A stretch of DNA of 64,000 bases, taken from the NCBI GenBank assembly GCA_945901085.1, contig CAMDJV010000012.1, positions 1 through 64,000 on the forward strand, read 5' to 3'. Position numbers and translations under genes: made by a program. The notes under the pieces are model-generated. The model saw nothing but the letters and a program-made list of their open reading frames with translations, ran no database searches and had not been told where the DNA came from. The first letter of the stretch is position 1. Each line of letters starts with the position of its first letter. Origin of the DNA: Rhodovarius crocodyli (GTDB taxonomy: Bacteria > Pseudomonadota > Alphaproteobacteria > Acetobacterales > Acetobacteraceae). This document shows, in pieces, positions 1-64,000 of this stretch.

Positions 1-1692
1 ATTCGCCTCGCCCAGCGCGCCCGCATGGGTTACGTGGCACAGGAAGCACCGGCCGGCCCCACCAATCTGCTCGACACCGTGCTGGCGGCTGATCTGGAGC
101 GCAGCGCCCTGCTGCTGGAGGCCGAAACCGCCACGGCCGACCGTGCGGGCGAAATCCATGACCGGCTGCAGGCCATAGGCGCCGATGCGGCGCCATCCCG
201 CGCCGCCACGGTGCTCGCGGGCCTCGGTTTCGACATGGCGGCGCAGATGCGCCCCGTCGGTGAATATTCCGGCGGCTGGCGGATGCGCGTGGCCCTCGCC
301 CAGGCGCTGTTTCTCGAGCCCGATCTGCTGCTGCTGGACGAGCCGACCAACCACCTAGACCTCGAAGCCGCGCTATGGCTGGAAAACTGGCTCATCAAAT
401 TTTCCGGGGCGGTGCTGCTGATCAGCCATGACCGCTTCCTGCTTGAGCGTGTGGCCGATGGCATTGTCCATCTCGATCAGCAGAAGCTGACTTTTTATCA
501 GGGCAATTTCGCCAATTTCGTGCGCGTCCGGGCCGAACGCAAAGCCCAAACCATCGCCAGCAACGCCAAGCTCTCGGCCGAGCGCGCGCATATGCAGGCC
601 TTTGTGGACCGCTTCAAGGCGCAGGCCAGCAAGGCGCGCCAGGCACAATCCCGCATCAAGGCGCTGGAGCGGCTGGGCCCGGAAGAGGCAGTGGTGGAGG
701 ATGTGGTCACCCGCTTCGAATTCCCCGCCCCGGCGGAATTGGCGCCACCCATGCTCACCATGCACAACGCCTCCACCGGCTATGCCGACCAGAAAGTGCT
801 TGGCGGCGTCTCACTGCGGCTCGACCAGGAGGACCGGATTGCCCTGCTGGGCGCGAATGGCAATGGCAAATCCACCCTGGCCAAGCTCTTCGCCGGAAGG
901 CTGCCGATCATGGGTGGCGAGGTGTTTCGCAACCCCAAGATGAAGGTTGGCTACTTCGCCCAGCACCAGGCGGAGGAGTTGAATATGGCGGGCACGCCGC
1001 TCACCCATATGTCGGATGCGATGCCGGCCGCGACGGTGACCCAGGCGCGGGCGCAATTGGCGCGCTTTGGCCTGGATCAGGACCGGGCGAATACCGTGGT
1101 CTCCTCCCTCTCGGGCGGCGAAAAGGCGCGGCTGCTGCTGGCGCTGACCACGCGCGACGCGCCGCAATTGCTGATCCTGGACGAGCCGACCAACCACCTC
1201 GATATCGACGCCCGCGACGCGCTGGTAAAGGCACTCAACGCCTATCAGGGCGCCGTGCTGCTGATCACCCACGACCCGCAAATGGTGGAGCTGGTGGCTG
1301 ACCGGCTCTGGCTGGTGGATGGCGGCACGGTGAAGCCCTTTGAGGGTGATCTGGACGAATATCGCAGCTTCCTGGCCGATAAGGCCCGCGGCGGCCCGCG
1401 CCCCAATGGCGCCCCCCCCAAGAAGGACGAGAAGCGCGAACGGGCGGAAAAACGCGCCTCCCTAGCGCCGATGCAGCAAAAGCTGAAACAATTGGAAACC
1501 GACATCGCCAAGCTGGAGGCCGAGGGCAAGATGCTGGCCAAGGCGCTCTCCGACCCCAAGCTCTATGCCAGCGGCAATACCGCGCTGATCGCCAAGGCGA
1601 CCACCCGGCAGAAAAGCGTGGCGCGGGAATTGGCCGGGCTGGAGGCGGCCTGGCTGGAGCTTTCGGAAAAGCTGGAAAGCCTGGCTGCCTAA
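1..1692 (+). CDS. ABC-F family ATPase (Uup/YheS-like), 5' end outside the window
   Basis: The reading frame is open from the first base, so the start lies upstream and the first Walker A is missing. What remains is soluble and has no membrane segments. It holds the first ABC signature (YSGGWRMR) with Walker B and the LLLLDEPTNHLDLEA stretch, the inter-domain linker, then a second complete ATPase domain with Walker A GANGNGKST, signature LSGGEKARLLL and another DEPTNHLDI. The last ~85 residues are charged and likely coiled coil, as in Uup/YheS. ABC-F proteins act on the ribosome or in nucleic-acid handling rather than in transport. The exact subfamily cannot be fixed from this fragment. Confidence 0.9.
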   Translation: MRLAQRARMGYVAQEAPAGPTNLLDTVLAADLERSALLLEAETATADRAGEIHDRLQAIGADAAPSRAATVLAGLGFDMAAQMRPVGEYSGGWRMRVALAQALFLEPDLLLLDEPTNHLDLEAALWLENWLIKFSGAVLLISHDRFLLERVADGIVHLDQQKLTFYQGNFANFVRVRAERKAQTIASNAKLSAERAHMQAFVDRFKAQASKARQAQSRIKALERLGPEEAVVEDVVTRFEFPAPAELAPPMLTMHNASTGYADQKVLGGVSLRLDQEDRIALLGANGNGKSTLAKLFAGRLPIMGGEVFRNPKMKVGYFAQHQAEELNMAGTPLTHMSDAMPAATVTQARAQLARFGLDQDRANTVVSSLSGGEKARLLLALTTRDAPQLLILDEPTNHLDIDARDALVKALNAYQGAVLLITHDPQMVELVADRLWLVDGGTVKPFEGDLDEYRSFLADKARGGPRPNGAPPKKDEKRERAEKRASLAPMQQKLKQLETDIAKLEAEGKMLAKALSDPKLYASGNTALIAKATTRQKSVARELAGLEAAWLELSEKLESLAA

Positions 1693-1782
1693 GCCACAAG
1701 TATCTCGCGCCCCGTTCATCGCTTGATTGCAAAACTGCATCATCACGGCACAATGCGTTCCGAACTCATGGAGAACCACAAA

Positions 1783-2346
1783 ATGGCCACCCTCACCCGC
1801 CTCGCCGCTTTGGCATTGATCGCAGCCCCCGGCGCCGCCCTGGCCCATACCGGCATTGGCAGCGTGCACGGCTTCTCGGCCGGGCTGCTCCACCCGCTGG
1901 GTGGCTTTGACCATGTGCTGGCGATGGTGGCGATTGGCCTTTGGGCCGGCGCCTCGGGCGGGGCGATGCGCTGGGCGCTGCCCACCGCCTTCCTCGTCGG
2001 CATGGCCGGTGGCGGGTTGCTGGGCATGGCGGGCCTCGGCATGCCGATGGTGGAGGCAGGCATCCTGGCCTCGCTGATCGTGCTGGGGGCGCTGGTCGCC
2101 TCGGGCGTGCGGGCCTCGGCCCTGGTGGCGCTGCCGATGGCGCTGCTCTTCGGCAGCCTGCATGGCCATTCGCATGGCAGCGAAGGCATGGTGAGCATGG
2201 GCTATGCTGCGGGCTTCATGCTGGCCACCGCGGTGCTGCATGGGCTGGGCCTGGCGCTCACCCAGGGCGTTGGCGCCCGCGCGGTGCGGCTGGCCGGCGG
2301 TGCCACGGCCTGCGCCGGCTTGGCGCTCCTGCTGGCCGGCGGCTGA
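1783..2346 (+). CDS. HupE/UreJ family membrane protein
   Basis: A 187-residue hydrophobic protein with a cleavable-looking signal (ends near ALAHTG) followed by about six membrane segments. The family hallmark is visible early: a His just after the signal, then HPLGGFDHVLAM, whose His and Asp residues are thought to bind metal. HupE/UreJ proteins are nickel or cobalt permeases, often beside hydrogenase or urease genes. Neither is present here, so the substrate is only inferred. The ATG at 1783 is preferred over an in-frame start 60 bases earlier because it places the signal peptide at the N-terminus. The gene ends 7 bases before the alcohol dehydrogenase gene and may be cotranscribed with it. 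Confidence 0.85.
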   Translation: MATLTRLAALALIAAPGAALAHTGIGSVHGFSAGLLHPLGGFDHVLAMVAIGLWAGASGGAMRWALPTAFLVGMAGGGLLGMAGLGMPMVEAGILASLIVLGALVASGVRASALVALPMALLFGSLHGHSHGSEGMVSMGYAAGFMLATAVLHGLGLALTQGVGARAVRLAGGATACAGLALLLAGG

Positions 2347-2353
2347 ACCCCCC

Positions 2354-3466
2354 ATGCAAACCCGCGCCGCCGTCGCCTGGGAGGCGGGCAAGCCGCTCAG
2401 CATCGAAACCGTGCATCTCGAAGGCCCCAAAGCCGGTGAGGTGCTGGTGGAAATCAAGGCCACCGGCCTGTGCCACACCGATGCCTATACGCTGAGCGGC
2501 GCTGACCCCGAGGGGTTGTTCCCCGCCATTCTGGGCCATGAGGGTGCGGGCATTGTGCGTGAGGTGGGCCCGGGCGTGACAACGCTGCGGCCGGGCGACC
2601 ATGTCATTCCGCTCTACACGCCGGAATGCCGGCAGTGCAAAACCTGTCTCTCCCGGCGCAGCAACCTCTGCACCTCGATCCGCGCCACCCAGGGCAAGGG
2701 GTTGATGCCCGACGGCACCAGCCGCTTCCGCTGTGAGCAGACCCAGGTCATGCACTATATGGGCTGCTCCACCTTCGCCAATTTCACCGTGCTGCCCGAG
2801 ATAGCGCTGGCAAAAATCCGGCAGGACGCGCCCTTCGACATCATCTGCTATATCGGCTGCGGCGTGACCACGGGGATTGGCGCGGTGGTGAATACCGCAA
2901 AAGTCTGGCCTGGTGCCAATGTCGCGGTGTTCGGCCTGGGCGGCATTGGGCTGAATGTGCTGCAAGGTGCCCGCATGGTCGGCGCCGACAAGATCATCGG
3001 CGTGGACATCAACCCGGCCCGGCAGGAGATGGCGCGGCAATTCGGCATGACCCATTTCATCAACCCCGATGAGGTGGGCCGCGACAAAGTGGTGCAGGCC
3101 ATTCAGGACATCACCGATGGCGGCGCCGATTTCAGTTTCGAATGCGTGGGCAATACCACGCTGATGCGCCAGGCGCTGGAATGCACCCATCGCGGCTGGG
3201 GCACCTCCATCATCATTGGCGTTGCCGCCTCGGGGCAGGAAATCGCCACCCGGCCCTTCCAACTGGTCACCGGGCGCAATTGGCGCGGCACGGCCTTTGG
3301 CGGCGCGCGCGGCCGCACCGATGTGCCCAAAATCGTTGATTGGTATATGGAGGGCAAAATCTCCATCGATCCGCTGATCACCCATCGCCTGACGCTGGAG
3401 CAGATCAACCACGGTTTTGACCTGATGCATGAAGGCAAAAGTATCCGCTCGGTGGTCATTTACTAA
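2354..3466 (+). CDS. frmA: S-(hydroxymethyl)glutathione dehydrogenase / class III alcohol dehydrogenase
   Basis: A 370-residue zinc medium-chain dehydrogenase. It oxidises the spontaneous glutathione-formaldehyde adduct with NAD, the core of formaldehyde detoxification, in the cytoplasm. Catalytic zinc ligands are seen at Cys40 (GLCHTD) and His62 in GHEGAG. The structural zinc cysteines are Cys92, Cys95, Cys98 and Cys106. The NAD-binding GLGGIG lies near residue 195. The ATG at 2354 gives the normal family N-terminus. The usual partner, S-formylglutathione hydrolase, is not adjacent; instead a TctC receptor follows after 64 bases. Confidence 0.95.
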   Translation: MQTRAAVAWEAGKPLSIETVHLEGPKAGEVLVEIKATGLCHTDAYTLSGADPEGLFPAILGHEGAGIVREVGPGVTTLRPGDHVIPLYTPECRQCKTCLSRRSNLCTSIRATQGKGLMPDGTSRFRCEQTQVMHYMGCSTFANFTVLPEIALAKIRQDAPFDIICYIGCGVTTGIGAVVNTAKVWPGANVAVFGLGGIGLNVLQGARMVGADKIIGVDINPARQEMARQFGMTHFINPDEVGRDKVVQAIQDITDGGADFSFECVGNTTLMRQALECTHRGWGTSIIIGVAASGQEIATRPFQLVTGRNWRGTAFGGARGRTDVPKIVDWYMEGKISIDPLITHRLTLEQINHGFDLMHEGKSIRSVVIY

Positions 3467-3530
3467 CGCGATATTGACCGGAGCGGCGGCTGGCCGCACA
3501 TATCCGGTTAAGATGCCGGAGTAGACGACC

Positions 3531-4493
3531 ATGCGCCTTGCCCGCCGAGCCCTGCTCGCCACGCCCCTGGCCGCAGCTGCGATTGTGCCGGCCTGGGCGC
3601 AGCCAGCGGCCCTGCGGGTGATTGTGCCCGCCCCCCCCGGTGGCAGCACCGATATCCTGGCCCGCTCCCTGGCCGAGCGCGCCTCCGCCGCCCTGGGCCA
3701 GCCCATCACCATTGATAATCGCGGCGGTGCCGGCGGCATTATCGGCACCGAGGCCGCATCGCGCGCCGCAGCGGATGGCAACACCATCATCCTCGGCCAT
3801 AACCAGACCCACGCCTCCAACCAATGGATGGCGCGCAACCTGCCCTATCACGTGGTGGAGAGCTTCGTGCCAGTCGCGCGCCTGGCCACGGTGCACCACG
3901 CCACGGTGGTGCCCATGGCCTCCCCGGCCACCAGCATGGCCGAGCTGGCCGCGATGGGGCGCAATGGCGGGCGGGTGAGCTACGCCTCCTCCCAGGCCGG
4001 CAGCGCCAGCCATGTCATTGCCGAAACCTTCGTCCGGCGTGAGCGGATGGACGCGACCCACGTGCCCTATCGCGGCGGCGGCCCGGCCACGACCGATACG
4101 GTGGCCGGCGTGGTGGATTTCTTTGTCTCGACCTGGCCGCAGGTGGTCAATCTGGTGCGCGAGGGCAGGCTGCGCGCGCTGTCGATCGGCGCTGGGGCGC
4201 GGATTGAGGGCTTCCCCAGCCTGCCCACCACCGCCGAGGCCGGGATGCCCTATATGGCGGTGGATGCCTGGTTTGGCCTTTTCGCCCCGCGCGGCATGCC
4301 ACAGGCCCAGGTGCTGCGCATCGCCACCGCCTTCCTAGGGGCGCTGGCCGACCCGGATAATGCCCGCCGGGTTGAGGCCGCCGGCTTTAATCAGGCGCCG
4401 ATGATGCCCGAGGATTTTGCAAGCTTCCAACGCGCCGAGGTGGCGCGCTGGCAGGAGATGGCGCAATTGACCGGGATTATGATGGACCCGTAG
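3531..4493 (+). CDS. Tripartite tricarboxylate transporter receptor (TctC/Bug family)
   Basis: A 320-residue periplasmic solute receptor. It has an N-terminal Arg-rich signal ending near AWA, then the family landmarks: APPGGSTD close to the start of the mature protein, DNRGGAGG, and HVPYRGGGP in the middle. These receptors deliver carboxylates or other small acids to a TctA/TctB membrane pair. No tctA or tctB is present in the window, so the substrate and partner are unknown. The 64-base leader after frmA carries a hairpin resembling the 3' half of a THI element (see findings). This is the first of five receptors of this family here. Confidence 0.92.
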   Translation: MRLARRALLATPLAAAAIVPAWAQPAALRVIVPAPPGGSTDILARSLAERASAALGQPITIDNRGGAGGIIGTEAASRAAADGNTIILGHNQTHASNQWMARNLPYHVVESFVPVARLATVHHATVVPMASPATSMAELAAMGRNGGRVSYASSQAGSASHVIAETFVRRERMDATHVPYRGGGPATTDTVAGVVDFFVSTWPQVVNLVREGRLRALSIGAGARIEGFPSLPTTAEAGMPYMAVDAWFGLFAPRGMPQAQVLRIATAFLGALADPDNARRVEAAGFNQAPMMPEDFASFQRAEVARWQEMAQLTGIMMDP

Positions 4494-4501
4494 GGGCCCG
4501 C

Positions 4502-5071
4502 TCAGCGCAGCCGCATCACCGGTACAAAACCCACCGTCAATTGCCCATCGCGCAGGCTGACTGGCACCTGCATATCGCGCCCCGCCGAAATACTGGGTGC
4601 CCCGGCCGAAAGCCCAGCGCGTCCGAGCAGCGAGGCCAGTTCAGCATGGCCCTCCATCCGCCCCCGCAGCGTGCCTTGCAGCCCGCCCAGATCATCGGGC
4701 TGCATTTCGCCGGTGCCGGAGAAGCGCAGCGGCCCCCACACCACTGAGAGGCCACGAATGTTCAGCGGGCCATTGGCGAAGGGCGGCATGCCAGCACCTT
4801 CCAACTCCGCATCCAGCGCGGTGATCGGCCCCAAACGGCTGCCGCGCGGGGTGATGTTGTTGCCGCTGACGCGCAGCACGCGCCATTCCGCAGGGCTCCA
4901 GCGCAGCAGCGCCCCCTCGGGCGATTGCGCCGCCAGGCCAGGCACGCTGAGTGGCCATTGGGTAACGGCCCAGCCCGCCGGCAGCAAAAGCGCCAGGGCG
5001 GCACTGGCACCCAGCCACACCAGGGCTACACCGAGCACCATCACCAGCAGAATACGGCGCAGCGCCCTCAT
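4502..5071 (-). CDS. Membrane-anchored protein of unknown function, coupled to holC
   Basis: A 189-residue protein with an N-terminal membrane segment (about residues 5-29) and a beta-rich, Gly-rich remainder that probably lies in the periplasm. The layout recalls GspN/DUF2125-type proteins, but I see no diagnostic motif and do not assign it. The start is chosen at 5071 because its ATG overlaps the holC stop (ATGA), which indicates translational coupling; a longer frame upstream would lie inside holC. It converges on the TctC receptor gene, ending 8 bases from that gene's end. Confidence 0.6.
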   Translation of the reverse strand: MRALRRILLVMVLGVALVWLGASAALALLLPAGWAVTQWPLSVPGLAAQSPEGALLRWSPAEWRVLRVSGNNITPRGSRLGPITALDAELEGAGMPPFANGPLNIRGLSVVWGPLRFSGTGEMQPDDLGGLQGTLRGRMEGHAELASLLGRAGLSAGAPSISAGRDMQVPVSLRDGQLTVGFVPVMRLR

Positions 5072-5508
5072 GCCTTGCGTTCCCAACCCTTTTCGCCTTG
5101 CTGCCAATAGGTGAGCGCATGGCCCGCCGCTTTGGCGCGCTTCCAGCGCTCACGCGCGGCTTGTAGCGCATTCTCGTCATTGCCGTCGAACAGGTCGAAG
5201 CCGCGCTGAAAGCGCGCCAGATGCGCGCTCTCCGCGCCATCGACCAAAAAGAGATGCGCCGCATCATTGGGGGCCGCGCCATCCTCGCTGGTGAGCCAGA
5301 TGGGCTGCAGCGCGGCATCGCCGGTGGCGGGGCTGCCATGCGGCAACCATTCGGCGGCGGCCCAGAGCGCGGTGTTCAGCGCCTCCAGCCGCTCGGCCGC
5401 GCCGCTCAGCACCATGGCCCGCGCCGGTATGGCCAGCACCCTTGCCAGCAATCTGGGCAAGGCCTGCTCCAATGTGCTGCGGGTGAGGTGATAAAAGCCG
5501 ATCTCCAT
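5068..5508 (-). CDS. holC: DNA polymerase III subunit chi
   Basis: A 146-residue protein with the HolC N-terminus (MEIGFYHLTRS), the central LLARVLA helix, and the C-terminal pattern of an FDLFDGND stretch followed by an amphipathic helix and WQQ. Chi links the clamp-loader complex to single-strand binding protein at the replication fork. In many alphaproteobacteria holC follows a leucyl aminopeptidase gene; here it has lost that neighbour and instead leads a two-gene unit with the membrane-anchored protein. Confidence 0.88.
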   Translation of the reverse strand: MEIGFYHLTRSTLEQALPRLLARVLAIPARAMVLSGAAERLEALNTALWAAAEWLPHGSPATGDAALQPIWLTSEDGAAPNDAAHLFLVDGAESAHLARFQRGFDLFDGNDENALQAARERWKRAKAAGHALTYWQQGEKGWERKA

Positions 5509-5567
5509 GGCATAATACTACGCGATTTTCGCTTGGCGCTCAGCCCCAGCCCGCGCCACATTATCGC

Positions 5568-7130
5568 ATGAACATCCGCATCCTCCTCTCCGCCCTGGCC
5601 ATGGCTGGCACCGCCGCCGCCCAGCCGGCGCTCACCATCGCCACCGGCGGCGCCTTCACCGCCATGGACCCGCATTTCCATGATCTGTCGCCCAATACGG
5701 CGCTGACCAGCCATGTTTTTGAATCGCTGGTGATGACCGACACCAATGGCCGCCCCATTCCCGGCCTGGCGCTGAGTTGGCAGCCGGTGGGCCCCACCAC
5801 CTGGGAGATCAAGCTGCGCCCGGGCGTCACCTTCCATGATGGCACGCCCTTCACCGCCGATGATGTGGTCTTCACCATGGGCCGCGCGCCCAATGTGACA
5901 GGCAGCCCCGCAAGCTTCGGCCAATATATCCGCCCGGTGACGCGCATTGAGGTGGTGGATACCCACACATTGCGCTTCCACAGCGAACGCCCGGTGCCGC
6001 TGATGCCGATGATGATGACCACCTATGCCATCATCAGCCGGAAGAATGGCGAGGGGATGGAAACCCGCGACTACAATTCCGGCCGCGCCGCGGTGGGCAC
6101 CGGCCCCTATCGCTTCGCCAGCTACACGCCCGGTGACCGTGCCAGTTTCGCCGCCAATGCCGCGCATTGGGCCGGCGCCCCCGCCTTCAGCCGGGTGACA
6201 TTGCGGATGATTCCCAATGACACGGCGCGCGTGGCGGCGCTGCGTGCTGGCGATGTCGATGCCATCGACAATGTGCCCACCCGCGATGTAGCGCAATTGC
6301 GGGCCGTGCCCGGCATCACCGTGCAAAGCCGGGTGGGGCAGCGGCTGATCTATCTCTACCCTGATGTCGGCCGCCAGATTTCACCGCATGTGACCGATCT
6401 GGCCGGCCGGCCCATTCCCAACCCGCTGCGCGATGTGCGAGTGCGGCGCGCGCTCAGCATGGCCATCAACCGCGAGGGCATCGCCCGCCAATTGATGGAA
6501 GGGTTTTCCGTGCCCGCCGGCCAGTTGATGCCCGAGGGCGCTTTGGGCTTTGATCCCGAGATCCGCCCCGAACGCTATGACGCGGTGGCTGCCAAACGCC
6601 TCATGACCGAGGCCGGCTACGCCGATGGCTTCGCCCTCACCCTGCATGGCCCCAATGACCGCTATGTGAATGACGAGGGCATTGCCCAGGCCTTAGCGCA
6701 AATGTGGGCGCGCATTGGCGTGCGGGTGAATGTGGCCACCATGCCCAGCAGCATGTTCTTCGCGCGAACCCCGCGCGATGAAAATTCGATGGCGCTGACC
6801 GGCTGGTCATCCTCAACCGGGGAGGCTGATACCTCGCTGATCAATATGGTGGCGACACCCATGCCCGAACGCGGTTGGGGCACCGTCGTGCGAGCAAGCC
6901 ACTATTCCAACCCCGAAACCGATGATCTGTTGTTGCGCGCACTCTCCACCCTGGAGCCCGAAGCCCGAGGCGCGCTCTACCGGCAGATCATCCGCCTGGG
7001 CGTGCAGCGCGACTTAGCCGTGATCCCCATTCATCATCAGGTGAATATCTGGGCCACGCGGGCGAATGTGCGCTATGCGCCGCAGATCTGGGAGAGGACA
7101 CGCGCCATGGAATTCACACCGGTGCAATAG
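5568..7130 (+). CDS. Family 5 extracellular solute-binding protein (peptide/nickel type)
   Basis: A 520-residue receptor with a short signal ending near TAAAQP. It has the family 5 signature region: [18 protein letters not shown], then [19 protein letters not shown] at about residues 82-101, and GTGPYRF near residue 180. Such proteins feed dipeptides, oligopeptides, nickel or opines to DppBCDF-type permeases. No permease or ATPase genes lie nearby, so it is an orphan component. It is convergent with rho, with a small GC hairpin between them. Confidence 0.92.
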
Positions 7131-7133
7131 CGC

Positions 7134-7150
7134 GAGGGCCTTATGCCCTC
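7134..7150. terminator. Hairpin between convergent genes
   Basis: Arms GAGGGC and GCCCTC with a 5-base loop lie in the 34-base gap between the binding-protein gene (plus) and rho (minus). There is no T tract, so this is a weak candidate that could stop transcripts from either side. Confidence 0.35.
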
Positions 7151-7164
7151 ACGCCACGCCTTCA

Positions 7165-8439
7165 TCAGGTGTTCATCGCATCGAAGAAGTCGTTGTTGGT
7201 CTTGCTGTATTTCAGCTTGTCCAACAGGAACTCCATCGCATCCTGGGTGCCCATTGGGTTGAGGATACGCCGCAGCACCCACATCTTGCTGAGCGTGCCG
7301 CGATCCACCAGCAGCTCTTCCTTGCGGGTGCCGGATTTGGTGATGTCGATGGCGGGGAAGACCCGCTTATCCGACAGCTTGCGGTCGAGGATGATTTCGC
7401 TGTTGCCGGTGCCTTTGAACTCTTCGAAGATCACCTCGTCCATCCGGCTGCCGGTGTCGATCAGCGCGGTGGCGATGATGGTGAGCGAACCGCCCTCCTC
7501 GATATTGCGCGCCGCACCGAAGAAGCGCTTGGGGCGTTGCAGGGCATTGGCGTCCACGCCGCCGGTCAACACCTTGCCGCTTGATGGCACCACGGAGTTA
7601 TAGGCGCGGCCGAGGCGGGTGATCGAATCAAGCAGAATTACCACATCGCGCTTGTGCTCGACCAGGCGCTTGGCCTTTTCCAGCACCATTTCCGTCACCT
7701 GCACGTGGCGGGTTGCCGGCTCATCGAAGGTGCTGGCCACCACTTCACCGCGCACGGTGCGGGCCATATCCGTCACTTCCTCGGGGCGCTCATCGATGAG
7801 CAGCACCATGAGGAAGACTTCCGGGTGATTGGCCGAAATCGCCTTGGCGATGTTTTGCAGCATCACCGTCTTACCGGTGCGCGGGGGTGCGACGATCAGC
7901 GCGCGCTGGCCCATGCCGATGGGCGCAATCAGGTCAATCACCCGATGGGTGTTGTCCTTCTGCGGGCCCTTGCCCACGCTCTCGACAGTGTCGTTTTCCA
8001 TCTTGAGGCGGCGGGTGGGGTAGAGCGGCGTCAGATTGTCGAAATTGATGCGGTGGCGCAGCGCCTCGGGCGGCTCGAAATTGATCGAGTTGACCTTGAG
8101 CATGGCGAAATACCGCTCGCCATCTTTTGGGGCGCGAATCTGCCCCTCAACGGTGTCACCAGTGCGCAGTGCGAAGCGCCGCACCTGGGCCGGGGAGACA
8201 TAAATATCGTCAGGCCCGGGAAGGAAATTGGCCTGCGGGCTGCGCAAATAGCCAAACCCATCGGGCAGGATTTCCAGCGTGCCATCGCCATGAATCGCCT
8301 GGTCATTATCGGCCAGGGTCTTGAGGATGGCGAACATCATATCCTGCTTGCGCAGGGTGGAGGCGTTCTCGACCCCCACCTCCTCGGCGAAGGAGAGGAG
8401 TTCGGTGGGGCCTTTGGCCTTGAGGTCAGAAAGATGCAT
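7165..8439 (-). CDS. rho: Transcription termination factor Rho
   Basis: A 424-residue RNA-dependent helicase that ends untranslated transcripts. The Rho_N helical domain ([15 protein letters not shown]) comes first, then the cold-shock RNA-binding domain with GFGYLRSP, then the ATPase with Walker A APPRTGKT near residue 180, Walker [17 protein letters not shown], and the catalytic EEGGSLT region. The ATG at 8439 gives the family N-terminus; the 21 extra in-frame codons upstream are not conserved-looking. About 120 bases of untranslated leader separate it from the upstream protease gene. It is the last gene of a run leading away from the putative origin. Confidence 0.97.
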
Positions 8440-8558
8440 CGCGCGAGGAATATCCGGCGTTGATTCGCGTCGCGGTTCAGGAAGGGGCTGCTTGAACAGC
8501 AATAACCGCGGGGCGAGGAGGGTAAGGCGGCGGGTGGACCCCGAACGCAGGCTGGAAG

Positions 8559-9044
8559 TTAGGGATGCGAACCCGCCACGTCAACCGGGCGCTGAAAAGA
8601 TGCCCATAAAATCAGCGCGGAGACGACCAGCATCAGCATTGAGGAGACATCACCCAGCAGCAGATAAAACCCCACCGCAGCCGAATTATACCCGACATGA
8701 GCGCCAATAGAGACCAGCAGCGGCCACCGACCCAGCTGAGCATGCCGCCCCAAACCCCAATGGAACATCACCGAAATGATGAAGCCCAGCCCCGATCCCT
8801 CCTCCAGCCCAATCAGCTTGCCCAGCCCCTCCATAATGCCGAAATACAGCCCCACCTGACCCCAGGGTGCTGCCATCAGCCAGGCAAAGCCACGCTTGCA
8901 GCTTTCCTCCAGCACCGGCGCCACGGCCAGGATGAGAAACAGCATCGGGTCCTGCCGCGAGACCGGCGGCATGCCGCCCATCACCATCACCTCAATAAGG
9001 CTGCTCAGCAATGCAGCCAGAATGCCGGCAATGGCAGCGGCCAT
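8559..9044 (-). CDS. PrsW/CPBP-like intramembrane metalloprotease
   Basis: A 161-residue protein made almost entirely of membrane segments. It carries the spaced acidic and His motifs of this protease superfamily: Glu46-Glu47 in LEESCKR, Glu72, His95 in MFHWG, and His116 with Asn120 in GAHVGYN. These residues are the expected metal and catalytic set in PrsW and CAAX-protease-like families, which cleave membrane substrates such as anti-sigma factors. The start codon overlaps the hemJ stop by one base (TGATG), so it is coupled to hemJ. It is shorter than typical PrsW, and the substrate is unknown. The assignment rests on motifs only. Confidence 0.6.
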
Positions 9045-9496
9045 CAGAAGGGCTTCACGATCACCATGATCACGATGATGATCATCAACAGCGTCGGCAC
9101 CTCATTCATGATCCGCCAGTAACGTTCCGTATGCACGCGTTCATCGGCCGCAAATTCCCGCCTCGCCTTCGACAGCACGCCGTGAAACCCCGTCATGGCC
9201 AGCACGCTGAGCAGCTTCAAATGCCACCAGCCGCTCGTCCAACTCACAATGCCGGGCGTGAGCACGAGGATCAGCCCAAGCAGCCAGGTGGCGATCATTG
9301 CCGGGTTCATGATGGCGCGCAGCAGCAACCGCTCCATCTTCATGAAGCGCGCACTCTCATCACCACCAGGGGCGATCTGGGTGTGATAAACATAAAGCCG
9401 CGGCAAATAGAATAGACCAGCCATCCAGGCCATCACCGCCATCAAATGGAAGGATTTTACCCAGAGATAAAACGGTGCCAGAAACTCAATCGTCAT
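9044..9496 (-). CDS. hemJ: Protoporphyrinogen IX oxidase HemJ
   Basis: A 150-residue membrane protein with four predicted segments. The N-terminal KSFHLMAVMAWMAGLFYLPR block with His17 is diagnostic of the HemJ (UPF0093) family, as is RYWRIMNEVPT near the C-terminus. HemJ carries out the six-electron oxidation of protoporphyrinogen IX to protoporphyrin IX, the step before ferrochelatase. hemH and hemE lie upstream in the same direction, although a HAD gene and a receptor gene intervene. Its start overlaps the receptor's stop by ATGA. Confidence 0.95.
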   Translation of the reverse strand: MTIEFLAPFYLWVKSFHLMAVMAWMAGLFYLPRLYVYHTQIAPGGDESARFMKMERLLLRAIMNPAMIATWLLGLILVLTPGIVSWTSGWWHLKLLSVLAMTGFHGVLSKARREFAADERVHTERYWRIMNEVPTLLMIIIVIMVIVKPF

Positions 9497-10431
9497 CGGT
9501 TGGATAGCCCCAATTCTTGCAACAAAGTGCGGTTGACTGCCGCCTCGGCCAGAAATCTCGCGCGGAAAGCGGCACCAGGCAGAAAGCTGGGTCCTGCATT
9601 CAGTCGTTCTGCGGCGTTACGAAAACCCTCGCTCGCCACCGCCGCCTCGCAGGCACGCTCCAGCACCGCCGCCATGGCATCCGGCAGGCCCAGCGGCGCC
9701 AATAGCCCGCCATAGGTGCTGCCATTCATCGGCATACCAAGTTCAGCACTCGTGGGCACCTCCGGCAGGCCTGGCATCCGCCGATCTGCCAATACCGCCA
9801 AAGCCTGCAAGCCGGTGCTGGCCGGAATGCTGGCCGATTCGGCAAAGGCCATGATGGTGCCCCCCAGCGCCGCCGCTGCCATAGGCCCGGCACCGGTATA
9901 GGACACCATCAACCCATCCACCCCCGCCGCGCGGAGCAATTGGGCGAAGAGAATATGCTGCGTGCTGCCCTGCCCTGGCGCACCATAAACCAGCGCCTCC
10001 TTTCCCGTACGGGCAAAGGCGATCATTCCCCTGAGGTCGCTGAACGGCGCATTGCGGCCAAGAATGACAACCTGCGGATTGTCATAGAATTGGCAAATAT
10101 AGCGAAACCCATCGGCCTGATACGGCGTGGCCTGCAAAAAGGGCTGGGTGGTGATGGCATTATTGGGCGAGACGCCAATGGTGAGACCATCCGGCCGGGC
10201 ACGCGCCACCTCGGCATTGCCAATGGCCCCAGCCGCACCGCCACGATTGACCCCCACCACCGAAACCCCCAATGCGCGGGACAATTCCGCCTGCAAGGCC
10301 CGCGCCATGAGGTCGGTATTACCGCCGGGCGGATAGGGGATGATGAGCTGCACGGGGCGGCTGGGATAAGCCTCCTGCGCCGCAGCGGGCAGCAAGAGGG
10401 CAAGGCTGAGCAGAAGGGCGCGGATGATCAT
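9493..10431 (-). CDS. TctC/Bug family receptor inside the hem gene run
   Basis: A 312-residue secreted receptor with a signal peptide ending in AAAQEA, then IPYPPGGNTD, VNRGGAAG, and a GAPGQGST-like binding-loop region. It is coupled to hemJ by an ATGA overlap at its end and follows the HAD gene by 12 bases, so it is probably transcribed with the heme genes. The usual HVPYRG motif is replaced by MVSYTGAGP, so the ligand pocket may differ from its four relatives in the window. No membrane partner is nearby. Confidence 0.88.
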   Translation of the reverse strand: MIIRALLLSLALLLPAAAQEAYPSRPVQLIIPYPPGGNTDLMARALQAELSRALGVSVVGVNRGGAAGAIGNAEVARARPDGLTIGVSPNNAITTQPFLQATPYQADGFRYICQFYDNPQVVILGRNAPFSDLRGMIAFARTGKEALVYGAPGQGSTQHILFAQLLRAAGVDGLMVSYTGAGPMAAAALGGTIMAFAESASIPASTGLQALAVLADRRMPGLPEVPTSAELGMPMNGSTYGGLLAPLGLPDAMAAVLERACEAAVASEGFRNAAERLNAGPSFLPGAAFRARFLAEAAVNRTLLQELGLSNR

Positions 10432-10443
10432 CCGGCAAAGCTA

Positions 10444-11085
10444 TCAGAGGCCAAGCAGCCCTGGCAGTGCCTCCATCCGATCAAATGGCAGGGCACCGGC
10501 GGCGGTCAGCGCCTCGGCCGAGGTATCACGGCAAAACCCCAAAACCCGACACCCCGCGGCCAGCCCTGCCTGCACCCCGGTCACGCTATCCTCCACCACC
10601 ACGCAATCAGCGGCCCGGGCACCGCAGGCCTGTGCGGCGGCCAGATAAATATCCGGCGCTGGCTTTGGCCGGGCGACATCTTCGAAGCTGAAGCGACGCT
10701 CACCAAAAATATCGGTCAGCGCCAGGCGCTCCATCTTCATCGCCAATTCCCGGCGGGAGGAATTGGAAGCCACCGCCACTGGCCGCCGCGCCGCCACATG
10801 CTGAAGCGCCGCAATGGCGCCAGGGATGGCCATCGTCTCCTCCTCCAGCATGAGGGTGATGCGCCGCGACAAGCCCTGTTCCCAACCAGGTGGCAATGGG
10901 CCGGTGCGGGCCTCGATCAGCGGCCGCATATCCGGCCAGGCCATACCCAAAAATTCATGCCGCGCCTGCTCGGCATTCATCACCCAGCCCAGGGCCGAGA
11001 GTTCGGCGGAAACCAACTGGTTCACCACCATTTCGGTATCTGCCAAGACGCCGTCACAGTCGAACAGCACGGCGGAGAGGATCAC
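10444..11085 (-). CDS. HAD-superfamily phosphatase (beta-phosphoglucomutase-like)
   Basis: A 213-residue hydrolase with motif I FDCDGVLADTE near residues 7-17, a small alpha cap, motif II VASNSS, the motif III Lys in KPAPDIYL, and motif IV EDSVTG. These are the nucleophile and acid-base residues of subfamily I HAD phosphatases. I place the start at a GTG at 11085 that overlaps the hemH stop (GTGA), which puts motif I at the normal distance from the N-terminus; an in-frame ATG 69 bases upstream would overlap hemH further. The substrate is unknown; a sugar phosphate is likely for this group. Confidence 0.85.
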   Translation of the reverse strand: MILSAVLFDCDGVLADTEMVVNQLVSAELSALGWVMNAEQARHEFLGMAWPDMRPLIEARTGPLPPGWEQGLSRRITLMLEEETMAIPGAIAALQHVAARRPVAVASNSSRRELAMKMERLALTDIFGERRFSFEDVARPKPAPDIYLAAAQACGARAADCVVVEDSVTGVQAGLAAGCRVLGFCRDTSAEALTAAGALPFDRMEALPGLLGL

Positions 11086-12146
11086 GCCGCGGCTTTCGCG
11101 TGCGGGCAATCCTTGTGGTTTTTCGGGCATTGCCGCGCGCCGGCAAAGCTGCACAGCGCCCGCGGCGTGGCAGCCGTCCGCCGCACCAGCCCAGCCAATG
11201 CCGCGATGAAACCTGCATCGCTATTCTGCGCCGGCACCCGGAAATAGCCAGGAACGCCAACATGGTCGGCCTCCTCGCGGTATTCCACATCCAGTTCCAC
11301 CAGCGTCTCGGAATGTTCGGAGACAAAGGCGATGGGGCAAATCAGCAGCGCCACCTTTTCCGCGCCCGCCCGCTCAATCTCGGCATCAGTGGCGGGGCCA
11401 ATCCATTTTTGCGGCGTGACGCGGGATTGGTAGCAAACCTTCCAATCGAGATTGGCAATATCCAGCCGCTCGACAATCCTATCCGTCGTGCGTTCAACTT
11501 GCCACTGATAGGGGTCGCCGCGCTTGACGATGCTCTCCGGCAGGCCATGGGCGCTGAACAAGACGCGCAGCTTCACCGCCGGGTCCAGCTCTGCCCTGGC
11601 CTTGTCATAAGCCTCGCGCACGATGCGCGCGGTGGCGGTGGCGAAACCATCATCGGAATGCCAGCAGCAGAGGGTTTGCACTGGAATATCAAGGCCAATG
11701 GCGCGGCAGGCGTCACCCCAGGCGGTCATGCTGCTGCCTGTCGTGGTGGTGGAGAATTGCGGATAGAGCGGCACCAGCATCACGCGCTCCGCACCCCAAT
11801 CCTTCACCGCCTGCGCCGCTTCCTCTGAAAACGGGTGCCAGTAGCGCATGGCGACAAAGCAGCGATATTCGCTCTCCTCATCACCCGCCAGCGCCGCCTG
11901 CAAGGTTTCCGCCTGCTCGTTGGTGAGTTCCAGCAAGGGCGATTTGCCGCCCAGCACGGCATAATTCTCCTGCGCCGCCCGGGTGCGCCGCTTGGCGATG
12001 AATTTACCCAGCCACGGCCGGATGAAACCCGGCACGCGCAGAATCGCAGGGTCGCAGAACAGGTTGGTCAGGAAGGGTTGTACTGCGTCCGGGCTATCAG
12101 GGCCGCCCAGGTTCAGCAGCACGACCGCTGTTTTGGGGCGGGTCAT
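11082..12146 (-). CDS. hemH: Ferrochelatase
   Basis: A 354-residue enzyme inserting ferrous iron into protoporphyrin IX, the last step of protoheme synthesis. The start is typical (VVLLNLGGPDSPDAV), followed by YRCFVAMRYWHPFSEEA, and FSAHGLPESIVKRGDPY, which carries the catalytic His. Near the C-terminus SEHSETLVELDVEY matches the family. The short Cys-containing tail (after residue 335) is not enough to call a cluster ligand set. It lies 31 bases downstream of hemE and is coupled to the HAD gene. Confidence 0.96.
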   Translation of the reverse strand: MTRPKTAVVLLNLGGPDSPDAVQPFLTNLFCDPAILRVPGFIRPWLGKFIAKRRTRAAQENYAVLGGKSPLLELTNEQAETLQAALAGDEESEYRCFVAMRYWHPFSEEAAQAVKDWGAERVMLVPLYPQFSTTTTGSSMTAWGDACRAIGLDIPVQTLCCWHSDDGFATATARIVREAYDKARAELDPAVKLRVLFSAHGLPESIVKRGDPYQWQVERTTDRIVERLDIANLDWKVCYQSRVTPQKWIGPATDAEIERAGAEKVALLICPIAFVSEHSETLVELDVEYREEADHVGVPGYFRVPAQNSDAGFIAALAGLVRRTAATPRALCSFAGARQCPKNHKDCPHAKAAA

Positions 12147-12177
12147 AAATGGGGAGATACCGATGCCAGCGCGGGAT

Positions 12178-13215
12178 TCAACCCCCTCGCACGAGACGAA
12201 GCAGCGCCGTCACATGTTCGATGGGCGTTTCCTTCTCGATCCCATGCCCCAGGTTGAAGATGAAGGGGCGCCCACGCATCGCGCTCAGCAGGCTGCGGGC
12301 CTCGGTTTCCAGCGCAATACCGCCGGTCATCAGCACCAACGGGTCCAGATTGCCCTGCAAGGCCATTTCGGGTGCGACATTGGCCGCGGCCCAGCGCGGG
12401 TCCATCGCCGTATCCATGCCAATGCCCTGCATGCCGGTGCGGCTGGCATAATCGGCCAGCATGGGCCCCGCCAGGCGCGGGAAGCCGATCACCGGAATAT
12501 GCGGCGCCGCCTGGGCCAGGGCGCGGCGGATGGCGGCGGTAGGGTCGATCACCCAGCGGCGGAACTGGCTGGGAGAGAGCAGGCCGGACCAGCTGTCGAA
12601 CAGCATCAGCACCTCGGCGCCTGCCTCCACCTGGGCGAGCAAATAATCCACGCTGGCATCCGTCAGCACCCGAATCAGCCGGGCAAAAAATTGCGGATCC
12701 GAATAGGCAAGCTGGCGGACACGGGCGAAATCACTGCCGCCGCGGCCCTCAACCATGTAGCAGGCCACGGTGAAGGGCGACCCGGCAAAGCCGATCAGCG
12801 TGGTTTTGGAATTGGCTTCATCAAGGGCGGCACGCACCCGGGAGACGGTTTCGAAGATCGGCGCCGCGGCAGCCCGCAGCTCGCCCGGGCGCAGCGCCGC
12901 CAAGCCTGCCATATCGGTGATCGGCGTCAGGCGCGGCCCCTCGCCCTCCTCCATCCACAGCTTCTGCCCCATCGCCCAGGGCACCATCAGGATATCGCTG
13001 AACAGGATGGCGCCATCCATGCCGTAGCGCCTGACCGGTTGCAGCGTCACCTCGGCGGCCAGCTCGGGATTGGTGACGAGGTTGAGGAAGCTGCCAGCCT
13101 CCGCCCTCGTCGCCTTATATTCCGGCAAATGACGGCCGGCCTGGCGCATCATCCACACGGGGGGGGGCCAGACTGGCTGGCCGGAGAGGACGGTGAGAAT
13201 GGGTTTCGCGATCAT
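12178..13215 (-). CDS. hemE: Uroporphyrinogen decarboxylase
   Basis: A 345-residue enzyme converting uroporphyrinogen III to coproporphyrinogen III. Signatures are WMMRQAGRHLPEY at about residues 22-34 (the substrate-binding Arg loop), GFAGSPFT, and GNLDP near residue 300. The ATG at 13215 gives the standard N-terminus; the in-frame extension upstream runs into the putative origin and is not conserved-looking. hemE flanks oriC in many alphaproteobacteria, and here too it points away from a long gene-free stretch. The origin-proximal end contains an unusual homopolymeric run of G residues near 13160. Confidence 0.97.
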   Translation of the reverse strand: MIAKPILTVLSGQPVWPPPVWMMRQAGRHLPEYKATRAEAGSFLNLVTNPELAAEVTLQPVRRYGMDGAILFSDILMVPWAMGQKLWMEEGEGPRLTPITDMAGLAALRPGELRAAAAPIFETVSRVRAALDEANSKTTLIGFAGSPFTVACYMVEGRGGSDFARVRQLAYSDPQFFARLIRVLTDASVDYLLAQVEAGAEVLMLFDSWSGLLSPSQFRRWVIDPTAAIRRALAQAAPHIPVIGFPRLAGPMLADYASRTGMQGIGMDTAMDPRWAAANVAPEMALQGNLDPLVLMTGGIALETEARSLLSAMRGRPFIFNLGHGIEKETPIEHVTALLRLVRGG

Positions 13216-13232
13216 CGCCGCTACTATGCGCA

Positions 13233-13648
13233 ACAAAACAAGATTTGATAAAGGTATGGGCTGTAGTAGGGCCTGTGGATAGCAAGGAACCCCGCTCACA
13301 CCGAGCTTTGCCCCCAGCTGTCCCCGAGGGGCGCCGCCTGATTCTGCCCTTGATTGCCATGGCTTGGCGGTTTCATCCCCAGCTTGCACCCAATGCGGTG
13401 CCCGGCGGGGCAAATTTGTTCGAATGTGCATTGCATCCCCGACTCAACCGCAGCCGGGATGAGGCCTTGATTCCATCCCCATGACTCAGTGCCATCCCCG
13501 AACACCAGCAAGAATGGTTCACCGAACCACCCACATGGATCTGGCCTCTGACAGCATGGGCGAGACGCTGGGTTCGATGGCCCCTGCGCTGCTGTGGGCT
13601 GATCGGTGGTTGCGGCTGCGCTTGCGCCTTAATCGCCTCGCTGGTGGT
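13233..13648. repeat. Origin-region tandem duplication, copy A
   Basis: Aligns with copy B at a constant offset of 585 bases from ACAAAACAAGATT (13233) through the TGTGGATAG box and the block GCATCCCCGACTCAACCG to the ppsR fragment. By eye, 81 of 100 bases match in 13421-13520 against 14006-14105, with no gap. Copy A is less AT-rich than B at its left end (29 of 50 against 35 of 50) and has CCATCCCCA where B has TTATCCCCA, so it looks like the decaying copy. Confidence 0.85.
13274..13282 (-). promoter_or_regulatory. DnaA-box-like 9-mer (copy A)
   Basis: TGTGGATAG on the plus strand reads CTATCCACA on the minus strand, one mismatch from the consensus TTATCCACA. An identical box sits at the matching place in copy B. 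Confidence 0.5.
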
Positions 13649-13651
13649 TGA
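13514..13651 (+). pseudogene. Truncated duplicate of the ppsR 5' end
   Basis: An open frame of 45 codons from ATG 13514, exactly 585 bases before the ppsR ATG. It begins MVHRTT and keeps SDS-GETL, then DRWLRLRLRLNRL, which aligns with [17 protein letters not shown] of the real gene after loss of roughly nine codons, and stops at TGA 13649-13651. The catalytic P-loop part is absent. It is a by-product of the origin-region duplication. The frame is still open, so a short peptide could be made, but nothing suggests it is. Confidence 0.8.
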
Positions 13652-13717
13652 TCGGCCTCACCCACCGCAGCCCGCGCGCGCCACCTGATGCAGTAGGGCG
13701 GCACATGCACCGAGCCA

Positions 13718-13726
13718 AGATCCACA
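13718..13726 (+). promoter_or_regulatory. DnaA-box-like 9-mer in the unique spacer
   Basis: AGATCCACA, two mismatches from TTATCCACA and one from the Caulobacter-type TGATCCACA. It lies in the unique segment between the two repeat copies. Confidence 0.4.
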
Positions 13727-13811
13727 ATAATTCCATTGCATGCGATGATTTCGCCTGCAAGCTTTTTGGCTTTGCAAGCAGCCGCGGGCTTTCCCCACCA
13801 ACGCCGCTCCC

Positions 13812-13820
13812 TTCTCCACA
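13812..13820 (+). promoter_or_regulatory. DnaA-box-like 9-mer beside the AT-rich stretch
   Basis: TTCTCCACA, one mismatch from consensus, touching the start of the AT-rich stretch of copy B. That arrangement resembles a DnaA box flanking a DNA unwinding element. Confidence 0.45.
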
Positions 13821-13858
13821 AAACAAGATTCAGTAAAAAATTTGGTAGTAGTATTGTC

Positions 13859-13867
13859 TGTGGATAG
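13859..13867 (-). promoter_or_regulatory. DnaA-box-like 9-mer (copy B)
   Basis: TGTGGATAG (minus-strand CTATCCACA), one mismatch from consensus, on the other flank of the AT-rich stretch. Identical to the box at 13274. Confidence 0.5.
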
Positions 13868-14057
13868 CGAGGAACCCCGCTTGCCGCCTGCTTTAACCCC
13901 CTCCTCTCCCCGCAGCAGGGTGGTGATTCTCCTCTTGATTCCCGTGGTTTGGCCGTTTCGTCCCCAGCTTGCACCCAATGCGATGGTCGGCGGGGCGAAG
14001 TTGTTCCATTGTGCATTGCATCCCCGACTCAACCGAGCCCAGGATGAAACCCTGATT

Positions 14058-14066
14058 TTATCCCCA
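14058..14066 (+). promoter_or_regulatory. DnaA-box-like 9-mer upstream of ppsR
   Basis: TTATCCCCA, one mismatch from consensus, 33 bases before the ppsR start. Copy A has CCATCCCCA here. Several other ATCCCC motifs (for example CTATCCCCG at 14077) surround it and may be weak sites. Confidence 0.4.
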
Positions 14067-14098
14067 TGACTCAGCTCTATCCCCGGACACCGCCAACA

Positions 14099-14989
14099 AT
14101 GGTCCACCGCACCACCAACCTTCATCTGGTCTCCGACAGCACGGGCGAGACATTAAATTCGATCGCACGCGCCGCGCTCTCCCGCTTTGAGGAGCATCAT
14201 GTGGTGCATCACCGCTGGTCACTGGTGCGCTCGCGCCTCAATCTAGACCGGGTGCTGGAAGGCATTGAGCACGAGCCCGGCCCTGTCCTCTTCACCCTGG
14301 TGGATAAGAGCCTGCGCATGGCGCTGGAGGAGACCTGCGGGCGGCTGGGCGTGGCCTGCCTGTCAGTGCTCGACCCGGTGGTGAACTTGTTGCAGCACGA
14401 GATCGGCACCCGCGCCGTCTCCAAACGTGCCGCCCAGCATGTGATGGATGCGGATTATTTCCGCCGGATCGACGCCATGCATTATGTGCTCGCCCATGAT
14501 GATGGCCAGGGCACTGCCGGCATTGCCAATGCCGATGTCGTGCTCGTGGGTGTCTCACGGTCGAGCAAGACGCCCACCTGCTTCTACCTGGCCAATCGCG
14601 GCGTGAAGGCGGCGAATATCCCCCTGGTGCCCGGGGCGGAATTGCCGCCGGAGCTGGAAAACCCGCCCTGCCCCGTGGTTGGCCTGACCATTGATGTGAG
14701 CGCCCTGGTCGATATCCGCCGCTCCCGGCTGAAAATCATCGGCGCCGGCGGCGTGCGGATGGGCGAGACGGATTACGTGAATATCGAGGCGGTGAAAGCC
14801 GAAATCCTCACCGCCCGCCGGCTTTGCGCATCGCGCGGCTGGCCGGTGATCGACGTCACCCGCCGCAGCATCGAGGAAACCGCGGCCACTGTGCTGCAAC
14901 AGGTCGAATTGTGGCACACCAAGCGTGGCAACCAGGCCGAGCATAGGCCCGAGGACCCCGCCGCCGCCGTGCTGGGGCAACAGACTTGA
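14099..14989 (+). CDS. ppsR: Pyruvate,phosphate dikinase / PEP synthase regulatory protein (DUF299, RP001 homologue)
   Basis: A 296-residue bifunctional kinase/pyrophosphorylase that turns PPDK or PEP synthase off and on by ADP-dependent phosphorylation and phosphate-dependent removal. Seen here are the N-terminal LVSDSTGET, the P-loop-like [15 protein letters not shown] near residue 150, NIPLVPG, and the C-terminal [13 protein letters not shown]. The ATG at 14099 is chosen because the N-terminus then matches the family and the duplicated fragment begins at the same codon. The tail after residue ~275 is longer than usual. It is coupled to maf by a TTGA overlap. The hemE-oriC-RP001 arrangement places it next to the origin. 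Confidence 0.95.
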
Positions 14990-15597
14990 TTCAGGCCGCA
15001 TCACCATCGCTGATTCTGGCCAGTGCCTCGGCCAGCCGCCGCGCGCTGCTGGACGCGGCAGGCTTGCGCTATCAGGCCGTTCCCGCCGCCATGGACGAGG
15101 CAGCGCTGAAAGAGGCCGCCCAGGCCGAGGGTCTGCGCGCTGGCGATGCAGCGGTGATGCTGGCCGATGCCAAGGCCCGCCAGGTTGCCCGCCGCGACCC
15201 CGAAGCCCTGGTGATCGGCAGCGACCAATTGCTGGTGATGGGCGAGCGTTGGTTCGACAAGCCGCGCGACATGGCCGAGGCGGCGGCGCATTTGCGCGCG
15301 TTCAGCGGCCAGAGCCACCAGCTGGTCAATGGAACCGTCGCCTGGCGCTTTGGCCAGCGGGTCTGGCAGAATGTCGCAGTGGCGACGCTGCATGTCCGCC
15401 CGCTCTCGGATGAGTTCATCGCCGCCTATCTGGCGGCCGAGGGGCAGGCATTGCTGGCCACCGTCGGCGCCTATCGGCTGGAGGCGGCGGGGGTGCATCT
15501 GTTCCAGCGCATCGAAGGCGAGCACAGCACCATACTGGGTCTCGCCATGCTGCCCTTGCTGGGGTTTTTGCGCCAGCATGGGGTGCTGCGGGGCTGA
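14986..15597 (+). CDS. maf: Maf family nucleoside triphosphate pyrophosphatase
   Basis: A 203-residue Maf/Ham1-like house-cleaning enzyme that hydrolyses nucleoside triphosphates, including modified ones, to monophosphates. It shows [18 protein letters not shown] at the N-terminus, VIGSDQLL (catalytic Asp) near residue 80, FDKPRD, and [17 protein letters not shown] near the end. Translation appears to start at TTG 14986, which overlaps the ppsR stop, and no better start is visible. In relatives aroE, coaE and dnaQ often follow; here the next genes are unrelated and on the other strand. Confidence 0.92.
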
Positions 15598-15609
15598 AAG
15601 GTCGCGCTG

Positions 15610-15800
15610 GCAGGTTGTTGAAGAGTGGATAGTGCGGGGAGACAAGATCGAGGGGCTTTGCCCCTCGAGCACCCCAGGAGGAAACTGAGTTTCCTCCACC
15701 TTCGATCAATCAGTGATTTAACAAATTGTTCAAAGGTCCAGGAAAATCATTTTCCTGGTGGGAGAGCGCGAGAGGGCAAAGCCCTTTCGCTCTTTTCCCC
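15610..15800 (+). repeat. Dispersed multi-hairpin intergenic repeat, copy 1
   Basis: Four perfect or near-perfect hairpins in a row: CGAGGGGC/GCCCCTCG (15649-15667), GGAGGAAAC/GTTTCCTCC (15677-15697), CCAGGAAAA/TTTTCCTGG (15738-15758) and a 10-bp arm pair with an AAA loop (15768-15790) followed by TCTTTT. All loops are three bases. The segment lies between convergent maf and the heparinase gene, so it can also act as a terminator from both sides. A second copy lies in inverse orientation at 28921-29090. The remaining gap to 15866 shows nothing else. Confidence 0.8.
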
Positions 15801-15866
15801 CGCCATCACCTTTGTACAGCAGCTTGTTAGAACCATCTCACCATCTGCGCCTTCGGTGAAACGGCG

Positions 15867-17537
15867 CTAGGCACCTTCAATCAGCGGCGCATCGCTGCCA
15901 CCGGCCACCACGCGGCTCACTGCCCAGCGCACTGCTTCGGCATCCGACTCGGCATAGAGCACGATCTGCTGGCTGCGCCTAGTTTCGGCAGCGGCGTAAA
16001 CGCTTTCCTCCAGCGCGATGCGCGCACCGCGCGCCCGCAGCCGCCAGCCATGGCCACTGGGCAGCCGCATCAGCACCGCGGCATCATCCTCCACCAGGCT
16101 CGCACTAACCCCGGGGTGGAGGTGAAACCGCACCGCCCAGCTGAGGGTTTCGGTGACGCCGCCGGGCAATTCCACCACATCCTCGCCACGCAAATCATCG
16201 CCGCCTTCGGCCAGATAGAGGGTGCGGCGATGGATGGCGCCAAAGGGCTTGCGCCAGCCATCATGGGTGATTTCCAGCCAATGGGCGTGGTCCTGCTCCT
16301 GCCGCTCGGGCAAGACGCGCTCGGGACGGCGGCCGAGGCCTTCTTCGCGCAATTCGCTGCTATTGGTGTCGGCGAGGGTGAGGGTGGAATGGGCGGCGGT
16401 GGCGCGCAGCGCATCACGCCAGACGGGTTCTGCCGCCGGCGAGGCGCCGCAATTCACGATCAGCCGGTCACGCCCAACGCTCAGCTCGAAGGACATGGTG
16501 CCGGCATGAGAGAACCGGTCCCCCGCGCGGGGCATGCCGGTGGTCAGATCGGGCGCGCGGCCCGGTGGTGGGGCGCCGCAATCCACAATCACCAGGGTGC
16601 GGCTGCCCTGCATGCGGTGGAAGCCGGTGTCTTGCAGCAGCATCGGTGCGCGGCCGCGGGCCTGGCCATGATGCAGCACCAGGTCGACCAGCGTCGCCGG
16701 TTCATCGCGCGTGCCATTGAATAGGGCGAGGCCACCATCCTGGTGGCGATAGAAGCGCAGCGCCTGGCAGGCGCGCTCGATCACCCCACCCAGCTGGGCG
16801 GGGGTATTGGCGCCGGTGCCATGCAGCAGGTTGCGGATCTCGATAAGGTCCTGCAGCGCGGCCAGATGCTGGGCCGGGCTGCGCTCGACATGGCCGCCAT
16901 CAGGGAAGAATTGCCGCTCCAACTCACCAGGCAGCAGGCGTAGGGCGCGGTTCAGCCAGCCCTCCTCCTCGAGCGCCACGGCGGCTGCGATGCCGGCTTT
17001 GAGCACCACCAGCGCGCCGCGATGCGCGGCCTCGGCCGGCAGGCCCGCCACCACGGCGCGGCCATCCAGCGCAAGGCGCGTCAGCAACGCGCGACGAAAA
17101 CCATCATCGGCGGAGGCGGCCAGAAAATCCCAATGGCCGAGCCAGGCGGAAATGCGCGCACCCGCCACTTCCGGCGCCTGGGCCAGATCCTGGCTTGCGC
17201 CATTGGCCAACCAGTCATGCGCGAGGTCACGCGCGCGGACCCTTGCGGCATCGGTGCCCAGGGCGCGCAGGTCCCGCAGCCAGCCAAAGCCATGCGCATG
17301 CGCCCGCCACAGCAGCGGCCCATCCCCGGGTGCCCAGCCAATGCCCGGCTGGTCCGGCGTGCCGGGTTCCAGCGGGCGCACTGTGCCCAGCACATCCAAT
17401 TCACCCGCTAGCAGCCTCGCGCCGCGCGCTGCCTCGCCGGGCCAGAGGTCCTTGAAGGGGCGGGAGGGGGCATCAGGCACGCGCACCGGCTTGAGGCCGG
17501 AAATCCAGCGTCTGGCGTTGCGGATCAGGTCTGGCAT
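15867..17537 (-). CDS. Heparinase II/III family protein
   Basis: A 556-residue protein with an alpha-helical N-terminal half ([24 protein letters not shown] region) and a beta-rich C-terminal half with [13 protein letters not shown] and the [13 protein letters not shown] motif typical of the Heparinase_II_III domain. Alphaproteobacterial members of this group have no proven substrate; cleavage of acidic polysaccharide is only inferred. There is no clear signal peptide. The ATG at 17537 lies 13 bases inside the rpe gene end, and a longer frame would run further into rpe. It is probably cotranscribed with rpe and the RlmM-like gene. Confidence 0.85.
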
Positions 17538-18202
17538 GGCGTTTTCCCTGCCTGTTTCAGCGTGGCGATGGCGCTGGCGTAATCTCCGGCGCCGAAGACC
17601 GCTGTGCCGGCCACCAGCGTATCGGCCCCGGCTACGAGGCAATGTGGCGCGGTGGCGGCGGTGACGCCACCATCGATTTCGAGCGCGATATCGCGCCCCG
17701 TTGCATCGATCATCCGCCGCAGGGCGGCGATCTTGGGCAATTGGCTCATGATGAAGCTCTGCCCGCCAAAGCCTGGATTGACCGTCATGACCATGATGAG
17801 ATCGACCAGATCAAGCACATTCTCGATACTGCTGACGGGTGTGGCGGGGTTGAGTACCACGCCGCATTTCTTGCCCAGGGCGCGGATGGTCTGCAGCGAA
17901 CGGTGCAAATGTGGCCCGGCCTCGGGATGGACCGAGATGATATCGGCGCCAGCCTGTGCGAAGGCCTCCAGATAGGGCTCGGCCGGGGCGATCATCAGAT
18001 GCACATCAAAGGGCATTTTGGTGTGCTGGCGCAGCGCTTTGATCAAGCCGGGGCCGAAGGAGATATTGGGCACAAAATGCCCATCCATGATGTCGAGATG
18101 CAGCCAATCCGCGCCGGCGGCCTCCACCGCGCGCACCTCCTCGGCCAGCCGGGAGAAGTCGGCGGCAAGAAGGCTGGGGCTAATGCGGGGGGTTGGGTGC
18201 AT
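17525..18202 (-). CDS. rpe: Ribulose-phosphate 3-epimerase
   Basis: A 225-residue TIM barrel interconverting ribulose 5-phosphate and xylulose 5-phosphate in the pentose phosphate and Calvin pathways. It shows [13 protein letters not shown] at the N-terminus, the metal-binding [31 protein letters not shown], and EIDGGV with VAGTAVFG for the phosphate. No Calvin-cycle genes are nearby. The gene ends inside the start of the heparinase gene and begins 8 bases after the methyltransferase gene. Confidence 0.96.
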
Positions 18203-18210
18203 CTGCCTGT

Positions 18211-19128
18211 CTAGCCCTGGCTTTCCCTGCCCGGCAACCAGGCAAATGTTAGTTCATGCTTGTTATGCGCTGCATGGAATATGACTCCGCCTGGAATGGC
18301 TGCAAATTTTTCTGCCGTGTCATGATCCGTCTCGCCCTGGAATTTCAGGGTGCAGAGAATGGCCCCAGGCTGCGCCGCAGCCATCCAGCGCTCGACCAGG
18401 CCCAAAAGCCGGGCCGGGTAGCAGATGATATCGGAGAAGAGCCAATCCACCTTTTCGGGTGGCAGGCCAAAGGCGCTCTCGCCGCGCCAGATGACGGAGG
18501 GCATGGCGGCGATGGCGGGGTCGAGCGGGGCCTTGTCCACCGCGATGACACTGGCACCCAACTTGGCCAGCACCCATGTCCAGCCGCCGGGGGAGGCGCC
18601 GAGGTCCAGGCAGGTTTCGCCAGGGGCGGGGAAGCGGCCGAGGCGGGTCAGCCCCTCCCATAATTTCAGATAGGCGCGGGAGGGCGGGCCCTCACGATCT
18701 TCCACAAAGCGCGGTTCGCCGTTGACGAAGGGGCTGGTCTTACTGGGCGATGCCAGGATTGTGCCGCCATCGAGCATGGTCCAGCCACCGAGATGGCCGG
18801 TGGGGGCGGGTTCGGGGAAAGTGAGAGGGCGGGCCTTCACCGGCGGCAGCCGGGCTTCGATGAGGGCGGCGCGACGGTGATGTTCGGTGGGCAGCAGCGC
18901 CCAGTTGCGCTGAATGGCGCGCAGCGCATCGGCGGCGGCCTTCACCGAGGGGGCGGGCAGCAGCACCGGCGCGGTCCAGCATTCCAGGGCCCAGGCGGCG
19001 TGGCAGGGCAAATTTTCCGAGAGGGCGAGCCGGCCATGCCAGGTGAAATTGACGCTGCGGCGGCGGAGTTCTTCTGCCAGATCCGCCTCGAACCCGGGGG
19101 CGGCGAGCCATGCGGCGCGCGGTGTCAT
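18211..19128 (-). CDS. RlmM-like SAM-dependent (FtsJ-type) RNA methyltransferase
   Basis: A 305-residue protein. The N-terminal ~150 residues resemble the THUMP-containing part of RlmM, and the C-terminal Rossmann domain holds the SAM motif [15 protein letters not shown] near residue 180 and AVDKAPLD for the ribose-binding acidic residue. RlmM methylates the 2'-O of C2498 in 23S rRNA; the same target is inferred. The ATG at 19128 gives a compact N-terminus ([14 protein letters not shown]). The gene is preceded by 364 bases of non-coding DNA with DnaA-box-like sites. Confidence 0.82.
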
Positions 19129-19492
19129 GGCCGCATCTCGACGGGGTTGCGGATAATTCTGTGGATTCGGTGGATTCTCAGACGCCAAGACGTCATCGAT
19201 CCATCGTCGTGCTGTGGATAAACCTGTGGAAAGTGTGGGTGGATTGGCGTGCCCTTGCCCCTATTGGCTGAAATGGTGGGTTGGGAGGCAAACCATTTGA
19301 TTCGCAATGATTCATTTTGCGTGATGACATCAAAGTGAGGGTTTCGGACAAATTCACCGCCGGGCCGGAGGCGAAGCTGTTCCGGTCGATGCTGGGGGGG
19401 CGGGAATGCCAAGGTGAATCTCCGTTATTGGGCGGGCAGGATAGGATAAATGGCTGGGGATTTAAAGGAAAATAATCCGAGGACAAATGCCT
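19129..19492. other. Non-coding region with DnaA-box cluster
   Basis: 364 bases with no supportable gene between the RlmM-like gene and the DUF423 gene, both on the minus strand. Its RlmM-proximal end holds three DnaA-like 9-mers. The remainder contains locally AT-rich patches (around 19281-19340 and 19440-19490), unusual for this chromosome. A promoter for the RlmM-rpe-heparinase run is expected here, but I cannot point to a convincing pair of boxes. Confidence 0.6.
19160..19233 (-). promoter_or_regulatory. DnaA-box cluster including one perfect consensus box
   Basis: TGTGGATTC (19160-19168), TGTGGATAA (19213-19221) and TGTGGAAAG (19225-19233) all point the same way. The middle one is the exact complement of TTATCCACA. 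They lie about 5 kb from the hemE-ppsR gap. They could titrate DnaA, regulate the downstream methyltransferase gene, or belong to an extended or alternative origin. Confidence 0.55.
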
Positions 19493-19831
19493 CTAGCGCC
19501 GGCGCAGTGCCATCACGCCCAGCCACAACCAGCCCCCCATCATGGCGAAGCCGCCGATTGGCGCCACCGGCCCCAGGGAGATGCCGGCAAAGACCCGCAG
19601 CAGCACCGCCAGCGAGAAGAGCCCCAGCCCCAGCCCGAGCAGCAGCCCGCCCCGCCAGGCGCCCCAAAGCGCCACGGCGATGAGCGCCGGGGCGTGAAAG
19701 CCCAGCAGCATGGTGACCGAGGCCAGCATCCGCCCCTCGGCCTCGCCCAGGCCGAGATGCGCGCCGGCGGCGGCGAAGAGCACGGCGAGGAAACCCGCCA
19801 GGCAACCCGCGACCTTCAGCGCATGGCTCAA
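19493..19831 (-). CDS. DUF423 family small membrane protein
   Basis: A 112-residue protein with about four hydrophobic segments. The C-terminal LGPVAPIGGFAMMGGWLWLG is the conserved part of the DUF423 (YgdD-like) family, and the N-terminal GAHLG with HAPALI is also typical. The function is unknown; the protein is expected in the inner membrane. It is coupled to hslO by an ATGA overlap. Confidence 0.88.
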   Translation of the reverse strand: MSHALKVAGCLAGFLAVLFAAAGAHLGLGEAEGRMLASVTMLLGFHAPALIAVALWGAWRGGLLLGLGLGLFSLAVLLRVFAGISLGPVAPIGGFAMMGGWLWLGVMALRRR

Positions 19832-20772
19832 CGCCGGACCTCGGAGCGGTCGAACCGGAAATCGTAATTGCAGAATTCGCAGGTCATGGTGATGGCGCCG
19901 TCCTGGGCCATTTCGTCCAGGTCATCATCGGTAAAGCCGCCCAGGACGCCGGAGAGCTTGGCGCGGGAGCAACGGCAGCCATAGGAGAGCGCCCGGGCCT
20001 GATCGAGCACCAGCCCCTCGGCATGGAACATCAGATGCAGCAGCCGGGCGGAGGGCAGGGCGTCATCCAGCATCTCGCTATCCTTGAGGGTGGAGGCGAG
20101 CAGGGTGGCGGTTCGCCAGGCCTCGTCCTGCTCTTCACGGGTGCTGTCACCCAGCCCTCCCTCGCCGGCCACGCGCTCCAGGATGAAGGCGCTGGCGCGC
20201 CAGCCATGCTCGGTGCGGGCGCAGGCGAGGCGGACAAAGGCCTGCAATTGCTCGGAGGTGCGGAAATAGCTTTGCGTCATATCGGCCAGATGGATGCCGT
20301 CCATGGCGACGATGCCCTGGTAGCGCTCCATATCCGGGCCCTGATCGCAGGTGAAGGCGAGGTAGCCCTTGCCCAGCAGGCCGGCGGCGGGTGGGTCGTG
20401 ATCCACCTCCATCAGCTTGGCGAGTTCGGCATGTTCGACGCGGGCCTGGCCGCGCAGCTGGCCGTCATCGGTGCAATCGGCCAGCAGCATGGGCATCACG
20501 CTGTCGCCCTTGGCCTGGAGGGAGAAGCTGCCCTTGTATTTCAGCGCGGCGGCGAGGCCGGCGGTGAGGGCAAGCGCCTCACCCACCACTCTGCCGACGG
20601 GGGGGGAGTAATCGTGCCGGCTGAGCAGCGCATCGGCGAGGGCGCCCAGGCGCACCAGGCGGCCGCGCACCGGGCGGCCTTCGAGGTGGAAGGGCTGCAT
20701 CGCCGTGGGCACGACCAGTTGGGGCACGGGCGGGCGATCGGCATTGAGGAAATCTGGCATGGGGTCCGGCAT
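19828..20772 (-). CDS. hslO: Redox-regulated chaperone Hsp33
   Basis: A 314-residue cytoplasmic holdase activated by oxidation. The zinc-binding switch is complete at the C-terminus: Cys-x-Cys in YGCRCSRAK and Cys-x2-Cys in CEFCNYDF. The N-terminal domain shows RGRLVRLG and the central GKGYLAFT. Two nearby ATGs (20772 and 20760) are possible; neither has a strong ribosome site, and I use the longer. It is coupled to the DUF423 gene downstream and diverges from the PaiB-like gene with 86 bases between. Confidence 0.93.
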   Translation of the reverse strand: MPDPMPDFLNADRPPVPQLVVPTAMQPFHLEGRPVRGRLVRLGALADALLSRHDYSPPVGRVVGEALALTAGLAAALKYKGSFSLQAKGDSVMPMLLADCTDDGQLRGQARVEHAELAKLMEVDHDPPAAGLLGKGYLAFTCDQGPDMERYQGIVAMDGIHLADMTQSYFRTSEQLQAFVRLACARTEHGWRASAFILERVAGEGGLGDSTREEQDEAWRTATLLASTLKDSEMLDDALPSARLLHLMFHAEGLVLDQARALSYGCRCSRAKLSGVLGGFTDDDLDEMAQDGAITMTCEFCNYDFRFDRSEVRR

Positions 20773-20858
20773 GGGATGGTTGCGCGCATGAGTGTTCTGG
20801 CCCGTCAAGTGGGCATGCGTGGCTTCCAAGCCATCTGCGCCGCCATTACAAGTGCCGC

Positions 20859-21473
20859 ATGTATAACCCGCCCGCCTTCCGTGAGGATGACCCCGAAATC
20901 CTGGCCGCCATCATGGCGGCGGCCCGGCTTTGCACCCTGGTTTCCAATGGGCCGGAGGAGGTGCCGCTGATCACCCATCTGCCGCTGCAATTCCGCGATG
21001 GCGTGGTGATAGGCCATATGGCGCGGGCGAACCCGCATTGGCATGGGCTGCGCCGGGGGGTGGCGATATTTCCGGGGGTGGAGGCTTATGTCTCGCCCTC
21101 CTTCTATCCCTCCAAGGCCGAGACGCATCAGGTGGTGCCGACCTGGAATTATGAGGCGGTGCACGCACATGGGCCCATCGAGGTGGTGGAGGATGCGGGG
21201 CGGCTGCATGAGATCGTCAGTGGTTTGACCCGGGCGCATGAGGAAAAGCGGGCCGAGCCCTGGGCGGTGACCGATGCGCCGGAGCGCTACATTGCCGGCC
21301 AGTTGAAGGGCATTGTGGGGATTGTGCTGCGGGTGGAGCGGCTGATTGGCAAGCGCAAGCTGAGCCAGAACCGCAATGCTGTCGATGCCGCGGGTGCCGC
21401 CGCCGGCCTGGCCGCCAGCCCTGATGCAAGGGATCAGGCGGTGGCTGCGGCGATGGTTCTGGCGCGGCGCTGA
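20859..21473 (+). CDS. PaiB-type FMN-binding protein
   Basis: A 204-residue protein with the PaiB N-terminus (MYNPPAFREDD), HLPLQF, GHMARANPHW and the AYVSPSFYPSK block. The C-terminal half has the family IVGIVLRVERLIGKRKLSQNR. PaiB was described in Bacillus as a negative regulator, and the fold is a flavin-reductase-like split barrel. Whether this copy regulates transcription or acts as an enzyme is unknown. Confidence 0.9.
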   Translation: MYNPPAFREDDPEILAAIMAAARLCTLVSNGPEEVPLITHLPLQFRDGVVIGHMARANPHWHGLRRGVAIFPGVEAYVSPSFYPSKAETHQVVPTWNYEAVHAHGPIEVVEDAGRLHEIVSGLTRAHEEKRAEPWAVTDAPERYIAGQLKGIVGIVLRVERLIGKRKLSQNRNAVDAAGAAAGLAASPDARDQAVAAAMVLARR

Positions 21474-21562
21474 GGCGCGCAAGCATTGATCGGCCGGTCA
21501 GCGCGCTTGCGCCGGGGCCGCACATCGCTACAACCCGCCCCCTCACACTGCACATAGAAACA

Positions 21563-22519
21563 ATGCCCCGCCAATTCCGTAAAAAGCCCAAGGGCCGGCC
21601 CATCGATGGCTGGCTCATTGTCGACAAGCCCTCGGGCATCGGCTCCACTGATGTCGTCAACAAGGTCAAACGCGCCTTTGATGCGCAGAAGGCGGGCCAT
21701 GGCGGCACGCTGGACCCTCTCGCCACCGGGCTGCTGCCGGTGGCCTTTGGTGCCGCCACCAAGACCGTTCCCTATGTGATGGATGGCACCAAGACCTATC
21801 GCTTCACGCTGAAATTCGGCGAGGCGCGTGACAGTGATGATGCCGATGGCGCGGTGATCGCCACCACCGATGCGCGGCCGACGGATGATGCGATCCGCGC
21901 GGCGTTGCCGGCCTTCACCGGCGATATCATGCAGGTGCCGCCGATCTATTCCGCCATCAAGATCAATGGTGACCGGGCCTATGACCTGGCGCGCGATGGG
22001 CAGGAGGTGGTGCTTGAGGCCCGCCCGGCCCGGGTGGATAAGTTTGAATTGACCGAGCGGCCCGATGCGGACCATGCCATCTTCGAGGTGCAGTCGGGCA
22101 AGGGCGTCTATATGCGCTCGCTGGCGCGGGATTTGGCCAAGGCGGTGGGCTCGCTGGGCCATATTGCGGCTTTGCGGCGGCTTTCGGTGGGGCCGTTCAA
22201 GGAATCCCATGCCGTGGCGCTGGACAGCCTACTGGTTTCGGGGGATACACCTGCCCCTTCTCTGGACCTTCTGCTTCCGCTCACGACCGCGCTGGACGAC
22301 ATCCCGGCCCTGGCCATGAGTGAGGCGGAGGCCGCCCGCCTTCAATTCGGCCAGGCGATTAGCCTGGTGGAGTTCATGGGCCGGGTTCCGCCGGCGGCCA
22401 ATCCCTCAGGGGGGTTGATCCGCGCGATGGCAGGGGAACGGTTTGTCGGGTTGTGCCGTCTGGAGGAGGGGATGTGTTTCCCCGAACGCCTGATGGCAAC
22501 AACCGAGACCGGGCACTGA
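21563..22519 (+). CDS. truB: tRNA pseudouridine(55) synthase
   Basis: A 318-residue enzyme making pseudouridine 55 in the T loop of tRNAs. It shows GWLIVDKPSGIGST near residue 15, the catalytic Asp in GGTLDPLATGLLPVA, AIKINGDRAYDLAR, and GVYMRSLARDLAKA. The C-terminal part resembles the PUA-like extension. It lies directly upstream of rpsO with 24 bases between, a conserved truB-rpsO arrangement. Confidence 0.96.
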   Translation: MPRQFRKKPKGRPIDGWLIVDKPSGIGSTDVVNKVKRAFDAQKAGHGGTLDPLATGLLPVAFGAATKTVPYVMDGTKTYRFTLKFGEARDSDDADGAVIATTDARPTDDAIRAALPAFTGDIMQVPPIYSAIKINGDRAYDLARDGQEVVLEARPARVDKFELTERPDADHAIFEVQSGKGVYMRSLARDLAKAVGSLGHIAALRRLSVGPFKESHAVALDSLLVSGDTPAPSLDLLLPLTTALDDIPALAMSEAEAARLQFGQAISLVEFMGRVPPAANPSGGLIRAMAGERFVGLCRLEEGMCFPERLMATTETGH

Positions 22520-22543
22520 AACCTCTCATAAAAGGATAAGCCG

Positions 22544-22813
22544 ATGTCGATCACCGATGAGCGTCGCGCTCAAGTCATTGCCGAATACGCCACCAAGCCT
22601 GGCGATACCGGCAGCCCCGAAGTGCAGGTCGCTATCATGAGCGAGCGCATCACCAACCTGACCGAGCACCTGAAGACCCACGCGAAGGATTTCCACTCGC
22701 GCCGCGGCCTGCTGGTGATGGTGGGCCAGCGCCGTGGCCTGCTGGATTATCTGAAGCGCAAGGACCGTGAGCGTTATGTCACGCTGATCCAGCGCCTCGG
22801 CCTGCGTCGGTAA
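22544..22813 (+). CDS. rpsO: 30S ribosomal protein S15
   Basis: An 89-residue primary 16S rRNA-binding protein. It is recognised by [45 protein letters not shown] and the C-terminal [19 protein letters not shown]. An AAGGAT ribosome site lies 8 bases before the ATG. A strong terminator follows. The pnp gene that commonly follows rpsO in proteobacteria is absent; the next gene is on the other strand. Confidence 0.98.
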
Positions 22814-22825
22814 AATGCCATTGCG

Positions 22826-22863
22826 GTGCGGCGGGGTTCTCCGTCGCGCCGCACTGGATTTTT
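22826..22863 (+). terminator. Rho-independent terminator after rpsO
   Basis: An 8-bp GC arm pair (GTGCGGCG at 22826 and CGCCGCAC ending 22854) with a 13-base loop, then TGGATTTTT. Confidence 0.75.
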
Positions 22864-22944
22864 GAGAGCGTCCTGCGGCTTTGGCTGGGATGGCGGATAA
22901 CACTGCTGTTTCTCTCCCAATATGGGCCATGACAGGTTTCCCGC

Positions 22945-24780
22945 CTACGAATCCATCACTTTTCGCAACCGATCCCGCAGGCCCGGCGCCACCCATCCGG
23001 TGCTGGGCCGCGGGCGGCGGGGTGGCAGGCTCAGCTGCGCACCGCCCTCGGGTTGGCGTTTCAGCGTCAGGGTGCGGTTGTGGAAAACCTCCAGCCCTTG
23101 CCGATGGCCGATGGAGACCAGGGCCACATTGGGCAGCCGGTCGACCACCAATTGCATCAACATGTCCTGGTTGGGCTCGTCGAGCGCGGCGGTGGCCTCG
23201 TCCATGAAAATCCAGGCCGGCTTGTGAAGTAGCAGCCGGGCGAAGGCCATGCGTTGCTGCTCGCCCAGGCTCAGCACGCGGTCCCAGCGCTCCTCCTCAT
23301 CGAGGCTGGGGGCGAGATGGGCCAGGCCCACCAGGCGCAGCGCCTCGCGCGCCTCGTCATCGCTAAAGGCGTTTGTTGCGGCGGGGTAGCTGAGGGCTGC
23401 GTGCAGCGTGCCCAGCGGCAGATAGGGGCGTTGCGGCATGAACATCATGCTGGCGGCGGGCGGGGTGATGATCTCCCCCGCGCCCCAGGGCCAAAGCCCA
23501 CCAATGGCGCGGAACAGGGTGGATTTGCCGCTGCCGGAGGCACCCTTGATCAGCACGCGCTCGCCGGCACGAATCTCCGCCGAGCTTTCTGCGATCACCG
23601 TCGTGCCATCGGCAAAGGCCACCTCCAGGTCCCGCAGCACCAGTGAATCGGCGGTGCCGACGCTGACCGTGATGGTTGGCTGCTCCGGGTCCGCTGCCAG
23701 CGCTGCCAGATCCTCTATCGCGGCCTGAAAACCCATCAGCCGGCTGATGGCGCTACGCCATTCCGCGATGCGGGGAAAATTATCGACGAACCAGTTCAGC
23801 GCCGCCTGTACCTGGCCGAAGGCGGCGCCGATTTGCATCAGCCCACCCAGGGTGATGACGCCGGCGAAATAGCCGGGCGAGGCGACAATGGTGGGGAAGA
23901 TCATCGCCAGCGTGCCATAGGCGCTGGTCAGCCACATCAGGTTGCGCTGGCTGCGCATCAGCGCGCGCACATTGCCTGCCACGCGCTCGAAGGTGGCGGA
24001 GAGGCCACGGCGCTCATCGGTCTCGCCGCGGATGAAGGCGATGCCCTCGCCGCTTTCGCGCGCGCGGGTCAGGCCAAAGCGGAAATCCGCCTCTGCCGCG
24101 GTGCGTTTGACGTTGAGGGTGACCATCGGCCGGCCCACCATCCAGGTCAGGCTGGAGCCGAGCAGGGCATAGAGCAGCGCGGCCCAGACCATATAGCCCG
24201 GGATTTCCACCTCGCGCCCCATCATGGCCAGGTGCAGCGGGCCCGAGAGCGTCCAGAGAATGCCGATGAAGGCGATGAGCATGAGCAGGGCGCTCAGCAG
24301 GCCGGTGACGAATTCCACCGCCAATTCGGTGGCGACGCGAACATCCTCGGCGATGCGCTGGTCGGGGTTATCGGCGCCCTGGCCGGCCAATTCCAACTGG
24401 TATTGCCGGCCATCGCGCATCCACGCCTCCACCAGATAACGCGTCAGCCAGCCGCGCCAGCGCAGTTGGATGAGTTGCTTGAGGTAAAGCTGGTTCACCG
24501 CCACCGTCATCGATGTCACGGCGAGGCTGAGGAAGAGCATGATGCCGGCCTGGAAAGCGATGCTGTCGCGGTTTTCCAGCGCGTTGAAAAAGTTGCGGCT
24601 CCAGATGTTGAAGCCGATCTGCACCCCCACCTGCACCGCAGTGAGCAGCAGCAGGATGGCGATGAGCAGGCGGGCATTGCCGCGATCGGGCGCGCAGAGC
24701 CATAGCCGTGCGAGGCGGGCGAATGCGCGGAAGGGATTGCCGCTTGCCGGCGCCAGTGGCAGGGCGGGGGTCTGGCTCAT
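22945..24780 (-). CDS. SbmA/BacA-YddA-type ABC transporter, fused permease and ATPase
   Basis: A 611-residue inner-membrane half transporter. The N-terminal ~330 residues hold about six membrane segments with the family block NIWSRNFFNALENRDS near residue 60 and GRPMVTLNVKRTAAEADFRF near 215. The ATPase follows with Walker A GASGSGKST, signature LSLGEQQRMAFARLLL and Walker B WIFMDEATAALDE. The family includes BacA/YddA-like importers and exporters of peptides or cobalamin-like molecules; the substrate here is unknown. It is coupled by ATGA to the secreted protein upstream, and through that to the DUF1328 gene. Confidence 0.9.
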   Translation of the reverse strand: MSQTPALPLAPASGNPFRAFARLARLWLCAPDRGNARLLIAILLLLTAVQVGVQIGFNIWSRNFFNALENRDSIAFQAGIMLFLSLAVTSMTVAVNQLYLKQLIQLRWRGWLTRYLVEAWMRDGRQYQLELAGQGADNPDQRIAEDVRVATELAVEFVTGLLSALLMLIAFIGILWTLSGPLHLAMMGREVEIPGYMVWAALLYALLGSSLTWMVGRPMVTLNVKRTAAEADFRFGLTRARESGEGIAFIRGETDERRGLSATFERVAGNVRALMRSQRNLMWLTSAYGTLAMIFPTIVASPGYFAGVITLGGLMQIGAAFGQVQAALNWFVDNFPRIAEWRSAISRLMGFQAAIEDLAALAADPEQPTITVSVGTADSLVLRDLEVAFADGTTVIAESSAEIRAGERVLIKGASGSGKSTLFRAIGGLWPWGAGEIITPPAASMMFMPQRPYLPLGTLHAALSYPAATNAFSDDEAREALRLVGLAHLAPSLDEEERWDRVLSLGEQQRMAFARLLLHKPAWIFMDEATAALDEPNQDMLMQLVVDRLPNVALVSIGHRQGLEVFHNRTLTLKRQPEGGAQLSLPPRRPRPSTGWVAPGLRDRLRKVMDS

Positions 24781-25448
24781 GGCAGTGTGGCGGCCACCGG
24801 CAGGGGGGCCATGGTTTCGGCATTCTGCCCCAGGCTTTCGGCGTCGATTGCCACCCTCTGGCCGTTTTGGCTGCCCAGCCCCTGGGCTGCGATGGACGCG
24901 CCGGGGGCCAGCGCATCGCCCAGCCGGGCATGTAGGGCGGGTGGCAGGCGCAGCACATCGCCATTGGTCAGCAGCACGCCCATGCCCTCGCCTTGCGGGG
25001 TGAGCAGGGCACGCTCCACCACCCCCGCCAAACGAAGCTGCGCCGTGCCGCGCCGGGTGGGGGCGAACCAGGAGGGTTGGGCAACAAAATTCGCTCCTTC
25101 GCTGGCCACCCGCGCCCAGGCGAGCATGACCACCACCGGGGCGGCGCGGGCCCTGATGCCCCAGACGGTCAGCGCATCACCTTGGCGCACCGCCTCGCGA
25201 ATGGCCTCGGCCTCGAAGGGCGGCAGGACGATCTGGGTGCCCTCGCGGAAGAGCAGCCGGTCGGTCTCACCGGCGGGATTATGGATGAAGCGCTCGACGC
25301 GGCCGGTATAGGAGGGCAGTTGCGTGGGGTCGAACCACAGGCCGCTGGGTGGTGGCCTGGGGGTTTGCGCCTGGCCCATGCCAGCCAGCAGGGCCAGGGC
25401 CAGGGCCAGGGCCAGGGCCGGGGCCGAGGTCAGGCTGGGGCGCAACAT
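24777..25448 (-). CDS. Secreted protein of unknown function with a repeat-encoded signal peptide
   Basis: A 223-residue protein with a signal peptide whose hydrophobic core is Ala-Leu repeated (about residues 11-21), followed by QAQTPRPPP. The mature part is beta-rich with RVERFIHNPAGETDRLLF, which resembles an OB-like fold, and no catalytic motif is evident. I do not recognise the family. Its start shares one base with the DUF1328 stop and its end overlaps the ABC transporter start, so it is likely a periplasmic partner in that operon. Confidence 0.7.
   Translation of the reverse strand: MLRPSLTSAPALALALALALLAGMGQAQTPRPPPSGLWFDPTQLPSYTGRVERFIHNPAGETDRLLFREGTQIVLPPFEAEAIREAVRQGDALTVWGIRARAAPVVVMLAWARVASEGANFVAQPSWFAPTRRGTAQLRLAGVVERALLTPQGEGMGVLLTNGDVLRLPPALHARLGDALAPGASIAAQGLGSQNGQRVAIDAESLGQNAETMAPLPVAATLP
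25390..25425. repeat. Hexanucleotide tandem repeat in a signal peptide
   Basis: Six perfect AGGGCC units followed by one variant unit (GGGGCC). They encode the Ala-Leu repeats of the signal-peptide core of the overlapping minus-strand gene. The unit is a multiple of three, so slippage would change signal length without a frameshift. Confidence 0.9.
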
Positions 25449-25609
25449 CAGAAGCTGCGCTGCCCGGTGATGAGCGATACCGCAAAGAGCACCAGGAAGA
25501 CAAAGAACAGCACGCGGGCGAAGCCGCCAGCGGTGGAGGCGATGCCGCTGAAGCCGAGCACCCCGGCAATGATGGCAACCACGAGGAAAATCAGGGTCCA
25601 GGTCAGCAT
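25448..25609 (-). CDS. DUF1328 small membrane protein (YtjA-like)
   Basis: A 53-residue protein of two membrane segments: [21 protein letters not shown], a Gly-rich turn ([10 protein letters not shown]), then [13 protein letters not shown]. This matches DUF1328 in length and motif. The ATG at 25609 is preceded by GGAGG. Its stop overlaps the next gene's start (TGATG). Family members are common in stress-related contexts but have no defined function; here the general stress locus lies immediately upstream. Confidence 0.9.
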
Positions 25610-25695
25610 GGCGGCCTCCGGCATTCGGCGTTGGAAGGGATGCTGCCGCATGCCAGCGGCCTGCCCCTTCAAACGCACCCCTGCTGCTGGGGGTT

Positions 25696-26418
25696 TCAGA
25701 CCGCAGGAATCTGCCCGGCGGTGATCGCCTGATAGGTGGCGATGGCGAGCGTCATCCTGTCGAAGGGTTTGCTGATGATGAAGGCGGGTTCCACCCCCTC
25801 GGCGGTGAGCAGGCGCTCGGCATAGGCAGTGACGAAGATCACTGGAATGCTGACGTGGCGCAAAATTTGCCGCACGGCGGTGATGCCATCGCCACCCCGG
25901 CCGAGATTAACATCGGCCAGGATCAGGCCGGGCTTGTATTCGGTGGCCATGCGGATGGCCTCGGCCTCGGATGAGGCGGCGCCCACCACCCGGTGGCCGC
26001 AGCGGGTGACCAGCAGCCGCAGGTCAAGGGCGATGACCGGCTCATCCTCGATGATGAGCACATCGGCGCAGACCATCTGGCGCAGTTTTTTGCGCGCAGT
26101 GTCGAGCAGGGTGTCGAAGTCCGGGTCATCCAGCCCCAGCACCTGTGCGGCCTCCTGCCGCGTCAGGCCTTCGAGGCTGGTCAGCAGGGTGGCCTGGCGC
26201 TCGCGGGCGCTGAGCGCCTGCGGGGCGGTATCGGCGGTGAGGCTTGCGATGGAGGCATAGAGTGCGAGATGCGCCGGCAGCCCCGCCGCCAGGCCCTGGC
26301 GCAGGCTGCGCGCCACCAGCCCATCGCCCTCCTGTTGGCTGCCGACCATGGCGCGGGCAAAGCGACGGGCGAAGGGCAGGGCCGCCATCAGGCTGGTCGG
26401 GCTATGGGAATTCATCAT
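25696..26418 (-). CDS. phyR: General stress response regulator PhyR
   Basis: A 240-residue protein with a sigma-factor-like N-terminal domain (roughly residues 10-110, including [27 protein letters not shown]) and a C-terminal receiver domain ([14 protein letters not shown], phospho-acceptor Asp in [21 protein letters not shown]). On phosphorylation PhyR sequesters the anti-sigma factor NepR and frees the stress sigma factor. ATG 26418 is used because GAGGA lies 8 bases upstream; starts at 26415 and 26430 are alternatives. It diverges from the first sigma gene with 44 bases between. Confidence 0.93.
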
Positions 26419-26462
26419 CGCAATCCTCATGTTGAGCATCTCCGGGGCGAGCGGCCCCGGCG

Positions 26463-26972
26463 GTGGTGAAAGACGGAGCCAGGCGATTGAGCGGGCTGAG
26501 GGCGGCATTGCCGGCATGTCTTCCCGCCTTGCGCAGCCACGCCCGCGCTCTGTGCCGTGACCACAGCGCGGCGGATGATCTGGTGCAGGAGACCATCCTT
26601 CGGGCGCTGGCGGCCGAGGCACAGTGGCAAGTTGACACTGCGTTGCGCCCCTGGCTGTTCACGATTCAGCGACATGCGTTTTTTGCCGCGCTGCGCCGGA
26701 GGCGGCGGGAGGCCCGGCACGCCGCCGAGGCCGCAGCCCCCAGCCCCAGCCGGCAGCCCGATACCCTGGCGCTGCGCGACCTGGCCGCCGCCCTGCAATG
26801 CCTGCCCGCGCTGCAGCATGAGGCGCTGATTCTGGTGGGTGGCCAGGGCTTGGATATTGCGGTGGCGGCGGCGATTTGCGGGGTGGCGCCCGGGACCATC
26901 AAGGCGAGGCTGTCGCGCGGGCGGGCGGGTTTGCGCCGGATGCTGCCGGGTGGGGTGGCCTCGCCGATGTGA
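26463..26972 (+). CDS. ECF-type sigma factor (EcfG-like), first of two
   Basis: A 169-residue sigma-70 family member. Region 2 is visible as DHSAADDLVQETILRAL followed by LRPWLFTIQRHAFFAALRRRRRE, and region 4 as LDIAVAAAICGVAPGTIKARLSRGRAGLRR. The start is uncertain: the longest frame begins with GTG at 26463, and later starts would trim a non-conserved N-terminus. It lies 57 bases before a second sigma factor in the same direction. The two may be paralogues with different promoter choice or different NepR affinity. Confidence 0.85.
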   Translation: MVKDGARRLSGLRAALPACLPALRSHARALCRDHSAADDLVQETILRALAAEAQWQVDTALRPWLFTIQRHAFFAALRRRRREARHAAEAAAPSPSRQPDTLALRDLAAALQCLPALQHEALILVGGQGLDIAVAAAICGVAPGTIKARLSRGRAGLRRMLPGGVASPM

Positions 26973-27029
26973 TGCAACCATTCCGCCGCCGCAGGCATTG
27001 GGTTCATGACAGCATGAAAAACCGGACCC

Positions 27030-27659
27030 ATGATCATCAAGATAATTGCCGCCACGAATGGCACCGAGGCCCAGACGCTGCAGGATACCCCGCCCTTCGA
27101 GGACCTGTTGCTGCGAACCCTGCCCGCTCTGCGGCAATATGCCCTGGCGCTGACGCGCAACCGCCCCGATGCCGATGACCTGCTGCAAAACACCGTGGCC
27201 AATGCCCTGCGTGCGCGGGAGAGCTACGCGGCGGGGACCAATTTCAAGGCCTGGATGTCCTGCATCCTGCGCAACCGCTTTCTGTCGGATATTCGTCGGC
27301 GGCGGGAGAGTGTTTCGGTGGAGGATGCGCCGGCCGAATTATTCGCCCGGCCCGCCTCGCAGGATGGCCATATGGCGCTGCTTGAACTCAGGCGCGCCAT
27401 GGGCCGGCTGCGGCCCGACCATCGCCTGGCGCTGGTGATGATCACGGTGCAGGGAATGTCCTATGAGGAGGCATCGGCAGCGCTGGGGGTCCCGGTGGGC
27501 ACGGTGAAATGCCGGGTGTTTCGCGCCCGCAAGCTGCTGCATGGCTGGCTGCTGGATGATGCGCCGCCCAACCGGCCCCCCGCAGCGGGGCGCGCTGGTA
27601 TCGCGGTGGTGGATGATGGTAAGAAAGACGGGCGGATTGTCACCCTGCCGCGTTGCTGA
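27030..27659 (+). CDS. ecfG: General stress response ECF sigma factor EcfG
   Basis: A 209-residue sigma factor. Region 2 is RNRPDADDLLQNTVANALRA with FKAWMSCILRNRFLSDIRRRR. Region 4 is LVMITVQGMSYEEASAALG followed by VPVGTVKCRVFRARKLL, and the FRARKLL ending is typical of EcfG. About 30 extra residues follow region 4. nepR lies 8 bases downstream, the arrangement expected for EcfG and its anti-sigma factor. I looked for the usual GGAAC-N16-17-CGTT promoter upstream and did not see it. Confidence 0.88.
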   Translation: MIIKIIAATNGTEAQTLQDTPPFEDLLLRTLPALRQYALALTRNRPDADDLLQNTVANALRARESYAAGTNFKAWMSCILRNRFLSDIRRRRESVSVEDAPAELFARPASQDGHMALLELRRAMGRLRPDHRLALVMITVQGMSYEEASAALGVPVGTVKCRVFRARKLLHGWLLDDAPPNRPPAAGRAGIAVVDDGKKDGRIVTLPRC

Positions 27660-27667
27660 GGGCCATA

Positions 27668-27868
27668 GTGGACGCCACGCCGCCGAAATTGCGCAAGCCG
27701 GTGCAACCGGGAATGAGCCCCAGGCCGGGCGGCAGCCGCGCTGGCTCAGCCGATGCGGCCTTTGACATCTGGCTGCAGCGGGGCCTGCGTGACGTTTATG
27801 GCGAGGTGGCGGAGGAGCCGATCCCGCCTGAGATTCTCGCCCTGATCGAGAATAGCCGAAAGACCTGA
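27668..27868 (+). CDS. nepR: Anti-sigma factor NepR
   Basis: A 66-residue protein. The core AAFDIWLQRGLRDVYGEV and AEEPIPPEILALIENSR are the two NepR helices that bind EcfG or PhyR. A GTG start at 27668 is preferred, with GAGGG 5 bases upstream; a TTG at 27653 that overlaps ecfG is the alternative. Together with phyR and the sigma genes it completes the partner-switching core. The sensor histidine kinase that would phosphorylate PhyR is not in the window. Confidence 0.88.
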   Translation: MDATPPKLRKPVQPGMSPRPGGSRAGSADAAFDIWLQRGLRDVYGEVAEEPIPPEILALIENSRKT

Positions 27869-27934
27869 GAGGCGGCGCTATCCGCGCCGTGGATGTCGCG
27901 CCATGCTGCCGCCCTTGGCGGAGGGAGAGGCGCG

Positions 27935-28906
27935 ATGGCGGGATGGTTGCGGTGGATGTGTTTGGCCCTGGCCTGGCTGCTGCCGCCAGGCGCTTCTATG
28001 GCGCAGGAGGTGTGGCCGGCCCGGCCGGTGCGGGTGGTGGTGCCCTTTCTGGCTGGCGGTGGCGGTGATGCGGTGGGCCGCGCGATCTCCCAGGCGCTGA
28101 GCGAGCGCACCGGCCGCGCCTTCGTGGTGGATAATCGCCCAGGCGGCGCCAGCGCGCTGGGCACCGAGTTGGTGGCCCGCGCGGCGCCGGATGGCTACAC
28201 CATGGTCATTGTCGGGCCCAATCATTCCACCAATCCGCATCTCATGCCGCGCCTACCCTTTGACCCGCTGCGGGATTTCTCGCCCATCGCGTTGCTGACC
28301 AGCGCGCCTTATGTGCTGGTGGCTGACCCGAGCCTGCCCTTGCGCGGGTTTCAGGATTTCATTGCGCTGGCCCGGGCGCGGCCGGGGGCGCTCTCCTATG
28401 GCTCTGCCGGCAATGGCACGGCGGGGCATTTGGCGATGGAGATGATCAAGCTCGCCACTGGTATCGACGTGGTGCATGTGCCCTATCGCGGCAGCCCGCC
28501 GGTGCTGGTGGATGTGATGGCGGGGCGGCTGGCGGTGGGTTTTGACAATGTGCTCTCCTCCAGCCCTGGCATTCGGGCGGGGCAGATGCGGGCGCTGGCG
28601 GTGAGCGGTGCCGAGCGCTCGGCCCTGCTGCCGGATGTGGGCACCATCGCCGAGCAGGGGCTGCCCGGCTTTGCCGTCACGGTCTGGCAGGCGGCGCTGT
28701 TCCCCGCCGGGGTGGACCCAGCCATCACTGCACGGGCGAGTGCCGAGATGGCGGCGGTGCTGGCCACGCCTGAGCTGCGCGCCAGGCTGGCCGCCATTGG
28801 CGTGGCCCCCACCCCGAGCACGCCCGCGGCGCTGACGGATTTTATCGCTGCCGATATGGTGCGCTGGGGCGAGGTGGTGCGCCGTGCCGGGGTGCGGCTC
28901 GACTGA
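27935..28906 (+). CDS. TctC/Bug family receptor downstream of nepR
   Basis: A 323-residue secreted receptor. The signal ends near GASMAQE, then VVPFLAGGGGDAVG, DNRPGGASALG, SYGSAGNGTAGHL and HVPYRGSPP follow in the usual order. ATG 27935 is chosen for its GGAGGG site and because it starts the signal peptide; an upstream in-frame ATG would place extra residues before it. It lies 66 bases after nepR and could be read through from the stress locus. The multi-hairpin repeat follows it. Confidence 0.92.
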   Translation: MAGWLRWMCLALAWLLPPGASMAQEVWPARPVRVVVPFLAGGGGDAVGRAISQALSERTGRAFVVDNRPGGASALGTELVARAAPDGYTMVIVGPNHSTNPHLMPRLPFDPLRDFSPIALLTSAPYVLVADPSLPLRGFQDFIALARARPGALSYGSAGNGTAGHLAMEMIKLATGIDVVHVPYRGSPPVLVDVMAGRLAVGFDNVLSSSPGIRAGQMRALAVSGAERSALLPDVGTIAEQGLPGFAVTVWQAALFPAGVDPAITARASAEMAAVLATPELRARLAAIGVAPTPSTPAALTDFIAADMVRWGEVVRRAGVRLD

Positions 28907-28920
28907 TGCTGCGTTGCGGG

Positions 28921-29090
28921 GAAAAGAGATAGCGAAAGGGCTTTGCCCAGTCGCCCTCACCCAGAGAGAAAATGTTTAAACTCGATCATTTAACGAAGGT
29001 GGAGGAAACTAAGTTTCCTCCTGGGGTGCTCAAGGGGCAAAGCCCCTCGATCTTATTCTCCCGCGCTGTTCGTTTTTCCACAGCCTGTTA
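28921..29090 (-). repeat. Dispersed multi-hairpin intergenic repeat, copy 2
   Basis: On the minus strand this matches copy 1 (15610-15800) across the order AAGATCGAGGGGC, hairpin, AGCACCCCAGGAGGAAAC, hairpin, CCACCTTCG, and the tail GGGCAAAGCCCTTTCGCT. Hairpins are at 28938-28948 (GGGC/GCCC), 29001-29021 (9-bp arms) and 29033-29047 (AGGGGC/GCCCCT). The third hairpin of copy 1 is missing and replaced by unrelated sequence, so the element looks modular. It fills the gap between two co-directional receptor genes. Confidence 0.8.
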
Positions 29091-29123
29091 GTTTGGCGGC
29101 TCACTGTTGAGAGGCTGCACGCC

Positions 29124-30080
29124 ATGGCCACCCGCCGATCCCTTTTTGCCGCCGCTTTGGCCACGCCTGCCTTGGCCCAATCGGGTTTTCCCAATCGCCC
29201 GCTGCGGATGATCATCCCGGTGGGGGTGGCGGGTGCCACTGATATTGTGGGCCGCATCGTGGCCGAGCATATGGCCCAGCTGCTGGGCCGGCCGGTGGTG
29301 TGTGAGAATATTGCCGGTGCGGGCAGCACCATCGCCGCCGCCGCCTTTCAGCGCACCGCGCCGGATGGCTATACCATTTTCATCGGCACCAATAATCACC
29401 CGGTGATGCAGGCGATCCGCCGCGATTTCCCCTTCAACCCGATCACGGATTTTGTGCCCTTCTCGCTGGTGGCGCGGCAGCCCTCGGTGCTGGCGGTGAG
29501 CCCCGATGTGCCGGCGCGCGATGTGGCGGAGCTGATGGCCTGGCTGCGCGCGCGCGGTGATGCGGTGAATTACGGCTCCACCTTCCCCGGTGCCACCAAT
29601 CATTTGGCGGGCGAATTGATGAAGCATCTGGCGCGGGTGAATTTCACCATCGTGCCCTATCGCACCGCGGCGCTGGCGGTGCAGGATTTGGTGGCGGGGC
29701 GGGTGGATCTGACCATCGACAGCCCGATGATGCTGGCGCCGCTGATCCGCGAGGGGCGGCTGCGTGGTCTGGCGGTGAGTGGCGCGGAGCGGACTGACCT
29801 GCTGCCCGGCCTGCCCACGCTGATGGAATCCGGCGTGCCGGGTTATGAGTTGACGGCCTGGCAGGCGCTGTTCGTGCGCCCCGGCACGCCGCCGGAGGCG
29901 CTGGCGGTGCTGACCGATGTGGCCAAACGCACCCTGGAGGACCCCGGTGTGCGCGAGCGGCTGCGGCAGAACAGCGCCGAGGTTTGGCCTGACAGTTCGC
30001 CGGCGGCCGCTGCGGCGCATCTGCGCGCTGAGGTGGAGCGCTGGGGCCCACTTGTCGCCAATATGGGAATTGCCAATTGA
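29124..30080 (+). CDS. TctC/Bug family receptor coupled to an SDR
   Basis: A 318-residue secreted receptor with a short signal (LATPALAQS), then IIPVGVAGATD, ENIAGAGST, NYGSTFPGATNHL and IVPYRTAAL. The ligand-loop sequences deviate from the PPGG and HVPYRG versions seen in its relatives here, which suggests a different ligand. The stop overlaps the TTG start of the SDR gene (TTGA), so receptor and enzyme are likely made together and may act on the same compound. Confidence 0.9.
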   Translation: MATRRSLFAAALATPALAQSGFPNRPLRMIIPVGVAGATDIVGRIVAEHMAQLLGRPVVCENIAGAGSTIAAAAFQRTAPDGYTIFIGTNNHPVMQAIRRDFPFNPITDFVPFSLVARQPSVLAVSPDVPARDVAELMAWLRARGDAVNYGSTFPGATNHLAGELMKHLARVNFTIVPYRTAALAVQDLVAGRVDLTIDSPMMLAPLIREGRLRGLAVSGAERTDLLPGLPTLMESGVPGYELTAWQALFVRPGTPPEALAVLTDVAKRTLEDPGVRERLRQNSAEVWPDSSPAAAAAHLRAEVERWGPLVANMGIAN

Positions 30081-30802
30081 GCGGCCGGCTGGCGGGCCGC
30101 GTGGCCCTGGTGACTGGCGCGCGGGGCGGCATTGGCGCGGCCATCGCCCGACGTTTTGCCGAGCAGGGGGCGCTGGTGGCCGGTGCCGATATCGGGCCCG
30201 GGGTGGAGGCCGAACTGGCGCTGCATTGCGATGTCTCCGACCCCGCACAGGCCGAGGCCGCGGTGGCGGCTACGGTGGGGAAATTTGGTGCGCTGCATAT
30301 TCTGGTGAACAACGCCGCCGCCTTCGTGCCCGATAATACGGCCGAGACCATCCCGCTGGAGGATTGGAACCGCGCCATGGCGGTGAACCTGACGGGGCCG
30401 ATGCTGATGAGCCGCTATGCCATTCCGGCGATGCGCGCGGCGGGTGGCGGCAGCATCATCCATATGGCGTCACAGCTGGGCCATGTGGGGCGGGAGGGGC
30501 GGTTCTGGTACTGCACCGCCAAGGCGGCGCTGGTGCATATGGCCACCTGCATGGCCATTGACCATGCCAAGGACCGTATCCGGGTGAACAGTCTTTCGCC
30601 CGGGCCCATTGCCACCGACCGCACGCTGGGGCGGATTGGCGGGGAGGAGCGGGCTTTGGCGTTTTATGGCCCGCTGACGCTCACCGGGCGGCAGGGCACG
30701 CCGGAGGAAATTGCCGATGCCGCGCTGTTTCTGGCCAGCGATGAAAGCCGCTATATGACGGGGACTGACCTGCTGGTGGATGGCGGCTACAACGCGCGCT
30801 GA
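30077..30802 (+). CDS. Short-chain dehydrogenase/reductase
   Basis: A 241-residue Rossmann enzyme. It shows the cofactor motif TGARGGIGAAIA, NNAA, the catalytic Ser in MASQLGH, Tyr-x3-Lys in WYCTAKAAL, and the C-terminal GTDLLVDGGYNAR typical of classical SDRs. CDVSD after the second strand points to either cofactor. The TTG start at 30077 overlaps the receptor stop. The substrate is unknown; the coupling to a receptor suggests oxidation or reduction of an imported acid or alcohol. Confidence 0.9.
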   Translation: MSGRLAGRVALVTGARGGIGAAIARRFAEQGALVAGADIGPGVEAELALHCDVSDPAQAEAAVAATVGKFGALHILVNNAAAFVPDNTAETIPLEDWNRAMAVNLTGPMLMSRYAIPAMRAAGGGSIIHMASQLGHVGREGRFWYCTAKAALVHMATCMAIDHAKDRIRVNSLSPGPIATDRTLGRIGGEERALAFYGPLTLTGRQGTPEEIADAALFLASDESRYMTGTDLLVDGGYNAR

Positions 30803-30803
30803 C

Positions 30804-31016
30804 ATGCCCCAGGCTCCCATCGCGACGCCCTGCCAGAATATTTGCAAGATCGACCGCCAGCAGCGCTTCTGCCTGGGCTGTTTTCGCAGCCTGGGCGAGA
30901 TTGCCGCCTGGGTGCGGCTGACGCCGATGGAGCGTGAGGCGGTGATGGCGGCGCTGCCGGCGCGGCGTCAGCGATACCACATCGTGGGCAGCCACATCAC
31001 GATTTCAGGCACATAG
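30804..31016 (+). CDS. DUF1289 Cys-rich small protein
   Basis: A 70-residue protein with the DUF1289 pattern: Cys-x3-Cys in PCQNICKID, Cys-x2-Cys in FCLGCFRSLGEIAAWVRL, and MEREAV after it. The four cysteines likely bind a metal. The start lies 1 base after the SDR stop. Its last 49 bases overlap the end of the convergent dctM gene; such a long tail-to-tail overlap is unusual but both frames look real. Confidence 0.85.
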   Translation: MPQAPIATPCQNICKIDRQQRFCLGCFRSLGEIAAWVRLTPMEREAVMAALPARRQRYHIVGSHITISGT

Positions 31017-32248
31017 GTACAGAGCATCAGCACGCCGACCAGCGGAATCATGAAGGGCCAGACGCCCTTTGCCGCATCCTCGAAGCTGATATTGCCCACC
31101 CGGGCCAGAATGAAGAGCACGATGCCCACCGGTGGTGTGAGCAGCCCGATGCACAGGTTCAGCACCATGATCAGGCCGAAATGCACCGGGTCCACGCCAA
31201 TCGTCTCCATGATCGGCAGCATGATGGGGGTGAGGATGAGGATGGCGGGTAGCGGCTCGATCGCCAGCCCCACCAGGAGAAGAAAAATATTGGCCAGCAG
31301 CAGGATGAGCCATTTCTGCTCGGTCAATGCCAACACCCAGCCCACCACCATTTCCGAGGCGCGGGTGGTGGTGAGCAGCCAGCCGAAGATTTCCGAACCG
31401 GCGACGATGATGAGGATGGTGGCGGTGATCTCCACGGTTTCGAAGGAGACCTTGGCGATGGCTTTCCAGCCCAGGGTGCGGAAGACGAAAAGCCCCAGCA
31501 GCAGCGCCCAGGCCACGGCGCAGATCGCGCCCTCGGTGGGGGTGAAGGCGCCGGCGCGCATGCCGCCGATGATGATGATGGGGGTGGCCAGCGGCAGGGC
31601 GCCGCGCAGGAAGGTGCGGAACATTTCCGAAAGCCGGAATTTCGCATCCGCGCCATAACCGCGCACCCGGGCATAGTAATACACCATGCTCATCAGGCAG
31701 GTGGCCAGCAGCAGGCCAGGCACGATGCCAGCGGCGAAAAGCTGGCCGATGGAGGCATTGGCGGAGACGCCATAAATCACCAGCGGCAGGGAGGGCGGCA
31801 GCAGCGGCCCCAGCATGGAGGATGCGGCGGTGATGCCCACGGCGAATTTCGGGTCATAGCCATGCGCCTTCATGGCGCGGACCTCGATGGTGCCCAAGCC
31901 CGCCGCATCGCCCACCGCGGTGCCGGACATGCCAGCGAAGATGACCGAGCCGATGACGTTCACCTGCGCCAGGCCGCCGCGCATCCAGCCCACCGCGGCC
32001 ACGGCGAAATCATAAATCCGCTCGGTGATGCCGGAGGTGTTCATCAATAGCCCGGCCATGATGAAGAAGGGCACGCAAAGCAGCGGGAAACTATCCACGC
32101 CCGAGGCCATGCGGTGGACGATGGCCAGCATGGGGATGGTGCCATCGATATAGGCAAAGACGATGCCGGAGCCGGCGAGGGCTATGGCCACCGGGAAGCC
32201 CATGGCGAGCAGGCCGAAAAAGCCGAAAAGCAGGATGGCGGCGGTCAT
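30968..32248 (-). CDS. dctM: TRAP transporter large permease
   Basis: A 426-residue inner-membrane protein with about twelve hydrophobic segments. Family blocks include LLFGFFGLLAMGFPVAIALA at the N-terminus, GMSGTAVGDAAGLGTIE near residue 105 and LTPPVGIVLFILARVG near the end. It forms the ion-coupled channel for a C4-dicarboxylate-like or other acidic solute. ATG 32248 overlaps the dctQ stop (ATGA); the longer frame upstream would lie inside dctQ. No DctP receptor gene is adjacent. Confidence 0.94.
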   Translation of the reverse strand: MTAAILLFGFFGLLAMGFPVAIALAGSGIVFAYIDGTIPMLAIVHRMASGVDSFPLLCVPFFIMAGLLMNTSGITERIYDFAVAAVGWMRGGLAQVNVIGSVIFAGMSGTAVGDAAGLGTIEVRAMKAHGYDPKFAVGITAASSMLGPLLPPSLPLVIYGVSANASIGQLFAAGIVPGLLLATCLMSMVYYYARVRGYGADAKFRLSEMFRTFLRGALPLATPIIIIGGMRAGAFTPTEGAICAVAWALLLGLFVFRTLGWKAIAKVSFETVEITATILIIVAGSEIFGWLLTTTRASEMVVGWVLALTEQKWLILLLANIFLLLVGLAIEPLPAILILTPIMLPIMETIGVDPVHFGLIMVLNLCIGLLTPPVGIVLFILARVGNISFEDAAKGVWPFMIPLVGVLMLCTYVPEIVMWLPTMWYR

Positions 32249-32796
32249 GCGATGACATCCTGGGTGTTGGGTGCATCGCCATGCCGCCAGCGGCGCCATA
32301 TCCACAGCGCCTCGCGGATGCTCATGGCCAGGAAGCCCACGAAGATGGGCCAGTACACCCAGCCCAGGGTGGATTGGAAACTATCCATCGGCATCACGCC
32401 CATGCGGTCCGCCAGATCATAGCCGACCACGGTACAGAAGACCCAGAAGGCGAGCCGCCCGGCATCGAGGATGGCCCAGAGCACTCGGCGGGCCGGCATG
32501 GGCAGGGATTGTTCCAGCACTTCGACGCGGATGTGGGTGCCGCGCCGGACTGCGCCGGCGCTGCCGATGAAGGTGAGCACCATCAACAGGTAGCGGGCCA
32601 CCTCCTCGGTCCAGGCCACACTGTCATTGAGCGCATAGCGGGAGAAGAACTGGGTGAAGACGAGGCCGGCGGTGGTCCAGAGCAGGACCAGGCCCACCCA
32701 ATCCTCCGGCCCGTAATCGCGCAGGCGGAATTTTCGCAGATCATCGGCATAGCCGGCCTCCTCCAGTTCGGCCACGCCTTCGAATGGTTTGTTCAC
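32245..32796 (-). CDS. dctQ: TRAP transporter small permease
   Basis: A 183-residue protein with four membrane segments, FFSRYALNDSVAWTEEVARYLLM and GAVRRGTHIRVE being the DctQ landmarks. It pairs with DctM. The promoter side faces the TPP riboswitch, which belongs to the divergent gene. The N-terminal ~35 residues are soluble and charged, somewhat longer than usual. Confidence 0.92.
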   Translation of the reverse strand: MNKPFEGVAELEEAGYADDLRKFRLRDYGPEDWVGLVLLWTTAGLVFTQFFSRYALNDSVAWTEEVARYLLMVLTFIGSAGAVRRGTHIRVEVLEQSLPMPARRVLWAILDAGRLAFWVFCTVVGYDLADRMGVMPMDSFQSTLGWVYWPIFVGFLAMSIREALWIWRRWRHGDAPNTQDVIA

Positions 32797-32863
32797 GCTA
32801 CTTCCCCGCCGCGTTTGTATGGGCAGGGTGAGGCCGGCGGGGGGCGGCTGTCAAAGCCCCCAC

Positions 32864-32892
32864 TTGCCACCGGCCGGCAAGGCGCGCAGAAA
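32864..32892 (+). promoter_or_regulatory. Possible promoter for the TPP-riboswitch transcript
   Basis: TTGCCA (32864-32869), 17 bases, then CAGAAA (32887-32892). The -10 is a weak match. The transcript would begin just at the 5' side of the riboswitch, which is the main reason to note it. Confidence 0.3.
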
Positions 32893-32900
32893 ACCCAGGT

Positions 32901-32993
32901 CACCTGGGTGAGCCCCTTTGTCGGGGCTGAGAGGCGGGACGCATCCCGCGAACCTTGGAACCTGATCCGGTTAAAACCGGCGTAGGGAGGGTG
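32901..32993 (+). ncRNA. TPP riboswitch (THI element)
   Basis: The two conserved halves are both present. The pyrimidine-sensing half is GGGTGAGCCCC...GGGGCTGAGA with a GCGGGA/TCCCGC hairpin after it. The pyrophosphate half is CTTGGAACCTGATCCGG followed by TTAAAACCGGCGTAGGGA. A closing helix can form between CACCT near 32901 and AGGGTG near 32993. It binds thiamin pyrophosphate and normally lowers expression of the gene below. It lies 64 bases before the ATG of the peptide-type binding protein, probably acting on its translation. Confidence 0.93.
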
Positions 32994-33056
32994 CATTGGG
33001 CCGTGCGCGTGCCCCTGTCCCACCTTGCGTCCGGTTTGCCATATGGAGGGAATGGG

Positions 33057-34622
33057 ATGAAGCGTCGCGTTTTTCTGGCCGCTGCGGCCGCCACACCAGC
33101 CATTGCGCAGACCGCGCGGGCCAGAACCCTGCGCTTCATGCCGCAGGCGGCACTTGCCGCGCTGGACCCGATTTTCAACCCCACCACCATTGTCACCACA
33201 CATGGGTTTTGCGTGTTTGACACGCTGTATGGCGCCGACCGGCAATTGCGGCCGCAACCGCAAATGGCCGAGGGGCATAGCGTTTCCGCCGATGGGCTGC
33301 GCTGGGAGATCCGCCTGCGCGAGGGTTTGCGCTGGCATGATGGCGAGGCGGTGCGGGCGGCGGATTGCGTGGCCAGCATTCGGCGCTGGGCGGCGCGTGA
33401 TGGCTTTGGCGGCGTGCTGCTGCGCGCCACGGAGGAGCTTTTCGCCAGTGATGACCGCACCGTGGTCTTTCGGCTGAAGCGGCCCTTCCCGGCGCTGCTG
33501 GATGCGCTGGCCAAGCCTGCCGCCAGCCCGTGCTTCATGATGCCCGAGCGCATTGCCGCCCTGCCGGCTGACCGCCCGCTGGGGGCCGAGCATATGATCG
33601 GCTCCGGCCCCTGGCGGTTCATGGCCGGTGAGTTCAACCAAGGTGCCCGCGCGCATTATGCCAAGAACGAGGCCTATATGCCGCGCGCCGAAGCGGCCGA
33701 GGCGGCGTCAGGCGGCAAGCGGGTGCATTTTGACCGGCTGGAGATGGTCTGGATTCCCGATGGCGGCACGGCGGCGGCGGCGCTGCGCACCGGCGAGATC
33801 GACTGGATCGAATACCCGCTGCCCGACCTGGTGCCCACGCTGGAGCGGGACCGCAATACCCGCACCCAGGTTTATGACCCCAACGGGTTTCTGGGGTTTT
33901 TGCGTTTCAACCATTTGCATGCGCCGTTCAATGATGTGCGGGTGCGCCGCGCCATCCGCGATGTGCTGGTGCAGAGCGACTTCATGCAGGCGGTGGCGCT
34001 GCCGGGTGACTGGCAGGAATGCCATGCGATGTTCCCCTGCGGCCTGCCGGCGACGCGCGAATTCACCCCTGCGGCGCGCGGCGAGGCAGCGATGCAGCGC
34101 GCCCGCGATGCGCTGCGCGAGGCCGGCTATAATGGCGAGCCGATTGTGCATGTGAACCCCTCGGACTTCCCGGCCGTGACCCAGCAGGGCCGGGTGACGG
34201 CGGATGTGATGCGCCGCCTGGGGGTGAATATTCAATTGGTCGAGGCCGATTGGGCCACCACCATCGCGCGGCGCGCCAGCCGCAACCCGCCGGCCCAGGG
34301 TGGCTGGAGCCTGCACAACACCAATTTTCCGGCCCCGGGCATCGCCAATCCTGCCGTCTCGCCGATTATCCGCATGAATGGCCAAGCGGCCTGGTTCGGC
34401 TGGCCGGAGGATGCGGCGGTGGAGGCCGAGGCGGTGCGCTGGATTGAGGCGCCAGATGCCGCCACGCAGGGGGCTGCCATGGCGAAGCTGCAGGAACTGG
34501 CCTGGGATGCGGTGCCCTTTGCGCCGACCGGGCTGTTCCGGCTGCGCACGGCGTATCGGGCGGATCTGTCAGGAGTGTTGCAGGGGCCGAACCCGTTTTT
34601 GTGGAATTTGCGGCGGGTTTAG
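33057..34622 (+). CDS. Family 5 extracellular binding protein under a TPP riboswitch
   Basis: A 521-residue receptor with a signal peptide (MKRRVFLAAAAATPAIAQ), the LRPQPQMAEGHSVSADGL region, LREGLRWHDGEAVRAADCV at about residues 83-101, and GSGPWRFMAGE near residue 180. GGAGGG precedes ATG 33057. The fold is that of DppA/OppA-like receptors, but the TPP riboswitch upstream implies a thiamin-related ligand or precursor. This is inferred; none of the standard thiamin receptor families matches. No permease is adjacent. Its end overlaps the convergent eipB end by 4 bases. Confidence 0.92.
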   Translation: MKRRVFLAAAAATPAIAQTARARTLRFMPQAALAALDPIFNPTTIVTTHGFCVFDTLYGADRQLRPQPQMAEGHSVSADGLRWEIRLREGLRWHDGEAVRAADCVASIRRWAARDGFGGVLLRATEELFASDDRTVVFRLKRPFPALLDALAKPAASPCFMMPERIAALPADRPLGAEHMIGSGPWRFMAGEFNQGARAHYAKNEAYMPRAEAAEAASGGKRVHFDRLEMVWIPDGGTAAAALRTGEIDWIEYPLPDLVPTLERDRNTRTQVYDPNGFLGFLRFNHLHAPFNDVRVRRAIRDVLVQSDFMQAVALPGDWQECHAMFPCGLPATREFTPAARGEAAMQRARDALREAGYNGEPIVHVNPSDFPAVTQQGRVTADVMRRLGVNIQLVEADWATTIARRASRNPPAQGGWSLHNTNFPAPGIANPAVSPIIRMNGQAAWFGWPEDAAVEAEAVRWIEAPDAATQGAAMAKLQELAWDAVPFAPTGLFRLRTAYRADLSGVLQGPNPFLWNLRRV

Positions 34623-35428
34623 CAACCACCGCTGGGCGCCAGCGCCAGTTCCAGCATCTGTCCATTGACGATGAACTCGCCGAAATCCATCTTCATCTCA
34701 TCGGCCACGCCATTGGCCCAATAGCGCAGCGAGACCTCATAGCCCGGGGTGGAAGCGCCGCCCTGCTGGCCCGGCTCGAAGAAGGCGATGCGCATGCGGG
34801 CGTGGCCGAAGGGGGCCAGCGCGGGGAAGCGGCTATTCTCGGCAGGCGCCTGCCAGCCACCGGTGATGACCGTTGTCGTGTCCTGCGGGCCATCGGCCGT
34901 GGTGCCATCCAGCAGCGGTGCCAACAGCAGGCGCTGCCCGGCGCGGGCGGCGGCCAGCGCACGGATGGTGTGGATCATCGGGAAGAGCGTGCCGGGGGCC
35001 AGGCGCATTTCATTCGGCACCGGGTCGGTGAAGACGACGCGCCCGCCGGCTTCGGTTTGCGTGGCCTCGCCGGCGACGCGGCTGGTCACCGCACCCTCGG
35101 TCACCTGGGTGAGCGAGAAGCGCAGGGTTTGGCCATCCTTGCTCTCCAGGGTGGAATAATCGCTGCTGGTCTCGACCGTATTGCCGTCCCTATCCGTCAC
35201 CACCAGGGTGAAGCGCTGGCGGGTGGCCCAGGCCTCGCAGGCATCCTGCACCTCGAACAGCATGGCACCCTCGGCCCGCTGTATGCCCGCGGTGTCGCGC
35301 GAGCGATCCAGCGTGAGGCGATAGGCAGCGCGGTGGGCCACCATATCGGCTGCCCCCTCCACCGGGCCGGCGGCATTCGCAAAAACCGGCGCCAGGGCCA
35401 GCACGGCAGCAAGGAGGACGTATTTCAT
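34619..35428 (-). CDS. Envelope integrity protein EipB-like (DUF1849)
   Basis: A 269-residue periplasmic protein with a signal peptide ending in ANAAGP and a beta-spiral-type body. The N-terminal HRAAYRLTLDRSR and the MLFEVQDACEAW segment match DUF1849. Brucella EipB has two conserved cysteines joined in a disulfide; here the visible ones are in VQDACEAW and the last residue, so the second is shifted to the very C-terminus. The role in envelope stability is inferred from the family. It lies 9 bases after aspS in the same direction. Confidence 0.85.
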   Translation of the reverse strand: MKYVLLAAVLALAPVFANAAGPVEGAADMVAHRAAYRLTLDRSRDTAGIQRAEGAMLFEVQDACEAWATRQRFTLVVTDRDGNTVETSSDYSTLESKDGQTLRFSLTQVTEGAVTSRVAGEATQTEAGGRVVFTDPVPNEMRLAPGTLFPMIHTIRALAAARAGQRLLLAPLLDGTTADGPQDTTTVITGGWQAPAENSRFPALAPFGHARMRIAFFEPGQQGGASTPGYEVSLRYWANGVADEMKMDFGEFIVNGQMLELALAPSGGC

Positions 35429-35437
35429 CGCCTGTAT

Positions 35438-37255
35438 TTAGGCGGTTTTGGGCGGCGTTGCACCTGTCTTGGGCGGGGGCAGGTCCAATTTGATGGAAAG
35501 TTCCTTCAGGCGCAGGGCTTCGACCGGGGCCGGGGCCCCCATCATCAGATCCTCGGCCTGCTGGTTCATCGGGAAGAGGATGACCTCGCGGATATTGGGC
35601 TCATCGGCCAGCAGCATGACGATACGGTCGATACCCGGGGCCGAGCCACCATGCGGCGGCGCGCCGTAACGGAAGGCGTTGAGCATGCCGCCGAAGCGCG
35701 CCTCGACCACATCGGGGCCATAGCCGGCGATTTCGAAGGCGCGGAGCATGATTTCCGGGCGATGGTTGCGGATGGCGCCGGAGCTGAGTTCGATGCCATT
35801 GCACACGATATCGTATTGATAGGCCTTGATATCGAGCGGGTTCATGGTGTTCAGCGCCTCCAGCTCGCCCTGCGGCATGCTGAAGGGGTTGTGGCTGAAA
35901 TCGATCAGCCCAGTTTCCTCGTTCAGTTCGTACATGGGGAAATCGGTGACCCAGCAGAAGCGATAGGCGTTTTCCTCATAGAGGCCGAGTTCCTGGCCGA
36001 TGCGGTTGCGTGCCTTGCCGGCGAGTTTGGCGGCCTCCAGCTCCTTGCCGGCGGAGAAGAAGACGGCGTCGCCATCCTTCAGGCCGCAGGCGGCTTTGAT
36101 GGCGGCCACGCGCTCGGGCTCGAGGTTTTTCGCGATCGGGCCCACCGCCTCGCCATTGGCGAAGGAGATGTAGCCCAGGCCGCCCGCGCCCTCGCTGCGC
36201 GCCCATTCATTCTGGCTGTCGAAGAAGGAGCGCGGGCGGGCGGCCGCACCGGGGGCGGGAATGGCGCGGACCACGCCGCCGCCGGCCGTCACCTTGGCAA
36301 AGAGGCCAAAGGCACCGCCGGCGAAATGCGCCGTCACATCGGTGATGCGCAGCGGGTTGCGCAGATCAGGCTTGTCGGAGCCGAATTCCAGCATCGCCAT
36401 GTCATAGGGGATGCGCGGGAAGGGGGCGGGGGTCACCACCCGCTTCGCGCCGGTAAAGCCGTTGAACTCCTCGAAGACGCCGGCCAGCACCGGCTCGATG
36501 GCGGCGAAGACGTCTTCCTGGGTGACAAAGCTCATCTCGAAATCGAGCTGGTAGAATTCGCCCGGGCTGCGGTCGGCGCGGGAGGCCTCATCGCGGAAGC
36601 AGGGGGCGATTTGGAAGTAGCGGTCAAAGCCCGCCACCATGGCCAATTGCTTGAATTGCTGCGGGGCCTGCGGCAGGGCGTAGAATTTGCCGGGGTGGTT
36701 GCGGGCAGGCACCAGGAAGTCGCGCGCGCCTTCGGGCGAGGATGCGGTGAGGATGGGCGTCTGGAATTCTGTGAAACCCTGCTCGATCATCCGCCGGCGG
36801 ATGGAGGCGATCACGCCGCTGCGCAGCAGCAGGTTGCGGTGCTGGCGCTCGCGCCGCAGGTCCAGGAAGCGGTAGCGCAGGCGGAGTTCCTCGGGGAATT
36901 CCTGCTCGCCGGCGACCTGGATGGGCAGCACTTCGGCCGCGCCCTGCACAATAAGCTCGCGCACCCGCATCTCGATGGCGCCGGTGGGCAGCCTTTCGTT
37001 CACCGTGCCGCCCTCGCGCGCCACCACATCGCCGGTCAGCGTCACCACGCTTTCCGGGCGCAGCTTGTCGGCCGCTTCGAAGACCGGGGAATTGGGCGTC
37101 ACCACGCATTGGGTGAGGCCGTAATGGTCCCGCAGATCGATGAAGAGCAGACCGCCATGGTCGCGCTTGCGGTGCACCCATCCGGAAAGGCGGGCAGTTT
37201 GGCCCGCGTGCTCGGCGCGGAGCGCGCCGCAGGTATGGGTGCGGTAGGCGTGCAT
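35438..37255 (-). CDS. aspS: Aspartyl-tRNA synthetase
   Basis: A 605-residue class IIb synthetase of the bacterial type. It has an N-terminal OB anticodon domain ([19 protein letters not shown]), motif 2 with [19 protein letters not shown], the bacterial insertion domain, and motif 3 [14 protein letters not shown] near residue 550. Alphaproteobacterial enzymes of this type often charge both Asp and Asn tRNAs; that is not tested here. A TTGACA hexamer lies on the minus strand 54-59 bases upstream, without a clear -10. It precedes eipB. Confidence 0.97.
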
Positions 37256-37325
37256 GGGTAACCCTGGTCTGATTTTAGGACCCCCTACAGGGGCCAGAGA
37301 GATTTCTCTGTCAAGCGCGGGGCGC

Positions 37326-38021
37326 TCAGCCCTCGGCTTCCTGCAGCCAGCGCGCCACCAGCCCGGCCAGCACCGCGCCCAGGATGGGCGCCACCCAGAA
37401 GACCCAAAGCTGCGGCAAAGCCCAAGCCCCCTCGGCGAATAAGGCCGGCCCCAGGCTGCGTGCCGGATTGACCGAGGTGTTGCTGACAGGAATGGAAATC
37501 AGGTGAATCAGGGTCAGCCCCAGGCCGATGGGGATGGGTGCGAAGCCTGCCGGCGCCGCGGTGGAGGTGGCGCCCAGGATGATGGTGAGAAAAAAGAAGG
37601 TCATCGCGATTTCGGTGATGATGACCGCGTTCATCGAGAAGCCGCCCGGCGAATGCGCGCCAAACCCATTGGCGGCAAACCCGCCCGCGCCGGCAAAGCC
37701 CGCCGCCCCGGATGCGATGGTGAAGAGCAGGAAGGCCCCCGCGCAAGCGCCGGCACATTGCGCGATGATGTAGCCCGGCGCCTCCTCAAAGGGGAACCGC
37801 CCTGCCGCCACCAGGCCGCAGGTCACCGCCGGGTTGAGGTGGCAGCCACTGACATGGCCAATGGCATAGGCCATGGTCAGCACCGTCAGGCCAAAGGCGA
37901 AGGAGACGCCCACCAGACCAATGCCCACCTCTGGAAACTTTGCCGCCAGCACGGCGCTGCCGCAGCCGCCGAGCACGAGCCAGAGCGTGCCGATGAATTC
38001 AGCCGCCAGTTTTTTCGTCAT
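37326..38021 (-). CDS. aqpZ: Aquaporin Z
   Basis: A 231-residue six-helix channel with two NPA motifs, GCHLNPAVT near residue 64 and NTSVNPARS near residue 185, the second followed by the selectivity Arg. The His and Arg pattern is that of water-selective aquaporins rather than glycerol facilitators. It is expected in the inner membrane. It lies upstream of aspS on the same strand with 70 bases between and diverges from rnd. Confidence 0.94.
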
Positions 38022-38116
38022 TGCCTTGTCTCCCTAGCCTTTCCTGTCGTGGCTCAGTCGCTGTAAAATCGAATATTCCGTCTTGCGCCCTCGGCCCCAT
38101 GCTCTAGTTGCGGGGC

Positions 38117-39298
38117 ATGCAGCGCCCCGAACCCCTCGCATTCCCGCCCACCCGCCTGGTCACCACCAGCATGGAACTCGCCGAGCTTTGCGCCCGCCTC
38201 GCCACGGAAGGTTTCGTGACGGTGGACACGGAGTTCATGCGCGAGCGGACCTATTGGCCGGAGCTCTGCGTGGTGCAGTTGGGCGGAAGCGAGGATGTGG
38301 CCGTGGTTGATGCGCAAGCCGAAGGCCTTGACCTTTCGCCTCTTGGGCATCTTTTGGCCAATCCCAATGTCGTGAAGGTGTTCCACGCCGCGCGGCAGGA
38401 TGTGGAAATCTTTCTGCTCAAATACGGCGCCGTGCCCACGCCGATGTTCGACACCCAAATCGCTGCCATGGTGGCCGGCTATGGCGACCAGGCCAGTTAT
38501 GACAGCCTCGCCCGCGGCCTCGCCGGTGCTGCAATCGACAAGGCGCATCGCTTTTCCGACTGGTCGGCCCGGCCGCTCTCGGAGGCGCAGGTGGATTACG
38601 CCGCCGCCGATGTCACCCATTTGCGGGTGATTTATCAGAAGCTGGTCGAGCAATTGTCGCGCGAGGGGCGGCTCGATTGGGTGGCGGCGGAAATGGCCGC
38701 GCTGCAAGACCCGGCCGGCTATATCCAGGCGCCGGAGACGGCATGGGAAAAGCTGCGCCCACGCACCGGAAACCGGCGTTTTCTCAGCATTTTACGCGCT
38801 GTGGCGGCCTGGCGCGAACGCGAGGCGCAGCGCATCAATATTCCCCGCCAACGGCTGGTGAAGGACGAGACGCTGCTGGAGATTGCCGCCACCACGCCTT
38901 CCAACGCCGCCGAGCTGGCCCGCGCGCGGGGCATTTCCGAGGGTTTTGCCAAGGGCAAATCTGGCCTGTCGCTGGTGGCGGCCATTGCCGAGGCGCGGGC
39001 GCTGCCCGATACCGCCCTGCCGGAGATGCGCGAGAACCGGCCCGGCCCCGTCGCCTCGCCCGCGCTGGTGGCGCTGCTGAAGGTGCTGCTGGCGGCCAAG
39101 AGCGAGGCGCATAACGTCGCCCCCCGCCTGCTGGCCAATAGCGAGGATCTTGACCGTCTGGCCACCGAGGCCGCGCCGGATGTGCCGGCACTGAAGGGGT
39201 GGAGGCGCGAGGTTTTTGGCGAGGCCGCGCTGGCGCTCAAGGCGGGGCGGCTGGCGCTGGGGGTGGATGGCCGGCGGGTCAAGCTCCTCGAAACGTGA
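38117..39298 (+). CDS. rnd: Ribonuclease D
   Basis: A 393-residue 3'-5' exoribonuclease that trims tRNA precursors. The DEDD catalytic residues appear in VTVDTEFMRE, FHAARQDVEIF, and VDYAAADVTHL, with FDTQIAAMVAGYG between. An HRDC domain follows from about residue 215. ATG 38117 is used; an in-frame TTG three codons earlier is possible. Confidence 0.94.
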   Translation: MQRPEPLAFPPTRLVTTSMELAELCARLATEGFVTVDTEFMRERTYWPELCVVQLGGSEDVAVVDAQAEGLDLSPLGHLLANPNVVKVFHAARQDVEIFLLKYGAVPTPMFDTQIAAMVAGYGDQASYDSLARGLAGAAIDKAHRFSDWSARPLSEAQVDYAAADVTHLRVIYQKLVEQLSREGRLDWVAAEMAALQDPAGYIQAPETAWEKLRPRTGNRRFLSILRAVAAWREREAQRINIPRQRLVKDETLLEIAATTPSNAAELARARGISEGFAKGKSGLSLVAAIAEARALPDTALPEMRENRPGPVASPALVALLKVLLAAKSEAHNVAPRLLANSEDLDRLATEAAPDVPALKGWRREVFGEAALALKAGRLALGVDGRRVKLLET

Positions 39299-39359
39299 TC
39301 CCCCAGGCGCTGCTTTAATCTGGCATTAGTTTCCCTGCCCTAGATTTCTGGGGCACGAT

Positions 39360-41003
39360 ATGGGGGCGCTCATGCAGTCGGCGATACATAGCATCGGCCA
39401 TTTGGGCGCGATGGAGCGTTACGTCGCTTTTGCCTTTGCTGCAGCCGAGATGCTGGTGGAGACAGATTGTCATGGCCATATCATCTTCGCCACCGGGGCC
39501 TTCCGCGCACGGCTGAACCTGCCGCCTGAGGCGGTGTTGGGCATGCCGGTGTCTGATCTCATCGCGCTGAAGGACCGCGGCGCCTTCCACACCGCCCTGG
39601 CCATGCTGCCAGTGCGCGGCCGGCTGGAGCCCTCGGCCATTGCGCTGAGTGATGACAATGCCACGCCCTTTGTCGTCTCGGGCCTGTATCTCGACATGCC
39701 AGGCCATCCCAGGCGGCTATGCCTGAGCTTCGCGCCACCTCCGGTGCCCATCGCGCCCGGCGCCACGCCGTGCGGCCCCGCTGCCATGCTGCGCGATGTG
39801 GAGGGCCGGATTCGCCGCGCCGCGGCGGATAGGCGGGCCCTACCACCCGACCGGCTGGGGTTGATCGAGATCAGCGGCGCCACGCCGGATACCCTGCTGC
39901 CGCATATCAACCGGGTGCTGGAGCGCGATGGCGGCGCTTTGGCGACGGAGGTGGCGCCCGGCCGCTTCAGCGTGATGCCAGGTGAAGGCGCCAAGCTGCC
40001 CGACCTGTCAGGCCTGGGCGATGCGCTGGACGCCATGATGCCCAGCCAGGGCCTGCGCAATGCCCTGCGGATTGATACCCTGCCGCTATCCATGGGGGGG
40101 CTTTCGCCCGTCCAATCGGCCCGGGCGATACGCTACTGCCTGTCGGTCTTCGCCTCCGGCGGCAGCAAGGCGGTGTATGAGGAGGGGTTTGGTGCAGGCT
40201 TGGCCGGCTTTGTGGAGGACGTGGCGATGCGCAGCCAGACCCTTCGCCGCGCGCTGGAGGGGCGTAATTTCAGCCTGGAATTCCAGCCCATCTGCGCGCT
40301 GGGCGATGGCAGGCTGCACCATTACGAGGCGCTGCTGCGGCCCCAAAAGGGCATTCTGGGCCCCAATGGCGGGCCGGCGGAATTCGTCAATCTGGCGGAA
40401 ATGGTCGGCCTGACCGAGGAATTGGACCTTGCCGTACTGGAACAGGCCATGCAGGCCACTCCGCAGCTCAATGCCGGGGAGCATATCGCGGTCAATATCT
40501 CTGGCCTGTCGATGCAGAGCCCGGCCTTTCGCAGCCGCCTCCGCGCCGCGTTGGATTCCTCCCCCAGGGCCGCTGCCCGCCTCATGGTCGAGTTGACGGA
40601 AAGTGCTGAGATTGAGCACGAGGCCGCCGCGCGGGACACGATGCAGGAATTGCGCGGGCGCGGCGTGCCGATCTGCCTGGATGATTTCGGCGCCGGTGCG
40701 GCGGCATTCCGCTACCTCAAGAGCTTCCCGATTGATTACGTGAAGGTCGATGGCAGCTTTGTTGCCGCGGCCATGCAGCAGGAGCGGGATCGCAGCTTCA
40801 TCGCCGCCATGGTCGATCTCTCACTCGCGGTCGGCGCCAAGGTCATCGCCGAATGTATCGAAACCGCCGAACATGCCGCTTTGATGAAGCGCTTAGGCGC
40901 GGATTATGGCCAGGGCTGGCATCTCGGCCGGCCCGGGGCGATTCGCCCGCCCCGACCGGTGCTCGCATGTCGCCCCCAGGGCGTTAAGGAGGAATGGGCC
41001 TGA
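39360..41003 (+). CDS. PAS-EAL domain protein, probable cyclic-di-GMP phosphodiesterase
   Basis: A 547-residue cytoplasmic protein. Residues ~20-120 look like a PAS sensor (AAAEMLVETDCHGHIIFATG). Residues ~130-280 have no clear motif and no GGDEF. The EAL domain spans ~290-530 with YEALLRP, the metal residues in NISG, ELTES, DDFGAG and KVDGSF, and IAECIET before the QGWHLGRP end (usually QGYxxGRP). The complete set implies active hydrolysis of cyclic-di-GMP. The ligand of the PAS domain is unknown. Confidence 0.88.
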   Translation: MGALMQSAIHSIGHLGAMERYVAFAFAAAEMLVETDCHGHIIFATGAFRARLNLPPEAVLGMPVSDLIALKDRGAFHTALAMLPVRGRLEPSAIALSDDNATPFVVSGLYLDMPGHPRRLCLSFAPPPVPIAPGATPCGPAAMLRDVEGRIRRAAADRRALPPDRLGLIEISGATPDTLLPHINRVLERDGGALATEVAPGRFSVMPGEGAKLPDLSGLGDALDAMMPSQGLRNALRIDTLPLSMGGLSPVQSARAIRYCLSVFASGGSKAVYEEGFGAGLAGFVEDVAMRSQTLRRALEGRNFSLEFQPICALGDGRLHHYEALLRPQKGILGPNGGPAEFVNLAEMVGLTEELDLAVLEQAMQATPQLNAGEHIAVNISGLSMQSPAFRSRLRAALDSSPRAAARLMVELTESAEIEHEAAARDTMQELRGRGVPICLDDFGAGAAAFRYLKSFPIDYVKVDGSFVAAAMQQERDRSFIAAMVDLSLAVGAKVIAECIETAEHAALMKRLGADYGQGWHLGRPGAIRPPRPVLACRPQGVKEEWA

Positions 41004-41023
41004 AGGCGCCACGCGCCTCCAAG

Positions 41024-42061
41024 TTAGCCGGTTGATTCTTCAATGAAAATCTGCACCGCCTGGAACAAGGCGCCGCGATTGCGCTCCATCCACATGCCAT
41101 GCGTGCCCTCGCCCAGCAGCACCAGCCGCTTGCCCGTGCTCGCTGTGAGCAGCGGGAAGAGCGTATTGGCCATATAGGGGGGCGTATCCTGGTCCCATTC
41201 GCCCAGCACCAGCAGGGTGGGGGCGGTGATCTTCGCGGGGTCGTAGAAGGGCCGGCCGGCAGCCCAGTATTCGCGGCCATCGGCCACGCTGCCATTGGGC
41301 GCGCGCAGGGCTGCGGGGTTGCGGCGCATGCCTTCAGGGTCGGTCGCCCAGGTCACGCCGGCCCAATGCTCGAACCAGCCGGGCGGTACCAGAGTGGCGC
41401 GTGCCGCCTCGGGCACGCCGGCGCCGCGGCGGGCGCGCGCCGCCTCCTGCGTCACGAAACGATAGGCCCCCAGCGCCCCGCCAGGATCGGCCAGCGAGGC
41501 ACCCTGGCGCAGCCAGACCGGCGCGTAGAGCACCAGGCGTTCCACCAAGGTCGGGTTATCGGCGGCGAAGCGGCCCATCAGCGCAGTGCCCCAGGAATAA
41601 CCCAGATGGGTCAATTTCGGCAGCGCGCGGCGCTCGCGGATGAAGGCGGCGGCGCGGGCAATATCGGCCACCGCCTGCTCGCCGCGCACCAGGGGCGGGT
41701 TGGCCTCGGCCGGCTGCGACATTTCCGGCGGGCGGGTGCTGCGGCCATAGCCGCGCAGGTCCAGGCACCAGACATCAAAGCCCCGGCCGGCGATGTAATC
41801 CATCCAGGACAGCCCGCCCAAGGGCAGGTCGAAGGCGGTTGAGGCCGGGTAGGTGGCGCCATGCACCATCAGCAGGGTGCGGCCAGGGGTGAAGCTGGCC
41901 AAGCTTTCCGGCCGCTTATTGCGCAGAAACACCTCTTGGCCATCGCCCACCGGCACCATGAATTCCTCGGTGACGATTCGCGGCGCCTGGGCCTGGGCGC
42001 CGCGGGTGAGGAATACCGGGGTGGCCAAGCTGGGGGCGGCCAGGATTGCGCGTCGGTTCAT
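41024..42061 (-). CDS. Secreted alpha/beta hydrolase
   Basis: A 345-residue enzyme with an N-terminal signal containing MNRRAILAAPSL and ending near GAQAQ. The catalytic Ser is in GYSWGTAL, the oxyanion HG in MVHGATYPAS, the acid in VLGEWDQDTP and the His in GEGTHGMW. This is a peroxidase or esterase-like fold with unknown substrate. The start at 42061 makes the signal peptide begin correctly. Confidence 0.86.
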   Translation of the reverse strand: MNRRAILAAPSLATPVFLTRGAQAQAPRIVTEEFMVPVGDGQEVFLRNKRPESLASFTPGRTLLMVHGATYPASTAFDLPLGGLSWMDYIAGRGFDVWCLDLRGYGRSTRPPEMSQPAEANPPLVRGEQAVADIARAAAFIRERRALPKLTHLGYSWGTALMGRFAADNPTLVERLVLYAPVWLRQGASLADPGGALGAYRFVTQEAARARRGAGVPEAARATLVPPGWFEHWAGVTWATDPEGMRRNPAALRAPNGSVADGREYWAAGRPFYDPAKITAPTLLVLGEWDQDTPPYMANTLFPLLTASTGKRLVLLGEGTHGMWMERNRGALFQAVQIFIEESTG

Positions 42062-42125
42062 GCCAGAAATCTCCCTCGATAAGCCCATACTAGCGCAATC
42101 TTCTCACCGCGCCCACGGGATGGAT

Positions 42126-42155
42126 TTGGACATTTCCGCGTCGGCTCCCTAGAAT
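42126..42155 (+). promoter_or_regulatory. Possible hrcA promoter
   Basis: TTGGAC (42126-42131), an 18-base spacer, then TAGAAT (42150-42155). The predicted transcript start falls within a base or two of ATG 42163, so hrcA may be a leaderless message. No CIRCE inverted repeat is visible nearby. Confidence 0.4.
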
Positions 42156-42162
42156 GTGCACA

Positions 42163-43242
42163 ATGCACACGCCCCCTTTCCGGGCCGCTGCGCCCTTACT
42201 CAGCTCCTCGGCCCTCGATGGCCGCGGCACCGCCATTCTGCGCGAGTTGGTCGAGCTCTATGTCCATACCGGCGAGCCGGTGGGCAGCCGCACCTTGTCG
42301 CGCCGCTTGCCGATGGGGCTTTCGCCCGCCTCCATCCGCAATGTGATGAGCGATTTGGAGGAGGCGGGGCTGATTTATGCGCCGCATACCTCCGCGGGCC
42401 GCCTGCCCACCGATCGGGGCTTGCGGCTTTTTGTCGATGGTTTGCTGGAATTCGGTGATTTGGGCGAGGCGGAGCGCGAGGCGATTTCCGCCCGCTGCGC
42501 CGCGCATGGCCGCTCGCTGCAAGACACGCTGGCCGAGGCGGGGCAGATGCTCAGTGGCCTCGCCGGTGCCGCCGGGCTGGTGGTGGCGCCGAAATCCGAG
42601 GCGGTGGTCAAGCATGTGGAATTCGTCCCCCTCGGCCCGGGCCGCGCGCTGGTGGTGCTGGTGGGCGCCGATGGCCAGGTGGAGAACCGCGTCATCGAGG
42701 TGCCGGCGGGGTTGCCGCCGAATTCGCTGGTGCAGGCCAGCAATTATCTCAATGCCCGCCTCGCCGGCCGCACGCTGGAGGAACTGCGCGAGGATGTCGG
42801 CACCGAAGTCGCTGCCAATCGCACCGCGCTGGATGCGCTGACCAATCAGGTGGTTGAGGCGGGGCTGGGCACGCTGGCCGGCGGCAGTGCGGCCTCGGGC
42901 GGCAGCCTGATCCTACGCGGCCAGGCCCGGCTGCTGGAAAACCTGGACCATATGGCCCGGGTGCATGAAATTCAGGCGCTGTTCGAGCGGCTGGAGGCGC
43001 AGGAGACCACGCTGCGCCTGCTGGAAATGGCGCAGCAGGGTGAGGGGGTGAAGATTTTCATCGGCGCTGAGAATGGCGTGTTCAGCTCGGCTGGCCTGTC
43101 TATGGTGGTGGCGCCGTTCAAGAATGCGCAGCAGAAGATCGTGGGCGCGATTGGCGTGATCGGCCCGACCAGGATCAATTATGGCCGGGTGATTCCCGTG
43201 GTGGATTACACGGCGCGGGTGCTGGGGCGGCTGCTCGGCTGA
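42163..43242 (+). CDS. hrcA: Heat-inducible transcription repressor HrcA
   Basis: A 359-residue repressor of chaperone genes through CIRCE operators. The winged-helix part shows LRELVELYVHTGEPVGSRTL and SPASIRNVMSDLEEAGLI, followed by PHTSAGRLPTDRGLR. The C-terminal domain contains GPTRINYGRVIPVVDYTARVL. I use ATG 42163, three codons after another ATG, because of the promoter position. grpE, the usual next gene, is absent; a TctC receptor follows instead. Confidence 0.95.
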   Translation: MHTPPFRAAAPLLSSSALDGRGTAILRELVELYVHTGEPVGSRTLSRRLPMGLSPASIRNVMSDLEEAGLIYAPHTSAGRLPTDRGLRLFVDGLLEFGDLGEAEREAISARCAAHGRSLQDTLAEAGQMLSGLAGAAGLVVAPKSEAVVKHVEFVPLGPGRALVVLVGADGQVENRVIEVPAGLPPNSLVQASNYLNARLAGRTLEELREDVGTEVAANRTALDALTNQVVEAGLGTLAGGSAASGGSLILRGQARLLENLDHMARVHEIQALFERLEAQETTLRLLEMAQQGEGVKIFIGAENGVFSSAGLSMVVAPFKNAQQKIVGAIGVIGPTRINYGRVIPVVDYTARVLGRLLG

Positions 43243-43302
43243 TTTTGCTGGCGTATGGCCCCGGCTCCAGGCCAGCATGGCCCTCAAATGGAGGGAACCA
43301 AA

Positions 43303-44274
43303 ATGTCCATCAGCCGCCGCACCGCGCTGGCCTTGCCCATGGCTGCCCCGGCACTGGCCCCTGCCCTGGCCCAGGCGCCCTGGCCGGCGCAGACCGTGCG
43401 CTACATCAACCCCTACCCGCCCGGCGGGCCGACGGACACGCTCTCCCGCCGGCTGTGCCAAAAGCTGACGGAGCTTTCCGGGCAGCAATTCATCGTCGAG
43501 AACCGCTCCGGCGCGGGCGGCAATGTGGGGGTGGATGTGGTGGCGAAGTCGCGGCCCGATGGCTATACGCTGGGCCTGGGCGGCATTGCCAGCCATGGCG
43601 TGGCGCCGAGCATGTATGCCTCGCTGCCCTTCGATGTGGCGCGGGATTTTTCTTATATCTCAGGCATGTGGCAACTGCCCAATCTGCTGGCTGTCAATCT
43701 GGACCTGCCGGTGCAGAATGTGGCCGAGCTGATTGCCCTGGCCCGGGCGCGGCCGGGGGAGCTGACCTTTGGCTCGGCCGGCCCCGGCACCTCGCTGCAT
43801 CTGGCGGGTGAGATGTTCAACCTGATGGCCGGGGTGCGGATGGTGCATGTGCCCTATCGCGGCAGCGCCCCGGCGCAGCTCGATTTGCTGGCGGGGCGGG
43901 TGAGCATGATGTTCGATAATATCCCGGGCACGCTCACCCTCAGCCGGCAGGGGCGGGTGCGGCCGCTGGGTGTCACCTCGGCCGGGCGCAGCCCCGCCGC
44001 ACCCGATATCCCGGCGATTTCGGAAACCCTGCCCGGCTTTGATGTGGTGAGCTGGACCTGCCTGATCGGCCCGGCCGGCATCCCCAGCCCCGTCATCACC
44101 CGCCTGTCTGGCCTGATGCGCGAGGCGCTTGCCGCGCCGGATCTGCAGGCCAGCTATCTGGAATTGGGCGCCTCGGCCTGGTTCACCACGCCGGAGGAGA
44201 CGGCGAATTATCAGGCGCGCAGCCAGGCGGCGCTGGCGCCGGTGGTCAGGGCGGCGGGGCTGCGGGCGGATTAG
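43303..44274 (+). CDS. TctC/Bug family receptor downstream of hrcA
   Basis: A 323-residue secreted receptor: signal MSISRRTALALPMAAPALA, mature start with INPYPPGGPTDTLS, ENRSGAGGNVG, FGSAGPGTSLHL, HVPYRGSAP. ATG 43303 has GAGGGA 9 bases upstream. It shares 29 bases of its 3' end with the convergent mdoH gene. It lies 60 bases after hrcA. Confidence 0.92.
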   Translation: MSISRRTALALPMAAPALAPALAQAPWPAQTVRYINPYPPGGPTDTLSRRLCQKLTELSGQQFIVENRSGAGGNVGVDVVAKSRPDGYTLGLGGIASHGVAPSMYASLPFDVARDFSYISGMWQLPNLLAVNLDLPVQNVAELIALARARPGELTFGSAGPGTSLHLAGEMFNLMAGVRMVHVPYRGSAPAQLDLLAGRVSMMFDNIPGTLTLSRQGRVRPLGVTSAGRSPAAPDIPAISETLPGFDVVSWTCLIGPAGIPSPVITRLSGLMREALAAPDLQASYLELGASAWFTTPEETANYQARSQAALAPVVRAAGLRAD

Positions 44275-45901
44275 CCGCAAGCTCCTCTGGCGTGGCTGCC
44301 AGCCCGCGCGCCCGCAGCCAGGCGGAAACCCCGGGCGCTGCGGTCAGCACGCAAAACGGCACGGCCAGTACAAGCCCGGCCAGCCAGGGCAGCGCCCAGG
44401 GCCAGGCGGCGAGCGGCAGCAGGGCCAGCGCCAGCACACCGAACAGCGTATGCGGCCAGAACAGCCTTGCCGCATCCCACCACCCCACGCCGCGCTCGGC
44501 GCGGTTCTGCACCGCCCAGCCGGGCTTTTGGCGGAAGGGCAGCAAAGCCAGCACCAAAGCGGTGTTGCAGGCGCTGATGGAATCCAGCAGCAGCGTGAAG
44601 GGCAGCGTCAGCGCTGCACCGCGCAGCACCTTCGCCCGCCCGCCATATTCGGCGGCCAGGGCAGGTTTGAGCAGCAATTCGGCAAAGCCCAGCCATTTCG
44701 GCGCTTGCAGCGCGGCCCAGACGGCCAGCATGGCCAGGGCCAGCCGGGACGCGTCGGCCCCCCCGCCCCCGGTGGCGACATTGGCCAGCGCGAAGACCAG
44801 CACCAGCGCCCATAGCGGCGCCACGGCGAAGAGCATAATCGCCTGGGCGAATTGCCAGCGCCCCATCCAGGTCAGGCCCGGCAGGCGGAAGAGGCGAAAA
44901 TACTGCATGCTGCCCGTCCCCCAGCGCGCCTCGCGGCCGATGAATTCCGGCAAAGCGGGCGGGGTGGCGGTCAGGCTGCCGGCCTCGATGGGCAGCATGG
45001 CCACCTTCCAGCCCGCGGCATGCAGCCGCGCGGCCTCCACCTGGTCATGGCTGAGGATGGGGCTGCCATTGGGCAGCGCCTCCAGCCGCGCATGCGCCCG
45101 AAAGGGGGCGATGCGAATGATGGCGTTGTGGCCCCAATACGGCCCCTCATCGCCCTGCCACCAGGCCTGCCCGGTGGCCCAGAGCCGCATGCCGGCGCGC
45201 ATGCCGAATTGGTAAAGCCGGGGGAAAGCCGCACCCGCCGGGCGCCCGACGATCAATTGCTGCAGGATGGCCAGCCGCGGCTCGGCCGCCATGCAGGCCA
45301 CCAGGCGCAGCACCGCCTCGGCCGTCATTTCGCTATCGGCATCCAGGCAGAGCATGAATTCGGCGCCCTGAGCGTGATGGTCACAGAAATCCATCACATT
45401 GCCGGCCTTGAAGCCGGTGTTTTCGGCGCGGCGGCGATAGCGGGTGGCGGGGTAGCGGGTGGTGAAGCCGGCAATGGCGGCGGCTTCGGCCTGGGCGGCC
45501 GGGCCTTCGGGCGTATCGCTGAGGAACCAGGGGGTGAAATGGCTCGCCACACCCGCTGCCGCCAAGCCATCCAGCAGGCGGGCCAGGGGCGGCAGCACCG
45601 CCGCCATATCCTCGCTGCGGATGCAAATGAGGATGGCGGTATGGCCGGCAGGCATGGCGGGCCTGACCTCGCGCAGCGCTGGCAGCACGCAGGCGGCCGG
45701 GTTGCGGCTGGCCATCAGCACGGCAAAGCCCAGCAGCGCATTGCTGGCCGAGAGCGCTGCCCAGGGCACGGTGCCGGCGTAGGCCAGCAGGGCCAGCGCC
45801 TCGAACAGGGTAAAGCCGCCCGGCGCCATGGCGCGGGCCAGCAGCCAGACCAGCGCCACGGCCAGACCGCCGAAGAGCATGAAGAACATCGCCCGCCGCA
45901 T
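44246..45901 (-). CDS. mdoH: Glucans biosynthesis glucosyltransferase H-like protein
   Basis: A 551-residue inner-membrane family 2 glycosyltransferase. Two membrane segments come first, then the catalytic domain with DxD in CLDADSEM near residue 185, SHDQVEAA and RWGTGSMQYF (the family Arg-Trp motif), then about five more segments. MdoH makes the beta-glucan backbone of osmoregulated periplasmic glucans. It is shorter at the N-terminus than the enterobacterial enzyme, and the partner mdoG is not adjacent. The start at ATG 45901 is preferred; a much longer in-frame extension would be antisense to the TRAP gene. Confidence 0.85.
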   Translation of the reverse strand: MRRAMFFMLFGGLAVALVWLLARAMAPGGFTLFEALALLAYAGTVPWAALSASNALLGFAVLMASRNPAACVLPALREVRPAMPAGHTAILICIRSEDMAAVLPPLARLLDGLAAAGVASHFTPWFLSDTPEGPAAQAEAAAIAGFTTRYPATRYRRRAENTGFKAGNVMDFCDHHAQGAEFMLCLDADSEMTAEAVLRLVACMAAEPRLAILQQLIVGRPAGAAFPRLYQFGMRAGMRLWATGQAWWQGDEGPYWGHNAIIRIAPFRAHARLEALPNGSPILSHDQVEAARLHAAGWKVAMLPIEAGSLTATPPALPEFIGREARWGTGSMQYFRLFRLPGLTWMGRWQFAQAIMLFAVAPLWALVLVFALANVATGGGGADASRLALAMLAVWAALQAPKWLGFAELLLKPALAAEYGGRAKVLRGAALTLPFTLLLDSISACNTALVLALLPFRQKPGWAVQNRAERGVGWWDAARLFWPHTLFGVLALALLPLAAWPWALPWLAGLVLAVPFCVLTAAPGVSAWLRARGLAATPEELAANPPAAPPP

Positions 45902-46153
45902 CACACCGCAGCCCTTCTCAAAGACGCTCGACCCTGGGTGCTGAATAAACCTTCCTTCATCCCACGCCCACCGCCTGTTCAATGGCGGCTGCTCTGCCTT
46001 GCCGGCCATCCCCGCACCGGAACCGCCAAGCTGCGCCGGGCGCGGCGGGTGGCGATGGCCCAGGCGCAGTAGCCCTGGGGCATCGCGTGACATTTGCCGC
46101 TGGGCACGCCATGAGGCGCAATTATGATCCTCGCCCAGCAATAAGGATTGCCG

Positions 46154-48166
46154 ATGTCCGGCCCCCATACCGCCCTTCCGCCTGACATGGACCCCGCTTC
46201 CGTCGATGCCGTCACGGCGAAGAAGATCACCGCCCTGATCGAGAGCGAGGAGGGGGCCAGCAACAATTTCTCCGGCCTGCTGGGCTATGTGGCGGTGGGT
46301 ATCGCGCTGGCGATGTCGCTGTTTCATCTCTGGGCCGCCTGGAGCATCGTGCCCACCACCACGCTGCGTTTCGCCCATGTGGGCTTCACCATGGTGCTGG
46401 GGTTTTTGCTGTTTCCGGCCATGGCGCGGTTCCGCCACCGCTTCATGCCCTGGGATTGGGCGCTGGTGGCGGCCGCCATTTACGTCACCTGGTACCTGAT
46501 CTCGGGCGGCGATGATCTGCAGGACCGCATCATCTTCCCCGAGCCCATGGATATCGTGGTGGGCTGGCTGCTGATCGCGCTGGTGCTGGAGGCGACGCGC
46601 CGCGCCACCGGCTGGATCATGCCGGTGGTGGCCATTGCCTTCATTCTCTACGCGTTTTTCGGCAATTACCTGCCCGCGCCCTGGACCCATCGCGGCTATG
46701 ATGCGGAGCGGCTGATTCCGCATCTTTCGGTGGCGCTGGAGGGGATTTTTGGCACTGCGGTGGATGTTTCCGCCACGCTGATCATTCTTTTTACGATTTA
46801 CGGCGCCATTCTCAGCAATTCGGGGGCCGGAAAATATTTCGTCGATTTCAGCTTCTCGGCGACGGGCGGCAAGCCGGCCAGTGCCGGGCGCACGGTGGTC
46901 TTGTCGGCGTTTCTGCTGGGCGGGCCGAGCGGCTCTGGCGTGGCCACCACCGTCACCATCGGCACCGTCGCCTGGCCGATGATGCGCCAGGTTGGCTATA
47001 AGGGTGATGATGCCGGCGGGCTGCTGGCGGCGGGGGGCCTGGGTGCCATCATCTCGCCGCCCATCATGGGCGCGGCGGCGTTTCTCATCGCCGAGTATCT
47101 CAAGATTTCCTATCTCAGCGTGCTGCTGATGGCCGCGGTGCCGACCTGCCTCTACTATGCCGGCCTGCTCTTCATGGTGGAGTTGGACCAGCGCCGCATC
47201 CGCGGCCGGGCCGATTACCGCGAGCCGCCGCCGATGGTGGTGGAGCCGGTGGGGGCGATGTTCCGGCGCGGGTGGTATCATTTCACCAGCCTCATCGCGA
47301 TCATCTTCTTTATGGGGCTGGGCTATTCCGCGACGCTCGCGGTGCTCTACGCCATGGGCCTCGCGGTGGCGCTCTCCTTCCTGTCGAAGGAGCATGCGCT
47401 CTGGCCGCGCAAGCTGATCAAGACCTTGGCCGATGGCGCCAACCAATCCGTCGGCATTGCCGCCACCTGCGCCTGTGCGGGCATTATCGTGGGTGTGATC
47501 ACGCTGACCGGGCTGGGGCTGAAATTCTCCGATATCGCCATCCAGGCGGCGGGCGGCTCGCTGGTGATCACGGCGATCTATACGGCGCTGATCGTCTGGG
47601 TAGTGGGCCTGGCTGTGCCGGTCACCGCCAGCTACATCATTTGCGCCGTGGTGGCCGCACCCGCGCTGATGAAGCTGGGCGTGCCGGATTACGCCGCGCA
47701 TATGTTCGTCTTTTACTATGCGGTGCTGAGCGAGGTTTCGCCGCCCACCGCGCTCAGCCCCTTCGCCGCTGCCGCCATCACCGGTGCCGGGCCCTACCGC
47801 ACCACGCTGATGGCCTGGAAATACACCCTGCCGGCCTTTGTGCTGCCCTTTGTCTTTGTCACCGACCCTGAGGGCGTGGGCCTGCTGTTGAACCTGACGC
47901 CGACGATGAACTGGGGCGATGTGGCCTGGCAGATTTTTCTTGCCACCGGCGGGCTGGCGGCCCTGGCCGCGGCCGCGCAGGGTTTTGCCCGCCATGCGCT
48001 CTCAGCGCTGGAGCGCGGCGTGCTGACGGTGGTGGGGCTGATGCTGCTCTTTCCCGCGCTGTTCGAGGCGCTGTTTGCCCTGCCGCATCCGCATTGGGTG
48101 GGGCTGGCGCTGGGGGTGGCGTTTCTGGGCTGGCAGTTCCGGCCGGCGGCGCGTGCGGTTGCATGA
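46154..48166 (+). CDS. TRAP transporter permease, 4TM/12TM fusion
   Basis: A 670-residue inner-membrane protein fusing the small and large TRAP permeases. The first ~170 residues correspond to DctQ (SLFHLWAAWSIVPTTTLR). The larger part contains LGGPSGSGVATTVTIGTVAWPMM, GGLGAIISPPIMGAAAFL and a DctM-like repeat, LSEVSPPTALSPFAAAAITG. Such fusions normally pair with a TAXI receptor, which is not nearby. AAGGA precedes ATG 46154. The 252 bases between it and mdoH hold no recognisable gene. Confidence 0.93.
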   Translation: MSGPHTALPPDMDPASVDAVTAKKITALIESEEGASNNFSGLLGYVAVGIALAMSLFHLWAAWSIVPTTTLRFAHVGFTMVLGFLLFPAMARFRHRFMPWDWALVAAAIYVTWYLISGGDDLQDRIIFPEPMDIVVGWLLIALVLEATRRATGWIMPVVAIAFILYAFFGNYLPAPWTHRGYDAERLIPHLSVALEGIFGTAVDVSATLIILFTIYGAILSNSGAGKYFVDFSFSATGGKPASAGRTVVLSAFLLGGPSGSGVATTVTIGTVAWPMMRQVGYKGDDAGGLLAAGGLGAIISPPIMGAAAFLIAEYLKISYLSVLLMAAVPTCLYYAGLLFMVELDQRRIRGRADYREPPPMVVEPVGAMFRRGWYHFTSLIAIIFFMGLGYSATLAVLYAMGLAVALSFLSKEHALWPRKLIKTLADGANQSVGIAATCACAGIIVGVITLTGLGLKFSDIAIQAAGGSLVITAIYTALIVWVVGLAVPVTASYIICAVVAAPALMKLGVPDYAAHMFVFYYAVLSEVSPPTALSPFAAAAITGAGPYRTTLMAWKYTLPAFVLPFVFVTDPEGVGLLLNLTPTMNWGDVAWQIFLATGGLAALAAAAQGFARHALSALERGVLTVVGLMLLFPALFEALFALPHPHWVGLALGVAFLGWQFRPAARAVA

Positions 48167-48215
48167 GGCGTCGGGGTATCTGGTGGTAAAGCGCGCCGGG
48201 GCGTATCTAGTGACC

Positions 48216-48758
48216 ATGCGCAGTCTGATCGCCGTCGCCGTGCTGCTTTCCGTATTCGCTCCCGGCCTGGGCCAGGCCCAGAGCGCGGCCCAGAGCCCGG
48301 CGCCGGCCGGCCCGCGCCCGCTCGGCACCTTCCAGTCCTGGACGGCGGCGACCCACCATGATGGCGGCAAGAGGATCTGCTACGCCTTCACCCGCGCCTC
48401 ACGCAGCGAGGGCGTGCCCGGCCGCAATGCGCAAGACATTCTGCTGCTGGTAACGCATCGGCCCGCTGGGCGCGATCAGGTGGCGGTTCGCAGCGGCTAT
48501 AATTTTGGCCGCGGGGCTGAGCTGAGGTTGGTGATCGGCCCGGCCGATTTGTCGGCCTATACCAACCAGGACAATGCCTTCCTGCGCGATGGCCGCGCCG
48601 CCGTCACCGCCATGCGCAATGGCCGGGAGGCCCAGGCCCGCGCCCCCGGCCCCAATGGCCGCGGCACGGCGCAGGATATTTTCCCGCTGGCCGGTTTTTC
48701 TGCCGCGTATGAGGCTATATCGCGCGAATGCCCTCCGACAGCACCGCCGCGCCGATAA
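48216..48758 (+). CDS. Invasion-associated locus B (IalB)-like secreted protein
   Basis: A 180-residue protein with a signal peptide ending in GQAQS. The core [13 protein letters not shown]...[10 protein letters not shown] and the later [12 protein letters not shown] are those of the IalB family, with the two cysteines expected to form a disulfide. These are periplasmic proteins of unsettled function found across alphaproteobacteria. The gene overlaps the rlmN start by 31 bases. Confidence 0.85.
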
Positions 48759-49954
48759 CCCCACACAAGGCCTTCCCCCAGGCCATCCGCCATATGGCGC
48801 CCGAAGCGCTGCTCAATGCCGAGGAGCGGGAGCGCATCCGCGCCAAATCCGCGCTCTTCGACCCACCGGCCGCCAGGCTCGCCGATGGCCGGCGGGAGCT
48901 GGTGGGCATGCGGCGGGAGGAAATTGCCGCCGAGATGCTAGCGATTGGCGAAAAACCCTTTCGCGCCAAGCAGCTATGGCACTGGATTTATCACCAGGGC
49001 GTGACTGATTTCGCCGCCATGAACACCATTGCCAAGCCCTTGCAGGCCAAGCTGTCGGAGCAATTCGTCATCGGCCGCCCCGGTGTAACCACCGAGCAAA
49101 CCAGCAGCGACGGCACCCGCAAATGGCTGTTCAATTTCCGCGACCAACAGCAGGTTGAGACCGTCTATATCCCCGATCATGACCGCGGCGCGCTGTGCAT
49201 CTCCACCCAGGTGGGCTGCACGCTGAGCTGCACTTTTTGTCACACCGGCACGCAGAAGCTGGTGCGCAATCTCTCGGTGGCCGAGATTGTGGGCCAGTTT
49301 ATGGCGGCGCGGGATTCCTATGGCGAATGGCCGACACCCAAGGGCGAGGAGGGGCGGCGCCTGTCCAACATCGTGGTGATGGGCATGGGCGAGCCGCTGT
49401 ATAATTACGAAAACATCGCCGCCGCGCTGACCATCATCATGGATCACGAGGGCATCGCCCTGTCGCGCCGGCGCATCACCCTCTCCACCTCGGGCGTGGT
49501 GCCGATGATGGATTTATGCGGCCAGGAGCTGGGGGTGAACCTCGCCGTCTCGCTGCATGCCACCAATGATGCGCTGCGCAATGAGATTGTGCCGCTCAAC
49601 CGCAAATACCCCATTGCCGAGCTGCTGGCGGCCTGCCGGCGCTACCCTGGCGCCTCCAATGCCCGGCGCATCACCTTTGAATACGTCATGCTGCGCGGCG
49701 TGAATGACAGCATTGCCGAGGCGCATGAGCTGGTTCGCCTATTGGCTGATATTCCGGCCAAGGTGAACCTCATTCCCTTCAACCCTTGGCCTGGCAGCCC
49801 CTATAAGACCTCCACGCCCGAGGCGGTGCGGGCCTTTGCCGAGGTGCTGAATGATGCCGGCTATTCCAGCCCGATCCGCCGGCCGCGCGGGCGGGATATT
49901 CTGGCGGCCTGCGGGCAGCTGAAGACCGCGACCGAACGCGCCAAGCGCGCGTGA
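48728..49954 (+). CDS. rlmN: Dual-specificity rRNA/tRNA methyltransferase RlmN
   Basis: A 408-residue radical SAM enzyme that methylates C2 of A2503 in 23S rRNA and A37 in some tRNAs. The radical SAM cysteines are in [13 protein letters not shown] near residue 160, with [19 protein letters not shown] and a C-terminal region ending [12 protein letters not shown], whose Cys is the second catalytic one. The N-terminal ~25 residues are poorly conserved, so a later start is possible. It overlaps the IalB-like gene and is coupled to the MFS gene by GTGA. Confidence 0.96.
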
Positions 49955-51120
49955 CCACCGCCGCGCCCCAGGTTTCCATCGCGCTCATCGCTATGGCCGG
50001 CTTCGCCTCCGGTGCTGGCATGCGCATCATGGACCCGCTGCTGCCGCTGATCGGCCAGGATTTTGGCGTGCCGACCGCCTCGGTCTCCATCCTGATTGCC
50101 GCCTTCATGATCACCTATGGCGGCGGGCAGATCGGCACCGGGCCGGCGGGGGACCGCTTTGGCAAGCTGCGGGTAGCAGCCATTGCGCTGGTGTTGTTTG
50201 GCATTTTCACCATCGGCGCGGAGTTTTCCGGCAGCCTGACGCAATTGGCGCTGCTGCGGGCGGCGGGTGGGCTGGTCTCGGGCGCGGTGATTCCCCTGCT
50301 CATGGCGCATATTGGCGATAGCGTGCCCTATCACGAGCGCCAGGCCGTGCTGGGGCAATTCCTCATCGGCAATGTGATGTCGCAAATGCTGGCCAGCCCA
50401 ATTTCCGGTGTGTTGGGCGAATATTTCGGCTGGCGCGCCTCCTTCCTCGTCTTTGGCTGCTTTACCGCGGCTATTGGGTTGCTGCTGGCGGCCAAGCTGG
50501 GCTCGGCGATGTGGCGGACAGCGCCGCAGGGCGCGCGGGGCTCGGGGTTCCGGCTTTATGCAAAAATGTTTCGGCAACCCAGCGTGCGGCTGCTGATGGT
50601 GGCGGCGTTTTTGGATGGTGCATTGCTGTTTGGTGGGGCGTTTCCCTTTATCGCGGCCTTTCTGATTGAGGATTTTCACCTCTCGCCGGGCCTGGCTGGG
50701 CTGATCGTCGCCAGCTTCGGCCTGGGCGCCTTTATCTATACCCGTATTGCCCGCGGCCTGGTGGGGCGGCTGGGGGAGAAGGGGCTGCTGCTCTGGGGCG
50801 GCATGGGGCTGGGGGCGGGGCTGCTGCTGGTGGCCTGGGCGCCGAATTGGCAGGTGATTGCCGCATCGCAGATCATTTCCGGCTTCCTGTTCTACAGTTT
50901 CCACGGCGTGTTGCAGGCGCGCGCGACCGAGGCTCTGCCGGAAGCCCGGGCCACCGCCGTCTCGGCCTTTGCCATGTGCCTCTTTGCCGGGCAGACCACG
51001 GGGGCGCTGGTTTTCGCCTCGATCATGGCGACGGCAGGCTACCGCGCGGCCTTTGCCCTGGCCGGGTTTGCCATGTTCGCCGTGGCCATCTGGTGCCGCC
51101 TGCGTATGGCAATTCGGTAA
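49951..51120 (+). CDS. MFS transporter
   Basis: A 389-residue protein with about twelve membrane segments. The loop motif [11 protein letters not shown] near residue 70 is motif A of major facilitator drug/proton antiporters, and [18 protein letters not shown] near the start is typical of DHA-type exporters. The substrate is unknown. The GTG start overlaps the rlmN stop. Confidence 0.9.
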
Positions 51121-51184
51121 CAACGCGTGGGGCCGGTCAGGGGGGCGGTGTTCATGTCACCCCGGCAATCCTATCTCCCATAGA

Positions 51185-53062
51185 ATGACCAAACCCGACC
51201 TCACCGCCGAACGCTCCCATTGGCAGACGCTCAAGAGCCTCGCCCCCTATCTGTGGCCGGCGGGCGAGCCCGAGCTGCGGGCGCGGGTGGTGATCTCGCT
51301 GCTGCTGCTGGTGGTGGCCAAGGGCTGCAATGTGCTGGTGCCGCTGGCCTATGCCCGGGCGGTGGACATGCTGGCACCTACCGCCGGCGCTGGGGCGCTG
51401 CTGGTCATCCCCGTCGCGCTGGTCATCGCCTATGGCATCATGCGGGCGCTGAGCAGCGTCTTTGCCGAGCTGCGCGACGCCGTCTTCACCAAGGTGCAGG
51501 CCCGCGCCACCCGGCAGATTGCGCTGCAGGTCTTCCAGCATTTGCACGCGCTCAGCCTGCGCTACCACCTCGATAGGCAGACCGGCGGGCTGACGCGCCT
51601 CATCGAGCGTGGCGTGCGCGGCATCACCTTCGTGCTTGATTTCATGCTGTTCAACATCATCCCCACCCTGCTGGAGATTATCCTGGTGGCGATCATCCTG
51701 TGGGGGATGTTCGATTTTTCCTTTGCGGCGGTGACGCTGGTCACCATCGCCATCTATGTCACCTTCACCCTGATGTTCACCAATTGGCGCCTGCAATTCC
51801 GCCGCCGGATGAACGAGACCGATCAGCAGGCCAATACCAAGGCGATCGACAGCCTGCTGAATTTCGAGACGGTGAAATACTTCAACAACGAGAAGCATGA
51901 GGCGAAGCGCTACGACCATTCCCTGGCGCGCTACGAAACCGCCTGGACGCAGTCTGAAGTGTCGCTCAACGGCCTCAATGCCGGCCAGCAGGTGCTGATC
52001 GCCTGTGGCTTGACCGTGATCATGGTGCTGGCCGCGCAGGGTGTGGTGTCGGGCCGGATGTCGGTGGGCGATTTCGTGCTGGTGAATACCTATATGATCC
52101 AGCTCTTCATCCCATTGAATTTCCTGGGCTTTGTCTATCGCGAAATGAAGCAGGGCCTCACCGATATGGAGGCCATGTTCCGGCTGCTGCGTGAGGAGCG
52201 CGAGATTGCCGATGCCCCCGGCGCCCCCGCCCTACCGCCTGGCCCCGGCGCGCTGCGCTTTAATGATGTGCGCTTCGCCTATCGGCCGGACCGGCAGATT
52301 CTCAAAGGCATCTCCTTCGAGGTGCCGGCGGGCAAGATGATGGCCATTGTCGGGCCCACCGGGGCGGGCAAATCCACCATCTCCCGCCTGCTATTCCGCT
52401 TTTATGACGTGACCGGCGGGAAGATCAGCGTTGATGGCCATGACATCACCCAGGTCACCCAGGATAGCCTGCGCCAGGCCGTGGGCGTGGTGCCGCAGGA
52501 TACGGTGCTGTTCAACGACACCATCCGCTACAACATCGCTTATGGCCGGCCTGACGCCACCGAGGAGGAGATCGTGGAGGCCGCGAAGCTCGCCCAGGTG
52601 CATGATTTCGTGCTGCGCATGCCCGATGGCTACAACACCATGGTGGGTGAGCGCGGCCTGAAGCTCTCAGGCGGCGAGAAGCAGCGTGTGGCCATTGCCC
52701 GCACCATCCTCAAGAACCCACGCATCCTGATCCTCGATGAGGCGACCAGCGCGCTGGATACCCGGACCGAACAGGAAATCCAGCAGGCGCTGCGCCTCGT
52801 CGCCGCTAATCGCACCACGCTGGTCATCGCCCATCGGCTTTCCACCGTGGTCGAGGCGGATGAGATTCTGGTGTTGCAGGAGGGCATGGTGACCGAGCGC
52901 GGCACCCATGGCGCGCTCATCGCCCAGGGCGGGCTCTATGCCCAGCTCTGGCAGCGGCAGAGCGAGGCCATGGCCGCCGCTGAGGTGGCCGCCGCGGCGG
53001 AGGCCGCCGCCGGGCTGGACCGCAGCCAAAGTGCCAGGGCGCTGGCAGAAAAAGCGACCTGA
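51185..53062 (+). CDS. Atm1-type ABC exporter (iron-sulfur precursor/heavy metal)
   Basis: A 625-residue half transporter with a six-helix domain and an ATPase. The Atm1-type blocks are RHLHALSLRYHLDRQTGGL-like QHLHALSLRYHLDRQTGG near residue 120, and NFETVKYFNNEKHEAKRYD near 225. The ATPase has Walker A GPTGAGKST, signature LSGGEKQRVAIA and LILDEATSALD. Atm1-like proteins export glutathione-bound sulfur or metal species. The C-terminus is an Ala-rich tail. Confidence 0.93.
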   Translation: MTKPDLTAERSHWQTLKSLAPYLWPAGEPELRARVVISLLLLVVAKGCNVLVPLAYARAVDMLAPTAGAGALLVIPVALVIAYGIMRALSSVFAELRDAVFTKVQARATRQIALQVFQHLHALSLRYHLDRQTGGLTRLIERGVRGITFVLDFMLFNIIPTLLEIILVAIILWGMFDFSFAAVTLVTIAIYVTFTLMFTNWRLQFRRRMNETDQQANTKAIDSLLNFETVKYFNNEKHEAKRYDHSLARYETAWTQSEVSLNGLNAGQQVLIACGLTVIMVLAAQGVVSGRMSVGDFVLVNTYMIQLFIPLNFLGFVYREMKQGLTDMEAMFRLLREEREIADAPGAPALPPGPGALRFNDVRFAYRPDRQILKGISFEVPAGKMMAIVGPTGAGKSTISRLLFRFYDVTGGKISVDGHDITQVTQDSLRQAVGVVPQDTVLFNDTIRYNIAYGRPDATEEEIVEAAKLAQVHDFVLRMPDGYNTMVGERGLKLSGGEKQRVAIARTILKNPRILILDEATSALDTRTEQEIQQALRLVAANRTTLVIAHRLSTVVEADEILVLQEGMVTERGTHGALIAQGGLYAQLWQRQSEAMAAAEVAAAAEAAAGLDRSQSARALAEKAT

Positions 53063-53141
53063 ACGAGACGTAATTTTCGGGCGCTTTTCGTTACGCCGCC
53101 AGCATCCCATCTGCGGTTGCAAGCCAGGGATAACACGTTTC

Positions 53142-53396
53142 ATGCAAGCCACCCTTGAGGGCGACGCGCCCGAAGACCTCAGCCATGCCGGCTCCATCGT
53201 CGACAAGGCCATCGAATACATGATGGATCAGAAGATCAGCCCGATCTCCGCCGCCTCGGCCATGCTGGGCGGCTGCCTGGGGCTGCTCGCCCGCAGCATG
53301 GATGACCGTGCGGTGGCCAATGTGCTGCGCCAGGCGCTGCATTCAGTGGAAAGCGGCGAGCTGCGCGACCTGCCGAGCCTGCCGAAGCAGGGCTGA
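53142..53396 (+). CDS. Small conserved-looking protein of unknown function
   Basis: An 84-residue protein predicted to be helical and soluble, with a long amphipathic stretch ([20 protein letters not shown] then [17 protein letters not shown]). I do not recognise a family. The codon usage matches the neighbours, and it sits between the Atm1-type gene and rpmB in the same direction. AGGGA lies 10 bases before the ATG. Confidence 0.6.
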
Positions 53397-53413
53397 CCCC
53401 CAAGCCCCGCCCC

Positions 53414-53442
53414 TTGACCCTGGGCCGGGGCTGCGCCATACG
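53414..53442 (+). promoter_or_regulatory. Possible rpmB promoter
   Basis: TTGACC (53414-53419), 17 bases, CATACG (53437-53442). The -35 is good and the -10 weak. The leader to the ATG would be about 58 bases and includes a small TGGCA/TGCCA hairpin. Confidence 0.4.
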
Positions 53443-53506
53443 CCGCCTTCGTTTTGAAACTCGCCCGTGGCATGTGCCATGGGCAATTGTGTTTGGGATT
53501 TTCGAT

Positions 53507-53809
53507 ATGGCTCGCCGCTGCATGATCACGGGCAAGGGTGTGCTGTCTGGCAACAATGTCAGCCACGCGAACAACAAGACGCGCCGCCGCTACCTGCCCA
53601 ACCTGCAGGAGCAGTCCTTCTTTTCCGATGTGCTCGGCGCCTCGATCCAGATCCGGCTGACCACCAATGGCATCCGCACCATCGAGCATAATGGTGGCCT
53701 GGACGCTTTCCTGATCGGCACGCCGAACCGCCGCCTGCCGGAAGAGGCGCAGTCGCTCAAGCGCCGCATCCTGCGCGCCCAGGCGAAGAAGGCCGCTGCT
53801 GCGGCCTGA
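53507..53809 (+). CDS. rpmB: 50S ribosomal protein L28
   Basis: A 100-residue protein beginning [20 protein letters not shown], then [12 protein letters not shown] and [21 protein letters not shown], typical of alphaproteobacterial L28. The C-terminus is a Lys/Ala tail. A strong terminator follows. Confidence 0.97.
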
Positions 53810-53843
53810 TCCGTCGGGCCCCGTGCCCGGCGAATAGCCCGTG

Positions 53844-53880
53844 AAAAAGGCGCCGGGGCGAAAGCCCGCGGCGCCTTTTT
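53844..53880. terminator. Bidirectional Rho-independent terminator after rpmB
   Basis: A long hairpin with AAAAAGGCGCC on one arm and GGCGCCTTTTT on the other, plus GGGC/GCCC around a GAAA loop. It has a T tract in both directions and lies between convergent rpmB and fdxA. Confidence 0.92.
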
Positions 53881-53901
53881 ATTGTGGCCGCATCGGCCCG
53901 C

Positions 53902-54234
53902 TTACGGCTTGCCGGGTGCGGGGTCGAAGAGCTTCATCTTGTCCGGCACGTCCTTCCATGCATCGGCATCGGCCGGAGCCTCGCCCTTGCGGCTGATATT
54001 CGGCCATTGCGCGGCATAGGTGCGGTTGAGTTCGACCCATTGCGTCGCCTTGTCGTCGCTATCGGGCAGGATGGCCTCGGCCGGGCATTCCGGCTCACAC
54101 ACCCCGCAATCGATGCATTCATCCGGGTGAATGACCAGCATGTTTTCGCCGACGTAGAAGCAGTCCACCGGGCAGACCTCCACGCAATCCATGTACTTGC
54201 ACTTGATGCAGCTTTCGGTGACGACGTAGGTCAA
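53902..54234 (-). CDS. fdxA: 7Fe-8S ferredoxin FdxA
   Basis: A 110-residue ferredoxin. [20 protein letters not shown] with PVDCFY provides the first cluster and a 3Fe-type spacing; [16 protein letters not shown] provides the second. The C-terminal tail ([11 protein letters not shown]) is characteristic of the alphaproteobacterial type. The start is TTG at 54234 with AGGAG 9 bases upstream; the longer in-frame ATG would add non-conserved residues. It carries electrons at low potential. Confidence 0.94.
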
Positions 54235-54314
54235 GAACGGGGCTCCTGTAGCAACCAGATTTGATGCAGTGGCGAAGACATGGCGCGAAGGCGCTGTCCT
54301 GGCAAGCTCATGGA

Positions 54315-55106
54315 TTATTGCAAAGCACGCAGCCTTTCCTCCACCGTGGCGCGCCATGGCGCATCGCCCGGGGCATCGGCCAGCAGGGCGCGCCAGGTGG
54401 CGCGGGCAATCTCGCGCCGGCCGGCCGCAGCCTCGGCCGCGCCGGTCAGAAAGCGCAGCCTGGGGTCGCCCGGCGCTTCGGCAATGGCGCGGGCCAGCAG
54501 GGTGAGTGCGGTGGCGGATTGGCCGCGCTCCAGCTCCAGCTCCGCCAGATCGCCGGCCAGGCCGGGCTCGAAGCCGGCATCCAGCGCCTCGCGCCAGGCG
54601 GTTGCGGCGGGGCCGATCTGGTTGCGATTGCGCTCGGCATTGCCCAGCAGGATCAGGCCTTGGCGGCGGACATCACCGGCCGGCATTTCGGCCACGCGGG
54701 CGCGCAGTTGGGCCAGCAGGATTTCATCACGCGTGCCCAGCTCCTGCCGCGCTGCGAAGCTGGCCGAGGGCAGGCCGGGGCTGCCATGCAGCAGGTAGAA
54801 GCCCACCGCCAGGGCCGGCACGGCCAGCAGCGTGGCCAGCAGCGGCGCGCGGGCACCGGGGCGCGCCGCCATAGCGGGCGGCGGCGGGGCGGCCAGGAGG
54901 CGGCGCTGCACCTCCAGCATGGCATCGTGATAGGCGGGCTCGCTCAGGCGGCCGGCCTCGCGCTCGCGGGCGAGCTCGGCCAATTGGGCGTGGAACAGCG
55001 CGCGGTCAGCCTCCGCACGGTCCCGTGTTTCGGGTGGCGTGTAGAGCGCCATGGCCAGCGGCGCCAGCAGCACGAGCGCCAGGGCGGCGATGAGAATCCA
55101 GGTCAT
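54315..55106 (-). CDS. ccmI: Cytochrome c maturation protein CcmI
   Basis: A 263-residue protein with two membrane segments near residues 3-20 and 95-115, separated by a loop with [28 protein letters not shown], the CcmI heptad-like region. The C-terminal half is made of TPR-like helices ([21 protein letters not shown]) that hold apocytochrome c for heme attachment. It is the last gene of the ccm operon and is coupled by ATGA to ccmH. Confidence 0.9.
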
Positions 55107-55546
55107 GATTGTCCGCTTAACTGGTCCAGCCGGGCGCGTTCCTCAGCGGTGAGCGGGGCGGCGGGCACCACCACGGCGCGGCGGCGGCGGATAAGGAAAA
55201 GCCCAAAGAGCAGGGCCAGCAGCGGCGTGGCCCAGAGCAGCCCGGTGGCCAACGAAAAGGGCGGCCGCAGCAGGATGAAATCGCCATAACGGTTTTGCAG
55301 ATAGCCGCGGATGGTGCCGTCATCATCGCCGGCCTGTAGCCTTTCACGGATAATGCGGCGCAGGTCGCGCGCCAGATCAGCGTCGCTATCCTCGATGGAT
55401 TGGCCCTGACAGACCATGCAGCGCACCTCGCGCCCGATGGATTGGGCGCGTTCCTCGGCCGCTGGGTCGGCCAGCCGGTCGCTGGGCAGGAAGGCGGCGA
55501 GGGCGAGGCCGGGCGCCAGCAGGGCGGCGAAAACCAGCCGCCTCAT
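55103..55546 (-). CDS. ccmH: Cytochrome c maturation thioredoxin-like protein CcmH
   Basis: A 147-residue membrane-anchored protein with a signal peptide, the redox motif REVRCMVCQGQSIEDSDAD (Cys-x2-Cys), the three-helix bundle with DLRRIIRERLQAGDD, and a C-terminal anchor (LLWATPLLALLFGLFLIRR). It reduces the apocytochrome CXXCH thiols. It overlaps both neighbours by ATGA. Confidence 0.94.
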   Translation of the reverse strand: MRRLVFAALLAPGLALAAFLPSDRLADPAAEERAQSIGREVRCMVCQGQSIEDSDADLARDLRRIIRERLQAGDDDGTIRGYLQNRYGDFILLRPPFSLATGLLWATPLLALLFGLFLIRRRRAVVVPAAPLTAEERARLDQLSGQS

Positions 55547-56118
55547 GCGTGGCGCCGCAGCAGGGGCTTCACGTCCTCATTCATGATCTCGGCGGTGATG
55601 GGGCCGGCATAGCGCCAGCGGATAATGCCCTGGCGGTCCAGCAAATAGGTCTCCGGCACGCCATAGACGCCCCAGTCGATGGCCACGCGGCCCGGCGGGT
55701 CGGCGCCGAGCCGGGTGAAGGGATCACCGCGGCGGGAGAGGAATTGCCGGGCATCCTCGGCGCGGTCCTTGTAGGAGACGCCGAAGATTGGCACGCCTTC
55801 AGCCTGCAGCGCCATGAATTGAGGGTGCTCGATGATGCAGGGCACGCACCAGCTTGCCCAGAAATTCACTAGCACCGGCCGCGCCAGCCCGCGCAGATCG
55901 GCACTGGAAAGGCCGGGATGGCTCATGCCTTCCACTGGCGGCAGGGTGAAATCGGGTGGGGTGCGCCCCAGCAGGGCCGAGGGCACGCCGCGCGGGTTAA
56001 AACTGCCATTTTGCAGCCCTGAGAGCATGTACCAAAAGCCCAGGCCGCCCAGCGCTGCCACGCCCAGCGGGGCTGCCAGCAGCAGGCGCCGCCGGGGGCG
56101 GGGGGTGAGGTCGCTCAT
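55543..56118 (-). CDS. ccmG: Cytochrome c maturation thioredoxin CcmG (DsbE)
   Basis: A 191-residue periplasmic thioredoxin with an N-terminal anchor, the active site FWASWCVPCIIEHPQF and the cis-Pro in GVYGVPETYLLD. GVSYKDRAEDA is the family loop. ATG 56118 overlaps the ccmF stop by ATGA. It supplies electrons for thiol reduction alongside CcmH. Confidence 0.95.
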   Translation of the reverse strand: MSDLTPRPRRRLLLAAPLGVAALGGLGFWYMLSGLQNGSFNPRGVPSALLGRTPPDFTLPPVEGMSHPGLSSADLRGLARPVLVNFWASWCVPCIIEHPQFMALQAEGVPIFGVSYKDRAEDARQFLSRRGDPFTRLGADPPGRVAIDWGVYGVPETYLLDRQGIIRWRYAGPITAEIMNEDVKPLLRRHA

Positions 56119-58076
56119 GCCGCCGCCGCCGCCTGCCGACGATTGGGGGCGGCCACCCGCACCCGGCGGTCGCTCAACGAAACCCCGGCGCCGAGGGCCA
56201 TGATATAGGCCCCCAGCCAAATCCAGGGTGCGAGCGGGTTGTGATGAATGCGCAGCACCGCGCCGCCATCGCGCTCCTCGCCCAGCACGATGTAGAGGTC
56301 ACGCATCAGATTGGTGCGGATGGCCGCCTCCGTCGTGGTCATGCGGCCGATGGGGAAGGTGCGCCGCGCCGGGGTCATCACAAAGGCGACCTGGCCCTCG
56401 ATCAGCACCGAGACATCGGCCCGGCGGGCGGTGAAATTCGGCCCCGGCGCATCGCGCACGCCATCAAAGCGCCATTCATAGCCGGCGAAGCGGGTGGATT
56501 GGCCAGGGTTGAGCGCCACCAGGGTTTCGCTGGCCAGACCCATGCCGGCAATGCCCAGCGCGGTGACGCCCATGCCGGCATGGGCAATGGCCGCACCCCA
56601 GGCCGAGCGGGGCAGGTTTTTCGCCCGCGTCAGCGCGATGCGCGCCCCCTGCCGGAACAGGCCGATACGATCAACAATATCGGTGGCCGCGCCGGCGATG
56701 AGCCAAAGCCCCAGGCCAAAACCCAGTGCTGGCCAGAATTTTGCCCCGGTCAGCGCCAGCGCCAGGCCGAAGCCGCCCAGGGCGAGCAGCGCTGCCCACC
56801 ATAGCCGCTGTATCACTGGCCAGAGTGCGGCGCGCTTCCAGGGCAGCAGCGGCCCCAGCGCCATGGCGGCAATCAGCGGCAAAGCCAGCGGCAGGGTGGC
56901 CAGATTGAAAAAGGGCGGGCCGACCGAGATCATCTGCCCCGCCACCAGATCGAGGAACAAGGGGTAGAGCGTGCCCACCAGCACCACGGCGGCAATGCAG
57001 CACAGCAGCAAATTATTCAGCACCAGCGCGCCCTCGCGCGAGATGGGCGCGAAGACCCCCTGCGGCACCATGGAAGGCGCCCGCCAGGCGAAAAGCGCGA
57101 AGGCGCCGCCAATGTAAAATCCCAGCATCGCCAGAATGAACACGCCGCGCGCCGGATCGGCGGCGAAAGTGTGCACGCTGTTCAGCACCCCCGAGCGCAC
57201 CAGGAAGGTGCCGAGCATCGATAGCGCAAAGGCCAGCAGCGCCAGCAGCACCGTCCAGATTTTCAGCGCGCCGCGCTTTTCGACGACGATGGCGGAATGC
57301 AGCAGCGCGGTGGAAGCCAGCCAGGGCAGCAGGGAGGAATTCTCCACCGGGTCCCAAAACCAATAGCCGCCCCAGCCCAACTCGTAATAAGCCCACCATG
57401 AGCCCAGCGCGATGCCGCAGGTGAGAAACGCCCATGAGGCCAGCGCCCAGGGCCGTACCCAAGCACCCCAGGCGGCATCCACCCTTCCCTCGATCAGCGC
57501 GGCCACGGCGAAGGCGAAGGTGACGGCAGTGCCGACATAACCGAGGTAAAGCAGGGGCGGATGCAAGGCGAGGCCGAAATCCTGCAGCAGCGGGTTCAGC
57601 CCCTGGCCATCCGGCGCGGGGGGCCACATCCGGTCAAAAGGGTTGGAGGTGAAAAGGATGAAGAGCAGGAAGCCGGTGGCAATCGCCCCCAGAACCCCCA
57701 GCACCCGCGCCTGCAACACGCTGGGCAAATCCCGCCCGAAAGCCGCCACCGCAGCGCCGCAGAGGGTGAGCACCAGCACCCACAACACCATCGACCCCTC
57801 GTGATTCCCCCAGGTGCCGGTGATCTTGTAGATCATTGGTTTATCGGAATGACTATTCTGCACCACATTGGCCACCGAGGTGTCATTCACCGCATAGCTG
57901 GTGGCGAGGCAGATGAAGGCGACCAGCACTGAGAGCATGGCGGCATTGGCGAGCGGCTGGCCCGCGGCCATCATTCTGGCATCGCCTGCCCGGGCGCCCA
58001 GCATGGGCAGCACCATCTGCGCGGCGCAGAAGGCCAGCGCCATGGCCAGGGCGAAATGGCCGAGTTCGGGGATCAT
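56115..58076 (-). CDS. ccmF: Heme lyase CcmF
   Basis: A 653-residue membrane protein with about fifteen segments. The WWD heme-handling motif is GSWWAYYELGWGGYWFWDPVEN near residue 235 (given in two halves: GSWWAYYELGWGG and YWFWDPVENSS). TGTWGNHEGSMVLW and several conserved His residues also fit. It attaches heme to apocytochrome c. ATG 58076 overlaps the ccmE stop. Confidence 0.96.
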   Translation of the reverse strand: MIPELGHFALAMALAFCAAQMVLPMLGARAGDARMMAAGQPLANAAMLSVLVAFICLATSYAVNDTSVANVVQNSHSDKPMIYKITGTWGNHEGSMVLWVLVLTLCGAAVAAFGRDLPSVLQARVLGVLGAIATGFLLFILFTSNPFDRMWPPAPDGQGLNPLLQDFGLALHPPLLYLGYVGTAVTFAFAVAALIEGRVDAAWGAWVRPWALASWAFLTCGIALGSWWAYYELGWGGYWFWDPVENSSLLPWLASTALLHSAIVVEKRGALKIWTVLLALLAFALSMLGTFLVRSGVLNSVHTFAADPARGVFILAMLGFYIGGAFALFAWRAPSMVPQGVFAPISREGALVLNNLLLCCIAAVVLVGTLYPLFLDLVAGQMISVGPPFFNLATLPLALPLIAAMALGPLLPWKRAALWPVIQRLWWAALLALGGFGLALALTGAKFWPALGFGLGLWLIAGAATDIVDRIGLFRQGARIALTRAKNLPRSAWGAAIAHAGMGVTALGIAGMGLASETLVALNPGQSTRFAGYEWRFDGVRDAPGPNFTARRADVSVLIEGQVAFVMTPARRTFPIGRMTTTEAAIRTNLMRDLYIVLGEERDGGAVLRIHHNPLAPWIWLGAYIMALGAGVSLSDRRVRVAAPNRRQAAAAA

Positions 58077-58558
58077 GCGCCGGGCCTGCCGCCGGCTGGT
58101 GGTGCCGTGCCGCTGGCCGGGTTCCAATGGCCCGAGCGGCGCAGCGCCTCGGCCACCTCGGGCGGCATATAGTTTTCATCATGCCGTGCCAGCACTTCGC
58201 GCGCCATGAACACTCCACCTGGGCCCATCTGGCCGAGGGTGACCACGCCCTGGCCCTCGCGGAACAAATCCGGCAGCACGCCGGCATATTGCACGCCCAC
58301 GGTGCTGCGCCCGTCGGTCACGCGGAAGGCAACGGAGGGCCGGCCCTCCGGCGTGCTGCCGCGGGTGACACTGCCCTCCTCGACCAGGCCGCCGAGGCGA
58401 AAGGCGCGGCCGGGCGGTGGCGGTTCGGCCGCGATATCGCTGGGGCTGCGGAAGAAGACCAGATTATCCTGGAATGCGGTGAGCGTGAGCGCTGTGGCGG
58501 TGCCAAGGCCCAGCGCGCAGAGCAACAGGATGGTCAGGCGGCGGCGCTTGCGCGTCAT
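58073..58558 (-). CDS. ccmE: Heme chaperone CcmE
   Basis: A 161-residue periplasmic chaperone with an N-terminal anchor and an OB fold. The heme-binding His lies in VLARHDENYMPPEV near residue 127, and the preceding FRLGGLVEEGSV is typical. It carries heme from CcmC to CcmF. It is followed by an ATGA overlap with ccmF. Confidence 0.96.
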   Translation of the reverse strand: MTRKRRRLTILLLCALGLGTATALTLTAFQDNLVFFRSPSDIAAEPPPPGRAFRLGGLVEEGSVTRGSTPEGRPSVAFRVTDGRSTVGVQYAGVLPDLFREGQGVVTLGQMGPGGVFMAREVLARHDENYMPPEVAEALRRSGHWNPASGTAPPAGGRPGA

Positions 58559-58559
58559 G

Positions 58560-58691
58560 TCAGTGGCGTTCCAACCGGTCGAGGTTTTTCCGCGCCGCGC
58601 GGATGCGCGCCGCGATGATCAGGCAAAGGGCCGCGAAGCTGCCCAGCACGGCGCCGTAGCTGAGGGTGATGTGCCACCAATGCCAGCTCAT
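58560..58691 (-). CDS. ccmD: Heme exporter accessory protein CcmD
   Basis: A 43-residue protein starting MSWHWWHITLSYGAV with one membrane segment and a basic, helical tail (RIRAARKNLDRLERH). Size and layout are those of CcmD, which helps release CcmE from CcmC. The ATG at 58691 overlaps the ccmC stop (ATGA), and the stop is one base before the ccmE ATG. It was found by reading the gap between ccmC and ccmE. Confidence 0.88.
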   Translation of the reverse strand: MSWHWWHITLSYGAVLGSFAALCLIIAARIRAARKNLDRLERH

Positions 58692-59488
58692 GGCGCGATG
58701 CCCCGGCCGTCATTTGCGGGCAGGTTTTCTGCCTTGCGCGCCGCGGCCATTTGCAGGGCGCGCAGCCGCCGCTCCAGCAGCCCAGCCCTTGTGGCGGCCA
58801 GCGCCAGCGCGGCGAAGGCCAGCGAAAACCCCAGCGCGCAGGTCAGCAGCGGGTAGAGGATATCCACATGCAGCCCCGGCGCGGCGAGGCGGGTGACCGA
58901 GGCCGGCTGGTGCAGTGTATTCCACCAATCCACCGAGAATTTCACGATGGGCACATTCACCGCGCCGATCAGCGCCAGAATGGCCCCCATGCGGGCGCCG
59001 CGCTCCTGATCGTCAAAGGCGCGGGTCAGCGCGGCATGGCCAACCCAGAGGAAGAACAGCACCAGCACCGAGGTCAGCCGCGCATCCCACACCCACCAGG
59101 TGCCCCACATCGGCCGGCCCCAAAGGCTGCCGGTGAGCAGGCAGAGCGCGGTGGCGGTGGCGCCGATGGGCGAAAGCTCGCGCGCCGCGACATCGGCCAG
59201 CGGATGCTTCCAGACCAGCGCCATGACGCTGAGCACCACCAAGCCGGTATAGCCACCCATGGCCAGCCAAGCCATCGGCACATGCACATACATGATGCGC
59301 ACCGTCTCACCCTGCTGCCAGTCCGGCGGCGAGAAGGCCAGGCCCCAGGCAAGGCCAATGCCCAGCACGACCAGCGCCGCCACCGTCAACCATGGCAGCA
59401 GCCAATCGGTCACGCGCAGGAATCGGCCAGGGTTGGCCAGGAAATGCAGCCTGGAGACCGCCCGAGGTGTTGTTGTTGCCGTGCTCAC
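58688..59488 (-). CDS. ccmC: Heme exporter protein CcmC
   Basis: A 266-residue membrane protein with six segments. It shows the WWD motif WGRPMWGTWWVWDARLTS near residue 130 and the two conserved His residues (YVHVPMAWLA and WWNTLHQPAS). CcmC loads heme on CcmE. It is the first gene of the cluster here; ccmA and ccmB are not adjacent. Confidence 0.95.
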   Translation of the reverse strand: MSTATTTPRAVSRLHFLANPGRFLRVTDWLLPWLTVAALVVLGIGLAWGLAFSPPDWQQGETVRIMYVHVPMAWLAMGGYTGLVVLSVMALVWKHPLADVAARELSPIGATATALCLLTGSLWGRPMWGTWWVWDARLTSVLVLFFLWVGHAALTRAFDDQERGARMGAILALIGAVNVPIVKFSVDWWNTLHQPASVTRLAAPGLHVDILYPLLTCALGFSLAFAALALAATRAGLLERRLRALQMAAARKAENLPANDGRGIAP

Positions 59489-59551
59489 CAGCGCAATCTA
59501 GGTACGAATTGCCCGGGGCGAAAGCTTTGGCTGCACAATTGCGAGGAAATC

Positions 59552-59971
59552 ATGGCGTATTGGCTGGTGAAGAGTGAACCCGACGTTTTTGGTTGGAATC
59601 AGCAGGTGGCCAATGGCGTGGAGCCATGGACCGGCGTGCGCAACGCCATGGCCGCGAATAACCTGAAGGCGATGAAGCAGGGCGACCTGTCATTCTTCTA
59701 CCATTCCAATATCGGCAAAGAAATTGTCGGCGTGGTGCGGGTGGTGCGCGAGGCCTATCCCGACCCCACCGATGAGACCGGCCGCTGGGTTTGCGTGGAT
59801 GTGCAGGCGGTGAGCGGCTTTCCCAAACCCGTCACCCTGGCCGAGATCAAGGCCGACCCCGAATTTGCCGAATTGGCCCTGGTGCGGATGAGCCGGCTTT
59901 CGGTGATGGCGGTGAGCGAGCCGCATTGGAAGAAGCTGGCGAAGATGGGCGGCTGGAAGAAGCCGAAATGA
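59552..59971 (+). CDS. EVE domain protein
   Basis: A 139-residue protein with the EVE pattern: MAYWLVKSEPDVFGW, WTGVRNAMAANNLKAMKQGD and FYHSNIGKEIVGV. EVE domains are related to YTH and PUA folds and bind modified nucleic-acid bases. No restriction genes are nearby. It is coupled to the Rieske gene by ATGA. Confidence 0.93.
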   Translation: MAYWLVKSEPDVFGWNQQVANGVEPWTGVRNAMAANNLKAMKQGDLSFFYHSNIGKEIVGVVRVVREAYPDPTDETGRWVCVDVQAVSGFPKPVTLAEIKADPEFAELALVRMSRLSVMAVSEPHWKKLAKMGGWKKPK

Positions 59972-60312
59972 GCGAGAGACTCTTATGCGCGCTCGATGAC
60001 ATCGCCGATGGCGGCTCGCGCGGCTTTCCGGCGGCGCCGGGCGGCTTCATCGGGCTTTTCGCCGTGCGGCGGGGAGAGGCGGTTTTCGTCTATGTGAATT
60101 CCTGCCCGCATGTGGGGTTGCCGCTGGAGATGCAGCCGCATCGGTTTTTGGATGAGGCGGGCGAGCGGATCATCTGCGCCGCGCATGGCGCGACGTTCCG
60201 GGTGGAGGATGGGCTGTGCATGGCCGGCCCCTGCGAGGGCGAGGGGCTGGAGGTGGTGCCGGTGAGGATCGAGGCCGGGCATGTCTATGTGCCTGCGAAA
60301 GCCGGCCTTTGA
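59968..60312 (+). CDS. Rieske [2Fe-2S] protein
   Basis: A 114-residue soluble protein with Cys-x-His in SCPHVGLPLE and Cys-x2-His in IICAAHGATF, the Rieske cluster ligands. It resembles small ferredoxin components or NirD-like proteins. The overlap with the EVE gene suggests joint translation, but a functional link is unknown. Confidence 0.9.
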   Translation: MSERLLCALDDIADGGSRGFPAAPGGFIGLFAVRRGEAVFVYVNSCPHVGLPLEMQPHRFLDEAGERIICAAHGATFRVEDGLCMAGPCEGEGLEVVPVRIEAGHVYVPAKAGL

Positions 60313-60322
60313 TCCGAAGCCC

Positions 60323-62635
60323 CTAGCGCGGCCCCGCCTGATAAGCCGCCAGACACGCCATATCCAGCAACTGGTTCACCCCCACCTGCATCGGCACAAT
60401 CTGCGCCGGCTTGTCGAGCCCCATCAGCACCGGCCCAATCGTGGTCGCGCTGGTCAAATGCGGCACCGCCTTGGTCAGAATATGCGCCGCATGCAGCCCG
60501 GGCATCACCAGCACATTGGCCGGCCCGGTGAGCCGGCAGAAGGGATACAAAGCCTCCCTCAGCTTCGGGTCCAGCGCTACATCGGCGGCCATTTCGCCGT
60601 CATATTCGAAATCCTGGCGCTCTGCGTCCAACAGCTTCACCGCCTCGCGCACGCTGCCGGGGATGACGCCCTTGGGGTCGCCAAAGGTGGAGAAACTAAG
60701 GAAGGCCACGCGCGGCTCCAGCCCCAGCCGCCGCGCCGCCACCGCCGCACGCCGGGCGATCATCGCCAGCGTTGCCGCATCCGGCCGTTCATGGATGGCG
60801 GTGTCGGCCACCAGCACGGTGCCCGAGACGCGGGCCACCATCATCGTCAGGCCGAAGAGGACGCCATGCGCATCGGCATCGAGCGCCATGCGCACGCCTT
60901 CCAGCGCCGCCGAATAGCTGCGGGTCTCGCCCGTCACCAGCGCATCCGCATCGCCCATCGCCACCATGCAGGCGGCAAAGACGTTGCGGTCCTGGTTCAC
61001 CAGGCGCTGGCAATCGCGGAACAGAAAACCGTCGCGCTGGCGCTTGGCATAGAGCCAATCGGCATAGCCACGGGTGCGGTCAGACAGGCGGGCATTGATC
61101 ACCTCCACCTGCTCGGGCAGGGCCACGCCCAGGGCGGCGACGGTGGCGCCTATCCGCTCCTCGCGCCCCACCAGCACCGCCGTGCCATAGCCGGCATGGG
61201 CATAGGCGATGGCGGCGCGAATCACCTTCTCCTCCTCGCCCTCGGCGAAGACGGTGCGCTTGGGTGAAATACGCACCGCGTCATGGATATTCTCCAGCGC
61301 ATTGGCCGCCGCATCCAACCGCCCCGTCAGGTCACGCACATAGCGCGCATGGTCGGTCAGCGGTTTTTGCGCCACGCCCGATTGCATCGCTGCCAGTGCC
61401 ACCGCCGCCGGCACGCGCGAGATCAGCCGCGGGTCGAAGGCATTGGGGATGATGTATTCCGGCCCGAAGATCAGCCGCTTGCCTGCACCCGAGCGGGCCA
61501 CCTCTTCCGGCACCTCTTCGCGCGCCAGCTGCGCCAGCGCCTCGGCGGCGGCCACTTTCATCGCGTCATTGATGGTGCGCGCGCGCACATCCAGCGCGCC
61601 CCGAAAAATAAAGGGGAAGCCCAGCACATTATTCACCTGGTTCGGATAATCCGAACGCCCGGTGGCGATGATGCAGTCCGGCCGCGCTGCCTTCGCCTCC
61701 TCGGGGGTGATTTCCGGGTCGGGGTTGGCCATGGCGAAGATGATGGGGTTGGGCGCCATGCTGCGCAGCATCTCAGGCGTCAGCGCGCCCTTCACCGAAA
61801 GGCCGAAGAACACGTCGCAACCTTCAAGCGCCTGGGCCAGGGTGCGGCGGTCGGTCTGCACCGCATGCGCCGATTTCCACTGATTCATGCCCTCGGTCCG
61901 GCCGCGATAGACCACGCCCTTGGTGTCGCACAGCATGATATTTTCGGGCCGCATGCCCATGGCGCGCACCAACTCGGCGCAGGCGATGGCGGCCGCACCC
62001 GCGCCATTGATCACCAGCCGCGTGGTCGCCAATTCGCGCCCCGTCAGATGGCAGGCATTGATCAGCCCGGCGGCGGCGACGATGGCGGTGCCGTGCTGGT
62101 CGTCATGAAACACCGGGATGTCCATCATCTCGCGCAGTTGCTGCTCGATGACGAAGCATTCCGGCGCCTTGATATCCTCAAGGTTGATGCCGCCAAAGGA
62201 GGGGCTGAGATAGCGCACCGCGTTGACGAAAGCGTCCGGGTCCTCGGTATCAATGCACAGGTCGATGCCATCGACATCGGCGAAGCGCTTGAAGAGCGCC
62301 ACCTTGCCCTCCATCACCGGCTTGGACGCCAGCGCCCCCAGATTGCCCAGCCCCAGCACCGCCGTGCCGTTGGAAATCACCGCGACGAAATTGCCCTTGG
62401 AGGTGTAATCATAAGCCAGCGAGGGATCGCGCGCGATGTGCAGGCAGGGCTCGGCCACGCCGGGCGAATAGGCCAAGGAGAGGTCGCGCGCGGTGACCAG
62501 CGGCTTGGTCAGCCGGATCTCCAGCTTGCCCGGCCGGCCCTCGCGGTGCATCGCCAATGCCTCCTCGCCGGTGACGCGCGCGGTGCGGCCATCGGCCGGC
62601 GCGGCGGGGGGGAGGTCCTTGCGGATATCGTCCAT
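60323..62635 (-). CDS. maeB: NADP-dependent malic enzyme, fused to a phosphotransacetylase-like domain
   Basis: A 770-residue protein. The malic enzyme half (to ~430) shows [36 protein letters not shown] and the dinucleotide motif [14 protein letters not shown]. The C-terminal half resembles phosphate acetyltransferase ([35 protein letters not shown]) and is thought to be regulatory. It converts malate to pyruvate with NADPH formation. ATG 62635 gives the family N-terminus. Confidence 0.95.
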
Positions 62636-62639
62636 GGGT

Positions 62640-63023
62640 TCAGGCTTTCTCTGGAATAGCGAAGGTGAGCTCGACCTTCGCACCGGCGGGGTCGTTCATG
62701 AAAATCTGGTGCAGCGGGAATCCTGGCACAGGTGCCTCGTCGAACACCACGCCATGGGCACGCAACCTAAGCCGCGTGCCCTCCATGTCGCGGGCGCGGA
62801 AGGAGACATGGTCATAGGGCCCAGGCCCTGCCGGCCGCTCGCCCGGGCGGGTGGAAATATGCACCACCGGGTTGTCGCCCAGGTAGAACCATAGGCCAGG
62901 GGTGGCGAAATTCGGCCGGGGGCCAGCGCGCAGGCCAAGCACATCGCCATAGAAATGCTGCATCGCCGGCAGGTCTTCCAGCCGGCAACGGATGTTGAAA
63001 TGGTCGATATGGTCCAGCTGCAT
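62640..63023 (-). CDS. VOC family (glyoxalase/dioxygenase-fold) protein
   Basis: A 127-residue protein beginning MQLDHIDHFNIRC, where the first metal-binding His lies, with FYGDVLGLRAGPRP, YDHVSFRARDMEG (second His) and KVELTF carrying the likely Glu ligand. Substrate unknown. ATG 63023 has GAGGA about 10 bases upstream; an in-frame ATG at 63053 is possible. It ends 4 bases before the maeB start. Confidence 0.85.
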   Translation of the reverse strand: MQLDHIDHFNIRCRLEDLPAMQHFYGDVLGLRAGPRPNFATPGLWFYLGDNPVVHISTRPGERPAGPGPYDHVSFRARDMEGTRLRLRAHGVVFDEAPVPGFPLHQIFMNDPAGAKVELTFAIPEKA

Positions 63024-63139
63024 GGCCCGGTTCCTCGATGCGCTTTGGGCCATTGTCGCGCCTGCGCGCGCCGGGCGATAGCCACTCATCTCGCACCCGC
63101 GAAGGGACGCGGGCGAAAACACTTGCTATCGTGGCCGCG

Positions 63140-64000
63140 ATGGATCGAGAAGCCCCCACCGCCGGCACCGCCCCCCCGCGCGCCTTCGGCGCCGATACCC
63201 CGCGCGCCTTCGGCGTCGATACCCCGCGCGCCTTCGGCGCGACCCCCGCCCTGGCCCAATGGTTCGCCGTGAAGGCAGAGCAGCCCGATGCGCTGATCTT
63301 CTTCCGCATGGGCGATTTCTACGAAATGTTCTTCGAGGATGCCGAACTCGGCTCCGAGGCGCTCTCCATCGCCATGAGTTTCCGCGGCGAGCATCAGGGC
63401 CAGCCGGTGCCCATGTGCGGCGTGCCGCATCACAGCCACGAGGCCTATCTGGCGCGGCTGATCCGCCGTGGCTTTCGCGTCGCCATTTGTGACCAGTTGG
63501 AAACGCCCGAGCAGGCCAAGGCCCGCCGCGCCTCCATCATCGCCCGCGGCATCGTGCGCGTGGTCACCCCCGGCACCGTCACCGAGGATAGCCTGCTGGA
63601 GGCCTTCCGCCCCGCCTGGCTGCTGGCGCTGGTCGAGGGGGGTGCTGCCTGGCTGGATGTGACCTCCGGCGCTTTCGAGACCGAGGCCGGGGCCGATATC
63701 CCCGCCCTGCTGGCCCGGCTGGAACCGGCCGAGGTGATCGCCACTGACGGTTTATGGCCCGACGCCACACCCGCGACGCCCCCGCGCGATGCCCCCGCCC
63801 GCCTCGCCGCCGCCTTCGGCGTCTCCACCCTGGAAGGCTTCGGCAGTTTTTCCGCCCCCGAGATCGCCGCCGCCGCCATGGTGCTGGATTATGTCCGCGC
63901 CACCCAGAATGGCGCCCTGCCGCATCTCATGCGCCCGGTGCCGCGCGGCACAGCGGGCGTGCTGGCGATGGATGCCGCCACAAGGCGCAGCCTGGAATTG
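63140..64000 (+). CDS. mutS: DNA mismatch repair protein MutS, 3' end outside the window
   Basis: The first 287 codons are present and the frame is open to the last base. After a repetitive N-terminus (residues 13-35), it reads AQWFAVKAEQPDALIFFRMG, then GDFYEMFFEDAE, which carries the Phe-x-Glu mismatch-reading motif, then GQPVPMCGVPHHS and VTPGTVTED. The connector domain follows and the sequence breaks at DAATRRSLEL. The ATPase is not in the window. It diverges from the VOC gene with 116 bases between. Confidence 0.95.
   Translation, partial: MDREAPTAGTAPPRAFGADTPRAFGVDTPRAFGATPALAQWFAVKAEQPDALIFFRMGDFYEMFFEDAELGSEALSIAMSFRGEHQGQPVPMCGVPHHSHEAYLARLIRRGFRVAICDQLETPEQAKARRASIIARGIVRVVTPGTVTEDSLLEAFRPAWLLALVEGGAAWLDVTSGAFETEAGADIPALLARLEPAEVIATDGLWPDATPATPPRDAPARLAAAFGVSTLEGFGSFSAPEIAAAAMVLDYVRATQNGALPHLMRPVPRGTAGVLAMDAATRRSLEL
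63176..63244 (+). repeat. 24-bp tandem repeats in the mutS N-terminus
   Basis: Two full units (63176-63199 and 63200-63223) and a partial third (63224-63244) encode PRAFGADT, PRAFGVDT and PRAFGAT. Each unit holds a GCGCC-TTC-GGCG hairpin. The repeats lie before the conserved MutS domain and are probably disordered in the protein. Confidence 0.88.

Follow-up and report, generated by a model that had tools for sequence, protein, structure and literature searches.

Does this chromosome carry its origin of replication twice, and, if so, are both copies kept for the same work? Bacterial chromosomes normally have a single origin. The locus belongs to Rhodovarius crocodyli, related to the acetic acid bacteria (contig CAMDJV010000012.1), and positions below refer to the stretch of 64,000 nt that was analysed as a whole (the window). 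The original prediction described a gapless tandem duplication of the putative origin, including the start of ppsR. The genes and segments of the locus are:

12178 to 13215, minus strand: hemE, uroporphyrinogen decarboxylase, the left boundary gene (NCBIfam TIGR01464, 373 bits)
13216 to 13513: copy 1 of the hemE–ppsR origin interval, 298 nt, the length of the whole interval in the nearest genome, G004 (homology to copy 2 from 13233)
13514 to 13651, plus strand: ppsR-start remnant of copy 1, 45 codons and a stop (TGA)
13638 to 13817: inter-copy spacer, about 180 nt (left border approximate), without a convincing match
13801 to 14098: copy 2 of the hemE–ppsR origin interval (homology from 13818), upstream of the intact ppsR
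14099 to 14989, plus strand: ppsR, PEP synthase/PPDK regulator, the right boundary gene (NCBIfam NF003742, 305 bits)

With hemE starting at 13215 (minus strand) and ppsR at 14099 (plus strand), the hemE–ppsR interval measures 883 nt, and the doubled region lies within it, at the position of the Caulobacter-type origin (Cori). We take ppsR, by its name, to be the DUF299/COG1806 gene. The Caulobacter origin, located by experiment, is flanked by hemE and COG1806/DUF299, and the ori region of Rickettsia has also been placed at the hemE/COG1806 position (PMC1914354). Leftward of hemE the GC skew was −0.041, rightward of the ppsR start +0.029; the cumulative skew reached its minimum at 16208, ~2 kb to the right of the interval and outside it. 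In a closed relative (G245), skew moved from −0.003 to +0.047 across ppsR in the 20-kb samples on either side and was weak in the remaining 18 of the 20 samples of 20 kb. Calling the region a putative origin was therefore sound, given the position that it shares with alphaproteobacterial origins and the nearby change of skew sign; the assignment of the hemE–ppsR region as the probable origin is well supported by homology and fairly supported by skew. The genome has one match to the DnaA C-terminal domain, on another contig (C91). No parS hit was found in the window with up to 3 mismatches allowed, the only Rfam match in 12000–16000 fell far under the gathering score, and predicted promoters and terminators were no more numerous than in shuffles. 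The hemE–ppsR interval had no match when compared with plasmids.

The doubling itself is plain. Positions 13233–13581 and 13818–14166 are identical at 265 of 349 sites (76%, ungapped) as a direct repeat at an offset of 585, whereas the best non-overlapping place in the window matched copy 1 at 130 of 349 (mean 92, s.d. 8; ungapped), so that the two direct copies at a constant offset of 585 stand as described. At this offset the repeat consists of a segment of 243 nt with 81% identity and one of 83 nt with 73%, and outside it identity falls to background, on the left before 13233 and on the right from about 13590. The AT-rich stretch, the DnaA-like box, the ATCCCC motifs (seven in the hemE–ppsR interval) and the ppsR start were all found in the repeat. 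Some of the earlier wording needs adjustment. The copies are direct but do not abut, as the spacer at about 13638–13817 lies between them, and they are gapless in net length but not strictly: the best alignment places indels of +1, +1 and −2 nt (net zero, under three scoring schemes) within 13310–13338, where ungapped identity of the copies is at chance level. Nor was the origin only partly duplicated, since the whole hemE–ppsR interval is doubled together with a stretch of ppsR. The repeat lies within the proposed end points (13233–13648 and 13818–14258), but homology beyond about 13637 is not established; these unequal end points arose because the copy-1 ppsR remnant has a 24-nt (8-codon) in-frame deletion, read from the translations, past which similarity to ppsR returns at DRWLRLRLRLNRL before the frame stops at 13649–13651.

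Comparison with relatives showed that the single copy is the usual and the ancestral state. From 137 loci we obtained 105 distinct hemE–ppsR intervals, 104 of them from other genomes; 103 are 289–455 nt long, one is 632 nt and the one described here is 883 nt. Ungapped self-comparison at offsets of at least 100 scored 143 here and at most 14 elsewhere, and only this one of the 105 distinct intervals is duplicated. In the nearest genomes, G004 and G001 (ppsR 91% and 88% identical), the intervals are 298 and 293 nt, with ends set by the start codons of the window. Subtracting 298 nt (G004) from 883 nt leaves 585 nt, so exactly one extra unit is present in this genome. These single copies in relatives uphold the term duplication. 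The 632-nt interval, from G011 (L015/L036), is about twice the usual length without any internal duplication (self-match 12).

A wider search used matches to the ppsR start in 397 family genomes, and detects only duplications that include this start. Matches were obtained in 324 of the 397, with two matches in 18 genomes, among them the present one (G000). In the other 17, the second match was weak (E 0.12–0.99) on another contig or lay 18 kb off (G142), with G020 as the exception. G020 (L020, L166, L167) was rejected as a second example: the same 141 nt of the ppsR start stand at the ends of two of its contigs, apparently through an assembly overlap that gives the look of a duplication. No second duplicated case was found among the 324 of 397 family genomes with a ppsR-start match.

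The event appears to be confined to this lineage. In a tree of 15 sequences (computed with iqtree), copies 1 and 2 were split from the other 13, G004 included, with SH-aLRT 97 and UFBoot 98, and the noncoding part alone gave the same split (96 and 96). Identity in the origin part was 81% (gapped) between the copies, 74% between copy 1 and G004, and 73% between copy 2 and G004. Across measures, gapped identity of the origin part was 79–81% and divergence 19–24%; a pair of species of one genus (G005/G006) is 80.6% identical in its origin. Because the copies group apart from G004 and are ~81% identical, the event followed the split from G004 and yet, judged by origin sequence, is as old as a species split. 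The duplication is lineage-specific and, as the original prediction had proposed, by now old.

The same prediction had offered two reasons for the even spacing of such diverged copies. For a constraint on spacing there is a weak clue: the copies had 7 gaps, compared with 12–22 in four species pairs (one scoring scheme). Against it, the origin pair G003/G008 had zero gaps at 89% identity and the copies themselves carry indels. With three gaps that cancel to net zero and interval lengths of 289–455 nt among relatives, we have mostly dropped gaplessness as evidence for this constraint. Homogenization by conversion did not hold up, as no near-identical tract joins the copies; it was set aside also because the two most similar 25-nt blocks before ppsR are those most similar to G004 as well.

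The persistence of a direct repeat at 19–24% divergence could also be explained if the extra copy had been recombined in, already diverged, from a related, unsampled species, which would account for its stability. A spacer of unassigned source would be in keeping with such an insertion. Compared with 40 related genomes, the spacer gave only short matches (18–51 nt, best E 8e-4) in 19 of the 39 others, and it had no match among plasmids. Its alignments with either copy, G004 or G001 scored under the 95% level of shuffles. The comparison with the hemE minus strand scored 39 (shuffles: 95% level 36, maximum 58), a separate comparison with hemE gave nothing over shuffles, and that with the ppsR tail scored 68.5 (shuffled maximum 58.5); the segment of ppsR aligned there is distant and not collinear, and this match was set aside. 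An insertion from another species is nonetheless unlikely in our estimation, since the copies group together against 13 other intervals and, among the relatives compared, both hemE and ppsR have G004 as nearest.

Much less probable still is an artefact in which a draft or metagenome assembly fused the origin regions of two strains. The assembly does consist of 91 contigs, and the case stands alone among the 324 family genomes with a ppsR-start match. However, a joined strain should have brought an intact ppsR start, whereas that of copy 1 carries a stop and departs at 10 of 47 conserved columns (G004 and G001: 0); the spacer matches neither flank convincingly; and the contig runs to 96,996 bases, with both flanking genes sharing one nearest relative.

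Recognisable origin elements are present in both copies:

13233 to 13262: AT-rich stretch of copy 1 (67% AT)
13264 to 13282, minus strand: candidate unwinding module of copy 1, with DnaA box CTATCCACA, a 4-nt spacer and CTA CTA (two DnaA-trio-like motifs)
13319 to 13501, plus strand: TCCCC array of copy 1, five cores (9-mers at 13319, 13374, 13434, 13474 and 13493), two of them TCCCCA
13818 to 13847: AT-rich stretch of copy 2 (77% AT)
13846 to 13867, minus strand: candidate unwinding module of copy 2, with DnaA box CTATCCACA, a 4-nt spacer and ATA CTA CTA (three trio-like motifs)
13905 to 14086, plus strand: TCCCC array of copy 2, five cores (9-mers at 13905, 13959, 14019, 14059 and 14078), two of them TCCCCA

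Among 60-nt windows, 0.45% are as AT-rich as 13225–13284 (copy 1) or more so, and the corresponding one of copy 2 is among the 0.05% most AT-rich. The DnaA-like box TGTGGATAG, at 13274 and 13859, agrees with TTATCCACA at 8 of 9 positions on the minus strand, and the interval 13216–14098 holds six DnaA boxes with at least 7 of 9 matches (rate in the window, 1.36 per kb). A published search rule for basal unwinding asks for a DnaA box with at most 2 mismatches and at least three NAN trios within 16 nt (PMC8287927). Copy 2 has three such trios; copy 1, G004 and G001 have two. Among relatives, at least three trios were found in 13 of 104 on the minus strand (1.3 in shuffled sequence) and 11 of 104 on the plus strand (2.8 shuffled). 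The two-trio version was found in 39 of 104 (8.0 shuffled) and 72 of 104 (11.7 shuffled), respectively; its higher frequency on the plus strand implies that trios are not confined to the minus-strand box module. A narrower pattern, a box followed after 3–7 nt by CTAC on the minus strand, is shared by the two copies with 38 of 104 relatives, compared with 0.12 in shuffles, and was defined after inspection of the copies.

The copies also share the TCCCC array. Four of the five TCCCC core pairs are spaced at 585 and one at 586, and TCCCCA matches the consensus of the W-boxes, the weak sites in the origin of Caulobacter (PMC4285127). Counting TCCMC cores on the plus strand, the copies have 5 and 6, compared with a window mean of 0.51 per 298 nt; at least five were found in 8 of 1275 plus-strand windows of 298 nt, all within the doubled region, and in five minus-strand windows, at 18951–19151. 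The spacer adds three cores (9-mers at 13719, 13790 and 13813, the last entering copy 2 by 4 nt). Family intervals average 5.9 TCCMC on the plus strand, compared with 1.2 in base shuffles. As read from its sequence, each copy is shown to keep the parts predicted for a minimal origin, namely an AT-rich stretch, trio-like motifs next to a DnaA box and a strand-biased W-box-like array.

The IHF consensus is WATCAAN4TTR, and as an exact pattern it had no match in the copies or in relatives. Exact CtrA sites, listed for Caulobacter as TTAAN7TTAA (PMC4285127), number 0 in either copy, and ~2% of 103 relatives have one. The locus accordingly resembles Cori of Caulobacter crescentus, as described in the sources, in its flanking genes, DnaA boxes, TCCCCA W-box cores and AT-rich region (PMC1914354, PMC4285127, PMC4468827), but differs from it in having the whole interval twice and in the lack of exact CtrA and IHF matches in both copies.

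We also compared the copies with columns conserved in the family. We aligned 103 relatives (intervals of at most 460 nt, the 632-nt one excluded), added each copy separately, and called a column conserved when it was the same in at least 80% of the 103, which gave 48 origin and 47 ppsR columns. Departures at the origin columns number 7 in copy 1, 12 in copy 2, 10 in G004 and 7 in G001 (median relative 5 of 48, 5–95% range 1–13). For the ppsR columns the numbers are 10 in copy 1, 2 in copy 2 and 0 in both G004 and G001 (median relative 2 of 47, range 0–5). Losses in copy 1 only were 1 of 36 origin columns compared with 10 of 45 ppsR columns in the alignment with separate addition (p=0.019), 2 of 40 compared with 10 of 45 in a joint alignment (p=0.029), and 4 of 40 compared with 9 of 45 in a third alignment with the 45 closest relatives (p=0.24). 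The copies differ from each other at 8 of 47 columns (17%) conserved in at least 80%, and at 25–29% of the others, a mild contrast. The ppsR start of copy 1 has decayed like unused sequence, while its origin columns were, with modest statistical support, largely kept. In its losses at origin columns copy 1 does not exceed G004 or G001, its nearest relatives, but lies above the median of the family; here too the support is modest.

It is possible, although we consider it doubtful, that a single origin works here and that the other copy is a leftover, with copy 1 retained for the promoter of hemE that it carries, or copy 2 acting as promoter of ppsR while its origin function is slowly lost. Since the duplication each gene has had an upstream copy of its own, and there are signs of loss on either side: copy 2 departs more at conserved origin columns (12 compared with 7 of 48, and 4 compared with 2 of 8 in the middle block), and copy 1 has fewer trio motifs. 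However, the box-plus-CTAC module and five W-box-like cores are present in both copies. Moreover, the ppsR-proximal third of copy 1, ~200–300 nt from hemE, shows only 0–1 copy-1-only losses in 15–17 columns across the three alignments; such a block is hardly needed by a hemE promoter, and its retention argues against that promoter as the sole reason for keeping copy 1. Copy 2, in turn, retains its AT-rich hemE-side block despite no longer adjoining hemE.

A second site in the window deserves separate mention:

19148 to 19233, minus strand: four DnaA boxes, TTATCCGCA, GAATCCACA, TTATCCACA and CTTTCCACA, each with at least 7 of 9 matches and one perfect

This cluster, ~5 kb from the doubled origin, adjoins an AT-rich stretch (19285–19344) upstream of a gene for an FtsJ-type methyltransferase. 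Nowhere else in the window do boxes lie so close together (4 in 110 nt, at most 2 elsewhere), and a DNA search of 21 genomes with the cluster returned two short matches beyond the window's own. The cluster may titrate DnaA or have a regulatory role, or it may be a candidate additional origin. Replication might even start there or at another place nearby, with the hemE–ppsR copies as relics, which we regard as very unlikely. Such a view would draw on the four boxes within 86 nt, including the perfect TTATCCACA at 19213 (minus strand), on an AT content at 19285–19344 equalled by only 0.13% of windows, and on the skew minimum at 16208, which falls between both sites. It is countered by the hemE–ppsR cores, which are present family-wide, and by relatives, where the region upstream of the FtsJ-type gene has 0–1 boxes in 10 of 12 fetched (400 nt read); of the remaining two, the gene motif was not found in one and the other offered 54 nt only.

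Taken together, we favour, with a probability of roughly 0.55, a single composite origin that would offer DnaA two platforms and could unwind at either of two sites 585 bp apart. After the split from its nearest sampled relative, the lineage gained a second whole origin interval together with a ppsR start, leaving copy 1 adjoining hemE and copy 2 adjoining ppsR. The single DnaA of the genome would bind both arrays; either unwinding module could open, and each opening would lead to one bidirectional round of replication. Given a separation of 585 bp, we would expect one replication start zone and not two segregating origins, and with twice the load of weak sites the DnaA requirement for initiation should shift. 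This composite origin is read from one draft genome. A bolder version strikes us as improbable: an initiation zone with two homologous origins at a distance of 585 bp, each complete and usable on its own, possibly with the DnaA-box and AT-rich site at 19.15–19.34 kb as a third, served by one DnaA, in which the doubled weak-site array was selected for resetting the initiation threshold.

Among the matches listed in our search of the open-access literature, we found no report of a duplicated hemE-type origin. The closest parallels, as far as the sources describe them, concern other arrangements. Double origins are recorded in DoriC for Acidaminococcus fermentans, with two dnaA and two oriC (Gao 2015, PMC4403523), and duplication has been suggested for the double origins of A. 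fermentans and Mycobacterium bovis BCG (PMC4403523, PMC2448323). A. fermentans shares with our locus two adjacent predicted origins on one chromosome and a suggested duplication (PMC4403523); its origins, however, lie beside two dnaA, whereas here the single DnaA match is elsewhere and a hemE-type copy sits at 585 bp. In M. bovis BCG Pasteur, DU1 and DU2 are likewise natural tandem duplications that give two oriC copies (PMC2448323), but they span ~30 and 36 kb with many genes, whereas here an origin interval and a gene fragment were doubled and have diverged by 19–24%. The text of Gao 2015 states that there was no evidence of two functional origins being used on one bacterial chromosome (PMC4403523), a statement on which a 2018 paper on fused Vibrio chromosomes bears (PMC6284228). 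Those Vibrio cholerae strains resemble our case in having two origins on one natural bacterial chromosome (PMC6284228), but their origins are of different kinds and were joined by fusion, whereas ours are homologous and adjacent. Bipartite origins (Bacillus subtilis, Helicobacter pylori) also have two DnaA-box clusters that possibly act together (PMC5043019, PMC4285127); there, one part holds the unwinding element, whereas here the parts are homologous and each has a candidate unwinding module.

Doubled origin copies that each hold the expected DnaA sites are rare. An old, diverged natural copy of a complete origin amounts to a ready-made experiment on which columns survive when a spare is present. 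Such a doubled origin makes it possible to ask how one DnaA decides between two similar platforms, and what number of weak DnaA sites determines the initiation threshold. For the family, the 104 intervals from other genomes, with their strand-biased TCCMC pattern and, in 38 of them, a minus-strand box–CTAC module, are raw material for an origin map.
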